DNA from: Lyophyllum atratum
Lineage: Eukaryota > Basidiomycota > Agaricomycetes > Agaricales > Lyophyllaceae
Length of the DNA stretch: 64,000 nt
Direction of reading: 5' to 3'
NCBI GenBank assembly: GCA_014905825.1
Contig: JACGCN010000001.1
Coordinates: forward strand, 3,286,001 to 3,350,000
Part shown: positions 1 to 64,000 of the stretch, piece after piece
Position numbering within the stretch: position 1 is the stretch's first letter
Layout: each line of letters begins with the position of its first letter
The notes under the pieces: model-generated
Database searches by the model: none
What the model was told of the DNA's origin: nothing
What the model saw: only the letters and a program-made list of their open reading frames with translations
Made by a program: the position numbers and the translations under genes

Positions 1-796
1 ACCCTCTCACGAAGGCCTGAGCGACAACGTTCGCTCCAGCTGGAGAAGTATGAGTATGATCGACGGGGAAGAAAGCCGTTGTAGCTGTTTCTCCGAGCTT
101 GTTGAATGCTTGAGCCACATAGGCGTAATGGTTCAGGTAGGTGGCCGAAGTTCGGCTGGCTGCGGTTTGAGCATACCCAACGAAGCGAGGGCCTGCAGCG
201 ATGGAGCCTGACGACCAGATATTACTAGGGGTCTGGGAGGAGACGATGGGGATGGCGCCTTTGGCTTTGAACGAATTGACCGCGTTTTGGATATAATAAG
301 GGAAAGTGTGGATGAGGATCTTGGTGCCACTGCGAAAGCAAGGGTCAAACTCAATTCGGTATACTCGAGAGTTTACCCACTCTGCTGCAGTCACCGTCGC
401 CGTAGTGTCGTAGCCGTCACCAACCGCGGTTTGTCTGCCGTTGTCTGGCGTTGCTGTTCCGTCGTTGTGTCCAAATTCGATGACGACATAATCACCACTC
501 TTGACGGTGTTAATAAGACTCGTGAAACGTCCTTCGTCGGTGTAGGATCGAGAAGAGCGCCCTGCAACAGCATTGTTCACGACTGGAACACTCAGGTACT
601 GACCAAGGTACTGGCCCCAACCTGCGGTATGACGAGGTTAGATGCAAGTTAACAAAATGAGAAATTGGTGCTTACCATCTGAACCAGAGCCTCCCCCGTT
701 TCTGGCCATGGTGGAGTCCCCCGCCAGATAAACGGTCTGGGCATGGACAGCAGGAATCACAAGAAGTAAAAGCGCTGACGTGAGTTGGGCAAACAT
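1..796 (-). CDS. Rhamnogalacturonan acetylesterase (SGNH hydrolase), 3' part outside window
   Basis: Likely secreted esterase that removes acetyl groups from rhamnogalacturonan I in pectin. The N-terminus is a hydrophobic signal peptide ([20 protein letters not shown]). It is followed by the SGNH block I motif [10 protein letters not shown] with the nucleophile Ser, and after one intron (about 622-674, GTAAGC donor) by [12 protein letters not shown] and [10 protein letters not shown], which are blocks II and III of this family. Near the left edge [14 protein letters not shown] carries the catalytic Asp/His (block V). The stop codon lies beyond base 1, so only the final residues are missing. 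An in-frame Met at 823 would add [10 protein letters not shown] chose 796 because it gives a cleaner signal peptide. Family assignment rests on motif order and is strong. Confidence 0.88.
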
Positions 797-1324
797 TTCA
801 AAAATCTTGCATTTTTTTTTCATTCCAGCTGTTATTTATTCATGGCATCGGCAGCCAGGACTTGCGTTCGGGACGGGAATTATATTCGGACCGCTCAAGG
901 TCGGTCAGACGGCTGGTGCCTGTTGGCGACGTGTCTCTTTGCAGTCCTGAATTGGGAGTATTTTTCCGAGGTGTTTGTTGGCGACGAAAAGGGGGCTATA
1001 GCCGAATAAGGACCAGTTCGCAGCGACTCGCCTGATGAACCATCGCTGCAAAGAATGCCGAAGAAGCTAAATTTCAAGAACACATGTCAAGGATACGCAA
1101 GGACAGCATTGACTCCTTCCAACTGCTGCAGATCAAGAAGACAGATCGTATAAGCAAGCGGCCCGACCCCATGCGACATTGGCATCGGAAGAAATGGAAA
1201 GAGCTGACATCATCCGATGATTCTACGAGAATAGATCTATTATAGAGAACGGTTAACGCGATGTTAGGAAAAGTGGCCACAAAGTGGTGTGAAGGTTACC
1301 TATGTACAAAGCTCGTTCCGCCAA
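797..1324. other. Intergenic: esterase promoter and GNL1 3' flank
   Basis: 528 bp between the esterase start and the stop of the next minus-strand gene. Only short shadow ORFs are present. No tRNA or repeat was recognised. Confidence 0.6.
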
Positions 1325-3576
1325 CTATGTATCTTCATCTTCTTCGTCATCGTCCCCTCCGACGTCGTCAATCGTGAGTCCTTCAAATCTACTAGCCGTG
1401 AGCGCGCCCTTGTTTATTCCCTCCTCGTGGTCGTCATCGCTAACATCTTCATCGATCTCTTCTTGACTGTCAGATGCAGCGGAATCTGCTTCTGTATCTT
1501 CTCCTTCGTCGTTGTCGCTTTCTTCTTCCGTCTCGCCGTCTTCCACAGTGGCGCGAGGTATCCACAGGCCTGCTCCTGGCTCTTCCATATGTGCAGCGAT
1601 TGTTTCCACTTCTGTGCCTGGGGGCCAAAAAGCCCAACCAACTCTCCCTTCCGCCAACGATCTGAGGACTGCGTTATGTCAACACCATGCTCATGCTATG
1701 GGACTATGGTTGACCTACTTGCATTGCCAGCTCGATGTATATCTGGTCTCCCTGCCTTGGCCGTGACCCATTTCTTCATATTTGCATACGATGTCAGGAT
1801 ATCCATCGCGGTCCAGACGACTTGCTTTTCCTCCTCCGCAGAGTCAGGTTTCATCCCATCTCGCCATGTTCGCTTGTCCGGGGCGGCTGGTGATGACAAA
1901 CTAGGGTGGGCAAGCTTGTAGACACGTTCGAGCGGGATCCTTTCCGAAGCATAATGTGTGCATGATGGTATGGCGGAGACGCGAGAGATAGGCAAGATAC
2001 CACAGAGAACCTGGTCATACATGAGTTAAAGCGAATGAGAGCATAGTTCTCCTTCTACGACATACCTGCATTTCCATAGGAACGAAATTCGGCATAACGA
2101 GGCCGGGGCAATCAACAAGACGGACGTCAGGAGTCCAGAAGAGGGTCTGGAAGTGCTTGGTCTACACAACGAATTAGCTATCACGTATTGGAAGGTTGAA
2201 CAATGACATTTCACCTTTCCTGGGGTCTTTGAAGCTCGAACTTTACTCGTACCAAATAATGCATTCAAGAGCGAAGACTTCCCTACGTTCGGCTGTCCTA
2301 AAAAACATATCAAACCTCAAGCTCAAAAAGAAACGCGAAGCCAAGCCTTACCGATTAAGCCAACGGTGAGAAATTCAGGCTCTTTCTCTCCTTGCGTTTC
2401 AGTTGAAGAATCCTCGCCACCCGTCCCTTGCGGCCGGGGAAGAGCTGCCCCGCCCACAACAGATCCCACCTTGGAACCACCTGCAGTCAATACACCGTTC
2501 CAATCGATGTCCTTTTTTACGGGTGGTTGCCAGCTCTTGAGCCAATTTGGATTGTTCTTGACCTTCTCTGGGACTTCTAACATCTCAGCATGGACCTCTC
2601 GGATGGTTGCCACCAATCGTTCCCTGAAGCTTTGTGGAAGGTGAGGTTCGTAGTGGGCTCTTCCTTGGTGGCTTACACCTTCCTCCTTTACAGCGTACGA
2701 TTCCACCTGTACTACACGTAAACGCGGGTACTGTCGTTGGAAATATCCCATCCAGGCCGCAGCTCGCTCTGGTCCAGAGATATCAACTTTGGTGAGAACC
2801 AGAATGACTTTTCGGTCTGAGAGATAAGCAGATAGAGATGGTGGGAAATGCAGGAGAGGACAACGAGAATCAAGGAGGACCAGAAGAATCTGTGAGATCT
2901 CAGTTACACGCCATCTGGGAATATCTTGAATTGTGTGGAAGGGTCAAGTTGGTGTCAAGACATACAATTGGCGCCACACTTCAAGGTTCCTTTCAAAGTA
3001 TGTAGGAGACCTCGGCATCGTAGGAACCTCCTTTGGACCTGCTGATTCTTCCTCAGGCAGCGCCGTCTTCTGGTCATCTCCGTTTGACTGTTTCTCGTTC
3101 TGCCAGGCATGAACCAGTCCATCCATCTGCTCAAGCCATTTAGTGAACAGTCCTTCTTCATTGCGCTCCACCTCCTTCTTTGTCATGTCAAATCGCCATT
3201 TTGGCCGACGGGGGCAAGTCAATTTGGGAGCATTTTGATCACTGGCATCGCTATAGATATCGGGAAAGATAGCGACCTCGTTTGGTATGGGGCGATGTAA
3301 CGGGAGTGTCGAGGCCAAGAGCTTAGTATCCTCCAGGAACTTCGGAGGGAGGGTGACAAAAGCGGACTGTAACCGTTTAGCAGCCTGGATGGTCGCAGCG
3401 TTGGCTGGATCTGCTGCCGAGCCTATGAGATTACCAGTTGGGCCTCGTCTTAACTTGGATTTTCGGACTTTCTGCTTTGGATCAGGAGGTGGGACATCGC
3501 CTCGTTTAATCGCACGCTTGAGTTGTATATCCGCTTTCTTCTGACGAGTGGATGTCGGTTTTCGACGGGGAGGCAT
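1325..3576 (-). CDS. GNL1: GNL1-type circularly permuted GTPase (HSR1/MMR1 family)
   Basis: Predicted nucleolar/cytoplasmic GTPase of the YlqF/YawG superfamily, probably acting in ribosome assembly. The N-terminus is lysine/arginine-rich (MPPRRKPTSTRQKKADIQLK), as in GNL1. The block before the GTPase has the GNL1 pattern PRRPKWRFDM and YFERNLEVWRQLY. G motifs occur in permuted order: G4 TKVD (2782-2793), then G1 GQPNVGKSS (around 2272-2298), then G3 DCPG (2102-2113). The C-terminus is a long Asp/Glu-rich tail (1330-1560) after PPGTEVETIAAHMEEPGAGLW-like sequence, again matching GNL1 rather than LSG1 or NOG1. The gene has several short introns (for example near 2020, 2180, 2320 and 2900). The start is the first Met of the basic region. 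It is divergent from the methyltransferase at 3914. Confidence 0.88.
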
Positions 3577-3913
3577 TGTTGAAGTGGCTGTCAGAAACAG
3601 ATAAGGGCAGTATCATGTGATGGCGTCGATTTACTATTTATGCAGGAAAGAAGTTCCTGGGGTTCAAGGCATCGAATTGCCCATTGTACGCACGTATGTA
3701 CCCTGTACTGATCAGGGACCTAGAATGAAATGATTGACCTCGTGTCACCTGTCGGACATCTGCATCACCTTACATCACGATCACCTTTCTGACGACAACC
3801 ATGGTCTGATTATCCCTTGAATCCCTTCTCAGCTCTCGCTGTCCACAATCCCGCCGTTAATTGTTCACAGCGCCCACTTTCGTTCTTAAGCCAGTGGCAA
3901 TTGGCAACGACCA
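3577..3913. promoter_or_regulatory. Divergent intergenic region, GNL1 / methyltransferase
   Basis: 337 bp between two divergent starts, so it must hold both promoters and 5' UTRs. No specific binding site was recognised. Confidence 0.45.
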
Positions 3914-6067
3914 ATGCAGTCACGCGCGTCTCCACCACCATCATCTACGCACGTTCCGAAGTCTTCGTTTGACGGAAAAAGACACCCCAGGCTCAAGGAG
4001 GGGCAGTTTCTTTACAAGCACGGACATCGACACCATTCTTACGATAACGAGAAGGCACCTTACCCGCTATCCTACGACAGGCACGTTCTCGAAATGTGAG
4101 TTGACTTTCTTCCCTTAGCGATATCTTGAAATGACTCCGTCGTAACCAGCGAAGCTCTAGATAATAAACTTGCTCAGCATCTAAGAGGATCTGTATCGTT
4201 CGTGAATTTTTCGGATGGACCGCCTGAACGAACATTGGATCTCGGCTGCGGGGTGCGTAACTCCTCTGGTATTCAATGTCATAATTGTAATGCGTATTGT
4301 AGACCGGAACATGGATAATTGAAGCCGCAAAGGAGTGGACGGCTTGCGAATTCGTACGTCTCGCGGTTACAACGAGTATCCATATATAGCTGGATTGAGA
4401 GAATGCCCTCGAAGGTCGGCTTTGACTTGGTTAACATCCAAATACCTCTCAATATGCTGGACGAGTCAGTGGCAGGGCGGATTGAATGGCGTCACGGGAA
4501 CTTGTAAGTTACACATGGACAGTTTTAGGGTTGTACTGATACCTTTTCTAGTTTAACGACCAAACTTCCTTTCGAAGACGACGACTTCGACCACGTACAT
4601 ATACAAGCTATAGCGAAGGGTGTTCCAGAGAACAAAGTGAGTCCACAGCCTTGGATTAGACTCCATGTGTTGTTCGATTAAGATTCCATTTCAGTGGGGT
4701 GTTCTATTTGAAGTAAGCTTTACATAAAGAAATTGAACAGATGGTCTCATCATCTTCGAAGGAAGTAAACCGCGTCCTGCGTCCCGGTGGTTCAGTCGAG
4801 ATCATTGAAGATGGTATGATGTCGCTATGATCTCGATATTCTAAGAAATTGACTCATTTGCTCAGATGTCATGTTTCCACAGCTTCCTCGTTGGTTTACA
4901 ACCGCGCTTAGAATGCGAGCAAGAAGAGACACCTCCGTCCATTATCCCGATGGGACTCTGCGCAGCTATCCCTCCCCTCCGAACACACCTTCGCAAAATA
5001 TTCCAACCCACGACCATGCTTTACTCGACTCTCTCAACAGAGCTGTCTTTGAGCATCGCTTCATCAACATGAAGCCTACAGGTGAGGGATACAATCAATC
5101 ATGCCAAACATCGCTCAACCTGCAGTTTCAGCTGTACTGCCCAGTTACTTCACGACTTATTTCCGCCAGGTTACTCTAGGTCCTGTCATCAACTTCCCGA
5201 TGCCTCCAATACCTCCACCGCAACCTTTGCCACCCCAGATTGTCACCTCATATGCGAGCGGACTGGACGCGGATACTCTAGATCCTCGGGCGTCTACCAT
5301 GTTTCCTGTCGCTATGAACAGACCGAGTTCTTTATCATTCTCATCGACTATATCTGCTTCGACGACATCGACAAGTGGTTCCAACAACCCTTCGGTCTTT
5401 AGCGCACGGCCGCGAACAACTTCTGCATCATTTTCTTCCACCTACGAAACTTCAGATTCTTTCAGTATGTCCTACCACGACGGAGAACAGAAGCCTTCAC
5501 CGCCTCCGCCATTCAAACGATTCCTTCTTGACGGCTCTCTTAGCGAGAGTGAGATTGCTGCATTACCACGTTCATTGTTTCCACTTGAGCAACTCGAGTT
5601 GTTGAGCGAAAGATCGCTGGCGATGCACCTCTACAGGTCATACCAATCAGTTCTGGCATGCCAAGAGGCTATGTGGGAGGAGCTGAAAGATCGAATACGA
5701 AACAGGAAGGATGAGCTCCTTCCTTTCGGGTGGGATGACGATGAGGAACTAGAAGAACTCCAAAGCCGGAAGAAATTCGAGCGACTTGTGGAAAGATACC
5801 GCAGGTCAGTGGATATGGCATGTCGACTTCTCTCCGAGCTGATGTGTTGCACTTCCGGGCAGCGATATGCAAGCGCGCGTGTCTTTATGGTGTTCTCTAT
5901 CTGGTATCGGCTGGCCATTTCCAACCAGAGAGCCATTGTCAAAAGCGGAACTAATGGAGGAGGAACGCATAAGAGAGAGTCTTCTACAAGCTCGGCAGTT
6001 TATGTCGGAGGAAGACAGACAAACACCCTGTCGTGCACTAAGGGTGCTTGTGGGCTATAAAGTATGA
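3914..6067 (+). CDS. SAM-dependent methyltransferase with long Ser/Pro-rich insert
   Basis: Class I methyltransferase of a type common in basidiomycetes; substrate unknown. The N-terminus includes YPLSYDRHVLEM. Spliced motif I reads TLDLGCGTGTWIIEAAKEW, with a GTGCGT donor inside the glycine loop. It is followed by VGFDLVNIQIPL (acidic loop), FDHVHIQAIAKGV, and the late motif EVNRVLRPGGSVEIIEDD. After about 270 residues comes a long Ser/Thr/Pro-rich, presumably disordered stretch (5170-5520). A helical C-terminal part contains FDLEQLELL-like sequence and acidic/basic residues. I traced introns near 4097-4150, 4253-4303, 4360-4420, 5083-5125 and 5808-5865. The last exon ends ALRVLVGYKV. A LaeA-like regulatory role cannot be excluded, but nothing specific shows it. 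Confidence 0.75.
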
Positions 6068-6251
6068 CTCGTTTCCGCGTTAGATATACCCTGCTTTGCA
6101 TGTTCCATATACCCATTGTACTGTACCATGAAATGGAATGAGCGCAGTGTGATGTAACTTTCGGAAGGTGTTGAAAGTATTTGTTATACCTTGTTTGGCA
6201 CAACTTTTTTTTGTGTTACCGATCGAAACTCATCTCTCTGAGATTCACGAA

Positions 6252-9200
6252 ATGGCGGCGTCGACGTCGCGCCAGCCTCACCAAGTTCCTCTCCCCCCGA
6301 GCCCAAATAAGCCCGTCAAACCAGGACAAAAGGCGCCATCGCGAAAAGGGAAAGGGAAGGAGAACCTCGAGGCAGCCTCTCGGCAACCCGAAGTAGCCAA
6401 TGACTTCTCTTGGGATGACTTGGAATCGGAATCCAAGTGGGAATGGTCCTCTCTTACCGACCCTTCCGCGAGCAAAGTCCCCCCAATATTTACCAGGGAT
6501 GGAAGGTATTTCCGCCGTCCCGTTTCTATATCTCAGTCCTAACATTATGTGGAATAGTTACTTCTTTTCCCTTGTCGGCTCCTCTGTCAAAATTCATTCT
6601 GTAGCAACTGGGCAAGTTGTCTCAACCTTGTCTGCGCCGCGATCTCCAAGCAATGGGACGTCTTCAGACTTCCTAACGGCTGCTATTCTGAATCCCCATA
6701 ATGCCTTTCAATTGATAACCGGTTCCTTGGATGGACGCCTGCTAGTTTGGGATTTTCTGGATGCTGCCCTGTTGCAAATAATAGACATTGCGCAACCGAT
6801 ACACCACATATGTGCCCATGCGTTATGGAAGGACACGGTTTTTGTCGCTGCATCTCGACCCAGCAAAAAATCGAAAGGGAGTGGTGCCGGTACGTTGCAA
6901 CATTCTTCAAGATCATCGTTTGATTGACGAGAATGTTCATGATTAGACGACAACGCCGTCGTCCTCCGCGTTTCGCTGAAGCCTGTGGACGATACTACCA
7001 AGTCTGCAGAAATTTTACCGATTGGCAAAACACGTTTCCCAACCGGCCTCACACTTTCGCCAAGTGGAGCATGGCTAATCGCCACCGCCGGCCACAAAGT
7101 TTATGTCGCTGCATCCTCATCCTTCGCATCTGGCTTCACTAAATATGTGTCTCCTGAGCGTCTGACCTGTTTATCATTCCACCCAAGCGAGGAATACTTC
7201 GCCACGGGTGATGAGAAGGGAAATGTACGCCTATGGTACTGTTTAAACGACAGTCTACCTATTGTGCGTGGCGTGGAGAAAAAGACCCAGACGACGACCT
7301 TGCATTGGCATGCACATGCTGTCTCGTCCATCGCCTTCACTTCAAATGGCGCGTACTTGCTCAGTGGTGGCGAGGAGTCAGTCCTTGTAATTTGGCAACT
7401 GCACACGGGTAAAAAGGAGTTTGTACCGCGTGTCGGTTCACCAATCAATACTGTGTCGGTGTACAAAGTCGGCAGTGGGGAAGAGGAATATCTACTTGGT
7501 CTCGCAGATGCAACGTATCTGTTCATCAGTTCAGGAAGCCTCAAGATATCGAGAAGCTACTCTCGAATCAAACTTGGTACGTCGTGATTCTTAGTTCGTT
7601 CGCCTGTGACTAATTTAAGCACAGACCCTGCTGTACCTCACGAATCGACATCAAGATATGCACGCGCTCCCCTCGCGGTTCACTCATTGACGTCGACTTT
7701 AATTCTTCCATCCTCCCATCCCTCATCTCTTCAGATATATTCCCCATCTTCATCAAAACTCGTATCCGAACTCGAGGTCTCTCCCTCAAACAGAGTTTCG
7801 CGACGAGACGAAAAACCAATAATGCCTGCTCACGTCGAGCAGGTGGTGATCTCTCCTTCTGGAGAATGGCTAGCTTCAGTTGATGTTCGAGACGCAGACG
7901 ATGGTTTCCGGGACGAGATCTATCTCAAAATATGGTGCTGGGATCAGAAAAGCAGTCGTTGGTCGTTGAACACGAGGGTAGACCGCCCTCATGGACTGAA
8001 GAAGGTCACCAGTTTAGCTTTCAGCCCCTTCTCGAAGGATTTGTCAATCCATCTTGTCACGACGGGGGAAGATGGAAATATCAAGACTTGGGGGTTGAGG
8101 GTCGTTAAAAGCAAGCTAGGGGTCACAGAAGGTGCGTCTTTGACCTTGGTAATCCCTACAATGGCTGAGGTGATATCCAGAATTCTGGGTTACACGTTCG
8201 ACATTTGGCTTCCGCTCTGAGTTACCTCACTCAGCAACGTGGTCGGGGGATGCGTCGCTTCTGGCCGTCGTCTTTAGACCATACGTTGCGCTCTATGATC
8301 CCATTACGAATGTTCTGCGCCAGACTCTTGCATCTCCAGAAGGCAAAGCAAGCAAATTTGTACACTTCATCGGCAAAGAAGCTCGCTATTTAGCGATGGT
8401 CGGAGAATACAATCTAACACTCTGGGATCTCGTTTCTCATTCTGGTGAGACAGTGAATCCTCTATTCTGCTTAAACTGCTAAAACTTGCTTGGATAGTTC
8501 GATGGAATTACAAGGCCCTGTTAACGATAGACAAGGTGGTTCCTCATGCTGAAGAAGATTCCTTCACTGTCTTCCATGAATCTTCCGGTCATGAACTTCC
8601 GAAGACTCGGGTGTTGACTTTCCGTGTTGCTTCGTCTACTCCCTCCAGTGTCCACTCGATACCTTTCAAACTGCGAAACCTCTCGCGGTATCCATTTTCA
8701 CGGCATCCGTCAGGTCGTGTTTTCGTCGGTATCACACACGACTGGAGTGTTGTGCTATTTGGCGAAGGCGCAAAGTTGACGAAGGAAGAAGGGTCCACAG
8801 GCACAGAAATTGCCTCTAGTTCCACCCCGACTAGGCATACCCTGTTCCAGGACATATTCGGGAAGTCCGCATTTGCCGAGCCACAAACCATATCCATTTC
8901 ATTTGATGGAAAGAATCAGCCGCGGAACGCGCAAGCAACGACCGATGTGTTCAATTCTCCTGCGTATCTCATGCCCCCGTTGGAACATCTATTCAGCCCC
9001 CTCATGGACGGTTTCTTGAAGCCTCGGTTATATGACTCTTCGCCGAGAGTTACTCCAGAAGATGAAGATGTTGATATGGAAGACGAACCCGCTGATCTAG
9101 TACGGGCTGGGGTTCAACGAGCGCGTGTCGTGAATCAAAAGGAGATGGACGTGTTCATTGATCTCTTCAAAAAGCATTCCGTCAAATGTACGTCGATACC

Positions 9201-9480
9201 CCCATACCCTGTCCACAACGATCACCCTGATTGACAATAATATATAGGTCCATTGACGGGTCCTATCAACGGCCATCCGAGTCCTGCGATCAAGGCTAGA
9301 GTGAGTGACACTGCTCGCCAGCCTACGCCTAATCTTGCGTCTCCGCATGTCCATACTTTGAAGCAAACCACATTACGGCGACATGAAGTGGTTACCGTCG
9401 GACCAGGATCCGGCGATGTCACGCTATCACCATCTCTTCTGGCGACGAATGGCAGAAAGCGGAAAAAATCCCTTGGTTAA
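6252..9480 (+). CDS. WD40 protein, WDR75/Utp17 (Nan1) type, small-subunit processome
   Basis: Likely nucleolar WD40-repeat subunit of the t-UTP complex, which promotes rDNA transcription and early pre-18S processing. After a basic, low-complexity N-terminus (MAASTSRQPHQ..., start chosen at 6252), the first blades read VGSSVKIHSVATGQVVSTL and SLDGRLLVWDFLDAALLQII, close to the WDR75 N-terminal pattern. Further WD blades are YFATGDEKGNVRLWY (7195-7240), AYLLSGGEESVLVIWQL (7350-7400), LVTTGEDGNIKTWGL (8055-8100) and a degenerate YLAMVGEYNLTLWDL (8390-8430). The C-terminal part is an unstructured tail ending in a basic segment (NGRKRKKSLG). Introns are short (for example near 6505-6555, 6893-6946 and 7576-7624). 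The gene lies tandem to the methyltransferase, about 185 bp downstream. Confidence 0.75.
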
Positions 9481-9728
9481 TTTATGCCACTAGTCTCTTC
9501 TCTTCTAGATTTTGCACACAAGTACATAATACCATCATAACATGTTTTTCTGCCCCAGCCAAACAGGTCCCCGCAGGACCATTCAACTTGCGACCGGTGG
9601 ACTGTACAAGCGCGATTCTCGCTTGGAACAAATTTAGACGCGCCACAAATTCCGTGATCTTAAGCATGACTGGATGGTATTAGTATCTGTGTATTAGTTG
9701 TACAAGTGCATGTAATGGTTGCGAGCGT

Positions 9729-11423
9729 CTACGTGATAGTGGTATCCCTCAGTACTTCCTCCTCTGCTGACTGTGACCCTGCTGGCATCAAAAAGACTGG
9801 GGCCAGTTGATTGAGTCTTGCACACAAGTCCTGAAATGTACGCTCCTGTAGGCGGGTGTGGTCTGTTGCTTCGAATCCGATTGGTTTCGATTCGAGTACG
9901 GCATAAATCTTGCTCACGGGAGCACCCAGCTTGGCTCTCGCAGGAATCCAGCCGAGAAGCTGATCCAGAACCGATGACTGAGCCTCGATGATGGAAAGTT
10001 TGGGACATAGGGTTTGCTTTGGTGTCCAATATTGACGGGTGCGTGGATCGTAGATGAAGAGTCCGAGGAATATTTTTGGCACGGACGATAGGCGCAAGTA
10101 GGTAAGAAGGGGTAGAGTCTCCAGCCATTTTATTACGGCTGTGACACTAGCCATAATTTGGGGCAGCTCGATAGAATAGAATGTCATCAATTTGAGCTCG
10201 GGATAGCGACCCGTCAGCAGTTGAAATAGAGGAGAGTAATCTTCACCGCCTAGATTGATCAAGGTTAAATCCCGTAAATGCGGGGCGGTGAATTGGGAAA
10301 GGACATAGTGGGCATAGTGAGCACTAAAGTCGCCTACGACGAGGATTTTGAGTTGCTCGAGGGGAATGGGCGGTTGGGGGCGGAAATCTTCCGGTGGCAA
10401 CTGGGGACCAGCTCCGTCGAAACAGAGCTTCTGTAAAGCAGGAGAGCTGGAGAGGATTTCACGGAACCGGCGGATACTCGGGGCAAGTTCGAGGGGCATC
10501 CTTCGAATGTCGAGTCCGGTGAGATTTGTGAAGGGCGTTTTATTCCAATTGATGTGGACGCCGTTGAATGACACCCGTTGGAGAAATGGTGCAGGCGCTC
10601 CACCAAAAAGTGGTATGGGCTCATGCAGGTGTTCGAGCTCGTGACCGGGTCCAATCTGTATGTACGGAGTCCCCGTTCGATGCAATTCGATGCGCTCCAT
10701 GCTGATCGGGACGCCAGACAACCCCGCGGCTCGAAGTTCGTCCAGAACCATGAAGATGGCATCCCAACTTTCAACGATGAAGATGAGGATGCGGATAGTG
10801 GATACTTTCACGAATAATCGCTTCAGCAGAGCCTTCATGTCAGCGGCTGTGTACTGATTGTTTCTGTCGGGACTGATGCGAATGTCCAACGGTGTCAGCC
10901 CGGCTCTTTCGAACCAGGCGAAGGAGCGATGAAAGGGCGGGCGATCACGGAACCACACTGCATTCCACAAAGTAGAATCCTCTAGAGCAATGGTCCGCCA
11001 GCGCCTACAGGTCCATGTGAGCCACAAGCGCCATCTGACTCCTGCACGTACGTCTGGGACCGACCAAATAACATAACGAAATATATTCGTGATTATTTCG
11101 TTGGGTAGGTCATTCATGCGAAACGTTCGGCAAAAATAGACCCGATAGGTGGCACGGGCTGTGAACAACGCGTCCTCGATTTTCGCGTCGATCGCTGGTG
11201 CGATCTTACTCTGAATGGATTCCAAAGTTTTGACGTGTTCGATGTGCCGGGCAGTTTCCTGGCGTATATCGATTATCTGCTGTGGAGAAGGCGCGCGTGG
11301 TATCCCATCCCCCAAAGCGACATTCATTATACTTCTGAGTACTTCCATGAGGTATTCGCGCCGTCGATATACGATAGGTTGTGGTTTCTGCAGAGCTGAA
11401 TCCCCAGTGGTGACTTTGTGCAT
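9729..11423 (-). CDS. F-box domain protein (agaric type)
   Basis: Single long ORF of 564 residues without an obvious intron. After a helical region (EYLMEVLRSIMNVAL; HIEHVKTLESIQSKI) it carries an F-box-like motif, MNDLPNEIITNIFRYVIW (around residues 103-120), followed by LTWTCRRWRTIALEDSTLW. This is the usual arrangement in the very large agaricomycete F-box family. The remainder has leucine-rich stretches (ALQKLCFDGAGPQLPP, LRDLTLINLGG, LTYLRLSSVPKIF) that suggest irregular LRRs for substrate recognition. Role by family: Skp1-Cul1 ubiquitin-ligase adaptor; substrate unknown. The 3' end converges on the WD40 gene with a 248-bp gap. Confidence 0.75.
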   Translation of the reverse strand: MHKVTTGDSALQKPQPIVYRRREYLMEVLRSIMNVALGDGIPRAPSPQQIIDIRQETARHIEHVKTLESIQSKIAPAIDAKIEDALFTARATYRVYFCRTFRMNDLPNEIITNIFRYVIWSVPDVRAGVRWRLWLTWTCRRWRTIALEDSTLWNAVWFRDRPPFHRSFAWFERAGLTPLDIRISPDRNNQYTAADMKALLKRLFVKVSTIRILIFIVESWDAIFMVLDELRAAGLSGVPISMERIELHRTGTPYIQIGPGHELEHLHEPIPLFGGAPAPFLQRVSFNGVHINWNKTPFTNLTGLDIRRMPLELAPSIRRFREILSSSPALQKLCFDGAGPQLPPEDFRPQPPIPLEQLKILVVGDFSAHYAHYVLSQFTAPHLRDLTLINLGGEDYSPLFQLLTGRYPELKLMTFYSIELPQIMASVTAVIKWLETLPLLTYLRLSSVPKIFLGLFIYDPRTRQYWTPKQTLCPKLSIIEAQSSVLDQLLGWIPARAKLGAPVSKIYAVLESKPIGFEATDHTRLQERTFQDLCARLNQLAPVFLMPAGSQSAEEEVLRDTTIT

Positions 11424-12709
11424 CTGGCGAGATACTAGATCAGTCTAGACAAGGAGCGGTATGGTCATTGAGTTCATACCGTGGTATTGATTGTATGCTT
11501 GTGTAGGCCGAGAGAGGCAGATAGTTGGATTAGAGGTAGAGGATATAAGTATTCTAGTTATATGATGAGCAGAGGGTCGTTAGGGAGGGCGAATACAAAG
11601 CAGAGAAGGATCATACAAGGGTTGCCCAAAGGAATCAGCGATGGCCTACAGTCGTGCCAAAGCGAGTTGTTTGCACAAATAAAAGCTGACGCCCACAAAG
11701 CCAAAGAAACACCCACAACTATCGCATCCAAGTCAGCTTTTACGAGGCAGAGGGGGCATGAAACGTACGTCTGCTTCTGTGGTATCTTGACCGTAGCTAA
11801 TGGCACTAGAGGACGGCGAGTAATGGCAGCAGAGCGGGGCAGACAGTAGTAATACGCAGAGGCAGGCGGATGAGGATGGTGAGATGATAAATCCGACTTA
11901 AATCGTCAAGCTTTGAAGGATTTGGGAATCGCGACTTCCTTTGGCGCTCGGACAATCGCAGATGGCCGGAGGGCACAAAATGAGGCAAAAGTAAGCTGGT
12001 CGCTGTGCCACGTTCCATGGTGGTCCATCTAAAGGCGGCTCTCCTTTTCAGACAGTTAAATCGTCGGGGACTTCCGAGTAAGTAGCCGTCAATCATCGGT
12101 GCATTGTCGTAGCGACACGCGAAATCCCCTGAGCCAGACAAAGGAAGAGTTGCAAGGGATTTGAAACCCCAATTTCGGATCCCAGCCAGGACGCTTCGTC
12201 CACAGGTCCTGGCTCAGTGGCCGGTCGTTCGAGCATTACGCGTATGTGCAAGGGCGACTAAGAGTGGGTCATAGAGGTAGGTGCACCAGTGGCATTCGGA
12301 GCATGCGCATCTTTATCTTCATCCTGCTTTCCGTGTGGGCTTGTCGAGGACCTTCCAGATATCCCATGGCGACGCCATGGTCATAACCTAGCGTTTTTCA
12401 TGTCACATTGAGAGAGAGCAAACGGCTTTTGCCTTGGAACGCGTTGAGGTGACCAGATTTTTCGACATGAGGCTCACAACTGTTTCCTTCACGTGCCTGA
12501 GACTCAACACCCTCGTTCCTTTCACATTGTCACATCTAAGATTACGTCCAAGAAAGGATATCCTCATTGGTCATAGTAAATAGTAATACTAAGTACACAA
12601 AATAAACATCTCAAGTTACAGACAGTGCATACAGAACGACGTAACGAATATTCAAGATCGTACATAAAAGAGTAAGTAGCGTTGTTACAACGGTTGTACC
12701 GCCGGTCTC
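11424..12709. other. Intergenic stretch without recognisable gene
   Basis: 1,286 bp between the F-box start and the PB1-protein stop. ORFs of up to 122 codons occur but show no motif, compositional bias or splice structure that supports a gene. No tRNA-like T-arm or inverted repeat was found. It probably holds the F-box promoter and the 3' UTR of the PB1 gene. Confidence 0.5.
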
Positions 12710-14939
12710 CTAATGCCAAGTACCAGGTATTTCCCTAGATCCTGAGGCGGAGGCCATTGGGGGTTTAGGCGACAAGGTCAAAAGGTCTTCGAGGAGCGTC
12801 GTGACAATATTGTCTTCTGCGTCTTGTGTGAGAATGGCATCCGACGGCAGCTGAGCCTTTATCTTCGAAGGCAGATCGGGGTATGCGTTGTCAGTAAAGC
12901 CCATCTGTTCGATTTACATTGTGAGCGAACGCGCACATAACGGGGAGAGGACTCGCTACGCACATCTGTCAGTCGTCTACTGATTCTGTTCGCAGCCCGG
13001 GAATTCAGATCCCTGTGCTCATGGCTGTGACGCACAACATGGCCGTGGCCAAGATGAGTATGGTTGCGACGGACGCTCACGACCTCGTGAGTCGGTTTGC
13101 CCCCTTTGCCATGCACGGCGATGGCGGGAGGAGTTGGAGGCCTTGCTGGGGGAGCACTTGGACCTGCCGTGGAGGCAGGTGTAGCTCTGGGAACGAAATA
13201 GTCAAGCAACAGCGGTAAACTTATAGTTAGTCGGCTTACGCTTCGAGCGCCACTGGGTGTGCCTTACCCTCGCGTTCTTTTCGTCGCTCTTCTCTTTCCT
13301 GGCGGTATCTCTCCTTCTCAGCCTTATACCGTGCTTTAGCTGCCTCCACTTTAGCCTTCAATTCTTGAGGGGTCGATTTGTGGGAAGCAACTGGGTTAAA
13401 AGGCGGAGGTGGTGGAGGCGGTGGCGGCGGCGGCGCGGGAGGCGCTGCCCATGCTTGCCAGCTTCCAGGCATCGGCGGTGGCGGAGGAATTGGAGGAATA
13501 TGTCTGGAAAAATGATTCCCATGCGTCCCCGCTGGTCCTCGAGGAGGACCAAATGGAGGAGGATGAGGGATTCGTTGGCCCCAGCGGCCGATAGGGGCTC
13601 CTCGATGCATCCAAGGATTGAAGTAAGGAGGATGGGGAGGCGGTGGTTGTTCTCCTCCATGTGAAGTGCCAGTTTCAGGTGGAGCATTACCCGCAGCTTG
13701 GGGGACATGGCTCCCGGTAGCAGGCGCTGCCAATGGGCTGGATGTAATCTCCTGTAGATCGATCGTGGAACCTCCGCCTAACGCTTGCGACAAAGTGCGA
13801 AAGATTCCTCCGAGAGCTTCGGCAACACGTCGTCCCGCTTCTTCCTCTGTCTCCCTCCGCAAGTTCTCCGTTGCTCTTCCCGTTTCTTGGGCGATATCTT
13901 GTGCCGCCCTTGAAATGGCTTCCCTATGTGTCTGCCAGTACGTCCCAGTAGAGGTATTCCTCATGATGTTGCGAACGCCTTCAGATAGCTCAGGATGTGC
14001 TCCGACGACACTGCTAAAGGTGTTGAGAAGAGTGGCGATGTCGCTCGAAAGGGACGGCAACGCGAGACCGGCAGCCTCCAGCTCGATAGGGGGAAGAGGA
14101 GGATCCGCTACGCCCTCGTCCTGAGCCGTGACTTCTTTCGAACCATCTGCGGCACCTGCATCAGTTATATTGATGGTTTGTGCGTTGACCTTGGGCGTGC
14201 TTTCGGCGGCGACAGGAGGAAGCAAGGTCGTAGTGTCTACAGCGGCTGGAAGACGGAACGCGGCGGGTTCATCTGGTTCCAAGGAACTCAAATCGTAAAC
14301 ATGCACCGGGTGTTTGGGGGGAGCATTCTCGGCGAGTACTGAACCCGTCGATGAGATGTCATCGTCTTCGGTCGCTCTTTCCTTTCCTTTATCCAACGGA
14401 ATTATAAAAGGGCTGTCGGGGCTGGAATGTACAGAAGACTGAATGACACTATCGCGGTCGGCTTCACCATCCTGACGGTTCGTAACAGTGCCTGCGTCGC
14501 TATCGAGGACCTCCACAAAGGCATGAGGATTGGAAGAGCTAGGGATGAAAAGCCCCCCCAGCTCAGAAATAGGCGGAATGGGAAGATTCTGCCAGTCATC
14601 CTCGATGTCGAACGCTCCAATACCGAAAGTGTTTCGGATGTTGGAGCTACGGGGCGTCTGTGTTCTCTGGCGGCGCGCCGACGTCAGGTCCTGGACAGTG
14701 AACTTGATGACCTGACCAGGTTGATGAGACGTCTGGTAAAAGTCCTCAAGCTCCTCTTGGGAGCTCAGCGTGATTTGGTCGTTATCTGCGTCGGTATAAG
14801 ACACGGACACATTCTCGACTGGGATGGTGTAGAGAGACTCAATCCTGGTGGCAAGAGCGTACCAGGTGGGAGGGTTGGTGAATGTGATACGACGAGTGAG
14901 CCCGTTGGGCTCTATGAGCTTGAAGAGAGTAGTGGCCAT
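12710..14939 (-). CDS. PB1-domain protein with proline-rich middle and UBA-like C-terminus
   Basis: The first 80 residues form a PB1 domain: MATTLFKLIEPNGLTRRITF, the basic/strand start, and VSYTDADNDQITLSSQEELE, the acidic OPCA motif. The middle is acidic and disordered, then extremely proline-rich (PPAPPPPPPPPPPPF, 13390-13450), with a charged coiled-coil-like helix (LKAKVEAAKARYKAEKERY...). After two introns (13199-13241 and 12903-12964) the C-terminus reads MGFTDNAYPDLPSKI and EDNIVTTLLEDLL, which resembles a UBA domain. PB1 plus UBA suggests an NBR1/p62-like selective-autophagy scaffold, but I see no ZZ finger or LIR that I can defend, so this is inference. Met at 14939 was preferred to the upstream in-frame Met at 15074 because the PB1 domain starts there. 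Confidence 0.65.
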
Positions 14940-15109
14940 GGTAGTTGTGGAGAGAGTCGTCAGTGGAACAACCAAATGAACCTCCTCGCTTTTAAACTCC
15001 GAACTGCGGATACGCTGCGCAACTACGGAACACGATAGTTGGTGATACTTGTATTTTCCGAGAACAAAATACATATGTTAATGTGTATCATACATCACGT
15101 CCATGTACC

Positions 15110-16722
15110 TCAGGCAAAAATTGCAAGTCGAGGGTCGATTTCAGCAGGGTTGTTCAACTTAATTATCCAATAAGCGAATACGATCGGCGCTAAAAATAGA
15201 TCACTTACCCTTAGGTCAATATTTAAAGCACTGATGCTTTTGATCTCTTCTTCACCCAAGTCGAAAGAATCACATTGCAAATTCTCTTGCAGTCTCTTTG
15301 CATCATTACTCTTGGGAACCACAGCAATGCCTCGCTGAGTTGCCCATCGAAGCAGAACCTGAGCTGGGGCTACCGGGACAGAATGAATATTAAGTTCGAA
15401 GCCGATGGTCCACCAGTGAAAAACAAACTTTTGTCATGCTTCTTGGAGACCTTCATGACTGCGTCATGGCTCATCAAGCTGGCGGCGCCTTTGTCCATAG
15501 ACAGCTCGACGTAACCCTGCAGAGCAGTTTTGGTCAACTGGAAAGAGCGTGGCGGTAGCGATATGTGTTACCTGAGGTCCGAAAGAGGAGTAAGCTGTGA
15601 TCGCAATTCCGAGAGTTTTTGCAAGATCAATCAAGGCGCTCTGTGTGAGGTATGGGTGCAGCTCAACCTGGAGGACTTGGGGCTCAATTCGCGCATAGCG
15701 GAGAACATCAAGAATCAAGGATCCGCTGCAGTTGCTGGAAGGGTTGACCGCTTCAGCATAATAGAAGTGAGTCTGTCAAGATGCAAGGTACCTCAATCCG
15801 ATATTCTTAGCGTGACCTTCATCAACCAATTCTTCCATCGCACCCCAGGTTTCCTGCATGTGTGTGTTTTCTGCAGAAGCTGGTTGTTACTACCAGTAAT
15901 CGAGTTTGCAGTGAACGGGAAGGTGCGTACGCAGGCGAACGACACCATTGTCGTCGAACCACTCAGGTGGGTAGCGGTGAGCCGGATCGACATATTGAAG
16001 GGCAATCGGGAAGTGCACTAGGAATAAATCAAAGTAATCGATACCCCAAAGGTCGAGCTGTTTTTTAGTGATTGACTTGACCTTTCGGACGGGATTGATG
16101 TCAATTTTAGCTGAATGATATTCCGTCAGAAGCTTACATGGTCATGTGCATGGAACGTATTCCACAGCTATGATAATAATTTATTTTAGACTTTCGCTGT
16201 ACTTGACGGGCAAATTGATCTTGCCTTGGAAGTGATGACTGTGTGGGCATCAATATGATGACCTAAGTTATACGATATAGAACTCACACAACTCCTCCCT
16301 CTTGACTATTCCATCTTGTATCGCTCGACGAACGCCTTCGCCGGCTTCTTTCTCGTTACCATAATCGCCAGCTCCATCAAGGAGCCTGTATCCGGCCTTG
16401 ATCGCAGCGTAAACGGTCTACAAAATGATTGTCAGGAGCGATTGCACAAATATGGCGCAGGACCCCTTACATCTGCACAGCTGGATTTAGTGACCTAGGG
16501 CGCAATTGGTGTCAGAATACTGCTTTTCCTTCAGCTAAAAGACTCACCTTCCAGAGACCAAAGCTGTTTCACGGTGTGATCAGGTCGTTTCAACGAGTCC
16601 TAGTACTACACATACCCAACCAAAGGCATCTAAGTGGCCATCTGTCCATAAATCGATCAAATGAGTGGTGTAAAAAATTGGATTACCTTCTGCCCAGTTC
16701 TCTTGAGGACGATCGCTGCCAT
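15110..16722 (-). CDS. Aldo/keto reductase (AKR family, xylose-reductase-like)
   Basis: Cytosolic NAD(P)H-dependent aldehyde/ketose reductase. Spliced exons read [12 protein letters not shown], then MPLVGFGLWK, the canonical N-terminal AKR strand. It is built from small exons separated by GTATGT and GTGAGT introns. Next come [20 protein letters not shown], with catalytic Asp and Tyr, and [19 protein letters not shown], with the catalytic Lys. The substrate His region [18 protein letters not shown] follows, then GLSNCSG-like sequence, [10 protein letters not shown] and [22 protein letters not shown], the cofactor-binding segment. The ending [10 protein letters not shown] is typical of fungal D-xylose/glycerol reductases. 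At least eight short introns are needed. It is divergent from the ketopantoate reductase at 16996 with a 273-bp gap. Substrate is inferred only at family level. Confidence 0.85.
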
Positions 16723-16995
16723 TGTGAGTGTGAAGGTAGTGTGAAGGAGTGTGAAAGCAGATGCTGGATCAATCGACAAGTTCTTAAGATGGTCGGCGCA
16801 ACGGACCGATGAGATTCCGGGCCGCATGAAGAATCCGTGAGTCACGTGTAAGTGGTTATTTCTCCTTGCCTTGGCTCCGGTCGGAAATACCTTCGTAAAG
16901 TGAGCAAACATGCTGTCCGCTTTTGCTAAAGGATCTCAGACGTTACGGTAGGCTTCAGCGAGTGGGCGTATGCAGCCGGAATCCACCGTTCTGCC

Positions 16996-18198
16996 ATGCG
17001 ATTCCACATCCTCGGCCTGGGTCCCATTGGCAACCTTGTCTCCTACCACCTGCGAAGAGCCCTTCCGAGGGATCACTCCATCACTCTTATCCACAAGACG
17101 CAGGCGCAGGCCAACGCTGCCCTGGCGCAAGGAGGAGCAATCCACATCGAACAACAAGGGTTGGTCACGACAGCGAATGGTTTCCGGTCAGAGGTTTTCG
17201 AGGGAATCAACAGCTCTACCAAGTCATCCGCTGTGCTCAAAGAAGTGGGCCGACCCGAAAATATCGAATCCTTATTCATCACGACCAAGGCCCACCAAAC
17301 AGTTCCTGCTGTTCGTCGACTCCTCCCCCGCCTGTCGTCGAATACCACTATCGTACTCTTGCAAAACGGAATGGGTGTGTATGAAGAACTCGTGCACGAC
17401 ATCTTCCGTAACTCTGAACAACGACCACACTTCATTTTGGCATCTAATACCCACGGCGCATTCCGCAAAAATACGCACTTCGTTCATGCCGCAGTTGGAG
17501 ATATCAGCTTTGGCATCGTCCCAGATCCCGGACGACGTAATTTTGAAGCTGGTTTCGAAGATCCAGCTGTGCCCAAACCAGAACGAAGACCCCGCCTTTC
17601 AGACATCACCACTGTCACAGATGACCCATCATGCGAACGATACAACAGTCTTCGAAACAGCGTCGCAGCTTTGCTGCTTCTGGAGCCTCTCAACGTCACC
17701 TGGAGGCCAATGTCGCAGATTCAGACGGCCATGCGCCGGAAGTTGGTTGCCAATGCAGTCATCAATCCGCTCACCGCGCTTATGGGATGCCGAAATGGAG
17801 ACTTATTCACGACAGTTGCTGCACAGCGTGTCCTGCAGAGGATCTGTCAAGAGTCGTCGGACGCGTTTGCGGCACAAATCAGGGCAGACTCTCAAGCATG
17901 GTTGGGGACGCTCGCTGCTGAAGGGGTTGACACTGAGGACATGTCAGTTGAGCGGCTACCACGAGCATTGACAAGGCCAGCGCTGGAAGCGGAGGTTTTA
18001 CGCGTCGCGCAAGCCACAAAAGGCAACATATCGTCTATGTTAGCTGATATTCGACAGGGGCGGTCAACAGAGGTGGACTTCATCAATGGATACTTGCTGA
18101 AGTTGGGTTCGACGTATCGCGTTGAGATGCCCGCCACAGCCACACTTCTGAATCTCGTCAAGATGCGCAGTGCTATACCAATTGACCAGATCTTGTAA
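16996..18198 (+). CDS. 2-dehydropantoate 2-reductase (ketopantoate reductase, ApbA/PanE family)
   Basis: Intronless 400-residue enzyme that reduces ketopantoate to pantoate with NADPH in the pantothenate/CoA pathway. The N-terminal Rossmann motif is MRFHILGLGPIGNLVSYHL, with the expected G-x-G-x-x-G spacing. It is followed by NALAQGGAIHIEQQGL-like strands and FITTKAHQTVPAV. The dinucleotide-binding/active-site loop is TIVLLQNGMGVYEEL. The C-terminal ApbA domain includes QTAMRRKLVANAVINPLTAL, where the Lys in KLVANAVINPL is the catalytic one, and RQGRSTEVDFINGYLLKLG, the conserved EVDFINGYL signature. Length is somewhat above the bacterial 300 because of an insert around residues 175-220, common in fungi. 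Start and stop are clear. Confidence 0.92.
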   Translation: MRFHILGLGPIGNLVSYHLRRALPRDHSITLIHKTQAQANAALAQGGAIHIEQQGLVTTANGFRSEVFEGINSSTKSSAVLKEVGRPENIESLFITTKAHQTVPAVRRLLPRLSSNTTIVLLQNGMGVYEELVHDIFRNSEQRPHFILASNTHGAFRKNTHFVHAAVGDISFGIVPDPGRRNFEAGFEDPAVPKPERRPRLSDITTVTDDPSCERYNSLRNSVAALLLLEPLNVTWRPMSQIQTAMRRKLVANAVINPLTALMGCRNGDLFTTVAAQRVLQRICQESSDAFAAQIRADSQAWLGTLAAEGVDTEDMSVERLPRALTRPALEAEVLRVAQATKGNISSMLADIRQGRSTEVDFINGYLLKLGSTYRVEMPATATLLNLVKMRSAIPIDQIL

Positions 18199-18500
18199 AG
18201 ATCATACCTATAGGGTCATAACTGGGGATTACGCTATAATAATAGTTGAAGGAATGGATCGAGAAGTTTTGATGTCATCAATATACTGAGGCTGTGATAG
18301 ACGTCTATCGCACAGCAAGTCTGATGAATTCTCCAAACACTGTCCAAGCTTAAGATGCGCATAGTACGTTTCTCTTCTCACATTTTCCCATCTCCCATGC
18401 ACATATGGATCCATGAGTAGCCCAGACTGCACTAACTATGCTGCCAGTAACCCGGACATTAGTGGTGTAGTGTGTACTATCAAGGAGTGTCAAAATCGGC

Positions 18501-19785
18501 ATGGCTGCTGACGTTGGCGAAAATCTAGGGTGTTCGCGTCAGTTTCTACCTCCAGACATTCCTCCTTGGTTGGTTTCACCTCAAACGGTCTATCCTCAGA
18601 ACTCTAACTGTGTGATCGCAGTGCTCCTGGTGGACCGATCGTGGCAAGACGCGCCCATTGCTCTATGGACCTTTATAGCTACTAGCGCCGGGCTCACCAT
18701 AGCGGCAATAGTTCAGAGAGACGGTCTGACACTCTTCCAGGCACTTCAGGTTTCTAATCTTGTTTGGTGGATATAGCCCGTTTACCTCTACGAGCCCAGA
18801 CTGACCTTCATGCTACAGGTTAGCCAACTTTGGGACGTTCTTTGCACTCGCTAGCTATTCTCGCCAGAAAGCAGCCAGTCGGAAAGACTCTAATTCCCGG
18901 CGAGCCTTTGATTACAGAGTCAAATTCGGTGCAATGGCCCAGTCACTAGTGTCGATGGCCTTGACGCTCTATATGTGGTATATGAGGATCTTGCGCCTTA
19001 CCCCAGTTGTCGTATCTGACTATTTTGACAGGGCAAGTGCGAGGACATTCGGAGATCTTCCCCAATGTTCTCATCTTGTGAGATATATATTCTTCGTCAT
19101 TGAAGTCCGGGCAACCGAAGTTGGGAGGATCGTCGGCCTCGTTATCACCTCTATTCTCACCACCGTGTACCTCTTGATTACCCTGCAGGAATTACAGTCC
19201 TATCGCCGGAGTTACAATGACAAGCAGAAGGGGCGACCCATATTGCCCACGCAGTCCCCTTCCGTATCATTATTTTCGGACGACATATCATCCCCGGGAG
19301 ACTCATCTCCCCGCGTCCCCGAATCTCTTCATTTGTCCTTTTCCACGACATTCGGAATGCCAGCGCGTAATCTCCATCCAGCTCGCCCACACCGGCTTAC
19401 AGTGCTTGACCCTTCGAGTTCTCAATCTCCGCACAAAGCCAGATCATCTGGTGGCAAACGTCGACCCAAGCGACGTCGCTGGTCGTCGGACCTTGACCCC
19501 ATGCTGGTTGGGATTATTATCTGTCAGGCTATGGTGTTCACGTACTTTATCGTTTCCACTGAGCTTCTGCTGAAGCGCAACCCGAGCGATGACGGTTCTG
19601 AAGCTCAGTGGGGTTTCGGGCAAACACTGGCGCTTATCGTGGTGATACCCTCGGCCTTCTCAGTCATTGGAGCGTTAAATGAGCACGGTGTGAAGCGTCG
19701 CTCGAAGCCGAAAAAGAGAGGCATGAAGGAGAGGTCAGGGCGACGCAGGAAACAAAAACAGGACTCTGGAACAGAAATTGTATGA
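18501..19785 (+). CDS. Multi-pass membrane protein, unknown function
   Basis: Not recognised as a characterised family. Hydrophobic segments occur at WTFIATSAGLTIAAIV, SNLVWLANFGTFFALA, LVSMALTLYMWYM, VGLVITSILTTVYLLITL, MLVGIIICQAMVFTYFIV and TLALIVVIPSAFSVIGAL, so five to six membrane spans are likely. The N-terminal third joins the second exon by an intron near 18770-18819; keeping the frame needs a GTGGAT donor. A hydrophilic loop of about 100 residues (19215-19480) is Ser/Pro-rich and ends in a basic cluster (GGKRRPKRRRW). The C-terminus is strongly basic (KRRSKPKKRGMKERSGRRRK). The gene lies convergent with the O-fucosyltransferase-like gene. Confidence 0.6.
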
Positions 19786-19971
19786 ATACTTCTCCTTATT
19801 TCACTTTCTTCATATATTGAGACTCTGCAGAGAAGCTATATCGTGGAGGTTGTATCTAGATCAGTGCAGCCGGCAGCATAACAAATGAAGATACTATTAG
19901 TATGTATGTATATTACAACGTTCCCGAGAATCCGTACAAGTCCCAGAAAAAACGAAATCCATTAGTGGGCA

Positions 19972-21787
19972 TTAGTGGTCGTCTGAATCTGGTTTTCCCC
20001 ATTTGAATATCCTTACCGCCCCGTCACTCCATGACTCTACACGCCGACGAGCTATCATGGACATGGTTGACCTGTCTGTACCAACGAAGCCAGCTCCCAA
20101 CGATTGTATCGCGGCATCAATGAGAACGGGATACCTAGATAGATGTGAGCTTCTAGAACAAGAATGAACGGTGAGCACGAACCATGCACCCAAAAGGTCC
20201 GCAGTCTGTGAATGATCCACTCCGTACCACCCGCGTGCCTTGACATCTTCCCACCATGTGATGTTGCGCTCATCGCTGGTCATTATGACATGGTCCACCG
20301 AGATGCCTTTTCGGCGCAGGAGCTCTGCTTTTACCTCGTCCACGCGCCGGGCGATGACTGCCAAGGAAGCGTAGCACCCGGTAGGGTCTTCGCCGCAGAA
20401 TACTCCGAAATCCCCACGGCGTACATGGATGGCAATCCACTGGAAATATCAGATCAACGAGTGTGGCACCGCGAGCTGAAAAAAACATACCGGTGGTGTT
20501 GGCTGGTCCTCGGCGGTTCCAATCGCCCGTCTCACATATTGATTCGCTAGTCGCTCTATGGTTGGTGTCCAATACAAGTATCGGCCAACAAATCTCCAAG
20601 CTGGGCTATAATCAAACTCCATCTCGAACGGCTGATTTGACGTATCAGCTAAGGGTATCCTGTTGGGGAAAAAATTGATCTCACCTGATTAGCACACACA
20701 TAATATAAATAGTCATAGCAGAGCATTTGCTCGTCTGGTGGGAGCAGCACGTGGTTTTTCGGGGACTCAAGCGGCGGGACAAGATTCGCAGCACGACTTT
20801 CTGGGAATGCCAACGCTGCTAGCGCCCAAAAATAGCTGTGGACGTCTCCCTCAAAGTTAGGGATGACCTTGATCCATGTGGGGGCCTTAGTATAAGAGAT
20901 GTCTGTAGAGATAGGAAGTTTAGCAGGTACTGGTACTTCTAAACAATCAACGTACCAAGTTTAAGGCGATCAGGGATTGGACTGCGGCGAGGATAGGCTT
21001 CATTCTTCTGAACAGCTTCCCACGTGTTCCAACATCCAACTTCATCTATTTCGTTGCTAGAACGATCCTTGACCTCATGCCATTCCAGGATTGGCATATT
21101 GATGGCTTTTCGAAGGCGTGGAACATCGAATACGAGACCAAAATCAATTGGTGGGACTGCTCCTCCAATATGAGACGGAGTAAACATTGGGATGACGGGG
21201 ATACGATCTGTCAAGACACCGAGATATATAAGGTTAATCTGAAATGTGAGTTGAGCTTAGGGAAGGTAATAAATAGAGCGTTAATGGCGTACGTAGGTCA
21301 TGACATCGTTTGCTGTGTAAGACGATCAGGATGTGTGGAATATTAGAAGCTCGATACGTACTCCAACCAGCTGATATCCAGGAAGTGATGTACTTGCGTT
21401 CAGGCCGCAGGTTATCTGGGTGAAATGCTGAGCTTGAAGGGAAAGTCTAAAACGTAGCAAGAAAATACCTCTGAAGTGAGCTGTGGCCACACCAATCAAG
21501 TTGCCTTCCGGGCCGAGGGGGTCTACTAGAGCTATGATGGTAGAGGAGTTTTGGGGAACGACAGAAGAGTTCTCGTATGTTGATGGTGGTCTGTCCTCGA
21601 TAACTGGAATAGTGGTGCGTCGCGCAGCCCATAGAGTCCGAAAGAATGAGAGACTAAGGAGGGAAAGAGCGGCCAAAGAGCAGATGGCGACGAGAAACCT
21701 GCGCTTGCCTAGGATTGAAAGGTAGCGATGCCAGCCGGGATGCTTTTGCGAGGGGTGCGCAAGAAGCGCCTCCGAGTCTTCGTGCAT
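19972..21787 (-). CDS. GDP-fucose O-fucosyltransferase-like type II membrane protein
   Basis: Predicted Golgi/ER glycosyltransferase. A short cytosolic N-terminus (MHEDSEALLAHPSQK) is followed by one signal-anchor helix (FLVAICSLAALSLLSLSFF), giving type II topology. The lumenal part contains ADRIPVIPMFTPSHIGG-like sequence and DFGLVFDVPRLRKAI. The donor-binding motif IAIHVRRGDFGVFC (about 20370-20412) has the H-x-R-R-G-D signature of POFUT-type GDP-fucose transferases. VIMTSDERNITWW and AIQSLGAGFVGTDRSTMSM correspond to later fold elements in which a conserved Ser/Asp contacts GDP. At least six short introns separate the exons. Its start codon is only 46 bp from the target-site duplication of the transposon at 21843. 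The other side of the transposon carries a nucleotide-sugar transporter, which fits a fucosylation role. The acceptor substrate is unknown. Confidence 0.72.
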
Positions 21788-21833
21788 CGTGGCGGCAGAG
21801 AATAAATGAGTGTTGATACCGAGTCTTGACCGA

Positions 21834-21842
21834 GTCGTGCCA
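21834..21842. repeat. Left 9-bp target-site duplication
   Basis: Sequence gtcgtgcca is repeated exactly at 29902-29910. The two copies directly abut the terminal inverted repeats, the arrangement expected of a duplicated insertion target. Nine base pairs is the common length for Mutator-like elements. Confidence 0.85.
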
Positions 21843-21877
21843 GAGTCCAGAGTCGATCAGTCTAAGTCGATCCCATC
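21843..21877 (+). repeat. Left terminal inverted repeat (35 bp)
   Basis: Begins GAGTCCAGA; the inner 26 bp (21852-21877, starting gtcgatcagtctaag) are identical to the reverse complement of 29867-29892. The outer 9 bp match at 5 positions, including the first three. Both ends begin GAG. Confidence 0.9.
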
Positions 21878-22109
21878 AAACGCCCGACGTTTGACAGGAC
21901 CTGTCCCAAAATTCCAACCCTAACCTCGACGTGCTGGCCACTTTGCAAATTCTTGCGGCGCCGGCGCCGTCGTGCACTTCACTATCACTATCACTATCAC
22001 AGACTTCGACGGTGCGTTAGAAAACGTAGTGTATGATCGTCGCTCACTCATTCATTTATCTAGATTCCGACGGATACAAAATGAGCGCAAGTCAGGTAGG
22101 GCGCCTACA

Positions 22110-23553
22110 ATGGAGTCCTCTGGCAACACAGGCCCCTTCAACGCGTGCGTCGCCTTCCAGGAAGCCAGCACGGAGCTCGTCATCTACAGCCCGCTTGTAG
22201 GACAAATCGTAACGGTTGCGTGGTAAGTCGGGCCTTCGTTTATTGTCTCTCGAACATAACTGATAATAATATTGACGCGCGCAGGCCTCTCTATCAAAAC
22301 AAGAGGATCGTTCCAGCAGGTATCAAGTCCTGGCTCCGCAATCGGGGCCTCCACTGGCCTTGCTTTTGCCCTCTCATCTCGGGGAAGTCAGTCTCCGCGC
22401 GGATCGTCGAGTCGCAGCAGGGCGAAGTCTATGTGTTTTGCAACGAATATCCTTCGAGCTGCGGGTTTTTTCGTGAGTTATACATTTATTATTTCATGAT
22501 GCGGCTGCCGTTAACGCTCGACTCAACGACTACAGTTAACCTCACGGCGATACACCATGGTGCGGCTGTAGAGGCCGAGTACGACCTCCCTACGCTCGGT
22601 AAGCCTTTTTTTCAATGCACGTCTTCTCGACCTTACAGCCGCACCAGCTTCTGGACGTAAACCTCCGATGCTCGAGCTCCAGATGACGTTCAACCTGAAC
22701 AGCGCGGACGACGCCGAGCCAGGCCCTTATTTCGAGGGCTATTGCGGCGAACACAGCAGCGACCACCCCGAGGTGGAACAGCTTAGCGGGGGAGAATTCG
22801 TATTCGACCTAGGTACGTATCATCTACTTACTATGCGCTCAATTTGCGAAACTAATCCGTCTTCAAGCCCCAAATCGTCAGACTACCCCGCGCCAGCTCG
22901 CCACGATTAACCCGCGCCGTGAGTTCGCGAAATATTGGATCCATTAACAGATGCTCAAGTGTACATTAGGAAACTTTCATCACGCACGCCTTGTGCCGCG
23001 AACGGCCTCGCTTCCTCACCACCACGCTGGCCACCCCTACGAACGAATCAAGAAACGGCCATCCATGCCCTCGCTTCCGCCATCCATGCCCATGCTTCCG
23101 CCCGCCGCATCCTTGCCTCCGCCCACCGCACCCTTGCTTCTGCCCGCCCTGCCCTCCCTTTCGTCGCCGCCACCGTCCTGCAACATTCCATTTACGTTCT
23201 CCTCGTCCTCGCTTCGCGCCGACTCCCTCTTGCTATACAATTCCCGCCGCGCTTCCGCATCCAGCTCCTCAACGCGTTCCTCGACCTGTAGCAGCATCTT
23301 GGCCCCCTCCCACCCCAATCGCAGCGCATCCACGCATTCGGCGCCCGAATACAGCATCAACCCTCGTAACGAAAGCTTTGTAGACTGGCGCGTTCGAGCG
23401 CTGGACGTTTTCGACCGCCTTCGCGTAGGGGAGGGCGTTCGGCCCCGAGAGTGGGAGGGATTGGTTGAGCAGTGCACCAAGTGCATGGAGATGTTCGCCC
23501 CAGGGCCCCTCAAAGGCCATATTCCAGACTGCGACGGGTCTATTGTTCTGTAA
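22110..23553 (+). CDS. GRF-type zinc-finger protein with C-terminal zinc-knuckle (transposon passenger)
   Basis: Spliced reading after MESSGNTGPFNACVAFQEA gives HWPCFCP, then GEVYVFCNEYPSSCGFF. The spacing C-x-C ... C-x5-C-G-F-F is that of GRF zinc ribbons, which bind single-stranded or structured nucleic acid. After CGFF an intron (22473-22537) leads to LNLTAIHHGAAVEAEYDL and an acidic stretch. If a 51-bp intron (22921-22971) is removed, the frame continues through a Pro/Ser-rich linker to VDWRVRALDVFDRLRVGEG. It ends in CTKCMEMFAPGPLKGHIPDC, a C-x2-C ... H-x3-C zinc-knuckle. Without that splice the first part stops at 22947, and the second part would be a separate ORF from 22951. The one-gene model is my preference. 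Proposed role: nucleic-acid recognition for the element; this is inference. Confidence 0.6.
23060..23160 (+). repeat. Imperfect Pro/Ala-coding minisatellite within the GRF gene
   Basis: Degenerate repeats of about 15-18 bp around the theme cttccgcccgccgcatcc/cctccgcccaccgca. In the chosen frame they encode a PSMPSLPPSMPMLPPAASLP-type linker. The repeats are variable and probably reflect slippage in a disordered linker. Confidence 0.55.
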
Positions 23554-23835
23554 CTTTGCACACGCACTCATCCATGCACGTATTAGCCGCCCGTCTTTAG
23601 TATATGTAGAAATAACGCCCTGGACGTTTTGTTGTAGAGACTTATAGAAGATTTTTTATCACACCTTATGATAGTGAACTCTGACATTGTTCGACAAATG
23701 GGGACATCATCACGTACGTACACATTTACGTTTGTTTAAGGCCACCATGCCACTGATATCAACCTTAAGATCTTTTTCGCGTCGCCTTTCCTGTAGGCCG
23801 CCCCAACGCACTCTCTTCCAAGGTGCGCCCCTTCG

Positions 23836-23931
23836 TATGTTTTGGGGAAGGTGGACGCGTTTGGTCTGGCGCAGAGATCGCTCCTCGGTCACGCCGCGCG
23901 AACCAAACGCGTCCACCTTCCTTGGAACATA
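23836..23931. repeat. 96-bp CpG-rich palindromic repeat, copy 1
   Basis: Arms ggaaggtggacgcgtttggt (23846-23865) and its exact reverse complement (23902-23921) flank a 36-bp loop. The outer tatgtt/aacata ends extend the palindrome imperfectly. By count the 76-bp core holds 11 CpG. The core is identical to copy 2, 235 bp downstream, whereas the sequence between copies has diverged. No target duplication was seen. Confidence 0.85.
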
Positions 23932-24070
23932 GATTCCCACCTTCGCAAGACAAAAAAATTTGCTGACTGGTCTCATTTCGCAGCACACAGGGAACTAGTT
24001 TATCCCACTCCTTCTACTTCACTTTAGGCCGCTCAAACAACGGTACGCTCTTTCAAGGTGCGTCTCAGGG

Positions 24071-24166
24071 TATGTTCTAGGGAAGGTGGACGCGTTTGGT
24101 CTGGCGCAGAGATCGCTCCTCGGTCACGCCGCGCGAACCAAACGCGTCCACCTTCCTTCGAACATA
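24071..24166. repeat. 96-bp CpG-rich palindromic repeat, copy 2
   Basis: Same orientation, length and 76-bp core as copy 1 (arms 24081-24100 and 24137-24156). It ends 66 bp upstream of the dioxygenase start codon, so it lies in the presumed promoter or 5' UTR. Weak similarity extends outward to tagged points near 23795 and 24026 (both aggcc), suggesting an old tandem duplication of about 231-235 bp. Confidence 0.85.
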
Positions 24167-24232
24167 GTTTCCCCGAGTCAACAAAATTCACTCACTGCTC
24201 AAATTTTACAGCACGCAGGGAAGCATCGTGCG

Positions 24233-25911
24233 ATGGATTCAACGGTCTCGCAGGTATGTTGTCCCTTATTCGTCCAGATTGTGGCGTCACTGAGAAAGAA
24301 CGTGCAGGAGGATTTGAATGCTGGATTCGATTGCTACAACCTTCCCCACCTCGACCTGTCTCCGTTGCTTGAGGCTGCCACAAAGAAACAACGATTGGCC
24401 TCGAATACTCAGCCCCTCGACGCAACTCAGCCCTTCGACGCGTCTCTGTCCATCGACGCGTCGAATTCGTCTATTGCTGGCGGCGCCGCCCAACGACTAG
24501 CCCCATACACTCAGCCACCCATCGCGTCTCCATCAATTGACGCGTCGAATTTGTCTCAACCTCCCAACGTGTCGGCCGCCATTGTCGTCGCATCGAACAT
24601 GTCTGATCTCCATGGCGCCGCACGTCACAAGAACGCTCGGAAGATGAAACGCCAGCACAAGCGACTTGTGATGGGCGTTCACATCCGTGAGGCGCGGCTG
24701 AACCTCTCGAACGTCGAACGAGCCGGGAACTACGCAGTTCCGGTTGATCACAGCGAAGCTGCGCATTCCAAACCAGGATACATTGGCCTCCGCGTTCCGA
24801 CAGGCGACTTTGGCGAAGTCAGCGAGCTATTGAAGAAAGGCTTTTCGCTCGTGAAGTACGAAAGGTATGTCTTCAAGGTCTCCTCTTCTGGGGCTAAGCT
24901 CACCATATCATCAGGAAGTCTCGCGCGTTTTCCGACAAGCATAACCGGATCTTTGCAGTCTTCGTCGACCGCCCGCCTGGGATGCTAGGGCTGAACGCAG
25001 AGCTGTGTTCGGCGATGGCTGATGCCCAAGCCAAACTGCTGTTCGGAAAGTCCAGCAATGCGAAGGACTGCTCTACAAAGGTCAAACCTCCCCGACGTGG
25101 AGATTTCCCTACCATCTCAGTCGGGATATCTCATGGTGGCGGACAGCCGGTAAGGCTTTATTTGAGTGAATCCATGTTGATATCTCACACTGAATGTACA
25201 GGAGCCTGGAAATCTAGTCCACTCTGCAGTCAATCAGGAGGTCCTTGACAAACTATTAGACTCCCCTGCCGTGAAACGTACCGCGGCGTTCCAAAGCAGT
25301 GAGTTCCACCCTTTCGAGCTCAACGCCTTTGTATACTGATGTGCGTCTTAGAATGTTATCGTACATGGATGCCCCGCCTTTATGATGCTTCGAACGATGT
25401 CCTGTCGCAACTGCTCGACTGGAAGCCAACACTCCGACGAAACTTTACGAACAGTGTTTACTGCTGCACAACATTCAATTTCGGACCGCATGTCGTTTGC
25501 AGGGGCCATCGCGACCACTTGAATTGGGCACCCGGTGGTTGCATCATCACATCGGGCGGTGAGTTCGATTACGTTCGTGGCGGACATATCGTGCTTGAAG
25601 AAGCCAAACTCATCATTGAGTTTCCACCGGGCTGCTCCGTCATCATACCATCCGCCTGCATTACCCATGGCAACACTCCAATCCTCGAATCGGAGCACCG
25701 CATTTCAATGACACAATATACGGCGGGAGGTCTAGTACGCTGGGTGGATTACAAGTGTCGGTCAGACGCCGACTTCAAGAAACTTGATTGCAAGGGGAAA
25801 AAGGCGATGGATGAGAAGGGGCCTGAGCGTTGGAACGACGGCATTGGAATGTACAGCACCATTGCGGAGCTGAAGGACTTCTGGACTTCAAAGGCAGGGA
25901 CAGCTGCGTAG
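24233..25911 (+). CDS. TET/JBP-like 2-oxoglutarate/Fe(II) dioxygenase (transposon passenger)
   Basis: Predicted oxidase of the TET/JBP family, whose characterised members oxidise 5-methylcytosine or thymine in DNA. Within the double-stranded beta-helix, CTTFNFGPHVVCRGHRDHLN gives the HxD iron motif (H and D of GHRD). GGCIITSGGEFDYVRGGHIV and LIIEFPPGCSVIIPSACITH carry the central strands and the distal iron-binding His. RISMTQYTAGGLVRWVD has the Arg expected to hold 2-oxoglutarate. The N-terminal half is Ser/Ala/Asp-rich (repeats of SIDASN and QPxxAS), then basic (KNARKMKRQHKRL). Introns: 24254-24308, 24866-24915, 25150-25201 and 25302-25351; each restores the frame. Start chosen at MDSTVSQ. 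Fungal TET/JBP expansions are known to be linked to KDZ transposons; here the partner is a different transposase. The actual substrate is untested. Confidence 0.72.
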
Positions 25912-25968
25912 AAACATTTTCTTGTATTGAGTACATAACAAATCTATCTGTATTCGTCTATCATATTC

Positions 25969-28900
25969 CTACGAGCCCCCCGTTGCCGCCATCTCCTCAA
26001 CTGGCATCAAAATAGGAACCTTACCCGTACCTTTGTGGAATAAACCCTTTCCACCTGCAACTACCTTAGTGTACGCGTCCCTTGCCTTTTCCAACGCCGT
26101 CTGAGATTTCGCGAGGTTCTGCGTTAGGTCTGCGTGTCGTTGAGGCTCAACCCTCATATCGGTTCTTGATAGCGCCTCTGTATATCGAACAGCCTCCGCT
26201 TCATGTTTCGAAACTTTGAGCAACGCCTTACGGATCCTACTGTTATGGCCGTCGATTTTCGAATCTTGACTGACAAGTGTTTGATGATGAGCAATAACTA
26301 GTTGCACGTCCTTAGCATGGTTCATGATAATAAAAGACATACATACATTTACGCTTCACGCCCCTTGTTGCGCGTTCCGTAGGGTGGCCTGATTGATATG
26401 ACGGCCGAATTCCAGTGCTCTCGAAATCCTGGACCCCACGTAGCATCAGATGCAAAGGCGTCATATGGATTGGAGTATTTTAACATACCTGAAGCGCCTT
26501 CATGCTTAAAGCGTCAAACCACTGTCCGGTTTTGACGGCGCCTAACAGAGAGAATCCGACGCCTTCGCGGTTGACGTTGGCGTGAACGCTTTCGACGAGG
26601 TTCGTGGTCGAGTCGCCTGAGATCCATACGGCCTTCGGGATATGGCTTCTCTCCCAGCATATCGCTTCGAAGGCGAATTTGCTCGTGACCTTGTTTTGAA
26701 CCCAATCTTTGGTCAAGTTGCGCGCGTTAAGCCTGAAGAAAATACACAGGAATTTGAAGATTTAACTTACCTATTGCTGGTTTTCCTCCGAGCGTCTGAA
26801 TTTTATTGAGCGTGTTTTCCCAGTCGTTATGTGACATACACCACAGGCCGCGCATGAGATTTCTGACGTCTTCGGTTACGCTGCAGCCGCGGATATTTCG
26901 CATGAAGTGTACGTAGCAGAGACGGAAAACCCGATGCAGGTGTTCGTATGGCGACAGGTCCTTCAAAAGGCGATGAGGTTCGTGTAGATCATACTTGGTA
27001 GGATACTGCTCAGCAATCTTTTGTAGATATAAACCTAGGCCTGACGAGGGAAACAGGATTGAGAAAAAAGACATAGATAGATGCGGAGGGTCTGACCTTT
27101 TGCCTGACCGGCATGTTGATCCGCACCCCATTGCAAAAGCAGTCCATTCGTTTCGTCCAGTGAGGACGCATGGATATGTCGCCAGCGAAGGTTACGGCCA
27201 GTGTCGATTTTCACAATGTCATCGAGTGCTTCAAAAAGCAGCTGGTGCGCAGCTGCGGTTTGACGCGTAACAAAAATTCGGCAGAATACGACACCTAGCA
27301 TTCGTAAGCCTCGAGGACGTGTGAGAGACTCGGAAATTAGACTCACTCATGTTTCTAATGCGATCGAAACAGGCCAGCTCAAATTCATAGAATCCGACCA
27401 CACGTTTGAAGCCAATATCGCTCTGTACGTATTGCGTATCCTGGAGTCGCCGGCTCGCTTCCTTGGTCATGCATATAACGAATCGGACATCTTGGCTGCC
27501 TCCCGGAACATGACGGTCGTCCTCCTCGTGAACGGCCATAGTTTCGCCGTCGATGGTGAACGCCTTGCGAATATAATGGTCTTCTGGTTGGAGTGTTTCG
27601 TCTTGCACCTTCTTGAGGTGTAGGAGTCCTGTATAAATGCGAATGTTAGATACAATTGAGATTCAGCTACGACGGAACCAACAGTACCTTCCCAACCCGT
27701 TCCGTAAGGAAAGTTCTTGCTAATTGCTTGGTCGATGTATACCTTGACGTGTTCGCGATTTGAAAGGGAGACGTGGAGGTCGCTCAACAGAGGCGAAGAA
27801 ATCGAGGGAAATCGTGCGGTGAGGTGTGCACGTACAACCGGATGGCGGAGGAATCGCCGTGTTGTGAGGTCTGCGAGACTCCCACCGAGCTTGTCCAGCA
27901 AGGCCATGATCTCGGCGCGAATTACGGGGGGGGTTTTCTGTGGTAGCGGGACAGGATGGGGGTGCGATCCCAAAGCGACGAGTAGTATAAATGGGCATTT
28001 GATTCGATACTCTGCAAGCGGCTCGTAGATACGAAACTTGACTTGACATGGCAAGTGGACCATCTCCGGCTGCATGAGGCTTCCATTTTCAAGGCGATGG
28101 TCAAATGCTATCCCGAAAACGGCACGTCAGTATAAATCAACAGATTTTCAGCAGTAACTCACGACAGCAAACCTTCTGAGCTGAGAAGTTCGTAACAGTG
28201 GTGCACGCGCGCAGGGGTCCGACACCGAGTTCAGACGCAGACTGTTCGATTCGTTCGAGGTCATCCTTATTGTTGTCAAAGTATGCCTTTATGTAGTCGA
28301 AATTGTATCGTGTCTCGTCAACGTGCTGGACGTAGTGGTCGCGATTGATTTGTTTGTTATAATGTTCGCACCTAGATGATAGCAATGCTTGCTTTCAGTA
28401 CGATAGAATCTATTAGAAATGAGAAACCTTACCTGATGTACATATTCACTTCATCATAATGAAGAACCAACCGCCCTTCGCATCTACTCTCGGTGCTGAT
28501 GTATCCGCGTTGCGCCCTCGAAGCTAAACGGCTCTGGAGCTCGCGATCGGCCATTTCTTCTGCTGGTACCTGGGTCTCTTCACCTCGTGGCGCTCTGCAT
28601 CCGATGTTTCGCAAAGCAGCTATCAATGCAGCCGTGTTCCTAAAGACCTCACTCAGTGGCGACAGAGCTGATAAGTGCTGGCTGCGATCTGCTAGAAGGC
28701 GCAGCCTGACATCCTCCCGGCTCGAAGACGTATGCGGCGTTGATAACTTCTCGATATCTGCGCTAGGACAAACCTTTGAACCTTGGCCTACCAAAAACCA
28801 TAACGTTGAAAAAACAGATATTTATTGGATGATTACACAGGTACATACATGTGAAATGGCTCTCCGTGCAAGGAACTAACACGCCCGCGCCGTCCTTGAG

Positions 28901-29440
28901 TAAGGGGTTCGATACCTCGCGTCCATTCTGCGTGCGACCAGAGGGAAAGCCCATGGAATACGCCATCTCGTACGCCGGATTGTGCCAACTGTCGGGGTCA
29001 CGACGGAAAAGGTGTCCGATAGGCTCGGGTGAGCCGGTTTCAGGGTATTCAACGTACGCGTGGACGTCGTTATAGGTGTAGAGCATAGACAGCGTCGTCT
29101 GGCGATTGAGCTTCACGTTACGAGTAACTGTGGGGGTGATGGTCGAAGGGAACGAAGAAGTCGCGAAGTGCTCCCCAGATGAGCGAGGTGAAGGAAATCG
29201 CAGCAGCCTAGGAGGAGGCTGTGGCGCATCCGAAGTCGACGAGGAGGGTCCGCGGCAGGTAGGGGGAATATTCCGAGCCCTGAGATGGTCAAGCAATTTC
29301 GAAAGTGAACTCGCAAATTCGCCGGGAACCAGAACAGGCGCGGAGAGGTCGACCAAGGTGCTGAGCTCGTAGATGTTGGCGGCAATGTCGACTTCGCTCT
29401 CAGAATTCAGCAGCGCGTCAATAGATATACGCGATGCCAT
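25969..29440 (-). CDS. MULE-like DDE transposase
   Basis: Reading through about twelve short introns gives a protein of roughly 950 residues. The N-terminal half has a Cys/His-rich segment (VLVPCTESHFTCQGSKVCP ... YIRCEHYNK) that may bind zinc. The centre begins ALGSHPHPVPLPQKTPP and LTTRRFLRHPVVRAHL, a block I recognise from repetitive agaricomycete ORFs. The likely RNase H-fold acidic residues are D in YVQSDIGFKRVVGFYEFELA, D in LLLQWGADQHAGQAKG, and E in STTNLVESVHANVNREG. The last resembles the TSN-x-x-E helix of Mutator-like transposases. The C-terminus is a charged helix (HEAEAVRYTEALSRTDMRVE, TQNLAKSQTALEKARDAYTK) likely to form a coiled coil. No stop or frameshift interrupts the model. 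It differs from KDZ transposases. Start at 29440 chosen at MASRISIDALL; upstream in-frame Met at 29533. Confidence 0.7.
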
Positions 29441-29866
29441 GGTTTGCTGCAAAAAACGCGTTGTAACTGTGCGCGCAGCGCGATAGCCACTCACCAGTGA
29501 TACGCGCGAAGGACATCTGTGAAGAACTCTCAAGGTACAGTACTATCAATTTAGATACTAGAATTACCACTTACATTCTAGTAGCTTAGTGTATCACACT
29601 TAATTGAAAGCACCAAGTCACTGAACCGAGCGCCGAGGGACGAAAAACAGCAAAGACATTCTCATTTGAGCCATGTAGCGCCCGTGATAATGTCATTCAA
29701 AGGTCTACGAAGCAAAGAAGAGAGGATCTGCAGGGTCACGGACGGAGCAGTCGCCCGTTGGCGTGCCCGACGCCATCAGGATTCTTGCTATTTTTTTCTG
29801 GAGATTGTTTGGCGACGTGTGGCTAACGCGTTTCGGAAAAATCCCGGCTGTCTTATTTGGGCTCCA
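29441..29866. promoter_or_regulatory. Transposase 5' region inside the element
   Basis: 426 bp between the transposase start and the right terminal repeat; it must contain the transposase promoter. No further repeat copy or gene was recognised. Confidence 0.45.
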
Positions 29867-29901
29867 GATGGGATCGACTTAGACTGATCGACCCTTCCCT
29901 C
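29867..29901 (-). repeat. Right terminal inverted repeat (35 bp)
   Basis: Reverse complement begins GAGGGAAGG, and its inner 26 bp equal 21852-21877. It directly abuts the right target duplication. Confidence 0.9.
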
Positions 29902-29910
29902 GTCGTGCCA
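29902..29910. repeat. Right 9-bp target-site duplication
   Basis: gtcgtgcca, identical to 21834-21842. The bases on the outer sides differ between copies, so the duplication is 9 bp, not part of a longer repeat. Confidence 0.85.
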
Positions 29911-30088
29911 GGTCGTGCCTTGTCAAAGTCTGGCCCGAATTTCACACAGCCATGATCTACAATAAGATCTTGATCTCAGTTCTATTCATGGACTCTTGAT
30001 CCCGATCAGGTCGACAACTACTTTAGCTCCCACTGACTTCGACCATGCCAGAGCCCAGTTTTCAGCTTCCCCGGCCCTCTCTCTCCCA

Positions 30089-31505
30089 ATGTTCGCCGTC
30101 AATGCTGCCACTCTCCAGGTCGCGTCTGTCGTCTCCTTCTACATGTCCGCTGCTCTTGTGGTGAGATTGTCCGATCATCGATCCATTCCACATAGTCCCC
30201 CTGACCAGTAATGCCCTCGGCAGATGGTGTTCGTGTGCGTCAATGAATACGTTATCCTCTGCCCCAGAATCTGATCTTTTATATAGTAATAAAGCTGTCT
30301 TGAATAACTCACCTAGCCTTCCACTCCTGTTCCTCCTTATTCAGCTCCTAATTGCTGTCGTCTTGCTGCATGCTTCGGCTCTTGTGTCCAAGAGAATTGA
30401 AATACCTACATTCGACACTCAAACTGCGAAAAAGCTGGTCCCCGTTGTCCTAGTCAACGTGATTGGCTTGGTTTTCAACACTCTATGCTTGCGGGATGTG
30501 GAGGCATCCTTCTTCCAAGTATGTTTCGAGCCGAAAGACGTCTACCGATGAATTTATGATTAACCACGACTTTTCCGGTCCCAGATCGCCCGAGGCCTCG
30601 TCCTCCCACTGACCATCATTGTTTCATCCGTCGATACGCGCACTAAGCCTTCTCGAAAGGTATTACTGGCAGCAGCTGCCGTTGCATTGGGGTTTTTCAC
30701 CGGGGTTGCCCCCTCCACGTCGCTTCCGGCCGCATCCACACCTTCATTATTATCACTGTTCTATGGTGTTCTATCGTCTTTGTTCATTGCTTTGCATGCT
30801 GTTCTGATTAAAAGCTCGCTCCCGCATTGTAACAATTCGACCATACAATTAGCGTGGTGGACGAACTTAGGCTCCGCTATTTTCCTGCTCCCTGCAGTCA
30901 TTATCCATGGAGAAGTTTCTTTGTTCACTAATATGGTGAATGATGCCAACTGGGACGGCACGGTCTTCTTCTGGGGCAGCTTAATTACAGGTTTCTTCGG
31001 ATTCTTGCTTTGTGTCGCTGGCTTGTTGAGCATCAAGATCACAAGCCCAATTACCCACATGTTCTCAAATGTAAGTCGACTAGGATCTTATCGGTACTCA
31101 GCACTGAGTAGATTGGCAGGGTGCACGTTCAGTGTTGCAAACCCTCTTAGGTGTCTGGACCTTCAATGATATCCTCACCGTGTAAGTCCCCCACCCTTTT
31201 AGACCCTTGTAGGAAGCAGGGCCTTCGTTAATTATCGGTCATCCAGCCCTCGAGGAATCTCCATCCTCGTCATTCTTGGTGGGACAATGTAAGTTTCAGC
31301 CCGTCTAGTGTCTATGTCTATGTCCATCCTAACATATCATACGTCAGGTATTACACATGGATCAAGTCACAAACTCTACCATCACCCCCACCGCGTCGTG
31401 CCGAGGACGTAGAGTCTACAGGCGCGGATTCTATGGCTTTAAAGTCGAGCGCCGGACTAGCTCAGGCAAGGGATACGCCTCCTGAGTATTCACGGGAGAA
31501 GTAGA
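30089..31505 (+). CDS. Nucleotide-sugar transporter, SLC35C/GDP-fucose-transporter-like
   Basis: Drug/metabolite-superfamily membrane transporter with about ten hydrophobic segments, expected in Golgi membranes as a nucleotide-sugar/nucleoside-monophosphate antiporter. The first helix VASVVSFYMSAALVMVFVNKAVL spans two introns; its conserved NKA motif is restored by a GTGCGT donor at about 30235. LFLLIQLLIAVVLLHAS, LVPVVLVNVIGLVFNTLCL, VEASFFQIARGLVLPLTIIV and LAAAAVALGFFTGV follow. FGFLLCVAGLLSIKITSPIT and the later GARSVLQTLLGVWTFND match the second half of the family. The tail is hydrophilic (SPPPRRAEDVE...). GDP-fucose as substrate is inferred from overall resemblance and from the O-fucosyltransferase-like gene on the other side of the transposon. 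Start at 30089 is the Met nearest the first helix. Confidence 0.75.
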
Positions 31506-32219
31506 ATTTTTACAAGTTATTTATAAGGATGATTTGGATGGGCTGATGGATAACGAACGGGCCTGGAAAGGACCTCGCAATAACCTTGTCGATGATTGCG
31601 AGCCATCGGCATCTGAAGGTACCACGCGCTAAGATTTGGGAAGAACCAAGTATTGCCACGCTCTCTAGACCAGCCAGAACCAAGCCTGAGGCTGCGTCTG
31701 GCATATGCCAAAGACAACTGTCAACTTGAGTGCCTAGCTGTTTGAGCGGACTAGTCAGGGGACATGTGCGATGAATTCTAATGAATGCGATGAATTCAGA
31801 ACCTGCTTATGGGGTTAGCGCTTCAAGGAACATGAAGTTTGTGAAGAAGCTTCAAGCAGGCTCGTCGCACCGGATGATGTCTGTATTCGCTTCATCAAGC
31901 TTGGATCCAGGAGGCCAGGAGGTGGCTACAGGAGGTGACTGTATGGGAAAAGCGGAACGCTGAATTGGCACCGAAAAAATCACGGCCTGGACACCCTACC
32001 AAGCACCTCGAAATTTTGATCGGAGGCGAATGAGTGGACAAAGGAAATGCAGGTGGCCAAGATAGACAGCGTTAGCAACATTGCGTCGGGTCAGCTGGCA
32101 TTTTTTCGCTTCGCCTGATCTGGCCAGATCCTGATAAGTCACCACCGCGTGCAAATTCATTTATAGCCCAATTGTGGATTCATACATGGCCATAATCTCC
32201 CTTGTTCCCTCACCGTACC
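31506..32219. other. Intergenic stretch without recognisable gene
   Basis: 714 bp between two plus-strand genes. It holds only short ORFs and one small direct repeat (gcgatgaattc at about 31768 and 31787). Near 32160 the sequence becomes pyrimidine-rich, consistent with a promoter for the next gene. Confidence 0.5.
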
Positions 32220-34177
32220 ATGTCCGACCTTGACCCCGTCTTTCTCTCACGAGCACGTTGGGCTCGTCCAAACGGTTCTCTTCGTCTTAGTGACCTCGAT
32301 GAATGTCGAAAGGGATGTGCAGCTCACAAGTGCCAATGCGCGACGCTCGGAGGAGTCCTCAATTCCGCTTCATCCCAGGAAACACTTGTAGAACTGGATG
32401 ACATCAATCAGCTCGAGCGCAAAATGGGAGATACGGAGCTTTCTTATTACCTCCCGGCTCGCGAGAGCGGTGTCAACGACATGTACACGCTGTTTCGTGA
32501 TTGACTCCGCTCGGAGTTTCTGACCCGGGATTGTCTATTTATAGGTACCTTCATCTCGGCTGTAATACTCCTCCCCACATCTTAGAGCAGGAGCGAATCC
32601 GCCTAGCATGGGCGATTCTGAGAATCAGACACCCCCTTCTAGCTTCTAAGGTCGATATGCAGAATTACGATGACGTCAGATTCGTGTAGGTCGACGGTAT
32701 AGTTCATTATGTTGATTCTTACGATTTTCTTGCAGATACGCGCCTCCCCACTCTGTAGAGAACGCGTTGAGCAATGCGGGAAATAATATGGAGTATCGCA
32801 CACAAACCAAGGATGGTAGGTTGTTTATCCGCCTGTCCCCACTCATCAAGTCCTGAAATTTTTGCACAAGAACTTATCGACTCGTACCTGAATGGCCCAA
32901 GAACCCTTTCAGACGACCGCATCTCGTACCTTGTAGTATCTTTCCCAAACGGGGATTCGAATGGCACCACCTCAAGATGCGAATTCTTGATCTGCGCTGC
33001 TCATTTCTTGGGCGACGGGATGGCTCTCCATCAATTCGCGAATGATTTCTTCAGTCTCTTGGGCTCCTCAACGACTAGCGAACTGGCAGCCCTCTTATCT
33101 ACAGAGTGGCGAGCGCGGTGCGCAAAGCAAGATCAGGCAAGCCAATCAATCGATATATGTTATGACACTCTAACTTCCTCCGCAGGCCGATCTTCCAAGC
33201 GCTCTGGAAGATAGACTCCCGGCGGTGAAGGGGAGATTTAGACAGATAGCTTCCCGAGTCGATTTCCAAAGGCAACAAGAGAAGCTCATTGTAAGTGGCA
33301 TATTCTCTCAAGGACGGACCAGACTCAAACGACGTTCCAGGGCGGACATACGTTTCTTCGAAAGTCGAGTGCCTCTCGCCATACTGTCGTCCCCACAGTG
33401 GCGATCGATGAGGACCGCACGAAAGATCTTCTGAAACGATGCAAAGCCCACGGCGTGTCCATTTCAAGCGCTTTGTTTGCTATCTGCAACATTGCATGGG
33501 CAAAAACGTCGGGTGAAAAACCTGAAATGCCAACGTGAGGTTCTGCCTTCAAAACCTGCCTAGTTACTCACCGTGGTCTCCCTAGATTGATGTATTCCGC
33601 TCTTAATCTGAGGCCCTACTTTATGACCGACAAGGCTTCGAGCGATTCATATTGGTTCCTTGCCATCGGTTACTTCAACGTGATTCTTCCTGGGTTCTTG
33701 CCACGCTCTGGCGATCTTGCGGTTACATTTTGGCACAGAGCGCGCTCAGCCAAAACGCAGAGTATTAATGCGGCCAAAAACGCAATGACTGTCTCTCAAA
33801 GTCGTGAAATGGCTCGTGAGCGGGGCCAACGCGCTCGTGCATGGGCTAAAGAGGATGACGACAGGGAGCAAGGGGTCTGGAAAGCCCCTCCTCCGGCTCC
33901 CAAAAAGTCAGGCCCTCCTTCGAGCGCACTGATCGGCCTTTCGCTACTTGGTAACCTTGACGGGATCTACAAGCATTCGGCCTTCCCAGATATCAAATTC
34001 GATACTCTCACTACGGGGTCGCGACAACGCGCAGGAGGGATGCTTCTATTTGGTTACACATTTGTCGGGAAGCTGTGGCTCAGCCTTGGATACGATGAGA
34101 ATGGCTTTGACCAAAACATGGTAGAGAAGTTCTGGGGCAATGTGCTTAGTTGCACGGACGAGTTTTTAGTGAGCTAA
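32220..34177 (+). CDS. HxxxD-motif acyltransferase (condensation/alcohol acetyltransferase-like)
   Basis: Predicted CoA-dependent acyltransferase fold. The N-terminal half includes RKMGDTELSYYLPARESG and, after a GTACAC-donor intron (32482-32544), PHILEQERIRLAWAILRIRH, the typical start of this family. The catalytic motif is CAAHFLGDGMALHQFANDFF, with H-x-x-x-D-G. The second half has CKAHGVSISSALFAICNIAWA, then MYSALNLRPYF and TFVGKLWLSLGYDENGFDQ. The DFGWG motif of the plant BAHD family is not visible, which fits the fungal alcohol-acyltransferase/PapA-like branch. Short introns occur near 32685, 32810, 33140, 33290 and 33535. No backbone enzyme of a secondary-metabolite pathway lies nearby, so the substrate remains open. 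Confidence 0.68.
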
Positions 34178-35343
34178 CTATGGTGTATTCCTTGGATATG
34201 AGCGATTTCGGGACTTTTGATGAGCTATGTATAATTGCGATATGGACTTGGGTCGACTTAATCTATCTTACAGGCAGAGACCATGTACGATACTTACTAC
34301 ATACGAGCGCATAAATAGTATTCCTGCATCTTTGATCAGGAAGCTGGGAGGAGTTGCTTTCCATCGTCCTTAGAGTCAATGAATGGTAGAAAGCTTCATT
34401 TTATCACGGTAAGTTGTACAATATTATAGTCCCGTGTATCCATCCTCCGTGGCGTAGTTCCTAGTACATTTATCCACCTGCTGATATAGGACCGAGGATA
34501 TCTTCCAAAACCTGCTCCTATAACATGAGATCGCTCGGCAACACTGCCGTAGCCATCATGTCGCGTCATGGCCAAGTTATGCCCTGGCGCGGAGTCTAGC
34601 TTCGTAATTACGGCCACTGAGAGAGATGTGCATGTGTGAACAACTGGAAGAGTAGAGCGGCAAGCATAGAAAATCGCACCGGGGGCCTGAAGTTCCGATA
34701 GATGATAGTACCCAGGGTGGCTTGGATCCCGAACCACACCAGAAGTGTCTGAACGCAGCGCATCAATTAACTGGCTGGGGGAGAGGACGAAACGGGAGTC
34801 AAACTCACCTTCCTGCGTGCGAGGATGACGTTCAACATATGTGAGGAATGACACCGATGACTGGCCTTGAATGTATGGCCGAGGAGAATTTTGTGGGGGA
34901 GAGCCTAATTCTGTTTTCCTGCTTTTATAAAAAGACAGCTGGCTGTCGATGTGTTCTCGACGGTTATTCTACAGCGGCGGGTCAAGTCTCGAACTCGTCA
35001 ACATATATCTGGACCGCAGTGATATCTCCATGACAGAACCACGTTGATACATTCCTTGGAAGACCTGGAGCCAGAAGGATATTTGGATCGAGTCGCCCGA
35101 AAGTCGCCTGTAGATCGAGGTTGATCTGGACCTCGGGCTGAGATCTTTCATGCGGCCTCGGTCGATTTGTAATGACACGGTCTTGGGCAGTCTAGAACGG
35201 ATCGCAAGTGAATTGGGAGCTCGCAGAGGCATGGGCACCTGTAGCTGTCATCAGAACGAAAGGATTGAACCGTGACGGAGCTTGCAATCCGAACGATATT
35301 ACTCAAAGGCCGACGTCGGATATTGTATCTGACGTGTTAAGTT
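34178..35343. other. Intergenic stretch, possible small or decayed minus-strand ORFs
   Basis: 1,166 bp between the acyltransferase and the TBC gene. A minus-strand ORF of 152 codons (34396-34854, MSFLTYVERHPRTQEGEFDS...) and one of 89 codons (34969-35238) look mildly protein-like. I could neither join them through good splice sites nor match them to a family. They may be a decayed gene or chance ORFs. Confidence 0.35.
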
Positions 35344-37642
35344 TTACAGATCAGGCAGCTCCCGCTGTAATAATCGCGTCCATGTACTTTCCTTCCACCA
35401 TTCATCCATATGGTCGATACGCTCCCACAGCGTCTCCTCATCTACGCCATAGATTTCATATTTACCTCCATCAAGGGGCCGACCCTCCCGCTTAGCTACT
35501 TCAAGTGCAGCTTTGTTCTCCCCTCTAAACAAGCCCAGTGAGCGTCTAGTTGTGTGAGATGTGTTACAAACATACTTAAGCAGCTCCATCAACTCTTTCC
35601 GATCAGGGAAAAACAGGCGAGGTTCCAGCACTCCTAGAATACCGAGGGCAGCACGGTAGAGGAAGGCATCACCTTCCAATAGCAAAACGTCCCATACACG
35701 AGCACAGGCTTCAAACGGTAGGTGATCGAGAAACAGAGGCAAAAGCCAGCCGCGCAAATACGCAGACGGGGATATTTGATGTTGCTTGAAGTTGAAGTAA
35801 ACTTTCGAAGTGTCAGCATATAGGTATGAATTAACAACGGTGAAGGTGCCTACTTTTCGGCATACCGTCCGCGAGTAGCGTATCGAAGATCCTTGGTTTT
35901 CAACGTCAGTGTATTTTAAACAAGGTCAGTATCTTTAGTATATCTGACCTGTAATAAGCTTCAACCTAGGATGAATTAGCTGTTAGTTCATCCTTTAGCT
36001 AGGGGGTACGATGGATCTTCATTTACATCTTCGTGAGAGCCTTCTCCTCCATAGAAACTCCGCATACAATGCCTCTCCAAAAGATTCCGCATTACCACGA
36101 AGCCCTGCTGGGCGGGCATATTAATCAAGAGCATCGCAGCAAGTTTAGCAGCACCCAGAGTGTATCCCAGACCCTCATCACTGCGAGATACAACCCATGC
36201 ACAAAGCATCTCTTTGAGTTCTTCGTAGAGAGGGCCTGTTTCATGATGAAAAATGTGAAGCGAGGGCAGAGTGGTGCGAATATCTTCTTCAATCAAGCTC
36301 AGGCTTTCTTGTGGAAAGACACCAGAGAGTAGGGCTCTTTTTGCTCGCGCGAGACAGGTGCGGTAATGGTCTGCATAAAAGGGGACATAACAATCGCAAT
36401 GTCAAAATTTATAGCAAGATAAAGGGAGCCAGCAAATGTATCGATTGGATATCTACCTTTGCTTAGTGCCAGTGAGTTCCCTACTGCCCGTTCCCACATC
36501 GACGCGCGAAGTTTCGTAGGGATGCCTTTCCACCAAAGCTTGCGGAGTTCTGGGTTCTTGTGCACGACTCTCCAGTCAGGAACTATATCCCTTTCCCATA
36601 CATGTATGGAATCTTCAATGTGCTTTTCTCGAGAAAGACGACGGTCTTGGAGAGCCTTCCGCCTCTTATCAGCTATCAAAGCAGCTGTCAAATTATTTCA
36701 CTGAAGATATGATTGAAAAAACTGACCTGCGGCACGGCTCTGTTTCATCATGGTTTGCCAATCCGCCATATGCTTATCATCTTCCTGGCGGGGTTTCGGG
36801 GGCAGGAATATCGGGCGCGTCTTGCTCCTAACCTTCTCAAATATACTGGGACCCGTAGACCGCGTGGGTCTATGCCCAGAGGGTTTTTGGGGTGGTTTTA
36901 ACTGTGGCTGTGGAGCGGAGGATGAGGATGGAATAGATGCTGGGTTGCTATTAGGATTGAAGATCGAGTTAGAGGGTGGATGAAATATTATAGGAGGAGT
37001 TGCGCTGAGAGGCCGCGGGGGTGGTAGTGATGGTGATGGCTGTGATGCCGCGGGAGGTGGAAGAGATTGGGTCGAGTATGCAGAGTCGGGAGGATATTCT
37101 AGAAACGAGGATGGCGGAGGACTAGGGTGTTCTATTCGATCATCAGGCTCTTCTAAGTCTCTTACGAACGAAATGCGTTGTGGATGCGTCTTCCCAGCAG
37201 AAGCATCTATGATGACGTTTGGGTACGCGTGGACAACTTCATGACCCGTTGTGTGTTCCTCCACATGTTCTTCCTCCACTTCATCTTTCCCATTGTCGAG
37301 CGATATCTGCGAGAACTGATCAGACAGTTCCGGGCTCGGAGAGCGCGGGGTTCGGGGTGGTGAGTGAGAGTCAGAGCGCGACGCTGGTCGATTGCCATTG
37401 ATGTCCAGAGTCGAGACGGACAGATTCTGTTCTTCGAAGAATCTATTGGAATGCGCAGAATCGCCTGCAGACCAAGCACTCTCCATGGGAGGCAGGCTTC
37501 GTGCGATTTCCTCCCGGATTGCTTCTGGGGAGAACTGGTATGCGAGCTCGTTGGAGTCGTCGTCGGAGAAGGCATCGTCGAGGTTGAATGTAGAAGGACG
37601 GTGAAGGGGAGTCTGGAGGGGGATATCCGCGAGACCATCCAT
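35344..37642 (-). CDS. TBC-domain protein (Rab GAP-like) with long disordered N-terminus
   Basis: The first 314 residues are acidic then Ser/Pro-rich (PSPPPSSFLEYPPDSAYSTQ and more). The TBC domain begins around LRKLWWKGIPTKLRASMWER. The arginine-finger region reads SLIEEDIRTTLPSLHIF; the Arg sits one position earlier than in the consensus IxxDxxRT. The glutamine-finger region reads DEGLGYTLGAAKLAAMLLIN, with Leu where YxQG normally has Gln. The distal part contains AYYRIFDTLLADGMPKIYFN, LRGWLLPLFLDHLPFEACAR and WDVLLLEGDAFLYRAALGIL, which are standard TBC helices. The fold is clear, but GAP activity is doubtful from these substitutions. Introns are short, about six. It starts only 87 bp from the divergent GCP4 gene. 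Confidence 0.82.
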
Positions 37643-37729
37643 TGGGAGGGCAGACGAGGACTACTTCTGAGATAGCAGCAATTAAGGAGCAACGGTGGCT
37701 GTGTTGCGGCTTGTCGCGTCTCTCCAAGG
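37643..37729. promoter_or_regulatory. 87-bp bidirectional promoter, TBC gene / GCP4 gene
   Basis: Only 87 bp separate the divergent start codons, so promoters and 5' leaders must overlap. No TATA element or specific site was recognised. Confidence 0.5.
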
Positions 37730-40053
37730 ATGATCGCTGAAGTCCTCCTTCTCCTTGCCGGCCACTCCTCTTCCCTCTTCCCTACTGACCATACTCTTCA
37801 CCCATCTTTCACACCCCTGCTCCATCCCGGAGAGCAGCAGTGTCTGGAGTCCCTTGGTCTCATCGCCTTCCGATATCGCAAGATAAAGGCTACATCCAGC
37901 CGCCTTTCCCACTCATCATCACGCTCCATATGCGCCCTGTGCGCGACCCTCAGCCACATCTTGAGGAACGAGTACGAGTCTCTCGTCATTGAAACCGAGG
38001 CCAAGATTCTCAGGCGCGACGCCAACCTCGTCGCGAGTGGTTCATTCGTGCCGCTGTCGTCCATCCGCGCAACCTTCTCAGAATGGGACGCGCCCCTTGC
38101 CGCACTTGCCTCATTGGTCGAGGAGCTGGAGTCAGAGAAACATTGGAGACCTGGGCCATTGATTGACATGCTGTTGTCGCGCTCGCACACCGGTGTTCAC
38201 CGTGTTGCGGACATCCTATCGCGTCTCTCTGTCGCTGTGCAACGTGTATGGCGAACTCAACTCACAGCTTTCCTCGTACACGGCTCTGTCTCAAGTGTCG
38301 ATCCCTTTGCTTCCGAAAAATACGCTATCCTGGAAGGATCCATACCCTCATGTGTTTCTGCACAATCGCATGAATCCATAGCCTATGTTGGACGCGCCAT
38401 TGGCACGGTGAAAACTGCTAAATGGCAGAAACAGCTTCCTCAGAGCCTGGCAGTGGCGCACACCACTCTTTTAGAGAACGTCCTGCCTGAAGATCAGCAT
38501 GCATTTGATCTCGTCATTTCACAGATCAGAACGAATGTTAGTGAATGGCTGTGGTTGAATGTGTTGACTCAGAAGGATGTAGAAGATGCGGTTGAATCAT
38601 TGTAAGCTGTCTCTCAATTTTTTTGAACTTACTGTTGATAAGCCTTGTAGAGCTAACTACTTCCTGCTACGTAATGGAGAGTTTAGTCTCTCTGTAATCC
38701 GTGAGATCGAGCGCCTTAAACTGTCTCGTCTAACAATACGCTCGGGACCAACATCTATGATTCGTGAACAGGATCTAAACCTTGCTCTTCTTCGCGCATC
38801 TCTTGGTACAACAGCACAACACGATCCAGCCCTTACCCATCTACGTTTTTCTCTTCCTTCCGGGCCACTCCGGCCACTCCTTCCATCGCTCGCAAACACC
38901 GCTCCCATACCACCGGCATCACCCACCACACCTGGGTTGATGGATTACCATTTATTCACGTCCCATTTGCTCGGTACACCACTGACTTTGACATATAATG
39001 TCACTTGGCCGCTTGATCTGTTCCTCCATTCGGCAGACCTTAACGCGTATGCTGGTCTGTTTTCCTACCTTTCCGCTCTTCGTAAGACCCATGTGCGGGT
39101 CCAAAGCTGCTGGACCTCCCTCTCTAATGCTCAGCGAGCTCGTCGGCGATGGACAGGGCTGGGAGAAGGCGGTACTGCAGAGGATCTTGATTTACGAAGC
39201 AGATTGTTACGCTGCGGGTGGGGCGTCGTTCGTGATATGGAGTGGTTTCTGGACACACTATTGGGATACATCATGATGGATGTCGTCGACATGGAATTCA
39301 GAAAGCTGAAAGAAAATCTGGGCAAGAAGGTCCCCGTCGGCGCTAATGGTGCACCAGGGAGAGACACACCTGTCGCTCCGTCAAGCGACTCGTCATCCAT
39401 CCCAAGATTACCTGCTTCATCCAGCACAACTTCCAACTCGACTTTCTCGCCCTTAGACTTTACCACCCTTCGTGCTATTCACGCAACCTATCTCGATCGG
39501 CTCTTAACGGGGTGCCTCTTGACGAATTCAACACTAACGTCCATTATCCGGCCTATATTAGACATTTGCGAACGGTTTGTAGCACAGGTTGAACGCTGGG
39601 GCGGAGATGTCTTGCCTGCACTGTTGTTCGAAGGAAGTCTCAAGGGCGGGGATGACGAGGTTGGGACTATGGTGAAAGAGAGGTGGCTGATTGTTGCTGA
39701 AATCAACGATGTGGGTGGTTCCAATTTATCTTGGCTCTCATCTCATGCAGGGAAAACAGTCACTACAAAAATTCCTTGTTTCGTTCTTTGAGCAACTTAC
39801 GCTATCAATATCTCAACAACCCTTCACGGCTGCGACGGATGCTTCGAAATCCATTCTCATGAATGGGAGCATGGCAAACCTCACGACATTCAATATTTCC
39901 AGGGGTGCCAGGGGTTCGGATGGAGGATTAGGGGAAGTCCGGCGGCATGTGGAGCGCCTGTTGTTGAGATTGGACTTCAATGGAGGTTTCTCTCAACGTC
40001 GGGAGAGTAAAGGATATACCACAGATATACTCGCGGAAGGGGGATTGACTTAA
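37730..40053 (+). CDS. Gamma-tubulin complex component 4 (Spc97/Spc98 family)
   Basis: GCP4 subunit of the gamma-tubulin ring complex, which nucleates microtubules at spindle pole bodies. The start MIAEVLLLLAGHSSSLF has the pattern of GCP4 N-termini (MIHELLLALSGYPGSIF in human). GRIP1 region: SFVPLSSIRATFSEWDAPLA, RPGPLIDMLLSRSHTGVHRV. The junction to GRIP2 is NYFLLRNGEFSLSVIREIE, equivalent to FFLLGRGELF, after an intron at about 38604-38650. GRIP2: LTLTYNVTWPLDLFLHSADL, YAGLFSYLSALRKTHVRVQ, RDMEWFLDTLLGYIMMDVVD, IHATYLDRLLTGCLLTN, and the terminal HVERLLLRLDFNGGFSQRR. The second intron is 39709-39751. Length, about 740 residues, is normal. Two introns only; all frames join cleanly. Confidence 0.9.
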
Positions 40054-40378
40054 CGGATACCGTATCATATTGGTATCATACAATTCATTCTTTATCGAAA
40101 TGTAGATAAGATCGCTACTATTTTGATCTTGTAAGGGTCAACCAATAATTTTTACTGTCTGTGACGTTGACCCCGTTGGCTGCTCTATGTTCCATGTACC
40201 GCGTCGGGTGGCGACAGGTTTAATAAGGCAGGGGCTGGAGGTACGAAATATGGTGTAATCTGATTTGACGGGGTGATAATCAAGAAGACAGACCTCCTGC
40301 AAATTCCGAGCAATGGGTGATACAAACACGGCACAGCGACTCTCCCATCAACTACGACTACTCCGCCCAGTGCACAAC

Positions 40379-41605
40379 ATGACATCTCGTTCGTAGATCT
40401 TATAGCCCCTCTGGGAATTGTACGCTCTAACATACAGCACAGAATACACTCCCCGTGCCATCGGTGCACCCAATACCCTTGGTAAAAATTTCCATCGATC
40501 CTCACAATCAGATCAGTCCAGCTAACCATCCTGCATATGCGCAGAGCATCGTGTGTTCATTGAACAGAACGGATCTGTCGTCTCGCCGTTCCACGACATC
40601 CCTCTCTTCGCTGACCAGAACAATGGCATCTTCAACATGATCGTCGAGGTTCCTCGCTGGACCAATGCGAAGATGGAGATCTCCAAGGAGGAAGCGTTCA
40701 ATCCTATCAAGCAGGATATCAAGAAGGGAAGGTTGAGATACGTCCGCAACTGTTTCCCCCACCACGGATACATCTGGAACTACGGCGCATTCCCCCAGGT
40801 AAGTCTATGTCATGTCATCGGAGTCCTTTTCTTATCGAAAATCCTTTCTCATTATCGCAGACCTGGGAGGATCCTGCCCAGTCCCACGCTGAAACCAAGG
40901 CCAAGGGAGACAACGATCCCCTCGATGTTTGTGAGATCGGCGAGCAGGTCGGTTATGTCGGCCAGGTCAAGCAGGTCAAGGTCCTCGGTATCATGGCCCT
41001 CCTAGATGAAGGCGAGACGGACTGGAAAGTCATTGTCGTCGACGTTCAGGACCCCCTTGCTTCCAAGTTGAACGATATCGAAGATGTTGAGCGTCATCTC
41101 CCGGGCCTCATCAGGGCGACCAATGAATGGTTCAGGTATGCTACCGATATATATGGTTTGCCTTTGTGATGTTGATGCCCTGATCCTTGCAGGATCTACA
41201 AGATCCCCGATGGAAAGCCCGAGAACACCTTCGCTTTCTCAGGTGAGGCGAAGAACAAGAAATACGCTACAGAGATCATCCACGAATGCCACGAGTCTTG
41301 GCGCCGTCTGATTACTGGTGAATCGCCGGCCAAGACTCCCACCTACGACCTCTCCATGTTCGTGTTTTTTTTGAGGGGTTGTGCTTCTTCCTGATTTTCT
41401 GTCCACAGCCGTAACATCACCATCCAAAACTCCCCAGGCTTCGTCCGTCGGGATGATCCTTCTTATACCGGCATTCCTCCTGATTCGAGGAAGCCTCCTG
41501 CACCTATCGACTCTTCTGGTAAGATATTCATTTGGTGGATTTGTTCAGGCGCTCAATGTCCACGCAGTCTCGAAATGGTTCTATATCTCGTCAGCGCAGG
41601 TTTAA
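40379..41605 (+). CDS. IPP1: Soluble inorganic pyrophosphatase (family I)
   Basis: Cytosolic Mg-dependent enzyme hydrolysing pyrophosphate, which drives biosynthesis forward. A short first exon (MTSQ) joins [20 protein letters not shown] through introns near 40389-40443 and 40483-40543. It is followed by [20 protein letters not shown] and [20 protein letters not shown]. The metal-binding signature [13 protein letters not shown] has the three Asp of D-x-D-P-x-[21 protein letters not shown] comes next, and the C-terminal part is [19 protein letters not shown]. The last exon, reached by a GTAAGA intron, ends [10 protein letters not shown]. Length and motifs are those of eukaryotic PPases. Predicted by family to be strongly expressed; no promoter element is claimed. 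Confidence 0.93.
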
Positions 41606-41957
41606 GGTGTTCTGGCGTTGTCATACGTAAAATCAAATGATCGTAGACTGTTGGATTGTGAAAACGAAAACGATAAGAAATGCAGCGTATATTAGCGCCA
41701 GCTCACCTGCGCCCAAGGAAAGAAAATCACAAAAGAAGTTGCATCATCGATATGAGCATACCTCGCCTCTTACTTTCGCTTTCTTGCAACTGATATCAAT
41801 AGCAAAACGTGAAGTTAGGTCCACTCAGATCGCCATGACTACGACTCGAACCATTACACCATATGCCTTGCTCCGATAGTGCCGCTCACCCTTGGTCCAA
41901 TGAGCTTATAATGTAACTGGGCATGTTGTGTCCTTCCACAAAACAGGCACAGAAATT

Positions 41958-42509
41958 ATGGCTCGTGAAACCTATCTCATTGTCTACAACTCTCCTCTCT
42001 TCGCTGCACACTGGTCACTCTATATACCATTCGCCTCTTCTCAACGAGAGAAAGGCGTCGGCAAGATCATCCATGCCGTGGGTAGCCTTGCTGAAGGATT
42101 CACCATCGAGTTCAAACGCCACTACCGGCCAGCGCAAGACTCACGCAGCAAGACATTTGTGGCTCTCGGGCCTATAGACGAGGGATGTTTTAACGATGAC
42201 AGCGATCCTGAAGCCGAGGAGACGGTAGATAGCGTTGCTGTTGACGAGATGGAACGCAGAGCAAAACTGGTGCACCCACCTGGAAGGTCGCTGAATTCTG
42301 CGAGTGTTGGTGACGTAGAAGTACATGTACGCCGCCAGCTCGCTCATAAGTATTTATTTTCTACTAATGATACCACACCCACCTGACAGACTCGCATTGC
42401 CGTGCAAAACTGCCAAACCTGGATGGTTCAATATGTTGGCGCTCTTGTATGTCAAGGTGTTTACCAGGAGGGTGCCTTGATGGCTGTCCGTAAAGCCCCT
42501 CAGAACTAG
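41958..42509 (+). CDS. Small hypothetical protein of agaricomycete type
   Basis: Not assigned to a named family. Exon 1 reads MARETYLIVYNSPLFAAHWS, LYIPFASSQREKGVGKIIHA and IEFKRHYRPAQDSRSK, then an acidic stretch (DDSDPEAEETVDSVAVDEM). The second exon gives RIAVQNCQTWMVQYVGALV and CQGVYQEGALMAVRKAPQN. To keep this frame the donor must be GTACGC after GDVEVH (about 42328), not the nearer GTATTT, which would produce a different, less convincing tail. I recognise the general pattern from fungal hypotheticals: an N-terminal YNS-x-x-xxAHW segment and a C-terminal NCQ-x-W helix. I know no function. Confidence 0.6.
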
Positions 42510-42669
42510 GATTGAAGGGCCTACGAGGAGCAAAGGGGTGGTGGTGAACAACCCTCCCAGCTTCTTATGGTGCCCAAGCTATATTGTGATACCTGAACGA
42601 GCTCGTTATATACATTAGGGTATTGTACTCTATTGTGTAGGTAAATTACAACTCTTTCGAGTGCAGAAT

Positions 42670-45600
42670 CTATGGTCGATGTTTTTCTACTCCAAGATCA
42701 GGCTGCGCACTGGGATACCGGCAATATCGGTCAGAGATCGACGTGACCGTCCACGTTCCTGAGAGACATGCATGAGTAAAGATCTGAGGATAAGACGTGC
42801 ATATCACACCTTCTAGCGCAGAGAAGACCGAATATTCGTTCGTGGTAACACGCGTGACTGTATGGGTCTCAAGGACCTTTCCAGGTTTACCACCTTTCTT
42901 AGGGCTGGGCTCCGAGCGTTGATAGGTGAAGGTGAACGGTGGTTCGCCTATCAAGGTAAAGACTATCTCAGCCTGGTCCCCTAGAGAGCAAAAGGGTGAA
43001 TGTTGGTTTTATATATTAATAGAGAAGCAGAGTTTGTACCTTCGTGAATATCCTGGAAAATTCTCTTTCCCTGGCCGACTTGAGCAGAAGGCAGCGGATG
43101 CACTGTGAAGCGCAAGTCCGCCACCGCTGCTTTACAAAGCTTTTGTTGATGAGCGATCGAAGTTATGGTAAATTCACCGGGTTGTTGCTGGAGGAGTGAA
43201 AAGGGGGACACTTTGGCTTCATGAGTGTATGCTTTGCCATTGATGCGGTATCTACGAAGTAGAATAATCAAGATATGCTTTGAACGGAGCAACGAGATCA
43301 CATACCCAATATTCCAAGGAGGTACGCCCTCGAGTTGGAATTGTATCACTTCGCCTACGCAATAGTCCACCCGTCGATCGAATGGAATAATGGCAGCTGT
43401 CTCGGCCACATCGACCCAGATCGAGCTGGATATGGCGTCCAACGCCGCCGGAGGACAGTGAGAGGCATCGTGAACAGACTCAATCGTGACGAGATGGGGG
43501 CCGATGGATTGGAAAATGTACGAAGGCAAATCGATTTTCCACGTAAGTTCGAGCACCTCCACGTTAATCATATCAACCTGGCTGGTCCCTATGTTCTTGA
43601 TGGACAGTTTAAGTGAGAATGGTGGTGTCCCGTCGAACAAGACGACCCCATCACTCGAAATAGCGTCCGAAGGGGTGAACGCGTCGTTCAAGCAATGCGA
43701 CACGCGATTGCGGTTCTTGAAGCGAGCTGAAGGCCGCATAGATATCTCTTGCTCAAACAAGAGTCGTTCGCTTCTAGGAATGACTGCGCTCCTATGTTTC
43801 GTAAGGGGATATTCCGCATCACCGATTTGTTTGACCTCATAGTACATGCGGGAAGGATTCGACGTTTGCAGTTGAAAGCGTGTGTGTGGTTGGATGCTAT
43901 TGAGAATCGGCTGATCGATGACTCTCGTTCCTCCATTGTCGTTCTGCGCGATATTGTACATGATCTGGAAAGGCGGACGACCTGTCCTATGCTTTAGCAA
44001 TGGAATAAAAAAAGTGATCAGGGCAAACAACCTGTCAAATCGAGGTCCACGTAGTCAACGGTCCCTTCACATACGGCAGGCAGGATATGCGAGTTGTTGT
44101 GAGGTTCATAGATTGAATTGGTTTGCGGCGAAAGCTTTGCGGATGGCCTTGGTATCCACTTCACCTCGTAGGTTGAGGCGTCAGCAATGATTGAGCCCGG
44201 ACAATAAGAGTCGGCAACCTACGAAAGGTTTAGTTTTGCTTCAAAATTTGAGTAAGGGCGGTCCTTACCTCCAAAATCTCATATATGCCTTTTTGAGTCA
44301 CGATAAGATTGTCATTGGGATTCATGAGAGTCCTCGTCAGAATTTTGTCGTCTTCAACTCGACGGTACTTGATTCGCCACGGCTATCAAATTTTGACCCA
44401 TCAGAGGGGCAAGAGGCGAAGGTTACAGATGGCTCACTCCATCTCCTGTTAGTCGCAGAGGCAAACTTGCGGGCTCATTTTCCAGAACAGTTACGTGCCG
44501 CTTGTCCCCACTACCGTAAAATTTGGCCGTCGGCTATAGAGATGTTTTCAGCAACGATGAACGGCAACAGCGCGTAAAATATATAGATGCTTACCTTCAC
44601 CGCTCTAACATCGACCGAAATGCCAGGAACAGATACCGGACGCTTGCATTTGTACGCGTCTTCAATACTTACTGTAGTGTGTCCAAAAATTAGTGGTGAC
44701 GCGAGGTAAGATATAAGACCAACCAATATTGATTTCGAAAGTTCCGCCATTACTCTCCAGACTCTTTGGAACGGGGATTTGGATGGACTTCCGAGAAGCC
44801 TCTATCCCTTGAATCTGGAAGTTCTCCGAGCTCCTGGGACCGACTGTCTGCATTTCGAGATTCCAAGGGCCCGTCCCCTAGTGATGAGCATATGAGCAAA
44901 GTTGAATGAAGAGAAGCGATTTCTTTACTCTCAGATCAACGTCGACTGATACAGTACCTCCGTCACAACTGCTAATCCTCCTTCTGTTCCCCGTTTGAGT
45001 AGTGACGAAGTCCGCGGCAGCAAGAGGGTGTATCACTTGATCGATACTAGGACCCTGCAATTCCACTTTTTTATAATTAGTGTCACTCATTTGGGTGAAT
45101 GTGAACTTGTAATGGCCACTGCGATCAGGTTGAATCGTCAATTCTCCCCGAGATGTCGAGAAGGTCTCCCGCAAGTCCCGAGGGGGCTCATTATCGCGTT
45201 GCATGCGGTAATACACATAGAATGGAGGTGTGCCATGTAAGACCAGAGAGGCAGATACTCCCGTATCTCCAGAACTAGAGATGAAGAGTTTCAGGGGCTG
45301 ATGAAATCTGAGTTGACATGTCATACCATTCGTGGATTCGCTTCCATTGTATTTCCGCGGTTGGCAAGGGTTTCTCTATGACCTTGCAGGTTTCAGGGGC
45401 AAGAACATCACCCGAACACCGCTTAAAGCAAGTGAGCACAAGTACTGAAGCTCAGAAAAACAAGATGAGATTAACCTTTCCCTGCACTCCTGCAATCACA
45501 TAATCCCCAGGTGCGTTTGCACGAACATCTATCTCTCGCCTATTGCCCTGCGTCTTGAGAATTTTCTTCCACGGTTTGTAACGCTTGTTCCCCTTGCCCT

Positions 45601-47221
45601 CAGAGTCTTGAGGAGGTTGGTACTGGAAGGAGATTTCCCAAGGGGAGTCGAATTCGTCCGAATCATTCAGAGCGATACTCAGCGGCGCTTCACTTCCGAT
45701 GAGGAGGGAGGTTGGCGAGCCAGGGCGACAATGTCTGAATGAGACCGTGGGCCGTCGAAGTACGACCAAAGAACGGGTGGTTTTGGTCTGAGCGGCGGAC
45801 CCAATTGCACCTGCGGAGCCATCAGAGCCTACACGGACCACATTGCCGACACTGTCCATCACTTCTTCAAGAGCGTAAAGATACGTTCCTGGGGCATCCA
45901 ATGATATCGTCAAAGGAATGTTCAGTTCCTGTACTACGCCTCGTGTCGTCGCCGCCGTACGCTGATCGTTTGGGTCATTATCCTCGATACCTTCTACCAG
46001 GAAGTGCTCCAGTCGTCCATTGATTGTCTTTAACCAACGAAGACTCAACGGTGGTACGCCCAGCACCTTGATCATCAGCTGCAGATCGGAATCATGTCCA
46101 CTGCACCGCACATTGTCTTTGGTCGATTCATCGTCGACGAATTCCACGCTGGGGCAGGGGACCACAGTGATGCTAGCGGGATAGGAAATGCGAGCTTGAA
46201 CATGGGAATGGTCGGCAACACTTTCGAGTCGAAGTGTCCCTGGTCTTGATAGTCGAATATAAACAAGGGATTGCGTCTTCTGTAGTAACGCATTTTGAGG
46301 CTCTTGAGTGTCATCATCGTCGTCGTCATATTCGTCGTAATCGTCGGAGACCCGAGTGGCCGTGGTAGGTCGCGAGACCTGGAAAGCTTCAAGGCGATCA
46401 TGTTCCATCGCTTTCAGATCCTTTGCCGTCAATTCAACAATTTCAGGCACATCGTGACCAAGAGGCGTCAATGAGTAACTGAGTCCAGCCAAATTAGTGT
46501 TGTTGAGCAGGATGGGGATCAGAACAAAATTATCGGGAGGAGCGAGACAGAATGAAAGTCCATGGGGGTTGAGCTGCGCGGTACTAATTGGCGACATCCG
46601 AACAGTATGTTGCCCAAGCAAATGGGCATCCTTTGTGCCCGATACAGGAAGTAACCCGAACGTAAGAGGAGCCAAGTAGTCGATGAAACTGAATGCTTCA
46701 GGTGTCGAAGATAATCCATGTATGCCTGAATAGAGGTTCGTTAGCAACATAAATAATGCAATGAGGTAAGGTTGACGCACTCGATGAAGATGAAGGGTCA
46801 AATCCGCCTGACCTTGATGGCAAATTGAGGCTGATTCCACCGAACATTAACCCATCCAGAAACCACAGAAGAGCTATTTGTAGCAAGACTACTGCCTTGC
46901 TGTATGTAAGTCGAGGTATCCGAAGCTGAGTGAGTATTGCACAGTATGCGAAATCAACGAAAAGCCATTTTCTGCAGTTCGCAACGCCTTCATCCCCACT
47001 GACGAGGTACCAGGAGAAGTCGACTACTTTGATCGCCTGTAACAGACATATGAGTTGAGATTGTAAGCTTGGATACAGAGAAAGTCCATCACCTGACACA
47101 GGAGCCCTAAGCTAAGATAGTACAGGCGCTGTGAGGGTACGTCCAAGTATCTCTCCGGTATCAACGGCTGGGGACCAGGCGGGTGGTTACTAGTTGAATG
47201 CTTTTCTTCAGGCGCCGGCAT
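42670..47221 (-). CDS. POM152: Nucleoporin POM152 homologue
   Basis: Integral pore-membrane nucleoporin that anchors the nuclear pore inner/luminal ring. The N-terminal part, on the pore/cytosolic side, contains PLIPERYLDVPSQRLYYLSL, then transmembrane segments (LYYLSLGLLCQ, LFVDFAYCAILTQLRI, VVLLQIALLWFLDGLMFG). The luminal region is a chain of Ig/cadherin-like repeats, each with a G-x-P-P/W-x-x-x-Y pattern: GVPPLSLRWLK, HGTPPFYVYYRM, GTGPWNLEM, LTGDGPWRIKYRR (across an intron), TGRPPFQIMYN, DGTPPFSLKLS, LEGVPPWNIGYRING and IGEPPFTFTYQR. Most repeats end with a G-x-Y strand (PGDYVIAGV; SGHYKFTF; KGIYEILEV). More than ten short introns are needed. The extreme C-terminus reads CRYPSAQPDLGVEKHRP. 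A Met ten codons upstream (47251) is also possible. Confidence 0.9.
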
Positions 47222-47520
47222 GCCTGCGCTGTGGGCGTATATAAGCGCCAAATTAGAGCTAGGAAAGACAAAGACAAGTGATTTGTGCTGGAATGCTCTT
47301 GACGCTGTCGTGGTCGCTGTAGAACGTTGAAAGACGGTGGAAATTCAATAGCCACACTTACACACGTGATCGCATTTGACGCCTGACGCACTGACAAGCC
47401 CACGTGGTGATCTGCCAATGACTTGCCACTGACTTGCCCCGGGGCCGGTGACCCACCAGCGCTTCCTGCGATCTACATATCAACGCACTGCTGGTTCTCC
47501 GCAGCACCATCTCTCGCACA

Positions 47521-48474
47521 ATGGAGACATATCCACCCCCCCTCCCAAAGATTGAAGGTGATGTCGATTTGCTCCTCGATGTCTACACCCACAAGTCTCT
47601 GCGATACCCTGGCGCTCCAATGAACGATGATTACGGTGACACAGATCGCCTCGCGGAGCTCGGTGCCCAGACTCTTGAACTCGCCGTTACCATGCATTAT
47701 TACTCCAAGAAGCCAATGTTAACGGCGGAAGACATAGTTGTACGTCGGTTAGGAACCTTACGAAACTGATCGATAACTCACAAGTATCATGACTTAGATC
47801 GAAAGACGCCGCGCACTTTCGGACGAGCATCTTGAATCTTGGTTAGACACCTATGGATTAAGAAACAAGTTACGCTTTTCTCCAACAGAGACAGAGAAGC
47901 TTGACGACCCCAAGGTATTGACATCTTCTGTCAACCTGAGTGATATAATCCATGTTCACCCTTTGCAGGAAATTCGTCAGTTCTTCCATACCTACATCGG
48001 TGCTCTGCATATACGCAATGGAATGGCGACTATTCAAGACTGGATTTCTCGCTTAATCGACCCGGATGCGGAGCCTGTTGCCCTCCGATTTCCAGCATCT
48101 GGTTCTGAGGTGCCCCCTGGACAACAAACCTGGAGCCCTCCCCCCTCACAACCCCCAAGCTCCCCTCCTCCCCTTCCTTCCAGCAGCTCTCCGTCGATAA
48201 ATATGGGCGTCCCCAGTTTGGTTTCCTTGGCGCTTGTCAATCAGACTGCTTCACAGCGAGGGGTTACTATAACTTACACCGCTGAAAAGGTTGGTCCGCC
48301 TCACTTGCCAATATGGACTGTGAGATGCTGCAGTAAGTAAAACTTTGATCTTTAGTAATTTCTACTCATATTGGACTAGTGAACGGTGTGGAACAAGGCT
48401 GCGGTACTGGGAACAGTCAGAAACAAGCCAAGGAGGAAGCAGCTCGGCAAGCCTGGGCTAGGATGGGTTGGTAG
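47521..48474 (+). CDS. RNase III-like domain plus dsRNA-binding domain protein
   Basis: The N-terminal segment DVDLLLDVYTHKSLRYPGAP has the start of an RNase III fold (x-x-THxS). It is followed by DTDRLAELGAQTLELAV at the place of the signature ERLEFLGDAVL: the catalytic Glu and Asp are replaced, so it is probably not a nuclease. The C-terminus is a canonical double-stranded RNA-binding domain: LVSLALVNQTASQRG, ITYTAEKVGPPHLPIWTVRC, then SQKQAKEEAARQAWARM with the KxxAKxxAA-type helix. A Pro/Ser-rich linker (PPPSQPPSSPPPLPSSSS) separates the two. Introns at about 47739-47796, 47914-47969 and 48332-48380 keep the frame. The layout resembles mitochondrial ribosomal L44/Mrpl3-type or regulatory dsRNA-binding proteins. 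It is divergent from POM152 (299 bp). Confidence 0.72.
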
Positions 48475-48765
48475 TTGCAGTAAGTGATGAGCAGGCTCAT
48501 TATGTTAGACTGTCAGACTGCCAAGTTTTGACTGCATGACTAGGCGACATGAAGGCAGGCTGACAGTGTAACGTAATGCTCGCGGTGCTTTTGTGAATTC
48601 CTTTTTTTCGGTACATAGGGCTGATCGACATAAACATTTTGCAGTCCAGATGTAGGCTGTGTTTTAGGTGCTGGCATATTCGTACCATGTATAAACATCA
48701 ATGAATGTATTCTGAGGTACTGTATATCGAAAGTAACAACGAGACTGTGTGATGCGAGTCTCGAG

Positions 48766-49510
48766 TTAACCTAAGTACCAGAAGAGGAGGTATGCGCCAA
48801 CCAGCCCAAGAAGAATCTTGACTTGTGGGTCAAGGTTGGTCACTTTCCCAGTCGCTTGGTTGACAGTATTTTGAATATCCATTTTGTCGACGGTTGCTGG
48901 GCCACCACCTAGTGTTTGACCTTTCCCAGTAAAAGCACCAGACGATGAAGGACCTGAGTGTCTACGAACAGCATTCTCGAGAGCACTAAGTGATATGACC
49001 AGACTGATGAGGCGTAATGGTTGATGGTAATTGCCTAAACTCACGCTTTGTCGGCTCCTCGCACTTGATCCACCTTTTGCGCTCCCTTCAAGAACAAAAA
49101 GGTCGGCCTATGTGCCATAGGGTTTCAGATCATCAAATGAAGTAAAGTTTCCAATAACATACATGGCAGAAACAGCATAGCGACTTGCGACATCTTTACC
49201 AATGTCTACATCACATTTGAGGAAGTTGACGCCTTTATATTGCTTTGAGAGGGCCTCAAAGGTTGGTGCAATTGCATGGCATGGACCACACCTGCGTTTT
49301 GCCAGAACAAGTTTTTAAAGAATTCCACAGCCATGCACTCCAGAGAGATACTTGCCAAGTGGCATGAAAGTCAATGACCTATATCATGGGACACAAACAT
49401 AAGCAATTAACACTTAAGTCGACGCAAGACGCTCTTACAGAGAGTTTGTCCTTGGATTTAGAAAGAATTGTATCCAGCTCGGATACAGAGGCGACGTGTG
49501 TGATAGACAT
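48766..49510 (-). CDS. Thioredoxin-domain protein with C-terminal membrane anchor
   Basis: Thioredoxin fold at the N-terminus: MSITHVASVSELDTILS, VIDFHATWCGPCHAIAPTF with the redox-active CGPC, CDVDIGKDVASRYAVSAMPT with the cis-Pro, then FLFLKGAQKVDQVRGADKAA. After a Gly/Ser-rich linker (HSGPSSSGAFTGKG) the protein ends with ILLGLVGAYLLFWYLG, a short hydrophobic tail that would act as a tail anchor. The catalytic site is split by a GC-AG intron: exon ACTTG, donor GCAAGT on the minus strand at 49350-49355, next exon g-TGT-GGT. Several other short introns are present. It is probably an oxidoreductase on the cytosolic face of the ER or mitochondria; the location is inference. Start at 49510; a histone H4 gene lies divergent, 247 bp away. 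Confidence 0.8.
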
Positions 49511-49757
49511 TGCTCTACTTAGGTAGACACGAGAGTGAGGGAGGGTGACGTGGGACGGGCGCTGCAGTCACGCCGGCCCGGAGTCATTACATAATGCGAT
49601 GGTCGTCACGTGGATTAATGAGCTTCCAAGAAGACGGAGACACAAGACTGTGCCCGTCGTTCTCTTACCACCACCACCACCATCGACATTTGAAGGTTAA
49701 CTTCCTTTTAACCGCTCTTTGCGAAACCTCCTTCACTACGACGTAAACTTGCACGGT

Positions 49758-50286
<529 letters not shown>

Positions 50287-50461
50287 ACGATTCTTACGAA
50301 CACCTTTTCTTCACTCCCTTTGACTGTGCTATGTATTTTACAAATTCTATCGTTCCTAGCAATAAAAATATAAACATGAAGTTGCGTGGTTTAATATCTG
50401 AAGTAGAACAGAGGATAGATGGATGCTTCAATGGCCTGTCGATGCGTTTCTGGTGCCATGC

Positions 50462-52456
50462 TTATAGTTTAATAGGCAAGTGATGATGTCGGGGGCTTGG
50501 CGATAAGGGATGAAAGGAGGGCCTGCTTAGATGACTAGGAGATATCGTCACTAGGGGCGGCGCTGTATTGTCCTGGCTGCCCTCCATGGCCAGTAAGGCA
50601 GCGAGGCGAGACCGAGGAATGATATTCCTGGACAGCGAGGAATTGCCTTGAAGAGGAAGGTGAACATATGGTGAAAGGATATCATCACCTGGCCTACTGC
50701 GTTCTCCGGCAGATGACGCTCGGCGACGGCGGGACAAATGTGCACCAATTTTTTCTTGAGGAGCAGAGTTTGTCATGGGCGAAGCGGGTAGTCCTGCGCA
50801 AATATGTTCCTCGCCGTTATAGCGTGGGGTGCAATGTGTTGCTGACCGCTTGTGTAGGTTCCAGCCATATGCCTGTGACTTCGCTAAAAGCTGTGCAGCT
50901 GCTGGCTGTATGTGTCTCTTTGTCGCCCTCGTCGTACCAATAGCGGGTAAGTCCGTGAGGGAACGAAGGCCAGGCGGCTCCATCTTTTCGGCCGCGAGCT
51001 TGGCGATAACGCTCTTTTTTACAACATGCATGAGCCGTATCCTCTTGCCTTGAAGTGGGTGAAGAAGGAGCGGAGAGCACGAGAACGACAAGGGTGTCAA
51101 CGTCTTCTCTCCGTCAACAATTTTCTTTCCAGAGGCGTCGACCCGTCTATCGTCCACCATGTATTCAAATCTCCACCGGAGCTTGGCAGATTCGCTTGGT
51201 GTCTCTTCGCCAGGTGTATGCGGCATAGGAAAGGATAGCGTTTCGTTTCCTCGCACAAAATAAACACCATTTGCTTTCAGGCCCAGAGACGCCTGCCGTG
51301 AGGTGTAGTCCCGCGACTCTTCCCCGTTGACAGTAATTCGTCGCAGAATAGGAAGACTGTCAAGAGGTGCATAGTGGAAATTAAATATCTGCCTGTGTGT
51401 GGGTCTAAATTGTGCCGTTCCGTGTTCGTGGCTGTTAGGCTGAGATCCCGCGCCGACATATCCGGTGTGCTTAAAGCGGGCTAAAACTGCCCGGAAGCCC
51501 TCCTGGTCAATCAATACTTCAACGACCGTGTTAGCCAGCCATGCAAGGCTTTTGGGAAGACTACGCTTAGATTGTTGGGTATCGCAAGATATGGATGCTT
51601 GAGCCCTTTGGGGTGAGGAGGGCACCGAGTAGCACTTGGATTCCAACGTTGCCAGTGCCGCTGCGAAGGCAAGTTGCCGAGTCAGTGCATTGACGGGACT
51701 ATCTTCGTGGATAAGAGCCGTTTGTGCATTAGACCTTCCGGCTGTCGGACAGGACTCGCTCGGCTGAAGAGATGGCGGTGCAAAAAATGGCAAGATCTCG
51801 AGGTCATGGAGCGTCTGGCATGATGAATTGTCTTCCTTCTTCGTGCGTGAGTCGAGATATAGTGACGCGCGACGCAAATGGGAGGATGATGACTCGTCAG
51901 AGATGGAAGCTGGCAGCACTTTGTCTCCAGTAGCAGAAGTATAGTTCATATATGGAAAGGCAGAGGTTTTCATGACTAGCTTTGATGCATTTGCCAGGCC
52001 TTGGTCGCAACATTCTTGGTTGAGCGATATTGGTATAGACTGCGAAGCGCGCGCGGGCGGACAGAAAGTTTCAAAAACTTCATTCGCTGAGAGCCTGGAG
52101 GTGCTGCGTTCCTCGAAACGCGGCGAATTAGGTGACCAGCATCCAGTGTCTTGCGGTTTGTCTCTTCTGCGAATTGGTCCAAAAGTACCGACTGTGCCGA
52201 CAGTGCTGACGCTAGAGCTAGAGATTATTCCAAGTCCAACAGTAGAATCACTCGCATGAGCGCTAATGGGAGGTCGCTCAGCAACTGCCTCGTCTGTCTC
52301 GTCCGCATCGAAGTCGAGCTCTACATGTATTTCTGACCAGGACCAGGTGGTTGTTAGGTGGGTTGGGCTCAGAATTGGCGAAGGAGGCGTTAAAATAGAC
52401 AGGGCGATAAGATCCAATGACAGCGGAGGCTGAGGATGAGTGTTGTACAAGTGCAT
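50462..52456 (-). CDS. Large Ser/Pro-rich hypothetical protein
   Basis: Single open frame of 664 residues from MHLYNTHPQPPLSLDLIALS; it would be 698 residues from an upstream Met at 52558. Function not recognised. The N-terminus is Pro/Leu/Thr-rich with an acidic patch (HVELDFDADETDEAV). A central helical segment (LTRQLAFAAALATLESKCY; SLAWLANTVVEVLIDQEGFR) precedes a more folded-looking stretch with LGLKANGVYFVRGNETLSFP, LRWRFEYMVDDRRVDASGKK and LLLHPLQGKRIRLMHVVKKS. This middle part appears conserved in style. The C-terminus is basic and disordered (LSRRRRASSAGERS...), ending PRHHHLPIKL. Likely nuclear from composition, but that is inference. The 3' end converges on histone H4 with a 175-bp gap. 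Confidence 0.65.
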   Translation of the reverse strand: MHLYNTHPQPPLSLDLIALSILTPPSPILSPTHLTTTWSWSEIHVELDFDADETDEAVAERPPISAHASDSTVGLGIISSSSVSTVGTVGTFGPIRRRDKPQDTGCWSPNSPRFEERSTSRLSANEVFETFCPPARASQSIPISLNQECCDQGLANASKLVMKTSAFPYMNYTSATGDKVLPASISDESSSSHLRRASLYLDSRTKKEDNSSCQTLHDLEILPFFAPPSLQPSESCPTAGRSNAQTALIHEDSPVNALTRQLAFAAALATLESKCYSVPSSPQRAQASISCDTQQSKRSLPKSLAWLANTVVEVLIDQEGFRAVLARFKHTGYVGAGSQPNSHEHGTAQFRPTHRQIFNFHYAPLDSLPILRRITVNGEESRDYTSRQASLGLKANGVYFVRGNETLSFPMPHTPGEETPSESAKLRWRFEYMVDDRRVDASGKKIVDGEKTLTPLSFSCSPLLLHPLQGKRIRLMHVVKKSVIAKLAAEKMEPPGLRSLTDLPAIGTTRATKRHIQPAAAQLLAKSQAYGWNLHKRSATHCTPRYNGEEHICAGLPASPMTNSAPQEKIGAHLSRRRRASSAGERSRPGDDILSPYVHLPLQGNSSLSRNIIPRSRLAALLAMEGSQDNTAPPLVTISPSHLSRPSFHPLSPSPRHHHLPIKL

Positions 52457-52671
52457 CGATGCTTCGGGAAGGGCGGGCCTGTCCAACGCGCGGAGTTTCC
52501 GAAGCTCTAATGTGATGTTTGTAGTTGTTTCAACGGAATGACAAGAGAACTTGCACACTCAGGAATAACCACATGTTGTAAGGATTGGAAGGATAAAGTA
52601 ATATGTAACTAAGCACAGGAATATAGTATATCTACGTTACAGTCAACCATAGTTTTGGTTCCAATCCAATT

Positions 52672-55077
52672 TTAAATTTCTCCTCGAGCTACACGACTTT
52701 TCACCTCCGCGGTCTTTTTGTCGACAAGGGGTTTGTTCTTCAGCAAGCAATATTCGCCGAATGCGTTGTTACTCTGCCAAGTCTCTCCCGGCACCCAGAA
52801 GGCTCGAGTCAAGAGTCGCGAATGTCTCGCATCGATGAATGGTGTGCAAAAGACCCGTTCCCATCGGTTTTCATCAATAACATACCGAGGCTCCTGGGCA
52901 GAGGCCGTAGGGTGCAAAGGGAAGTCGACGTCCATGAGATAATCACAGGTATCCACCGGGACCTTGAGTAACATTTAGGGTTTGGAGTCAAATCAAATGG
53001 ACCATGCATCAAGGACTCACATAGTGCGATGGCTCCTCTTTATTCAGATCGTTTTGACTAGCGGGAATATGGCTTGTCTCAGGCCGTAACCACCAACTCG
53101 ATGATCCTCCCTGGCCGGTGGCATTTTTGAAATGGCCGGGCAACAGCCCTTCAAAATCGCTCTTTACGAACTCGACAGAAACGCCATCAGGGACGAGATA
53201 ACTTCCAGGAAAGCGGTGCCACTCTTTCGCCACACAGAGCTTCAAATCAAAGTTCTTGATGGGTGAAAGATCGATACGTGGCATTTCATCCTCAGGCGTT
53301 GTCGAGTAAGTAGGAAGTAGACCGGTGTCATTCAACAGACGAGGGAGCTCTTTCGTCTCTAGGGCCCAGACGACGGTCATAGGGGCATGGTAATAGTGCC
53401 AAAGGGCCATGATCCGGGAAAAAGAGAGGATGGAGGTGGCGACGACTACAGACAACGTAAATCGTGCAAACATCAAGGATTGAGATGCCTGAAAATATTG
53501 GTTAGTCATAAAAAAAGCCTGTAAACGCAACGCACTCGGTAAGGTGAACTGGTGACTTTAATGAAGAGAACTTCTTGCCAGCCGCGCATGAGGTACAGAG
53601 TCACGGCTGCGTTGAAACAAAGGAGAGGATATGCTGGGAACATGAAGCGTTCTTCTTTGTGCCCCTGAAGGGTGAGGATGCCGAGCCATATATAGAACGG
53701 TAGTAGACGGATGGTCAGGATGGTAAATGGCGAGCTCTCGATGGCGGTGGGTTTGACTATTCCAAGGCGCTTGGTATCCACCCACCAAGTCAGCGCGAGA
53801 GCAGGAAGGGCCAACACAGCTAACGGGAGAAGGATATTGAAGTTTAGGATCAAGTTGAGAAAATAGTAATTCCAGGGGGATGTTCCGTAGAGGTCGGGTC
53901 CCCGTTCAGCACCGCCGAAGATATTGTAGCGAACAATATTCCAAGGAACTATTGTGAGCTTCCCATACGCAAGGCTGTCAATGGCGATGACAGGAATCTA
54001 GAAGTAGAAATTCAATAGGGATCGAAGCAATGAGAAAACATCGCATTCACAAATATGAGAGAGGCGGCAAGTCCTGCAGCAAAGATGCGCCTCCACCTCT
54101 TGAATATCCAAGACTGATACACTTCTGGAGCCACGCGATCCGCACCAAAGACAAATAGCTCCTCAAATACAAAGGGAATGGCCAATGCCAATGCGAATGG
54201 CCATCCAACGATCGCTCCCACGGCGAAAGCTAAAGTCGCCAGTAACGTTCTCCGGGGATTGTTATAACTAGGTCGATCCAACGCATACGAGAACGCGAAC
54301 ATGGTCATGTACATGGCGAATGACGAGGGGAGGAATGCTTTTGTGCAGGTTAGATAGAACCTCGCTGATACCAGGATGCGTTACATACCTGCGGAGGCAT
54401 TCCACATTCCAGCACTGAACAGGAGCATGAAGAAGAGGTAACGTCCGACTCTTTCGTTGATTTTTTCGGCTACTGTCCTGTAGAACCTGGCTTCCGCGAA
54501 AGCGCAGAGAGCGGCCAAGAAGATTCTGACGCAGAAGAATGCTGGCCTCTTGAAAGCAAGAATTGATTGGTATCTCGTCTTTCTGATGGTTTCTGTTATC
54601 TAACCTTTTCAGAACCAAGCAAGAAGGCCGCCAGCCGAGTGGCAGGCAAATGGAGAAGAATGTAAGCCCAGCTGCGAATGGAATACTGAGGAGAGGTTTC
54701 CCATGTCTGGAATCCGTTGCCTCGGTCCAAAAAGTGTAAGGGTTCCCAAAAGTTGAAGACTGCGCTGCAATGAGATTCAGTTGCTCAAGAGCGCGTTCTG
54801 AGGTAGGTACCTTCGTCGCAGTCATCGATATTGGAGTACATTGCGCCCGTTATCCTGATAAGCATGAGAATGCGAACCGCGAGGGAGAAGCTGGGAGTCC
54901 ATGGGCGACGTTGGGCTCTACGACGAGTGAATGGACAAGGAGGGCAGAAGATAGAGGGGATATTTACCTGCGAAGCTGATCCTGGAGGACTCCGGTGTGT
55001 CTTGCTGGTTTTTGTTCTGCAGGTTTTGTCTGTGGGCGACGCAAGGTTATGTGTTGCACACCCGACGGCGATGACAT
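52672..55077 (-). CDS. ALG9: ALG9-type alpha-1,2-mannosyltransferase (GT22)
   Basis: ER multi-pass enzyme adding alpha-1,2-mannose from dolichol-P-mannose to the lipid-linked oligosaccharide precursor of N-glycans. The first lumenal loop reads RITGAMYSNIDDCDEVFNFW, containing the conserved acidic DE-x-F-N-x-W motif of GT22, and then EPLHFLDRGNGFQTWE. Hydrophobic helices follow (LFFMLLFSAGMWNAS, LLATLAFAVGAIVGWPFALA, YNYFLNLILNFNILLPLAV-like). The GT22 signature HKEERFMFPAYPLLCFNAAV lies near 53640. The C-terminal lumenal part contains VAKEWHRFPGSYLVPDGVSV and PRYVIDENRWERVFCTPFID, typical of ALG9. At least seven short introns. Start MSSPSGVQHITLRR at 55077; the final residues are KSRVARGEI. 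Confidence 0.9.
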
Positions 55078-55349
55078 TGTGGCGGCGGAACGAGGAAGAG
55101 CGCGTGTGCCAAACACGAACAAAGACGGCTTTTACTCAATCTGGATCAGATCTCTCGAACCTAGTAGCGTGTAAAGAAGGCTGCTCTTCCGTAAGATGAG
55201 CCCGCTTTACGTCGTGCAGAGGCTTTTCGAGGGATATTCGATCCGCGAGTAGACATGGGAAGGCCTAAAGAAGAAATGGGGTCGAAGCGGCCACCGGAAG
55301 ATTCGTCGAAGCTTGGGCCAAAGCCGCAATACGTCGTTAACCAGCTTTC

Positions 55350-57407
55350 TTGGGTCTGCATGACCCAAAGAGGACGACCCGCGTCGTATCGTCTCCATCT
55401 TGTTTTCCAACCACCACCATCCTCCACCGCCAATGGCCCTCGCAGCCGGACACCACAGCGACCGCGGAGCATTTTATCTATGTCACTCAAGTATACTTTT
55501 GTGGTACGTGTACTCGCCTCGCGTTCTCCGTCTAATATCGCTCACCCTCGGGTTTCCTTAGCCATGTGTAAGAGGTTCTCTCTCCCGCTCCTTCCCTTCT
55601 CTGACGCGTGTCCTTTATACATAGATGCTGTGGTTATTTGGGATTGGATTATCAGTCTGCCCAGAGAATACCGATTTGTAAATTAAATGCGCAATCTCGG
55701 TACAGCCGTCGCCTTCCTTACACTGTCTTATAGGTCTGGAGGACTCATTGGACTCCCGTCAAAATAGCGTACCTCTTCTGCCGGCAAGTTATTCTGGCAC
55801 AATCCGCGGGCATTTCGCTGACATGGCTGTTTACCATAGCTACTGGGTCATCACTGTGGTCCCATACCTGCTCTACTGCTTCGTCGTGGATCATTCACTA
55901 GCAACGTGCCAGAAGATATACAGGGTAGGTCCTACTAATACGTGCATGTTTCTAACCTAACGTATCCTAGATTCCGGTTGCTCTCGCGATGTGGAATCAA
56001 GTTGGATCCCAGTGTTCGTTGACCCGCTCATCAGTTTGTCTATCTGGCTCACTCACCGCGCATACATCAGCGGTCCTTCTTATTCGTACCTACGCATTCT
56101 TCAATCGCAACACGTACATCCTCCTTTTTCTCCTCTCTGCTCTCTCTGGTGTGATAGCATACCAGCTTTACGTCGACACCACTCAAATGCTACGTGAGCT
56201 GTTCCACGCTTTTCTGTAATATTTTTTTTACCTAATACTCCTTCACAGTACTACCTTTCGCAAGGCCTCCTTCGTAGGCTCTATCATATCGGCTACTCTT
56301 GCATGTTGTTCACACATGATACGTTAGGATAAAGGGCCTTGCTTGCCGAGGTCGAAACCCCACTCTGCCCATCTTCTTGGTAAGCGCGCGTTCTTTCTAC
56401 TCCCCTACAGTATTGCACCTGACTGCGTCTTCCAGGATTTTTCGTCCGTACCATTAACCTCCACGCCCAAAAAATGTTAATTCTTCTCCAGATTGCTCCA
56501 CTTCTCTTCGACACCGTCGTGACAGCCATGACTGTTTGGAAAGCTTTTACAATCCGCATACGCAATGGTGGACCGAACAGCAGGCTTATCCAGACCTTTC
56601 TTCGGGAAGGTAAGGCCTTGAAATCTTGCGCTACTGCGGATCTAATATCGCTATCCAGGGGTCTTTTACTACATTTTGATCTCGATTGCGAACTTGGTAC
56701 GTACCAAAATTTGCTGTTATATCCTGTCAGTTGTGTAAACCTCATCCCAGATCAACGGCATATTTTATCTGCAGTAAGTGTTTCTGAGTATCTATTGCTC
56801 CACGGACTGAGGCATATAACAGACCTCGCCAAGTTATCTCCGCAATCAACATTCCGTTAAGTGTTATGATGGGGCCTGTCCTCGCTTGTCGGCTCGTATG
56901 TGGAAGTGTTTCTTGCAACGCATATCCTTGCTAAATAGTGGTGTTGTCTAGATCTTGGACCTTCGCGAACGTGGGTCAGAGACAGTCTCGCACTCCGAAG
57001 GTACAGGAATAGCGGCATTCACCACCAAGTCCTTAACGCAGCAGCAATGTTCCCCGTTCACCCCTCCCGCTCATCGCAAGAGCGCCACAGGAGGATATGG
57101 TCGTCACACCCGCGGAATGAACACCGCCAGTTCCAATATTATGCTCAGCACCCTGGGAAGCATCCACCCCGATATGGACTTGGACATCGAGCAGGATGTC
57201 GCTGATTTGGAGGCTATCCATCTTGGAATGGGCATGGACCTAGGGAGTCTCAGTACGGCTATGGGGGGAGATGATGGGGAACCTATCGCGGAAGGCGATA
57301 GCCATGGAGGATCTCCTGCGCCTGCCTATCATGCCCTCGAAATTGGCTTCAGAGGAGGTTTGACGCGACCAAGTATGGATGATTGTGGTATTCGGGGATC
57401 AGGGTAG
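55350..57407 (+). CDS. DUF6533-like seven-helix membrane protein (start unresolved)
   Basis: Family abundant in Agaricomycetes; function unknown. Spliced exons give AEHFIYVTQVYFC, then VVIWDWIISLPREYRFVWRT, the diagnostic DUF6533 pattern (Y-D-x-x-x-T-L-P-x-E-V-x-x-I-W). A multi-helix body follows: WVITVVPYLLYCFVV, SVLLIRTYAFFNRNTYILLF, LSALSGVIAYQLYV, APLLFDTVVTAMTVWKAF and GVFYYILISIAN. The sequence ACRLILDLRERGSE is the usual G-x-R-L-I-L-x-L-R-E end of the domain. The tail is acidic and Gly-rich. A GC-AG intron (donor GCAAGT at 55784) and a probable 6-nt micro-exon (55562-55567) are needed. No ATG lies in the first exon's frame, so the true start must be in an upstream exon that I could not define; 55350 marks the open frame only. 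Confidence 0.68.
55562..55567 (+). other. Probable 6-nt micro-exon (ccatgt) of the DUF6533 gene
   Basis: Flanked by an acceptor (tccttag) and a strong donor (gtaaga), between introns of 58 and 60 nt. Including it gives YFCAMYAVVIWDW in frame. Skipping it would need one 122-nt intron, longer than usual here, and gives YFCDAVVIWDW, also in frame. Transcript data would decide. Confidence 0.5.
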
Positions 57408-57979
57408 ACGTGGAGAAGTCGACCTCGACGATCTGATCAAGACGCTTTTTTGCACCTTCTTGCTTTACCCATCGCTTCTCCGCTTTTTTCTCGGTCATAA
57501 TTTTCCGTTGGAGACGAAACCATCCGCACGCATGCAATCAGGCTTATATCGATACCTATACGCGGAACAGATTTTTTTTTGCGACTTTGGACTGTCCCAA
57601 TTCTACTTGCATTGTTCGTGTAATTTCTCTTCCCTGTTTTCATATGTTCAAGTTGTCCAGTGTATCATTAGTTAGTACCCTACCAGTCATCATCAGCTTT
57701 CGCACCTACCATCGTATACCGTGTTATCCATGTTACTTGCGCATCCGTAATTCCTACTTGATGAATCACATTGTATTCTTCTATGCGCAATCTATGCGTA
57801 CTAGTTCTTAGTTACATGTTATTGACTGGAACGTCAACGTGATTAGGCGCGTCGCATCGTATTATTCACGTGCGCTCGCCGAAAGAGGCGTCGTCACGGT
57901 TGTGAGGAGCGTCGTCGTTCAGGCTGCGGCGGCAACTTGCCACGATGTCTCCAACGAAGCCTCTTTTACTGCAACCAAC
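57408..57979. other. Intergenic stretch without recognisable gene
   Basis: 572 bp, T/C-rich and low in coding signal, between two plus-strand genes. It probably holds the 3' UTR of the DUF6533 gene and the promoter of the F-box-type gene. Confidence 0.5.
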
Positions 57980-58810
57980 ATGAGTACGGTTCACGTGCTG
58001 TGCATTCTGAATATGCCTCCAGAGGTGCTTCTGTATATATGTAGGTTTTTGCACCTTCAACAGCCATTGACCCTCATCCACGATTTCCTTTCGCAGTCTC
58101 TTATCTTGACCTTCCGGATCTCGCTGCCCTGGCGCAAGCACTACCAACGCTAGCTGCCCTTGCCGTAGATCCCATACTGCACAGAAATCGAGTCAGAATT
58201 GTTGCTCCATCTCGCGTCAAGCACTTCCTGTTCGGGGCAAGCCCTCGTGGTATCGCTTTCCGGCCCACAATTGGAGATCTGATCCACAGAGGCGTGATGC
58301 GCGGTTTTGGCATCGAAAGACGGTGGAGAACGGGTACCTATTTCTATTCCCGTAACGTGAGCTCGAGCTCCTGTCGATGCGACGTAATATTCTGATAGGT
58401 TGATGCCGCAGTCCATCATCCAATACGAGAACGGGCTGCGCCTGGCGCGTAGGCACGCCAGTGACGTTATCTCTGTCCAACTAAGACGACGTTCTACTCG
58501 GGACGAGTTCTTGGACTCCATCTCGCATGTTCTCCCGGATGTCGAGTCGGCGTCGCATACTATCTCGCGTATTCTGCTGCCTGCTATACACCAGCTCAAA
58601 TGGTCCCTTCAGCGAGATCGGCTTTCGCGGATGGTGAGACTCGGATTCTGTGGTAGCACTCGCCCAGATGGAGTTGGCTTCGGTATTTGGCGTGAAGGGA
58701 ATGGTCGCGGCATCGTGGAGGATGGGGAGAGAGTAAGGCTCGCAATCTGTCCTGATGTTAGGAAGACTGTAAAGTTCTATGAAGGTCTTATGGCCAGGTC
58801 TGTTTCATGA
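57980..58810 (+). CDS. F-box-type protein, short agaricomycete family
   Basis: Exon 1 reads MSTVHVLCILNMPPEVLLYI. After an intron (58040-58096) it continues FSYLDLPDLAALAQALPTLA, a typical F-box: MPPEVLLYIFSYLDLPDLAAL. It is followed by DPILHRNRVRIVAPSRVKHF, LFGASPRGIAFRPTIGDLIH and RGVMRGFGIERRWRTGTYFY. A second intron ends at the gccgcag acceptor near 58410 rather than the nearer gatag; this keeps the frame as YSRNSIIQYENGLRLARRHA. The C-terminal part has SHVLPDVESASHTISRILLP, LKWSLQRDRLSRMVRLGFCG and DVRKTVKFYEGLM. I recognise this as a conserved agaricomycete family of F-box-like proteins of about 230 residues. The substrate is unknown. Confidence 0.75.
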
Positions 58811-59439
58811 TTTTCATTCGTTCCATGTAATTTCTTGTCCCAGGAATTTTTTTTAGGCCTACATTCCCCACTACGAATATCTGGATTGGATCGGTGAAGC
58901 TTCTCGTCCATCATGTGTGCTATGACTCAGATGATCTTGAGCATCATTGACACATACGTATAAGCTTTCCCCTAGAATCTGCTTTATGGAAGACGCATAA
59001 AAAAGTAATGTTTCTCGGAACTATTCACGCCTGCAACAGATTACCATTTCCCGTGAGTTGCTACGTTATTGGTCAGGTTTCAAAATAAGCATCTAGAAAA
59101 ACTAAGGATTCGCACCTCCGCTTCCCTAGTTGGGGCTGCTCACGCTGGCATCCAAACTTGATACCGACCACGGAATGATCGTCCCGACCTTCGCCTTTCG
59201 GTTTTCTTAAGGACCTTGTTGAGGGCCCACCAGAGGTGGGTACCTTGTCAGATTTTAAATACATACAAGTTTTCCTAGACAGACACCAACATAACTGTTT
59301 ACAAGAAGTATCATACACCACGTTTCGTTTCGTTATATTATACAACTGTTACCCTTCGAATAGCTTTCATTTAAGAGGCACCGATGTGTTGTCCGTCTAT
59401 GCATATATGAGATCAATTTGTACCAAAGCAGCACACCAA
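58811..59439. other. Intergenic stretch without recognisable gene
   Basis: About 630 bp between the F-box-type gene and the 3' end of the decayed dehydrogenase. Only short ORFs are present. No repeat or RNA gene was recognised. Confidence 0.45.
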
Positions 59440-60568
59440 GCGACCTACTATTCATATGCAGGACTTGACCCGTCATAATGTTGGAGTCCGCGCTCGATGC
59501 CAAAAAGACGTAAGCGGGACCCAACTCGGCAGGCTGAGCAGCACGGCCATGAAGAGGCATGCCTACTCCCAAGCCTTCCATCTCCTCGGGAGGTACGGGA
59601 GCCTGCTTGAAGCGCGGTAATGACGGGTCCAGGAGCAACGGCGTTCACGCGAATACCGCGTGGCGCAAGCTGTACAGCCAGGGATCGCGTGAATGCGACT
59701 ATTGCGCCTTTGGTGGAGCTGTAGTCAACTGAGGCGGAAGTCAGGCAAGGGACACGGTAGTGTATCAGGAGAACCGACCAAGGCCACCAGAGCCTTTATA
59801 GGCAGTGACAGATGTTGTGTTAACAATGCTGGATCCTCGTTTCAAGTGAGGGAGGGCAAACTTAGTGACAGGCAAACATTTGTAAGATATTAGAGCGGAA
59901 AGTACTCTCGACCTGTTTAAGGTCGATCTGCTCGAACTTCTTACATATTCTGATGAGGGAGCGCACTGTCAGATAACAATCCTTGAAATGAAATTAAGTC
60001 ATACATTTGCTTAGACGCGTTGTTCACCAAAATGTCGAGCTTTCCGAATTTCTTCAGGTGGCCATCGACAAGTGCTTTGCACTGCTCGTCTGCCATCAGA
60101 TTGACTGAGACAAGGTTGACCTCAGCTCCATCTGCTTCGACGGCGGCTTTCGCGTCTTTTGCGTCCTCTTGCTCTTCTGGCAGATGACTTATGGTAATCC
60201 CGGTGCAGCCTTCGCGAGAAAACATAATGGCAGCCGCAGCGACCAATGCCGCTATCGCCTCCGGTAACGATGGCAGTCTTTCCTTTCAATCTGAAGACGG
60301 TGAGGTGTCGATGATCACATCTAATCCTGTTCTATGCTGTACTCACTTTCCGCTTCCTTTATACTCGGCGAGGTTCGGCTTGCCTTCATCGTCCCAAACC
60401 TCTACTTTAGAGTGCTCAACCCCGGCTGAAGAAGACCTTTAAGACTGTGGACATTAAATGACTTGTTCTACTCACGAGAGATACGCTTGTCAAGTCCAGG
60501 CAGGTCCTGTTTCTGTTTCTCAGGAACAGGCGACAGAGTAGGCAGTAATAATCTTTTCAGGCAGACAT
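59440..60568 (-). pseudogene. Decayed short-chain dehydrogenase/reductase (SDR)
   Basis: Minus-strand SDR homologue related to glucose/ribitol dehydrogenase-like enzymes. Intact blocks are VPEKQKQDLPGLDKRIS, LKGKTAIVTGGDSGIGR (cofactor motif), [51 protein letters not shown] (catalytic Y-x-x-x-K), [16 protein letters not shown] and [20 protein letters not shown]. These blocks fall in different frames. An apparent 8-nt deletion follows GDSGIG before VAAAAIMFSREG. An extra base follows MFA before VTKFALPHL. A further shift lies between APGPV and PPEEMEG. The expected initiator ATG at 60568 is out of frame, and the C-terminus after GQVLHMN is degenerate. None of the breaks has splice signals. I read it as a pseudogene; sequencing error is less likely for several lesions in one gene. 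Confidence 0.75.
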
Positions 60569-60904
60569 TTTTTGTAATGTGAATGGGATGGTTCAAGAGT
60601 AATGAGTGTCGAGGTGCAGCAGGTGAATTTATACCATGGGATGATGTCAGGCATCCGTCATGGTGTGGAATATGCGTCACAATGACTGCATGGAATTGCA
60701 ACTTTAAGACATGGAGTTCAAAAAAGTCGTCGTCGATGCGGTATGCATGAGTTCACTGCTCGAGGACATTGATGTCGCGGCATACATAATTTCCCGAGTC
60801 GCCATCGTGGTGAGCAGTGTCGACATGTGACCGCGGCAAATGCCACAAGACTTGAAGTCTTCAGCGATTGGCATTGAGCCAACTTCTTGTCCTTTTCATA
60901 ACAA
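60569..60904. promoter_or_regulatory. Intergenic region upstream of CutC
   Basis: 336 bp between the pseudogene 5' end and the CutC start. It presumably contains the CutC promoter. No metal-response element was identified. Confidence 0.4.
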
Positions 60905-62080
60905 ATGGCATTTACATCTTCAGCTCTTATCGAGGTCTGCGTCGACTCTGTCCAATCTGCTGTGAAGTCCGTTCCGAAACGTTGACCCTAGCTTTGCCTT
61001 TTGATGCAATGCGGTATTCTTATGTAGTGCTGTTCAAGGGGGCGCCGATAGACTCGAGCTCTGTGCAAATCTAGGTCTTGGTGGTGGAACAACACCCAGT
61101 CTCGGTTTATTGAAGGCTGTCCAAAGGGCTGTCAACGGCAGTCCCCATCATGGTCCGCGATTTACAGAACTCACCACTATTGAATCTACGCCTCTTGCCC
61201 TGACTCGTCCTCATGATTAGGCGATGATTCGGCCTCGCACCGGAGACTTTCTCTATCTTGATCAAGAGATGGATGTTATGCTGGAAGATGTTCGTGTCTT
61301 CAAAGAATGCGGTGTTCAAGGGATCGTCATCGGCATTTTGAGGGAAGATGGTAGAGTCGACGTTGGCCAGATGAAGCGGTTAGTGATACAATCTCTTGTT
61401 TTCAGCCCCTCACTTTTGTAAAGAGTTGCAGATGCGGCTCTACCATTAGAAGGCAAATCTATCTGCAATGTTCTGAAACAACATCCGTTCTCAAGCCTTC
61501 ATGCCAGTTTGCTTCCATCGAGCTTTTGACATGACTCGAGATGTTAACGAAGGTGAATTGCCACCTCGCTCGATTCGCGAAGGTCTTTGGCGATCCTATT
61601 CAACTGATCACAGCACTGCGTGATATCAAAAGCATCGGAGGCATATCAAGGATCCTGACGAGGTACGTCGCCTGGTAACATCTCCATGACCTGACACAAG
61701 GTTGCAACGACCATGACAGTGGTCAAGGCAAATCGGTGCCTGGGGCACTTCCTACATTAGAGTCGTTATTTCGCGCGACGAGAGCGCTCATTGAGAATGA
61801 GCCATGCGGATTAACTATCCTTCCCGGCTCTGGAATCAACCCGCAGACAGTTGGCCCGATCTTGGACTCGCTTTTGCCCCTCGGATTGCAGGAAATCCAC
61901 CTTAGCGGGGGACACTGGAAGGAGGGGGGCATGTCGTTCAAACGAGAAGGCATGGGTATGGGAACTGGGGGTGCCGGTGATTGGGGAGTCTGGGTGACAG
62001 ACGCGCAAATAGTCAGGGAAGTGAGAGAGATCGTGGATGCGCGATGGGAGCTGCATACCCGTGGTGCTCGTGGTGACTAG
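60905..62080 (+). CDS. cutC: CutC-family protein (copper homeostasis)
   Basis: TIM-barrel protein of the CutC family, named for a link to copper homeostasis although its biochemistry is uncertain. Spliced exons: MAFTSSALIEVCVDSVQSAV, NAVQGGADRLELCANLGLGG (the CutC signature), GTTPSLGLLKAVQRAV, MIRPRTGDFLYLDQEMDVML and EDVRVFKECGVQGIVIGILR. Then come DAALPLEVCFHRAFDMTRD, ALRDIKSIGGISRILTSGQG and LTILPGSGINPQTVGPILDS, ending LQEIHLSGGHWKEGG and a charged tail. The barrel strands and the conserved FHRAFD and SGQG motifs are complete. One intron appears to use a GC donor (gcaaat at 61453). A 61-nt intron (61552-61612) is favoured over a 33-nt one because only it keeps the frame into ALRDI. Confidence 0.88.
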
Positions 62081-62326
62081 TTTGCTCTCGCGTCCTGCAT
62101 TGTGCTCAGACTGTTAGTATATATATAGGTCTCCACAACGATCATCTGTGCGCACAAAGGGGCCCAGTCTTCCTGGGAAATTGCATTTCCATGTTCATGA
62201 TGAAGAGCCCATAGTTTATGTAAGTTGTTCGATGGAGCCCGAGCCTCCGATCGAGCGCAACGATGGGACGAAAATAAATATCTGCCACCTACCTTTCGCC
62301 TCCATCATCGCCCACCAGCGCCCACC

Positions 62327-64000
62327 ATGCTCCCCGAGATCTGGTGGTCCAACGCCGTCTTTTTCGTATCTGTCCATGTCGCCGCCACCTTAGGCGCAAT
62401 TTACTGGCCGCCGCATGCAGTTCCCCGCGCGTCTCTTATCCTCTCCTTGGTGGTGTGGCAGTTTGGGACTTTCGGGCAAGTTCTGTCGTTCTTAAGGCAT
62501 CTTTATCCATTCATCACACCTCATCATAGTATTACTGTTGGTTATCACCGTCTCTACTCTCATCGTGCGTTCCGCGCTAGCTTAGGCACTCGCGTCCTTC
62601 TGGCAGCGATGGGTTCTTCGGCGTTTCAAGGTTCCATTAAGGTGAAATGTGTTTCCGAAGTGTCTTCGATATAATCTGACGCGATTATCTGCAGTGGTGG
62701 TACGTGCGACCCTGACAAGATACATATACTGCGTCTGATCTCTTTCTAGGTGCCTAAGACATCGTCTTCATCATGTACATCCTTTAGCTTGGCTAATCAG
62801 GGCAGTACTACAATTCACGCAGAGGTTTACAGATGACCCGGTTCATGACCCGTGCGGATTCAACCTCGCGTGGGCTTCTTGATGTGTCCATGCCTAATTC
62901 TTTCGTTTCCCTCTAGCTATGCAGCGACTCGAGGACTTTTTTATTCTCATATAGGCTGGATTTTCTTCAAACCCAAGTATGAACGGTTGGAGCTTGTCGA
63001 TCGTGAAGATCTCCTCGCCGACTCTGGTACTGTGGATCTGACCTGAAGTGGACTTGATGTTGTATCTAATCAATATCTAGTCGTCAGGTACCAGCACGCA
63101 TTTTACGGTATGTAGCGTATCAAAGTACGTATACGGACAAAGGTTAACAGATGTCCCTACAGTTCCCCTTGCTATCTTGTTTGGTTTTATCATCCCCACC
63201 GCTGTAGCAAGTCTATGGGGCGATGTCGTAGGAGGCTTTGTTTGGGGCGGACTAGTTTCCAAACTTGCTAGTGAGTTATCTCGCATGACCGGAAACATTT
63301 CTCTCCAATCATGTGGCCAGTCTGGCATTGCACATTCCTTGTCAACTCGTTGGTAGCTTCTATGGTCGCCCGTAAGCAGCAGAGCTAACGCTTATTTTAA
63401 GCCTTGCACACTGGGATGGCTTACAGCCGTATTCGGACGAGGACACGTCCAGAGGAAGTCTTGTGAGATAGTTTTGCAAGTCCTTACCACATATGCTTAA
63501 TAACTTTTCTTTCTCCCAGCTCCTTGCCCTATTGACTGGTGGCGAAGGCAATCATAACTTTGTGAGCGGCTTTTACTTACGCTAGAATCCTTGATTCAAG
63601 CTGACTGCGATTCTTCTAGCATGTCAGGCGATAAAATCGGAGAAACAGTTGAACTTTTGACGCTGACGGTGGCATTAGCATGCTTTTCCTCACGATTTTC
63701 GTTCGGGGCCTTCGCTCACCGATTGGGATCCCTCGAAATGGATTATCCTAATCCTTCACGGTCTAGGGCTCGTGCATAGCTTACGTCGCGCTAAAGAACA
63801 AGATCTCGTCGAAGCTGCATACTATATGCGCCTCAAGTCCGAGCATGGGGTGATTGTATCGGAAAGCGACGCAGAGCCGTGGGGAGGTGCCGTATGGAGT
63901 ATGGCTCAGTTAAACAACTACATAAAGGAAAGCCCAGGAAGATGTGTTATTCAACTCGATGGGTTCGCGGTAGATGCGACAAAATACCTTGGCGAACATG
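62327..64000 (+). CDS. OLE1: Delta-9 (stearoyl-CoA) fatty-acid desaturase with cytochrome b5 domain, 3' end outside window
   Basis: ER enzyme that introduces the first double bond into acyl-CoA. After MLPEIWWSNAVFFVSVHVAA and a helix ending LVVWQFGTFG, box I is GYHRLYSHRAFRA (HxxxxH). Box II is KWWCLRHRLHHRFTDD (HxxHH). GLFYSHIGWIF and LAILFGFIIPTAVASLWG are membrane-associated. HWDGLQPYSDEDTSRGSL precedes box III, GGEGNHNFHHAFPHDFRSGP. All three boxes are intact only if a 5-nt exon (62695-62699) and a 3-nt exon (63620-63622) are used. The first intron is GC-AG (donor GCAAGT at 62476). The C-terminus enters a cytochrome b5 domain (CVIQLDGFAVDATKYLGEH), where the window ends just before the expected HPGG. 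At least nine introns. Start at the Met preceding LPEIWW; upstream Met candidates exist. Confidence 0.92.
62695..62699 (+). other. 5-nt micro-exon (tggtg) of the desaturase
   Basis: Lies between an acceptor ctgcag and a donor gtacgtg; the flanking introns are 50-55 nt. It supplies most of the two Trp codons in SIKWWCLRHRLHH, the segment preceding histidine box II. Without it the reading frame is lost. Confidence 0.85.
63620..63622 (+). other. 3-nt micro-exon (cat) encoding one His of histidine box III
   Basis: Bounded by acceptor ttctag and donor gtcagg, with introns of 58 nt (63562-63619) and 56 nt (63623-63678). Inclusion gives NHNFHHAFP, the canonical box. Skipping it gives NHNFHAFP, one metal-binding His short. 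Confidence 0.8.

Follow-up and report, generated by a model that had tools for sequence, protein, structure and literature searches.

A probable Mutator/IS256-type DNA transposon with a TET/JBP-like dioxygenase gene in Lyophyllum atratum

A stretch of 64,000 nucleotides from Lyophyllum atratum (hereafter, the window) was described in a first-pass annotation as containing an intact DNA transposon that carries a TET/JBP-like base dioxygenase, a GRF zinc-finger protein and a MULE-like transposase. The locus raises the questions of whether such an element is there and has moved, to which families its proteins belong, and what a dioxygenase of this kind might do for a transposon.

The element, its ends and its copies

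The features of the element are collected in Table 1. The left end consists of GAGTCCAGA followed by GTCGATCAGTCTAAGTCGATCCCATC, and the right end, once reverse-complemented, of GAGGGAAGG followed by GTCGATCAGTCTAAGTCGATCCCATC, the 26 inner bases of the 35 being identical. A perfect duplication of 9 bp flanks 21843-29901, and this was the single pair obtained when the whole 64 kb window was scanned for direct repeats of 8-11 bp bordering two ends that lie 1-9.8 kb apart and agree in 19 or more of 24 bases. No internal stop was found in any of the three gene models, which are hand-made predictions. Hence, the intact transposon of the annotation, with its 35-bp repeats, its duplication and, as far as hand-made models tell, its three genes free of disabling lesions, was borne out.

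Table 1. Coordinates of the predicted genes, ends and repeats in the window
Feature	Position	Strand	Description
Whole transposon	21843..29901	.	8,059 bp, ends GAG...CTC; second copy, C71
Left target-site duplication	21834..21842	.	GTCGTGCCA
Right target-site duplication	29902..29910	.	GTCGTGCCA
Left terminal inverted repeat	21843..21877	+	35 bp
Right terminal inverted repeat	29867..29901	-	35 bp
Gene 1	22110..23553	+	390 aa, 6 exons: 22110-22222, 22285-22472, 22536-22598, 22639-22812, 22868-22918, 22970-23553
Hairpin repeat 1, upstream of the TET gene	23836..23931	.	30-base arms; fold z -7.4
Hairpin repeat 2, related to repeat 1	24071..24166	.	Fold z -9.0
Gene 2, TET/JBP-like dioxygenase	24233..25911	+	507 aa; exons 24233-24864, 24915-25149, 25202-25298, 25352-25911
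Gene 3, DDE transposase	25969..29440	-	984 aa, 10 exons; D596, D678, C727-x2-H730, E814

The assembly (64.8 Mb, 151 contigs) was searched with an end motif, allowing two mismatches at most, and 19 matches were detected, against 1 for the reversed-motif control. Fourteen of the 19 formed seven pairs, located in the window and at C71, C76, C64 (14.4 kb), C1:271 kb, C79 and C110, and perfect duplications of 9-10 bp were present at all seven. The C71 insertion is a second full-length copy of 7,835 bp with the duplication ATGTTTCAC, and the C76 copy spans 1,212 bp (L054 3608-4819), with similar ends and the duplication GAGGCAAAGG. Like C76, three others, of 0.7 kb each, are short and non-autonomous and have the same kind of ends (C1:271.7 kb, C79:263.6 kb and C110:15.2 kb). 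Since C71 and C76 share this kind of ends and each has a duplication of its own, the combination of ends and duplication goes beyond chance. The duplications measure 9 bp in the window, C71 and C1:271 kb, and 10 bp in C76, C64, C79 and C110, lengths that assume the ends GAG...CTC; in a shifted register, those of C64, C79 and C110 appear as 11-base repeats. Five end-motif matches were unpaired, and two of these were single ends adjoining truncated TET-bearing loci (C67 and C64:602 kb). The annotation had staked its reading on further copies with the same terminal repeats, and such copies, including the full-length C71, were found.

The duplication scan detected no complete element inside the 9.9 kb covered at each of L042, L043, L044, L047, L048, L049 and L050. 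An element-free site was observed at C148:34672-34863 (L084), where the flanks are near-identical to those of the window element and the junction lacks 21 bp, the duplication among them; the site is an allele that differs slightly or else the footprint left by an excision. The CpG observed/expected ratio was 1.17 in both the element and its C71 copy, 0.93-0.95 in the window flanks, 0.72 at L048, 0.78 at L050, and 0.92-1.05 at L042-L044, L047 and L049. We considered the CpG content of the element as a sign of protection and set this aside, because age accounts for it equally well.

Families of the three proteins

The transposase model, made by hand, has nine GT-AG introns of 49-64 nt each. It contains a DDE triad with a C-x2-H between the second D and the E, and its catalytic residues fall at 27417-27419 (D596), 27119-27121 (D678) and 26591-26593 (E814). 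The C-x2-H is a shared motif that also occurs in hAT and other transposases. The predicted structure has an IS256-type transposase fold, with IS256 ISCth4 as top structural match at 11% identity; with Foldseek alone, no match reached E <= 0.001. The element combines terminal inverted repeats with duplications within the 8-11 bp of Mutator elements (9-10 bp at all seven paired insertions). In hmmscan and genome family searches, the protein matched no transposase profile, PF10551 (MULE) included, and hhalign comparison with local MULE and KDZ sequences was likewise without a match; these comparison sets were tiny, so the profile negatives for both families weigh little. Searches of the PDB with profiles of the TET and transposase alignments returned unrelated weak rows only, as did NCBIfam, and single-protein PDB searches returned none. 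Because a PF10551 match is absent, we use the label Mutator/IS256-type and not that of the sequence-defined MULE family, a label supported by predicted fold and by ends and not by sequence profiles.

It is quite improbable that the transposase should instead be placed in KDZ or in some other DDE superfamily. The missing MULE profile match would agree with this, as would the fact that, at 21 of 60 TET loci of the genome, the same TET family has a KDZ transposase no more than 5 kb away (63 matches merged when less than 1 kb apart, compared with 66 KDZ positions, neighbouring fragments omitted). Moreover, the UniRef name of one transposase homologue, P0116, is 'CxC2-like cysteine cluster', which points to KDZ; no CxC profile, though, was detected in P0116 or in 24 further members. 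On the other hand, the KDZ profile PF18758 had 120 matches in the genome and none of them lay at the transposase loci of the element, the top match of the predicted structure is ISCth4, and KDZ duplications measure 7-8 bp according to the accessible text of PMC12730594, against 9-10 bp here. The preference of the annotation for a Mutator-like over a KDZ transposase thus stands on the duplications, the C-x2-H within the DDE domain, the predicted fold and the KDZ search, and found no echo in sequence profiles. Upstream of the catalytic domain, a C...C...H-x-H motif is kept in more than 90% of the homologue alignment, which comprises 70 of 120 listed homologues (123 found). This motif presumably resembles GCM/WRKY; as a GCM/WRKY-like zinc motif it is unproven, PF03615 being detected in one of eight slices only, with an E of 0.041.

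The dioxygenase contains the HxD...H iron triad and the 2OG arginine, with H374, D376, N379, C385, H427 and R438 as key residues of the model. In the predicted structure of P0122, a relative at C67, the fold is a TET-type double-stranded beta-helix, nearer to TETs than to other 2OG oxygenases, and this modelled fold bore out the proposed TET/JBP-like dioxygenase. The best protein match of the window TET was P0121 of L. atratum, at 100% identity over 86% of the query. The Pfam scan of the window protein gave no Tet_JBP (PF12851) match. In the genome, Tet_JBP appeared in 10 of 20 dioxygenase genes at E <= 10 (best 5.8e-5), all under the cut-off, and 2OG-FeII_Oxy_3, also below the cut-off, was as frequent (11 of 20); hhalign against the PF12851-positive genes gave 92%. 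The TET alignments included 18 of 18 homologues and 20 of 30 loci, the ten omitted being near-duplicates, partial matches or L008 (stop). All 20 dioxygenase genes have HxD, with Asn at the position of CcTet Gly331 and Cys at that of Asp337. Hence, they are neither of the PE type, where HxE replaces HxD, nor of the AG type, which has Asp at 337 and Gly/Ser at 331, as stated for Kyakuja-borne members (both from the accessible text of PMC12730594).

It is rather unlikely that this enzyme acts on another base, 6mA or thymine. Such an activity would be in line with the only remote sequence similarity to tested enzymes and with the Cys at the Asp337 position, a residue whose change in CcTet abolished 5mC activity (PMC11040006, available sections). 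Nevertheless, 6mA is said there to clash with a side chain at the base-reading position of conventional TETs, and here that position holds Asn.

The protein of gene 1 shows a GRF-like CxC...C...C-GFF pattern and, at its C-terminus, a motif resembling C2HC. It matched no family significantly, PF06839 (GRF) included, and had no credible PDB match; seven PDB rows corresponded to the repeat proteins Cake3-Cake10, each repeat scoring below 2 bits, and were taken as chance. Therefore, the four-cysteine pattern is all that is left of the claim of a GRF zinc-finger protein. The profile check suggested by the annotation (Tet_JBP, zf-GRF, MULE) gave no match in the TET model or in long pieces of the other two proteins, and the family labels of the three proteins are less secure than the structure of the element.

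Gene linkage and proposed function

A TET-type gene was present at all seven transposase loci located with one transposase exon, and in six of them the two genes lie tail to tail; this set excludes C60, C63 and C67:467 kb, where only a C-terminal remnant of the transposase is found. The TET gene of this pair is of the window type in four of them (the window, C71, C64:598 kb and C67:865 kb, the last two with a transposase recovered in part) and of another subtype in C100 and C69 (Tet_JBP E of 0.035 and 8e-5, sub-threshold). The occurrence of another subtype beside relatives of the transposase suggests more than one capture. At C64 ~2.77-2.78 Mb, the TET gene is ~8 kb from the transposase, between the same ends, and is possibly a nested insertion. 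At C60 and C63, it adjoins the remnant of the transposase C-terminus; over 9.4 kb, C60 and C67:467 kb share 99.8% identity. In L. shimeji, three proteins whose locus tags run in steps of ten (LshimejAT787_0103900-0103920), each assigned to a contig of the same length, match the transposase (82%), the TET protein (73%) and gene 1 (58%; P0141). The association of the three genes was read in Lyophyllum, from the source genome and the L. shimeji locus tags.

At L049 3426-3842 and L050 5054-5485, the TET gene tail to tail with transposase relatives is of a different subtype, with HRD followed by Asp at the base-reading position in L049. A TET gene with a transposase remnant lies in a stretch of more than 9 kb that three contigs (L044, L045 and L046) have in common at 99.8% identity, which reflects either a recent duplication, another carrier element or haplotypes.

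The TET gene could be passive cargo that the element picked up by accident, in the manner of gene-capturing MULEs, and that brings it no benefit. MULEs do acquire host gene fragments (PMC6446971, accessible text), capture would be easy here, since the family is very common in this genome (at least 63 TET exon matches), and four copies that have been mobile, C76, C1:271 kb, C79 and C110, lack the space for a TET gene. We nonetheless regard this as unlikely, given the recurrent tail-to-tail position, the neighbouring locus tags of L. shimeji, the complete active site and the constraint on the gene. Between the window and C71, dN/dS was 0.11 for the ungapped last TET exon (dS 1.2), 0.15 for the transposase and 0.16 for gene 1 (only three changes), each value being an average over one pair.

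With several dispersed insertions, short non-autonomous ones among them, and with open DDE and dioxygenase genes, we consider it likely that this is an autonomous-looking Mutator/IS256-type DNA transposon that transposes by DDE chemistry and uses 5mC oxidation to relieve silencing, as judged from sequence. The transposase would move the element, and the dioxygenase, which like human TET2 has Asn at the base-reading position, would oxidise 5-methylcytosine on it and perhaps elsewhere. Methylation-based silencing would be relieved, so that the genes of the element are expressed or its ends become usable, and the cysteine-motif protein may be an accessory, perhaps DNA-binding. Anti-silencing appears the likeliest function, because the host has DNA-methylase-type proteins (seven PF00145 matches), the predicted pocket suits 5mC, and the TET gene is kept and constrained. 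Alternatively, the dioxygenase might mark the DNA of the element to guide transposition, through end recognition, excision or repair. TET-family enzymes can yield persistent bases (CMD1 and JBP; PMC12730594, accessible text), and the CpG ratio of the element, higher than that of its flanks (1.17 versus 0.93-0.95), means that CpG sites are plentiful. This is very unlikely, as short copies without room for a TET gene have moved, possibly helped in trans, no tie between the TET gene and the ends was found in this analysis, and no further base-modifying enzyme was matched among the three gene models.

Known systems and exchange of the TET block

Searches of open-licence papers listed no other report of a TET-bearing element of Mutator type; Iyer et al. 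2014 reportedly deals with TET-bearing DNA transposons of fungi. TET-bearing transposons extend well beyond KDZ: 11 lineages in fungi were given by Kojima 2025, none of them Mutator-like, and in the accessible text of that paper (PMC12730594) the words Mutator, MULE and Lyophyllum are absent and 'MuDR' occurs in the introduction only. Like those transposons, the element has its own TET/JBP-like gene, a mushroom host and a proposed escape from methylation silencing; it differs in the Asn and Cys at CcTet Gly331 and Asp337, and in having HxD where the PE type has HxE. CcTet itself, from Coprinopsis cinerea, is ~13-14% identical in structural alignment and differs at the same two positions (PMC11040006, available sections). 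The VANDAL elements of Arabidopsis, which are MuDR elements (PMC12730594, accessible text), are likewise of Mutator type and have noncoding repeats and an anti-silencing gene of their own, putative in our case; VANC, however, is a sequence-specific binding protein with tandem-repeat targets (PMC10398659, available part), whereas the candidate here is a predicted base dioxygenase that is not known to bind repeats. The element shares with IS256 ISCth4 a DDE domain with a helical insertion, but ISCth4 is a bacterial element of 1.5 kb with 8-bp duplications and one transposase ORF (PMC7780238, available part).

Comparison of the window with C71 in 100-base blocks revealed 98-100% identity over 21843-23642, the same over 28843-29842 save one block of 94%, and 96-99% over 26343-27242. 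In contrast, identity was 53-81% in the TET block (24243-25942), 84-93% over 25943-26342 and 74-94% over 27243-28842, part of the transposase gene. The left boundary of the divergent TET block lies at the hairpin repeats, whose surrounding 129-nt units are 91% identical to each other. The C71 TET gene resembled that of C67 (80-98% over C71 positions 2201-3700, mostly 86-94%, the last 200 bases falling to 76% and then 54-60%), and in its last exon identity was 85% with C67 and 77% with the window. In the last-exon tree, C71 grouped with C67, C119 and C60 with moderate support (87/82), and the window and L. shimeji fell elsewhere. These are signs of an exchange of the TET block between copies; its replacement by recombination would be the simplest reading, and conversion of the outer parts would look alike. 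On the more tentative reading given below, C71, with ends and gene 1 near-identical to those of the window, would have a TET block from another lineage, and anti-silencing enzymes would be traded between transposons.

What is new, then, is a TET-bearing element of Mutator/IS256 type, a TET subtype without Gly331 and Asp337 of CcTet, and the signs of TET block exchange. More tentatively, and with somewhat less than even confidence, we propose an undescribed Mutator/IS256-type lineage of mushrooms in which TET would be a regular part, at least in Lyophyllum, and an exchangeable module. If true, a Mutator-type lineage joins the TET-bearing transposons, and the plant MULE anti-silencing system has a fungal counterpart that uses a different kind of protein. 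The window copy and C71, set apart chiefly by the TET block and one part of the transposase gene, would offer a natural comparison on whether transposon-borne TET enzymes relieve silencing at all and, if so, in cis or in trans.

In the comparison with L041 (window 23943-25942), the two copies form a mosaic, with the TET block swapped, the outer parts near identical and a second divergent stretch in the transposase gene at ~27243-28842. Relatives of the hairpins lie upstream of TET in C71, C119, C67 and C60 (by blastn matches only in C67 and C60). Long hairpin repeats, of 96 nt in the window, were observed upstream of TET at L041, L042, L043 and L044-L046, varying in number and unit length, and C119 has four hairpin copies in this position.
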